From: Clostridiales bacterium
GTDB lineage: Bacteria; Bacillota; Clostridia; Lachnospirales; Lachnospiraceae
Assembly: GCA_015655565.1 (NCBI GenBank)
Contig: JAATEU010000411.1
Span: 1 to 10,760, forward strand
Direction: 5' to 3'
Length of the DNA stretch: 10,760 bases
Part shown: one piece after another, positions 1-10,760 of the stretch
Numbering within the stretch: position 1 is the stretch's first letter
Layout of the letters: each line of letters opens with the position of its first letter
Made by a program: the position numbers and the translations under genes
Notes under the pieces: model-generated
Seen by the model: the letters and a program-made list of their open reading frames with translations, nothing else
What the model was told of the DNA's origin: nothing
Databases searched by the model: none

Positions 1-1448
1 AAATAATGATTGAGGGTGATGCCAATGGAAGAGGATTTCAATATCCAATACCTACCTATTCTATAACGAAAGATTTCGATTGGTCTGATACGGAAAATAA
101 TAGTTTGTTATTTGAAATGACTGCAAAATATGGTACACCTTATTTCTCTAATTATATCAATAGTGATATGGAACCCGGTGATGTCCGTTCCATGTGCTGC
201 AGGCTCCGTCTTGATTTAAGGGAACTTAGGAAGAAAACCGGTGGTTTCTTTGGCTCCGGTGAAAGCACCGGTTCCGTTGGTGTTGTTACCGTTAATATGC
301 CAAGAATTGCTTACCTGGCAGTTTCGGAAGAAGATTTCTTTAAGCGTTTGGGCCGCATGATGGATATAGCAGCCCGTTCTTTAAAGGTGAAGAGGGATGT
401 TATCACAAAACTGCTGCAGGAAGGCTTGTACCCATATACGAAGCGTTACCTGGGAACCTTTGAAAACCATTTTTCAACCATTGGTCTGATTGGCATGAAT
501 GAGGTTGGTTTAAATGCAAAATGGTTAGGCAAAGATATGACGGATCCGGCTACCCAGGCCTTCAGCGTAAAAGTTTTAAACCATATGAGGGAACGTTTAT
601 CCGATTACCAGGAGAAATATGGCGATTTATATAACTTAGAAGCTACACCGGCGGAATCTACCAGCTATCGTCTGGCGAAACATGACAGGAAACGCTGGCC
701 GGCTATTAAAACCGCAGGAAAAGAAGGAGATACCCCTTACTACACCAACAGCTCCCATTTACCGGTGGGTTATACCGAGGATATATTTGAAGCTTTGGAT
801 GTACAGGATGAACTTCAGACCCTTTATACCTCAGGAACCGTATTCCATGCATTTTTAGGGGAGAAACTGCCGGATTGGCAGGCAGCAGCGAAATTAGTCC
901 GCACGATTGCCGAGAACTACAGGCTTCCTTATTACACCTTGTCACCGACCTATTCCATCTGCAAAAACCACGGATATTTAAGCGGAGAACAATTTGCCTG
1001 TCCTGAATGCGGCCAAAGTGCGGAAGTATACAGCCGTATAACCGGTTATTACCGTCCGGTACTGAATTGGAATGAAGGTAAGACGCAGGAATATAAAAAC
1101 AGAAAGCTCTATGAGCTGGAGCATTCAAGATATAATCCCGTAGGACAGGGCTGTGACCACGAGGATATTTCCGCGTATATGGAGGAAATAGCAGCAGCAG
1201 ATTCCCATGAAACTGCAGCCTATCTTTTTACAGCCAAGACCTGTCCGAATTGTAAGATGGCGAAGGAATTCCTTGGTGATTATCCTTATATAACAGTGGA
1301 TGCTGAGGATAACCCGGAACTTACCCATAAGTATGGAATTATGCAGGCACCTACTCTTGTTATTGTAAAAGACGGGCAATACAGGAAATATGCCAATGCC
1401 TCCAATATCAAGGGCTTTGTGGAGGCTCAGCCGGTTAGTGTGAAATAA
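1..1448 (+). CDS. nrdD: Anaerobic (class III) ribonucleoside-triphosphate reductase with C-terminal thioredoxin-like domain, 5'-truncated by window
   Basis: Reduces ribonucleoside triphosphates to dNTPs by glycyl-radical chemistry under anoxia. The reading frame is open to base 1, and the first Met (base 6) lies mid-protein just before the conserved GDANGR / FPIPTY-type segment, so the N-terminal third (ATP cone, first active-site Cys) is outside the window. Numbering from that Met: MCCRLRLDLRELR at 63-75 carries the conserved active-site Cys; ATPAESTSYRLAK at 213-225; a zinc site CxxH (319-322) plus CxxC (332-335), where many NrdDs have CxxC twice; glycyl-radical motif RITGY with Gly347, then NWNEGK. 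Residues about 403-475 form an added thioredoxin/glutaredoxin-like domain with CPNC at 413-416 and a cis-Pro motif QAPT near 449. This suggests a built-in dithiol reductant rather than formate alone (inference). The usual partner nrdG (activase) is not downstream. Confidence 0.96.
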   Translation, partial: IMIEGDANGRGFQYPIPTYSITKDFDWSDTENNSLLFEMTAKYGTPYFSNYINSDMEPGDVRSMCCRLRLDLRELRKKTGGFFGSGESTGSVGVVTVNMPRIAYLAVSEEDFFKRLGRMMDIAARSLKVKRDVITKLLQEGLYPYTKRYLGTFENHFSTIGLIGMNEVGLNAKWLGKDMTDPATQAFSVKVLNHMRERLSDYQEKYGDLYNLEATPAESTSYRLAKHDRKRWPAIKTAGKEGDTPYYTNSSHLPVGYTEDIFEALDVQDELQTLYTSGTVFHAFLGEKLPDWQAAAKLVRTIAENYRLPYYTLSPTYSICKNHGYLSGEQFACPECGQSAEVYSRITGYYRPVLNWNEGKTQEYKNRKLYELEHSRYNPVGQGCDHEDISAYMEEIAAADSHETAAYLFTAKTCPNCKMAKEFLGDYPYITVDAEDNPELTHKYGIMQAPTLVIVKDGQYRKYANASNIKGFVEAQPVSVK

Positions 1449-1488
1449 TCAGGTGCTTTAAGACAGTGTCCTAAAGGAAGCAGGCAGC

Positions 1489-1612
1489 TTATGGCGGGCG
1501 GCGGTTTCCCCGCGCCTGTTCCGGCTCATGGATGATGATTTTTCAATGAACTCATGGACGATTGGAGGGGTCAGCTTTTCAATCTCGGAGTTGTTCGACG
1601 TTATTAGTTGGA
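1489..1612 (-). pseudogene. Relic of the C-terminus of a large serine recombinase (Tn4451/TnpX-like, DUF4368-type end)
   Basis: The minus strand from about 1598 down to 1540 reads SEIEKLTPPIVHEFIEK. If a single base is restored in the A-run at 1539-1543, the next frame continues from 1539 to 1492 as IIIHEPEQARGNRRPP and stops at 1489-1491. Both halves match, as I recall them, the C-terminal pattern of large serine recombinases of conjugative and mobilizable elements in Firmicutes (LTPE..-EFI.KI.VHE......G.R.Q). No catalytic domain is present; upstream sequence is lost and replaced by the small membrane gene. The stretch is visibly more GC-rich than its surroundings. It begins about 40 bases after the nrdD stop, so it may mark the edge of a former integrated element. 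Recognition is by eye from two short motifs in adjacent frames. Confidence 0.6.
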
Positions 1613-1646
1613 GTTGTAAACAGATAATTTAGGGGAGGATAGTGAA

Positions 1647-1940
1647 ATGATTGGCTTTTTATCTGCGGCTTTGCCGTGGGTGTTTATCGGAATTGCAGTT
1701 GTCCTTATTGTAGTTAATTTCAGCAGAAAAAAGAAAAAATCGAATGCGAAAAAGCAAAATAATCCAGATGAAGCGAATCCACATAATACCGACGGTGAGG
1801 ACAATTATTTGTCTATTGGGATGTCTTTGGGAATGTGCTTTGGAACCGTGCTGGGTTCAATAGGAGTTGTGCCGCTTTCTTATGGTATCAGTTTTGGTAT
1901 GCTTATCGGTATGGTTGCGGGAATGCTCATTAAGAAATGA
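1647..1940 (+). CDS. Small membrane protein with two hydrophobic segments and a glycine-rich C-terminal segment
   Basis: A 97-residue protein of unknown function. Residues 4-25 form a hydrophobic helix, followed by a basic stretch (RKKKK, 27-31) and an Asn/Asp/Glu-rich linker to about 53. Residues 54-94 are a second hydrophobic region with regularly spaced glycines (SIGMSLGMCFGTVLGSIG, then SFGMLIGMVAGM), a glycine-zipper pattern able to pack as one long helix or a hairpin. The positive charge after helix 1 predicts that side to be cytoplasmic. The start is supported by GGGGAGGA at 1633-1640, 6 bases before the ATG. It stands alone on the plus strand between the recombinase relic and a convergent operon. 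Proteins with repeated LGM(S/C)LGM motifs are common unassigned genes in Firmicutes; I cannot name a role. Confidence 0.75.
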   Translation: MIGFLSAALPWVFIGIAVVLIVVNFSRKKKKSNAKKQNNPDEANPHNTDGEDNYLSIGMSLGMCFGTVLGSIGVVPLSYGISFGMLIGMVAGMLIKK

Positions 1941-1972
1941 GCGCACTTTATTAAGCCTTCCGAAGAAATGGA

Positions 1973-2002
1973 AAACGACGGTTTCTTTCAAAACCATCGT
2001 TT
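1973..2002. repeat. Imperfect inverted repeat (12-bp arms, one mismatch)
   Basis: Arms AAACGACGGTTT (1973-1984) and AAACCATCGTTT (1991-2002) pair at 11 of 12 positions around the 6-base loop 1985-1990. It lies 32 bases after the small membrane gene and upstream of the terminator at 2029. No T-run follows, so it is not a standard terminator by itself; it may stabilise the 3' end of the transcript. Confidence 0.6.
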
Positions 2003-2028
2003 GGTTATATTATGGACATGGAAAATTA

Positions 2029-2070
2029 CTACCAAAGCCACGTTTTTTTTATAGCTTTGGTAGGGTGTTT
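2029..2070. terminator. Rho-independent terminator between convergent genes
   Basis: Perfect 10-bp stem, CTACCAAAGC (2029-2038) and GCTTTGGTAG (2054-2063), with a T-rich loop. It is followed on the plus strand by GG, TG and a run of five T. It lies between the plus-strand small membrane gene and the 3' end of the minus-strand DUF4825-like gene, so it can serve the former and probably also helps end the latter, although the minus-strand T-tract is weaker. Confidence 0.75.
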
Positions 2071-2079
2071 TTCTAGAAA

Positions 2080-2706
2080 CTATTCCAGTTCATTCAATAT
2101 CTCTTTTGCAATATCTGCCACATAGCTGTTATCTTTCAAGTTATTCTGCACTTCATTTTTCCAGTTGGTTTCGTTAAGAATGCTGGCAAAATCAATATAA
2201 AGTGCTTCAATTTCCTCACGACCAACTTTATAGGACACATCAGAAAAGCGGTAGATAATATACTCTAAATTATCAATAAGAGCAAAAGCGGCAGTTGAGT
2301 TATAAATCAAAGATTTTTTTACTTCATTTTCATATATCTCATTGAGTTCATCCGTAGAGCCAAATGCGGCAAATGATTTATGGCTCATGCTCTCATTGCC
2401 AACATTAAGCAAAATATCTTGGTAATCAATTTGCACTGTAAAACTATCAGAAACTAATTGGAATTTCATTTCAGATGTTGCAAGCGGGAGATGCCAAAAT
2501 AGATTGATAGTATTTGAGTTATTGCCCATGTATTCGTTCTTATAAGGCAGAATATAGTTTATATCATGTGTAGTTGCCTCTAATTGCGCTGATAAATACT
2601 GTTCTTCCTTAGCATTATATTGGGGAACAATAACAAACTGCACGATGCTAAAGAGTGCAATACCAGCCATCAGTAATCCAATAATCAGTTTGTTTTTATT
2701 CTTCAT
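2080..2706 (-). CDS. Membrane-anchored DUF4825-like protein, last gene of PadR operon
   Basis: A protein of 208 residues with one N-terminal membrane anchor or uncleaved signal (about 7-27, after KNKNK) and an extracytoplasmic remainder. Residues about 48-135 (ILPYKNEYMGNNSNTINLF, then FTVQIDY) resemble DUF4825, a domain of unknown function in Firmicute membrane proteins. I chose ATG at 2706 over the GTG at 2715: the AGGTG at 2713-2717 spaces well to the ATG and overlaps the GTG. With this start the gene overlaps the upstream membrane gene by 11 bases, so the two are probably translationally coupled. It is the third gene of the padR operon, ending at the bidirectional terminator. Probably a surface sensor or envelope accessory protein (inference); no catalytic motif is visible. 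Confidence 0.8.
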   Translation of the reverse strand: MKNKNKLIIGLLMAGIALFSIVQFVIVPQYNAKEEQYLSAQLEATTHDINYILPYKNEYMGNNSNTINLFWHLPLATSEMKFQLVSDSFTVQIDYQDILLNVGNESMSHKSFAAFGSTDELNEIYENEVKKSLIYNSTAAFALIDNLEYIIYRFSDVSYKVGREEIEALYIDFASILNETNWKNEVQNNLKDNSYVADIAKEILNELE

Positions 2707-3379
2707 TACTTTCACCTACTTCGTGTTTTAATATAAGTTTAGGGAGTTTCTGTATTATAAGCGGTATAATAACGGTAACAAAAGGAGCAAAATACCTTAT
2801 TGCCATTAAAGCGAAATTATACGGCCCATCTATACGGATAGGTTTTGAAAACCATATATTGCTGCTAAAATACAATCCGGTTACAATCAAAACGCAAACT
2901 GTAACAAAGATACCCCAAATCAACCATGCAGTTTTCCCCAGCTTAATATAACGATTGATATTTACATACTGCTGTTTTTCTATACCGCTCTTAGCTTTAT
3001 TTGCTGCTATGCAAAAATAGACAATGCCCACAACTATGATTGAACAAAACAGCAATAGGTTTATGGGAATAAAATCAGCAAATAAAGTAAACGGAATGGT
3101 AACAATCCAACCAATAACAAGATAAAGTAATGATTGCTGCAAACTTTCCAATTTGTATTGATTAATATATATATTCTTGTTGCCATCTACTAGATTATCA
3201 ATGTTTGTTATGCTGTCTTTGGCTTTCTGAATTGCAGTTTTTTCATCAAGTCCGCTTGCAATCAAATCCGATTTTTTTGCTTCAAGATTGCTAAGTATCT
3301 CTGCTTTCAGTTCATCTATATTTTTAGTTTTTCTATACTTACTGAACAAGCTATCAACATAATTTTTCAACTCACTCAT
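2696..3379 (-). CDS. Four-helix membrane protein with PadR-associated permease-prefix/DUF1700-like N-terminus
   Basis: A 227-residue membrane protein. Residues 1-70 are soluble, helical and charged (LKNYVDSLFSKYRKTKNIDE, then a DEKTAIQKAKDSI segment). This is the pattern of the 'permease prefix' / DUF1700-type domain that typically sits downstream of PadR regulators. Four predicted membrane helices follow at about 83-103, 106-126, 149-171 and 189-209; the C-terminus is short and charged. Its ATG overlaps the end of the PadR gene as ATGA (3376-3379), and it overlaps the next gene, so the three form one operon. An AAAGGA about 10 bases upstream could be its ribosome binding site. In this kind of operon the membrane protein is thought to act in envelope stress or drug response under PadR control; the actual substrate or partner is unknown. 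Confidence 0.82.
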   Translation of the reverse strand: MSELKNYVDSLFSKYRKTKNIDELKAEILSNLEAKKSDLIASGLDEKTAIQKAKDSITNIDNLVDGNKNIYINQYKLESLQQSLLYLVIGWIVTIPFTLFADFIPINLLLFCSIIVVGIVYFCIAANKAKSGIEKQQYVNINRYIKLGKTAWLIWGIFVTVCVLIVTGLYFSSNIWFSKPIRIDGPYNFALMAIRYFAPFVTVIIPLIIQKLPKLILKHEVGESNEE

Positions 3380-3720
3380 TGTGCATGATTCCTTTCAATT
3401 AGTTGGCTTATTAAATCTTTTGCTACCTTCCAATCGGCAACAGATTTATTATAGGTTTCTTCTCCTGGCTTTGTAATTTTATAATATTTACGCCGCCCGC
3501 CTTGACTTTCATCACCCCAATAGGATTGTATTAAATTTGCTTTTTCTAATCTTTTCAGGCTGGTATAGAGTGATGGTTCTTTTAATTCATATAAACGATT
3601 ACTGATTAAGCCAATAGTTTTTATGATTTCATACCCATAGTTATCACTATCCATTAAGACTCGCAGGATTATTGTATCAATATGCCCACGAATCAAATCA
3701 CTGCTAATTGAATCGTTCAC
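3376..3720 (-). CDS. PadR-family transcriptional regulator
   Basis: A 114-residue winged-helix repressor. Features of the family are present: LRVLMDSDNYGYEIIKTI near 19-36, the SLYTSLKRLEKANLIQSYW recognition-helix region (50-68), the wing QGGRRKYYKITKPGEE (73-88) and a C-terminal dimerisation helix to about 108. The start is GTG at 3720, set by a strong AAGGAGGT seven bases upstream; no ATG fits better. First gene of a three-gene minus-strand operon with a four-base overlap to the next. PadR proteins usually repress their own operon and release DNA when a ligand, often an antibiotic or phenolic compound, binds. Consistent with autoregulation, a palindrome lies in the spacer of the promoter just upstream. 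The inducing ligand cannot be read from the sequence. Confidence 0.93.
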   Translation of the reverse strand: MNDSISSDLIRGHIDTIILRVLMDSDNYGYEIIKTIGLISNRLYELKEPSLYTSLKRLEKANLIQSYWGDESQGGRRKYYKITKPGEETYNKSVADWKVAKDLISQLIERNHAQ

Positions 3721-3741
3721 AGCATCTACCTCCTTAACAAC

Positions 3742-3770
3742 ATCATATCACATATTACTATGTGTGTCAA
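3742..3770 (-). promoter_or_regulatory. Sigma-A promoter of the padR operon with operator-like palindrome in the spacer
   Basis: On the minus strand, TTGACA (3770-3765) and TATGAT (3747-3742) are separated by exactly 17 bases. Inside the spacer, CACATA and TATGTG form a perfect dyad with a 4-base centre (3749-3764). A protein bound there would block polymerase, as expected for PadR autorepression. The transcript would begin around 3735 and reach the padR GTG with a very short leader. Confidence 0.82.
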
Positions 3771-3789
3771 TGTAATATTTCAAACATAG

Positions 3790-3830
3790 AAAGAGAGCGT
3801 CCTGTTTTGAAGTTGACGCTCTCTTTTTAC
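3790..3830 (+). terminator. Orphan rho-independent terminator reading on the plus strand
   Basis: A 12-bp perfect stem, AAAGAGAGCGTC (3790-3801) and GACGCTCTCTTT (3815-3826), runs into a T-tract on the plus strand (3824-3828). There is no plus-strand gene upstream for it to serve: the nearest, the small membrane gene, already has its own terminator at 2029. It sits just behind the divergent padR promoter. It may be a remnant of a lost gene or may shield thyA from antisense or read-through transcription. Confidence 0.7.
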
Positions 3831-3930
3831 ACATTACCCGTCTGTTGGCTGCTTATCTTGTTTTATAGTTATTTTCGTTGCTTCCTTCCGGTGTTTGTCC
3901 TGGTATCTATATTAAAAAGTGTTTATTAAT

Positions 3931-3959
3931 TTGACCGATTTCAGGTATGATGATATAAT
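3931..3959 (+). promoter_or_regulatory. Sigma-A promoter of thyA
   Basis: TTGACC (3931-3936) and TATAAT (3954-3959) with a 17-base spacer; also a TG four and three bases before the -10 region. Transcription would start near 3966, leaving a leader of about 68 bases before the thyA ATG. The stretch from 3831 to 3930, between the orphan terminator and this promoter, shows no gene that I recognise. Confidence 0.85.
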
Positions 3960-3970
3960 TGCGGTAGGAA

Positions 3971-4010
3971 AACAGGCTTAGTATCAGATGCTCCGGATAC
4001 GGTGCCTGTT
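3971..4010 (+). promoter_or_regulatory. Two-tier stem-loop in the thyA leader
   Basis: Outer arms AACAGGC (3971-3977) and GCCTGTT (4004-4010), inner arms GTATC (3981-3985) and GATAC (3996-4000), separated by three-base bulges on both sides and capped by a 10-base loop. The hairpin begins about five bases after the expected transcript start and ends shortly before the AAAGGAG ribosome binding site. No T-run follows, so it is not a terminator; transcript stabilisation or translational control of thyA is possible. Confidence 0.6.
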
Positions 4011-4033
4011 CTAACAGTTAAAGGAGACGAATC

Positions 4034-4882
4034 ATGAGTTTGGCAGATAAAATATTTATTGATATGTGTAAGGATGTTTTAGAAAACGGTGTCAGCACAG
4101 AGGGTGAAAAGGTCCGCCCAAAGTGGGAGGATGGCACAAGCGCTTATACCATTAAAAAATTCGGCGTGGTAAACCGTTATGATTTATCCGTGGAATTTCC
4201 GGCTATTACCTTAAGAAGGACAGCAATTAAAAGCTGTATCGATGAAATATTATGGATATGGCAGAAGAAATCCAATAATGTAAAGGAACTGCTCAGTCAT
4301 ATCTGGGACAGCTGGGCAGATGAAACCGGCTCTATCGGTAAAGCCTACGGCTATCAGTTAGGAGTAAAGCATAAATACAAAGAAGGGGAAATGGATCAGG
4401 TTGACCGGGTGATTTATGATTTAAAAAACAATCCCTATAGCCGCCGTATTATGACCAATATCTATGTGCATCAGGATCTTCACGAAATGAACCTGTATCC
4501 CTGTGCCTACAGCATGACCTTTAATGTTGCGAAAGCCAAGGATAGTGACAGGCTTAAATTAAATGCCATTTTAAACCAGCGTTCCCAGGATATATTAGCG
4601 GCAAATAATTGGAATGTATGCCAATATGCAGTTTTGGTCCATATGTTAGCCCAGGTTTGTGACATGGAGGTGGGTGAATTAGTTCATGTAATAGCAGATG
4701 CCCATATTTATGACAGGCATATTCCAATCATTGAGGAAATGCTTACAAGACCTGCCCATGATGCGCCTACCTTTTGGATGAATCCGGATATAAAGGATTT
4801 TTATAAATTTACGGTGGAAGATTTCAGGCTGGATAATTATGTAACAGGTCCTAAAATTGAAAATATTCCGGTGGCGGTATAA
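4034..4882 (+). CDS. thyA: Thymidylate synthase ThyA (variant active-site loop)
   Basis: Converts dUMP to dTMP with methylenetetrahydrofolate, releasing dihydrofolate; cytoplasmic. At 282 residues it is close to the usual ThyA length. Visible landmarks: phosphate-binding RR in NPYSRRIM (137-138), catalytic Cys157 in LYPCAYSM, LNQRSQD (180-186) for dUMP binding, Asn194 in NNWNVCQYA, the ADAHIYDRH block (221-229) and C-terminal IPVAV. The loop differs from the E. coli type PPCHxxxQF: His after the Cys is Ala and the Gln is Thr; I recall similar sequences in other clostridia, so this is a subgroup rather than damage. The start has AAAGGAG about seven bases upstream. The DHFR gene follows after 134 bases, the logical partner because it recycles the dihydrofolate produced here. 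Confidence 0.96.
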   Translation: MSLADKIFIDMCKDVLENGVSTEGEKVRPKWEDGTSAYTIKKFGVVNRYDLSVEFPAITLRRTAIKSCIDEILWIWQKKSNNVKELLSHIWDSWADETGSIGKAYGYQLGVKHKYKEGEMDQVDRVIYDLKNNPYSRRIMTNIYVHQDLHEMNLYPCAYSMTFNVAKAKDSDRLKLNAILNQRSQDILAANNWNVCQYAVLVHMLAQVCDMEVGELVHVIADAHIYDRHIPIIEEMLTRPAHDAPTFWMNPDIKDFYKFTVEDFRLDNYVTGPKIENIPVAV

Positions 4883-4887
4883 GTGCA

Positions 4888-4931
4888 GGAATATGATAAT
4901 GAATTCCACAGGAGATTTATTATCATATTCC
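4888..4931 (+). repeat. Perfect 13-bp inverted repeat between thyA and the DHFR gene
   Basis: Arms GGAATATGATAAT (4888-4900) and ATTATCATATTCC (4919-4931), 18-base loop, starting five bases after the thyA stop. There is no T-run behind it, so it is a poor terminator. It could be a processing or stability element that sets the ratio of thyA and DHFR messages, or a site for a DNA-binding protein. No good separate promoter for the DHFR gene was found. Confidence 0.65.
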
Positions 4932-5016
4932 CACCGGTGTTTATAACTGGCTGAACGTATTCCTATAAAAGACGGAACCGTAGTTTAAATTACTTATAAA
5001 AAGAAAAGAGGTAAGT

Positions 5017-5508
5017 ATGAATTTAATTGTTGCAGTGGATAAAAATTGGGCCATTGGTTATCAAAATAAACTGTTAATCAGTATACCTGAAGATATGCGT
5101 TTTTTCCGGGAGGAAACTATGAATAAGGTGGTCATAATGGGAAGAAATACCTTAGAAACTTTTCCCGGAGGCAGGCCTTTAAAAAACCGAACCAATATTA
5201 TTATAACTTCAAAACCGGATTTTGCCGTCAAGGATGCCATTGTGGTTCACAGTATTGAAGAGGCAATGAATATGGTCAGGGATTACAAATCAGAAGATGT
5301 ATATGTAATAGGCGGAGCCGGTATTTATAACCAGATGCTGGATTATTGTGATGCAGCTCATGTTACAAAAATAGATTATGCATATCAGGCGGATACGTAT
5401 TTCCCTAATTTAGATGAGAGACAGGACTGGATCATTGAGGCCGAATCGGAAGAGCGTACTTATTATAATATTGAATACGCATTTTGTAAGTATGTAAGAA
5501 AAAAATAA
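5017..5508 (+). CDS. folA: Dihydrofolate reductase
   Basis: NADPH-dependent reduction of dihydrofolate to tetrahydrofolate; cytoplasmic. The 163-residue length is typical. Motifs: LIVAVDKNWAIGYQNKLL (3-20), active-site acid Asp26 in IPEDMRFF, cofactor-binding MGRNTLETFPGGRPL (41-55), Arg58 in NRTNIIIT, the VIGGAGIYNQML nucleotide loop (97-108) and DTYFP (126-130). Unusual: the conserved (M/L)PW before the active site, residues 19-21, is LLI, so the Trp that shapes the substrate pocket is missing. Start ATG has AAAGAGG five bases upstream. Lies behind thyA on the same strand and is probably co-transcribed; the pair forms the dTMP cycle. folA is the conventional name (dfrA in some annotations). 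Confidence 0.93.
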   Translation: MNLIVAVDKNWAIGYQNKLLISIPEDMRFFREETMNKVVIMGRNTLETFPGGRPLKNRTNIIITSKPDFAVKDAIVVHSIEEAMNMVRDYKSEDVYVIGGAGIYNQMLDYCDAAHVTKIDYAYQADTYFPNLDERQDWIIEAESEERTYYNIEYAFCKYVRKK

Positions 5509-5586
5509 AGTTCAGGACGCAGTAAAGTATCCAAAGCAGGCCTCGGATATGCCATGCAGGCGGGTGTGAATTCAATGGGAGTTGAA

Positions 5587-6258
5587 ATGACAGAAATAAT
5601 AAAAAATAATATTCTTTTTAAAGGTTTAACCCGGGAAGAAATTGAAATGTGTTTAAGATGTTCCAATGCAAAAATGAAAGAATACGAAAAAAACCAAATT
5701 ATATTCGGTCAGACGGACCCGCCGAAAGCTTTGTATGTTTTGCTTCAGGGTTCCGTGGCCGTATGTAAGGATACGCCGGATGGAAGAAGATATATTGTTG
5801 CCAATATTGAAGAGAAAGATATATTCGGAGAGGTTTACGTTTTTTTAAATAAAGCGGATTATAATTATTATGCACTTGCCAATACAGATTCCACTGTCCT
5901 AGCAATACCCAAGGAATACTTTTTTTCCACCTGCGATAAAGCCTGTAATGCCCATTCCGTTATCATTCGGAATATGTTGGGAATCCTGGCACAAAAGGCA
6001 TATTTTTTGAATAATAAAGTACAACTGCTGACCAGCGGAAGTTTAAGACGGAAAATAACAAAATACCTTCTGGAAAACTGCAATAATAAAAAATATGTCC
6101 GGCTGAATATGAACCGGGAGCAATTTTCCGCTTATCTGAATGTAACAAGACCTTCCCTTTCCAGAGAGTTGATAAAAATGCAGGAGGACGGACTTATTGA
6201 GGTTGATCGTGATATGGTAAGAATAATGGATTTTGATACACTGGCTTCCTCCTTATAA
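5587..6258 (+). CDS. Crp/Fnr-family transcriptional regulator
   Basis: A 223-residue protein with an N-terminal cyclic-nucleotide-type beta-barrel (about 8-115: NILFKGLTREEIE, then LYVLLQGSVAVC, DIFGEVYVF), a dimerisation helix (about 120-147) and a C-terminal Crp-type winged helix (152-213, recognition region in NREQFSAYLNVTRPSLSREL). There is no N-terminal Cys cluster like that of Fnr; CLRC at 22-25 and several single cysteines are present but do not make a recognised Fe-S motif. The effector could be heme, nitric oxide, a metabolite or none. I chose ATG 5587 because GGGAG at 5577-5581 lies before it and the protein then begins like its family; ATG 5554 and 5575 in the same frame lack a good site. 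It follows the DHFR gene by 78 bases. Confidence 0.88.
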   Translation: MTEIIKNNILFKGLTREEIEMCLRCSNAKMKEYEKNQIIFGQTDPPKALYVLLQGSVAVCKDTPDGRRYIVANIEEKDIFGEVYVFLNKADYNYYALANTDSTVLAIPKEYFFSTCDKACNAHSVIIRNMLGILAQKAYFLNNKVQLLTSGSLRRKITKYLLENCNNKKYVRLNMNREQFSAYLNVTRPSLSRELIKMQEDGLIEVDRDMVRIMDFDTLASSL

Positions 6259-6515
6259 ATCCTGCATGGAATTAGTAATAGATGCCTTTATTTTGCCGGG
6301 AATGCCTGGCTCTACCATTTATTTCATTCAGTCTGTTGAAGTATTGCAGGCACTTTTCATGTTTCTATCTGCTCCCACCTGCGTGTCCTGCACGGGTATA
6401 AATTAAGAGGGCTTGCAGGGTAAGAACCCCTAAGTCATTATAACTCCCAAAAATGTTTATCACATTATCTTAAAAGGAATCCTCATAGAAATGCAGATAT
6501 TTTTAGTTTTACAGA
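6259..6515. other. Intergenic stretch without a recognisable gene
   Basis: Between the Crp/Fnr gene and the first MerR-type promoter. An open frame at 6266-6406 (46 codons) has no ribosome binding site and resembles nothing I know. A short GC-rich stem, GCCGGG/CCTGGC near 6296-6311, follows the Crp/Fnr gene without a T-run. A TTTATCACATTA at about 6455-6466 contains a TCACA half-site of the kind Crp-type proteins bind, but no convincing second half. No RNA gene was recognised. Confidence 0.5.
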
Positions 6516-6546
6516 TTGACTCTATATTTATGGCAGAGTATATAAT
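6516..6546 (+). promoter_or_regulatory. MerR-type promoter P1 (19-bp spacer) upstream of the dehydrogenase remnant and merR
   Basis: TTGACT (6516-6521), a 19-base spacer and TATAAT (6541-6546). The overlapping dyad has ACTCTAT at 6519-6525 and GCAGAGT at 6533-6539, five of seven positions paired. The over-long spacer with a centred dyad is the hallmark of promoters activated by DNA distortion by MerR proteins. It would transcribe the dead dehydrogenase gene and then the regulator gene at 6821, giving autoregulation. Confidence 0.78.
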
Positions 6547-6588
6547 ACAGCAAAATCAGTAATAAGTGATGCAAAGGAATAATATACG

Positions 6589-6789
6589 ATGAAAACCTAT
6601 GATATTAAGAAGGCTGTAATTGTTGGTGCAGGATTAATGGGAGCATCCATTGCCCGGTCTTTTTTGCAATAGGGATTTAATACTGCTGCAATGGTATAAA
6701 TTAACCTTGAAAACCGTAATAAAGTAAGGTATGATTTTTTTTAATCTCTTTGGGACCGGGTTTTTGTAACAACAGCCGTGAAGGTTACC
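6589..6789 (+). pseudogene. Decayed NAD-binding dehydrogenase N-terminus (3-hydroxyacyl-CoA dehydrogenase-like)
   Basis: ATG at 6589 opens MKTYDIKKA followed by VIVGAGLMGASIARSF, a Rossmann-fold start with the GxGxxG pattern and the LMG.(S/G)IA.(S/V)F signature of 3-hydroxyacyl-CoA dehydrogenases. The frame is broken by TAG at 6670, then resumes as GFNTAAMV, stops at TAA 6697, resumes as INLENRNKVRYDFF and stops again at TAA 6742. The second piece still looks like the second beta-strand and following helix (family pattern: MVDIN.EN..K), so the original frame is retained with nonsense codons only. The rest of the gene is gone; the MerR gene starts soon after. Other NAD-binding families with the same fold are possible. 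It lies directly behind promoter P1. Confidence 0.65.
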
Positions 6790-6820
6790 GGGAGTGCTGT
6801 TAAAAAAGGAGGTGGCTAAC

Positions 6821-7642
6821 GTGGATGGATTGTATTCTATTGGTGAGACAGCAAAAATAATGGGTATCTCGGTTCAAACATTGAGAAACTATTCCAATTT
6901 AGAATTATTGAAACCTCAATACGTTGATTCGAATACAGGTTACCGCTATTATTCTTTTGAGCAATTTCATTATATTGACCGGATAAAATATTTGAGGAAT
7001 TTGGGAGTTTCCTTAAGTGAGATAGATGATGTTTTAAAAAACGGCGATATTAATAAACTGACTTATTATCTGGGAAAACAGAAAAAGCGTATTGAAAATG
7101 AAATGAAAAAACTTCAGGAAACATGTGAAGATATCGGCTGGTACATTGATTATTTTAACTTCATGAATTCCCACCATCTGGATAATATTCCATATATAAA
7201 GCATTTAGATAAGAGGTACATTTTAAGTATTGAATTCAGAAAAGAAGATACCATAGAGTCAGTTGAAACAAGACTTGTTTCCTTAAGGTCACAGCCGGTT
7301 ATGTCCAATGTCCGGTTCTTAAGACAATTCGGTTATATTGCAGATTTTGAAGAACTGTTAAAAAAGAGATTCTGCAGGAAAGAATATTTCATTTATATTA
7401 AAGATAAGACGGAACTGGAGCCCCAAAGATATAAAGAACTGCCGGCAGGAGAGTACCTGTGTTTCCGTGCCCGGATCTGCACGGATGACTGGAATTCGGA
7501 CTTAATCAAGAAATATTTTAGTAGTTTTCAAGAGCGGCCTGCTTATGTAATTGCCAATGAACATGAGGATAATCTGAAAGAATATCATAATTGTCCTTAT
7601 GAGATTCAGATTTTGATAAATGATGATAAAAAAAGGGGTTGA
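6821..7642 (+). CDS. MerR-family activator with BmrR/GyrI-like ligand-binding domain
   Basis: A 273-residue regulator. Residues 4-72 are the MerR winged helix: YSIGETAKIMGISVQTLRNY (5-24), then the wing LLKPQYVDSNTGYRYYSFEQ (29-48) and YLRNLGVSLSEIDDVL. Residues about 75-113 form the dimerising coiled coil. Residues about 122-267 resemble the effector-binding (GyrI-like) domain of BmrR-type multidrug sensors (KELPAGEYLCFRA, ending in CPYEIQILI). The start is GTG 6821: AAGGAGGT at 6806-6813 gives a 7-base spacing. The in-frame GTG at 6794 lies upstream of that site. Three nearby promoters with 19-bp spacers and a shared dyad are its likely targets: one ahead of its own transcript, one at its stop codon and one before the PLP enzyme pair. 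The ligand is likely a small organic molecule, unknown here. Confidence 0.92.
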   Translation: MDGLYSIGETAKIMGISVQTLRNYSNLELLKPQYVDSNTGYRYYSFEQFHYIDRIKYLRNLGVSLSEIDDVLKNGDINKLTYYLGKQKKRIENEMKKLQETCEDIGWYIDYFNFMNSHHLDNIPYIKHLDKRYILSIEFRKEDTIESVETRLVSLRSQPVMSNVRFLRQFGYIADFEELLKKRFCRKEYFIYIKDKTELEPQRYKELPAGEYLCFRARICTDDWNSDLIKKYFSSFQERPAYVIANEHEDNLKEYHNCPYEIQILINDDKKRG

Positions 7643-7669
7643 CTCTATAGCAGTTATAGGTTTTATAAT
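7639..7669 (+). promoter_or_regulatory. MerR-type promoter P2 (19-bp spacer), overlapping the merR stop codon
   Basis: TTGACT (7639-7644), 19-base spacer, TATAAT (7664-7669). Dyad ACTCTAT (7642-7648) and ATAGGTT (7656-7662), five of seven positions paired, same offset as in P1 and P3. The TGA stop of the regulator gene (7640-7642) lies inside the -35 box. The only thing downstream before P3 is a hairpin and a Sel1-repeat remnant. Confidence 0.75.
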
Positions 7670-7680
7670 AATAAAAACTT

Positions 7681-7736
7681 AAAGTGGCTGTGTATTTTAC
7701 GAAGATGTAAAATATACACCACTTTATTGTTGTTAT
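7681..7736 (+). terminator. Long stem-loop just after P2; terminator of merR and possible attenuator
   Basis: Outer arms AAAGTGG (7681-7687) and CCACTTT (7719-7725), inner arms TGTATTTTAC (7691-7700) and GTAAAATATACA (7707-7718), the latter with a two-base bulge. Behind it is a T-rich but interrupted tract. It can terminate merR transcripts, yet it also starts only about five bases after the start expected for P2 transcripts. Confidence 0.55.
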
Positions 7737-7769
7737 TATATAATAGGGTGTTCCGGCATACCAAAACCC

Positions 7770-7991
7770 ATGTGCCGACACTGGTCCCCGGTATATCGGG
7801 ATGGCAAAGGAGGCTGTTCCATTGATAAAAAGAGAGCAGGGGAATATTTCAGAAAAGCTTATGATAAAAATTGGGAAGAAGCCATTTTTATGGATTTTAA
7901 ATTATTTGACGGTGAATTTCAGTATTATGAAAATAAACGTGAAATAAAGAAGCTTTTATCCATAAAGGAGTTAAGTTTCAAAAGGAATTAG
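7770..7991 (+). pseudogene. Remnant of a Sel1-repeat (TPR-like) protein
   Basis: A 73-codon frame. YRDGKGGCSIDKKRAGEYF at residues 9-27 continues into RKAYDKNWEEAI. This matches the Sel1 repeat pattern (Y..G.GV..D..KA..YY.KA...G...A) found in protein-interaction scaffolds. Only one repeat is present where functional proteins have several, there is no signal sequence, and the ATG at 7770 has no ribosome binding site. An AAAGGAGG at 7806-7813 lies inside the repeat and precedes no good in-frame start. The sequence upstream to 7737 shows no further repeats in this frame. I read it as the 3' end of a truncated gene, though a very short translated protein cannot be excluded. Confidence 0.45.
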
Positions 7992-8069
7992 GTAAAAGAT
8001 TTTAACCTCGCAGGCAGCGGCAGCGGATCCGGAATATCCGATTTGACTAAAAAAAGATGGGATTATAGG

Positions 8070-8100
8070 TTGACTCTGTTCCCGGTATAGAGTTTATAAT
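8070..8100 (+). promoter_or_regulatory. MerR-type promoter P3 (19-bp spacer) driving the PLP enzyme pair
   Basis: TTGACT (8070-8075), 19-base spacer, TATAAT (8095-8100). Dyad ACTCTGT (8073-8079) and ATAGAGT (8087-8093), six of seven positions paired and at the same offset as in P1 and P2. The right arm is the best of the three sites. A transcript would start near 8107, with a leader of about 43 bases to the first PLP enzyme gene. Confidence 0.82.
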
Positions 8101-8149
8101 GCAAAAAAACAGATAAAACTGCTGGCCAGCAAAGATTGGAGGAATATAA

Positions 8150-9343
8150 ATGAGTTCAGGAAGCTTTAGTGAAGCTACAAGAATATTATATGAAGGACAT
8201 AAGCTGAAGGGGCTTGCTATGACACCGGAGGCATTTCCATTATTTAATACTACGGCTTTTACCATGGGGGATTTGGATGATGTTGATAAAACTTATTCAG
8301 AAAAAGGGTATACCTATGTCAGGACAAGGAATCCGAACAGGACAGCCCTGGCGGAAGCCATATCCTTCCTGGAACTGGGAAGCCATTCATTGATTTTTTC
8401 CTCCGGAATGGGAGGAATTACGACAACCTATTTCTCTTTATTAAACCCGGGGGATCATTTCATTTGTAATTCCTATATTTACGGTGAAACCTTTGATGCG
8501 ATAAACCAGTTGGTCAGGAAATGCTCCGTGGAGGTGGATTTTGTCGATTTCACTGATTTAGAACTGTTAAGGTCGGCAATAAAGCCAAATACGAAAATGT
8601 TATATACGGAAGTCGTTTCAAATCCGACGGATGTAATCGCGGATATTGAAGAAATCGCTAAGATTGCATGCTTAGCCGGTGCGTGGCTTATGGTTGATAA
8701 TACTTTTACAACACCGCTGGCAGTAAAACCCCTATCTTTGGGAGCGGATATCGTAATAAACAGCTTAACAAAATTTTTGAACGGCCACAGTGATGCCCTG
8801 GCAGGTTCCATAACCGTGAAAGATTATAATCTGTTCAGCCGCATCCAGGAGATCCGGATGCTGACAGGTACTTCTGCCGAACCCTATACGGCATGGACGG
8901 TGTTCAAGGGCTTGCAGACGGTTCATCTCCGTGTCAATAAACAGATGGAAAATGCGGCTAAGCTTGCAGGGGCGCTGGAAGCAAGCCCGGTTGTACTGAA
9001 AGTGAACCATCCCTCTTTAAAATCAAATCCGCAGCATGAGCTTGCAAAGAAGATTTTTAAGGATGATAATCATATGACCGGAGTGTTAAGTTTTGACATG
9101 CCCGACGATAAGGAAAAGATTAATCAGTTTATGAACCGTCTCCGGCTTGCCCACTATGCCCCTACTTTAGGCGGCATACGGACCAGCTTATCCCATCCCG
9201 TACACTCTTCCCATCATCATGTTCCGGAAGCGGAAAGGAAAAAGATGGGTATTTCTTACGGAACGATGAGAGTTTCCTGCGGTATTGAGGATGCGGAGGA
9301 TTTAACTGCGGATTTTATGCAGGCTTTGGAAGTTTTTAAATAG
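8150..9343 (+). CDS. PLP-dependent Cys/Met metabolism (trans-sulfuration family) enzyme, first copy
   Basis: A 397-residue fold-type I PLP enzyme of the family that includes methionine gamma-lyase, cystathionine synthase and lyases, and O-acetylhomoserine sulfhydrylase. Visible: YVRTRNPNR (56-64; Tyr and Arg that reach the phosphate of the partner subunit), SSGMGG phosphate loop (84-89), catalytic Tyr111 in YGETFD, Asp183 in MVDNTFTTP, Schiff-base Lys208 in SLTKFLNGHSD, and carboxylate-binding Arg374 in TMRVSCGIED. Differences from well-known members: Glu113 where methionine gamma-lyase has its special Cys, and Arg344 in TLGGIRTS where cystathionine enzymes have Glu. The reaction is therefore open: gamma- or beta-elimination or a gamma-replacement. 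Start ATG follows GGAGG by six bases. It is the first gene behind P3; a paralog follows after 23 bases. Confidence 0.9.
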   Translation: MSSGSFSEATRILYEGHKLKGLAMTPEAFPLFNTTAFTMGDLDDVDKTYSEKGYTYVRTRNPNRTALAEAISFLELGSHSLIFSSGMGGITTTYFSLLNPGDHFICNSYIYGETFDAINQLVRKCSVEVDFVDFTDLELLRSAIKPNTKMLYTEVVSNPTDVIADIEEIAKIACLAGAWLMVDNTFTTPLAVKPLSLGADIVINSLTKFLNGHSDALAGSITVKDYNLFSRIQEIRMLTGTSAEPYTAWTVFKGLQTVHLRVNKQMENAAKLAGALEASPVVLKVNHPSLKSNPQHELAKKIFKDDNHMTGVLSFDMPDDKEKINQFMNRLRLAHYAPTLGGIRTSLSHPVHSSHHHVPEAERKKMGISYGTMRVSCGIEDAEDLTADFMQALEVFK

Positions 9344-9366
9344 TATCTGGAATGGAGGAACTGACT

Positions 9367-10575
9367 ATGGAAATTTTTAAAAATACGGACAGGGAATTTT
9401 CTTTTGAAACGGAAATCCTGAGGCAGGGTGCCTATATTAATGCGCCCGCCACCAATCCGGAGGCTGCACCGATTTACTTAACGACTGCCTTTAACGTAGA
9501 GGATTTGGAGGACTTGTATGACAGATATGAGAAGAAGGGATTTTGCTATAACCGCAACCGAAATCCCAACCGGAATGCCCTGATTGATCTAATGACCTAT
9601 TCGGAAGGAGGAGAGTCTTCTATTATCTGTACTTCCGGGATGGGGGCAATTTCTACCGCAATCCTGTCCCTGGTGAAACAGGGAGACCATATTGTATCAG
9701 ATATGACACTGTATGGCGAAACAATTGACATATTCAAAGAGATCTTACCGAATTACGGAGTAGAAGTAACTTTTGCTGATTTTACTAAATTAGAGGAGAT
9801 AAAAGCGGCAATCAGGCCGAACACGAAAATCTTATATACGGAAACGGTATCAAATCCAATGATAACGGTTGTTGATTTAGACAGTACTGCTGAAATTGCA
9901 CATAAAAATAATGCGATTTTTGTAGTAGACAATACCTTCATGACTTCAGTAGGAATCAGGCCCTTGAAACATGGTGCGGATTTAGTGGTTAACAGCCTTA
10001 CAAAATTTGCAAACGGCCATAACGATGCAATCTGCGGCGCAGTTACAGGAAGGGCCGAGCTCGTGCAGGAAGCATACCGGTATCAGGTACTGCTTGGAAA
10101 TGCAGCGGACGCATTTACTTCCTGGCTGGTGCAGAGGGGCATGAGGACCATGGCCCTGCGTGTGGAAAAACAAATGTCCAATGCCGCAAAATTAGCAAAA
10201 GCTTTGGCTGCTTCCCCTTATGTTCTGAAAGTGAATCACCCAAGTTTGCCGGATCATCCGCAGCACGGCCTGGCAATGAAATTATTTGGCGATGAAGAAC
10301 ATTGCGGCGGTATGCTCAGCATAGTCCTTCCGGATAGTATGGAAAAGATTAATTTATTTATGCGTAACCTGAATTTAGCACATTATGCCATGACCTTAGG
10401 CGGTTACAGAACAACGATTGCCCATCCGGTTTCCTCCTCCCATTATGATACCCCGGAAGAAGAAAGAATTAAAATGGGAATCACCTTCGGACTGCTCCGT
10501 ATTTCCGCAGGGATTGAAAAAAGTGAGGATCTGATAAATGATTTTCTGGAAGCTTTAAAGGTTTTTAGTGAATAG
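9367..10575 (+). CDS. PLP-dependent Cys/Met metabolism (trans-sulfuration family) enzyme, second copy
   Basis: A 402-residue paralog of the preceding protein with the same special residues: YNRNRNPNR (61-69), TSGMGA (89-94), Tyr116 and Glu118 in YGETID, Asp188 in VVDNTFMTS, Lys213 in SLTKFANGHND, Arg348 in TLGGYRTT, Arg378 in LLRISAGIE. The segment VLKVNHPSL is identical in both copies. It has a 17-residue N-terminal region (FKNTDREFSFET) unlike the first copy. I chose ATG 9367: GGAGG at 9354-9358 gives an 8-base spacing, while ATG 9352 in the same frame overlaps that site. Same transcript as the first copy. Family members are tetramers of tight dimers with shared active sites, so the two could form a mixed oligomer or act on successive substrates (inference). 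Confidence 0.9.
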   Translation: MEIFKNTDREFSFETEILRQGAYINAPATNPEAAPIYLTTAFNVEDLEDLYDRYEKKGFCYNRNRNPNRNALIDLMTYSEGGESSIICTSGMGAISTAILSLVKQGDHIVSDMTLYGETIDIFKEILPNYGVEVTFADFTKLEEIKAAIRPNTKILYTETVSNPMITVVDLDSTAEIAHKNNAIFVVDNTFMTSVGIRPLKHGADLVVNSLTKFANGHNDAICGAVTGRAELVQEAYRYQVLLGNAADAFTSWLVQRGMRTMALRVEKQMSNAAKLAKALAASPYVLKVNHPSLPDHPQHGLAMKLFGDEEHCGGMLSIVLPDSMEKINLFMRNLNLAHYAMTLGGYRTTIAHPVSSSHYDTPEEERIKMGITFGLLRISAGIEKSEDLINDFLEALKVFSE

Positions 10576-10606
10576 TACCCTGGAAATTTAATAGGAGAAT
10601 AAAAAG

Positions 10607-10648
10607 ATAGAAACAACGGTGTTTAACACAGGGGGTTTCTATTTTTTT
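10607..10648 (+). terminator. Rho-independent terminator of the PLP enzyme operon
   Basis: Arms ATAGAAAC (10607-10614) and GTTTCTAT (10635-10642) with a partly self-complementary loop (GTGTTTAACAC), followed by seven T (10642-10648). It begins about 30 bases after the stop of the second PLP enzyme gene, so the operon ends here. Confidence 0.85.
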
Positions 10649-10679
10649 ATCGTACAGGAAATTATATCCGATACGATAA
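10647..10679. repeat. Perfect inverted repeat just behind the terminator
   Basis: Arms TTATCGTA (10647-10654) and TACGATAA (10672-10679), with a smaller GGA/TCC dyad inside. It shares its first two bases with the T-run of the preceding terminator. It may be an operator for the gene that begins at the window edge or a second hairpin; there is no T-run on either side beyond the shared one. Confidence 0.55.
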
Positions 10680-10746
10680 GAAAACCCTCCGCTTTTAATG
10701 CACACGTCACTTTATTGGAAAATAAGCCGCAAGTAAGGAGAATAGG

Positions 10747-10760
10747 TTGAAAAAAGAGCA
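10747..10760 (+). CDS. Possible start of a further gene, cut by the window edge
   Basis: AAGGAG (10735-10740) is followed after six bases by TTG AAA AAA GAG, which would read Met-Lys-Lys-Glu. The spacing and the Lys-rich opening are typical of a Firmicute start with a TTG codon, but only four codons are visible, so the product is unknown and the call rests on the ribosome binding site alone. Confidence 0.35.

Follow-up and report, generated by a model that had tools for sequence, protein, structure and literature searches.

Three closely similar promoter-like sequences stand around a MerR-type gene in the 10,760-nucleotide stretch of clostridial DNA analysed here (the window), which makes up an entire contig of an assembly of 3.18 Mb and 63% completeness. 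The question raised by this locus is whether these sequences are operators of the adjacent regulator and, if so, what kind of system they control. Our data make it highly likely that they are operators of this BmrR-type MerR protein, and that they define an inducible regulon for amino-acid uptake and degradation that is partly decayed in this genome. TTGACT-N19-TATAAT occurs exactly on the forward strand at 6516–6546 (site 1), 7639–7669 (site 2) and 8070–8100 (site 3), each time with a dyad near ACTCTAT-N7-ATAGAGT that starts at the fourth base of the –35 box, as a first-pass annotation of the sequence had described; of the 7 arm positions, 5, 5 and 6 are paired, respectively. Site 1 precedes a dehydrogenase fragment and the MerR gene (6821–7642, forward strand), which does lie between the first and second sites, as had been proposed. 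The right arm of site 1, GCAGAGT, is found as the same arm at the same place in Anaeromicropila populeti. The –35 box of site 2 contains the TGA stop codon of the MerR gene (7640–7642), and the nearest gene downstream is a Sel1 fragment. Site 3 lies 50 bp upstream of the gene for a pyridoxal phosphate (PLP) enzyme, PLP enzyme A.

A chance origin of the three sites is rejected by shuffling, by a matrix scan and by the spacer counts across related loci given below. In 200 shuffles of the window, the pair of boxes with spacers of 15–21 bp allowed matched 0.04 times on average and once at the most. A matrix trained on 22 sites from other genomes, hand-picked for resemblance and including no site of the window, placed site 3 (36.9 bits), site 1 (33.7 bits) and site 2 (33.3 bits) at the top of the window; the next place reached 5.6 bits, and the maximum in 60 first-order Markov sequences was 12.4 bits. 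Ordinary sigma-70 promoters were rejected as well, as a scan with spacers of 16–18 bp returned 16 sites against 13.1 expected, none of them at the three places. An RNA switch was rejected on an Rfam search of the window, which gave no match at gathering score.

To place the sites in a wider context, 36 homologues of the regulator were aligned and 39 relative loci fetched, making 40 loci with the window. Among the 39 relatives there are 12 exact pairs of boxes with a spacer of 19, and none of the other spacers from 13 to 25 yields more than two; if one mismatch is tolerated, provided that TTGA is kept, the counts are 36 at spacer 19 and no more than 9 at any other. Requiring both boxes and dyad leaves 51 sites in 33 of the 40 loci at spacer 19, loci that are not independent cases because some are near-duplicates (L097/L101, L096/L098), and 1, 1, 4, 2, 0, 3, 1 and 0 sites at spacers of 15, 16, 17, 18, 20, 21, 22 and 23. 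Loss of dyad and 19-bp spacing in relatives that keep the genes, which the first-pass annotation had named as a refuting outcome, was thus not the result: the closest relative, A. populeti, has three such promoters in the same order, each ahead of intact genes. Seven loci (L083, L084, L092, L094, L095, L096 and L098) fail on boxes plus dyad, three of them from Morganella, with weaker boxes. In clade 3 of the regulator tree, described below, the arms tend to ACCTTAT instead of ACTCTAT. By best score alone, 25 of the 40 loci reach 16 of 19, including L085, whose sequence is not operator-like, and 27 score higher than every one of their 10 Markov sequences; under the same scoring, 12 of 28 loci of other MerR genes reach 16 of 19 and 17 exceed their Markov sequences. 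In these 28 loci, too, 19 is the commonest spacer, with 2 exact pairs of boxes and 15 that have one mismatch; a 19-bp spacer plus dyad is thus a generic layout. Nor do the operator arms alone name the regulator, because in the related genome G010 a different MerR, 38% identical over residues 3–142, has the near-identical operator TTGACTCTATAGTAAGTATAGACATTATAAT just behind it, reading into the next ORF.

Of the 51 sites, 49 have a same-strand ORF start between 60 bp before and 500 bp after the site end. With ORFs called mechanically by script and labelled by cluster, the first genes after these sites are PLP enzymes (23), Ord (5), MerR (4), amino-acid substrate-binding proteins (3), and DoeB-like, AGCS and HAD proteins (2 each), the others occurring once each.

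Genome-wide scans support a link between the sites and this regulator. In the window's own assembly, the consensus with up to three mismatches matches at these three places only, and the reversed control nowhere; the boxes alone, with up to one mismatch, give 50 matches versus 45 for their control, so the boxes by themselves are background and the dyad makes the difference. Near-matches on contigs C490 and C423 of the same genome are, by eye, without the right arm. Among 15 genomes of the genus (up to three mismatches), four have sites: three in G000, four in G006 and one each in G001 and G010, the last two adjoining their own different MerR genes; the control pattern matched once, in G009. 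Among 299 genomes of the family (up to two mismatches, with no more than eight candidates scored per genome), eight have sites, and no control match is listed. The regulator is present at E ≤ 1e-40 in three of the 299, and these carry 3, 3 and 4 sites. Among the remaining 296, five carry a single site and none carries more.

The first-pass annotation had called the regulon self-contained. This stands for the 63%-complete genome of the window, with its three sites only, and fails for the relatives, in which further target units lie elsewhere. In G006, of which the 45,837-base contig C28 is the same as locus L068, an amino-acid-type ABC operon is preceded by a tandem pair of sites, and a second binding protein on a different contig by one more. 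Sites in G091 precede a Cytidylate_kin2 gene and an Opp/Nik-type importer, and those in G063 precede PLP A, PLP B, a 2-hydroxyacid-dehydrogenase-cluster gene and an M20 peptidase-family gene, as well as QueG-like plus Sel1, kinase-like and Opp-type genes. The Opp-type permease passes the nickel-transporter model Opp2B (375 versus 350), so it may also take up metal or peptides; this importer looks nickel/peptide-like and not amino-acid-specific, which runs against an amino-acid importer reading. When the best 120 MerR clusters were set beside the best 120 PLP A clusters, 33 had equally long longest contigs, a rough sign of linkage given that such equality can arise by chance.

By its sequence, the regulator is a BmrR-type MerR protein. 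Translated from the GTG at 6821 it has 273 aa, and the open frame extends back to 6794. Pfam MerR_1 matches it at 8e-15 (55 bits versus a gathering score of 21.6, with the query begun at 6824, one codon late) and recognises every one of the 36 aligned members at E ≤ 0.01. Its profile matches BmrR structures over positions 2–245 of 269 (E 4e-20), reaching into the effector domain, and the AlphaFold model (mean pLDDT 86.8, pTM 0.65) has an alpha/beta C-terminal part. The Pfam families GyrI-like and Cass2 each match one of the 36 members at E ≤ 0.01. Across 38 orthologues (the regulators of L069 and L083, missed by ORF calling, were left out), E247, E249 and E261 of the effector domain are invariant, as are R132 and R168 (alignment numbering); these residues would suit an amino-acid ligand with an extra positive charge. 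A search of the open-access literature found no description of this regulator branch. As in BmrR and EcmrR, a MerR helix-turn-helix is combined here with a 19-bp spacer carrying a dyad (for EcmrR, PMC8113463). Unlike theirs, the targets are mostly amino-acid enzymes and importers and not drug efflux, there are 3–4 promoters per genome with the regulator, and the GyrI-like Pfam model matches one of 36 members.

The collinear locus of A. populeti (L065) is intact and aligns with the window at the DNA level as matching blocks. There, site 1 leads into a 318-aa dehydrogenase of the 3HCDH family and then the MerR gene, site 2 into a QueG-like protein and a 277-aa Sel1 protein, and site 3 into PLP A, PLP B and a MATE transporter. 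In the window, two of the three units are broken. The remnant of a dehydrogenase seen in the first-pass annotation is indeed one: a 3-hydroxyacyl-CoA-dehydrogenase-family fragment at 6589–6687 (forward strand) corresponds to the first 33 or so of about 318 codons, with an in-frame stop (tblastn with the A. populeti protein, E 2e-6, 55% identity; Pfam 3HCDH_N E 0.008, below gathering). So too is the Sel1 remnant, a fragment at 7770–7991 (forward strand) in which about 56 of some 277 codons align, 7800–7967 matching residues 174–229 of the intact A. populeti protein (tblastn, E 1e-13); five of seven Sel1 homologues match the window at E ≤ 0.01. The QueG-like gene that precedes Sel1 in A. populeti had been overlooked. 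Seven of its homologues match the window at E 0.013 at best, and within 7600–8150 at 0.93; the assembly has no match at E ≤ 0.001, a weak result in an assembly that is incomplete (63%). We call the gene QueG-like and not QueG because the L066 homologue scores 45.5 bits against a cut-off of 200. The earlier reading of dehydrogenase, regulator, Sel1 and PLP pair as one inducible system is supported, with corrections. The regulon is partly decayed in the window genome, its promoters outliving their genes. Part of this decay could be assembly error because the genome is a 63%-complete metagenome-assembled one, and the working regulon here is at most the regulator and the PLP pair, since two of the three target units are fragments.

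The surviving target consists of PLP enzyme A (8150–9343, forward strand, 397 aa; PF01053, 2.8e-113), a member of the Cys/Met-metabolism family that is 81% identical to its A. populeti counterpart, and PLP enzyme B (9352–10575, forward strand, 407 aa; PF01053, 5.4e-115), a separate paralogue of the same family with 83% identity. They share PF01053 with the methionine/cystathionine gamma-lyases (E of the order of 1e-113 or better), from which they differ in forming a clade of their own, in having Glu where an Acetoanaerobium reference has Cys and in scoring below the curated cut-off. In a midpoint-rooted tree with long branches, 41 of the 43 members of the PLP cluster fall in one clade (100/99), subdivided into A, B and C; the outsiders are L087_02 and L074_12, the latter despite adjoining a regulator. 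Both enzymes have an S-L/M-T-K motif, which we take to hold the PLP lysine, and an R-x-S motif, presumably with the carboxylate arginine. The active-site Cys after Tyr-Gly, which we assume to be equivalent to Cys116 of Pseudomonas putida methionine gamma-lyase, is absent: the clade has Tyr-Gly-Glu-Thr/Ser (YGE(T/S)) in 41 of 41 members. The Acetoanaerobium methionine-lyase-like reference has YGCT at this place and Paracoccus megL has Tyr-Gly-Asn-Ala (YGNA), so not every sequence named methionine lyase has Cys here, and the comparison is a weak control. Family and motifs suggest that the pair may act on an L-amino acid by gamma-elimination. For PLP B, and for the B3/4 protein discussed below, plasmid relatives added reference sequences, their context being unhelpful.

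The regulator tree (38 rows) falls into four context groups. Clade 1, to which the window belongs, occurs with PLP, QueG-like, Sel1 and importer genes. Clade 2 is found with ornithine degradation, the first gene after the site being Ord in all five loci; in the one tested (L086), Ord, OraE and OrtB score above their cut-offs and OraS is recognised by a Pfam model. In clade 3, PLP enzymes are accompanied by homocysteine methyltransferase and by transporters of the AGCS or BCCT type; five loci have a homocysteine S-methyltransferase cluster gene, of which one was tested and lies above cut-off. In clade 4, PLP enzymes occur with B3/4, HAD or DoeB-like proteins, and a B3/4 cluster gene lies near the regulator in seven loci, five of which also have PLP enzymes (the B3/4 assignment was tested on one). 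Three Morganella genomes are nested inside the Bacillota regulator tree, which suggests transfer. The clade 2 contexts resemble the clostridial ord-ort-ora operon (PMC8803604), with our sites preceding Ord beside a regulator orthologue (5/5); in the available text of that paper, the only match to 'merr' is an author name. The operon is not in the window; it shows that regulators of this family are connected to more than one amino-acid pathway. Likewise, the B3/4 genes of clade 4 recall the canavanine system, in which canavanine gamma-lyase is accompanied by the B3/4 editing protein CtdA (PMC10018355). No homologue of the clade 4 B3/4 cluster is present among the window ORFs of at least 70 aa, and canavanine degradation was dropped as a claim for the window on the absence of this gene and kept as a lead for clade 4.

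Four other explanations of the locus deserve weighing. The sites could be real MerR operators that serve, alone or in addition, another MerR of the same genome: the assembly has eight MerR-type matches, this regulator included, and the different MerR of G010 is followed by a site of the same type. This is improbable, as more than one site per genome is seen among the 299 family genomes only with this regulator, and the sites adjoin its orthologues in the 40 loci. Decay of the neighbouring genes raises the thought that the sites are fossils in a decaying locus that has lost all regulation, with fragmentary dehydrogenase and Sel1 genes and the QueG-like gene gone. We find this equally hard to favour, given that the regulator and both PLP genes are open frames 73–83% identical to their A. 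populeti counterparts and that all three pairs of boxes are exact.

The remaining two concern what is sensed. In a multidrug response like those of BmrR, Mta and TipA, the ligand would be a drug-like cation and the PLP enzymes incidental or detoxifying. BmrR is the best structural match of the regulator, the PLP pair of A. populeti has a MATE transporter gene after it, the site of L102 stands before an MFS gene for which drug-efflux proteins are the nearest models (all below cut-off), and that of L103 precedes an amino-acid/amine transporter-like gene. Against this, the first downstream genes are mostly amino-acid related, 23 of the 51 sites leading into PLP genes, 5 into Ord, 3 into amino-acid substrate-binding proteins and 2 each into AGCS and DoeB-like ones, and Ord, of D-ornithine degradation, comes first throughout clade 2, which leaves a multidrug role with little probability. 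A more serious contender, though still an unlikely one, is that the pair is an ordinary methionine gamma-lyase/homocysteine system whose regulator senses a common sulfur amino acid. Methionine gamma-lyases are the closest solved structures to the pair, and the homocysteine S-methyltransferase genes of the five clade 3 loci fit such a role. However, PLP A and PLP B score 297 and 306 bits with the NCBIfam methionine gamma-lyase model TIGR01328, missing its cut-off of 549.7, and they belong to the separate YGE(T/S) clade, an argument against which the YGNA of Paracoccus megL has to be set.

We therefore return to an operator set of the adjacent regulator. In EcmrR, transcription is activated by a MerR dimer that distorts the 19-bp spacer through bending and untwisting (PMC8113463). 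By analogy, a dimer of the regulator described here would sit on the dyad within the over-long 19-bp spacer and, once bound by its effector, would bend and untwist the DNA so that RNA polymerase could use the promoter. At site 1 the regulator would control its own synthesis, at site 3 it would switch on the paralogous pair of PLP lyase-type enzymes, and the promoter at site 2 would be a leftover. Binding, activation and autoregulation are thus predictions, and the sites very probably turn on an enzyme pair acting on some amino acid. The pathway would be one of inducible amino-acid uptake and degradation because sites in relatives precede importers, QueG-like, Sel1 and dehydrogenase genes, and the ligand is probably an amino acid because most targets are amino-acid enzymes and importers. 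We infer an inducible regulon for the breakdown of an amino acid that is gamma-substituted and perhaps cationic. That the ligand is cationic or has a gamma leaving group is a guess and the weakest step, prompted by the ornithine group, by the link of B3/4 to canavanine (PMC10018355) and by the Glu residues. The drug-efflux-type MFS gene behind the L102 site and the MATE gene behind the A. populeti PLP pair are observations that run against this guess.

A broader idea, which we offer as speculative and consider doubtful, is that this MerR branch has moved a BmrR-like pocket from drugs to alpha-amino acids with a positive or leaving group near the gamma or delta position, and has been wired to Glu-bearing PLP gamma-lyases. 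If so, clade 2 would respond to ornithine, clade 3 perhaps to S-methylmethionine, and clades 1 and 4 to compounds resembling canavanine or canaline; the active-site Glu of an uncharacterised PLP gamma-lyase subfamily would recognise the positive or leaving group; and a single operator layout would serve a number of amino-acid pathways in Bacillota and, through transfer, in Morganella. For a MerR branch tied to amino-acid catabolism, clostridial ornithine degradation included, and to an uncharacterised PLP pair, the locus in any case provides a set of predicted operators, with their regulator and targets, that is complete and can be tested; it also catches such a regulon in mid-decay.

The stop codon of the MerR regulator gene falls inside the –35 box of the second predicted operator promoter of the window (7639–7644), and a near-identical operator with a 19-bp spacer, TTGACTCTATAGTAAGTATAGACATTATAAT, is predicted behind a MerR gene distinct from this one, at 1077–1107 of locus L037, which belongs to the same genus. 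The L037 operator, too, lies immediately 3′ of its MerR gene. Three loci of Morganella (Pseudomonadota; L092, L096 and L098) carry a regulator of the window type together with a PLP enzyme and a transporter of the AGCS cluster, with arms of the ACCTTAT type and weak promoter boxes.

A 19-nt direct repeat is present at 6388–6406 and 6686–6704, the copies being 89% identical, and the second copy lies at the point where similarity to the dehydrogenase stops. It is possible that this is a trace of the deletion.

A Cytidylate_kin2-family protein was found repeatedly in the regulon, close to sites or importers (L135 5603–6223, L137 4917–5537, L068 2098–2706 and L069 11323–11931), the assignment coming from Pfam runs on the L135 and L068 copies; its role is not obvious.

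Immediately preceding the MerR regulon in the window are genes for a thymidylate synthase, a dihydrofolate-reductase-like protein and a Crp/Fnr-type regulator (4034–6258). Further upstream, on the minus strand (2080–3720), there is a PadR regulator gene; after it come two genes that overlap each other, one with a Pfam match to DUF4825 and the other giving a weak VIT1-like membrane match, below the gathering threshold. The window opens with the C-terminal part of an anaerobic ribonucleotide reductase (NrdD; 3–1448), fused to a thioredoxin/glutaredoxin-like domain (PF00085, 2.6e-6) that occupies residues about 394–465.
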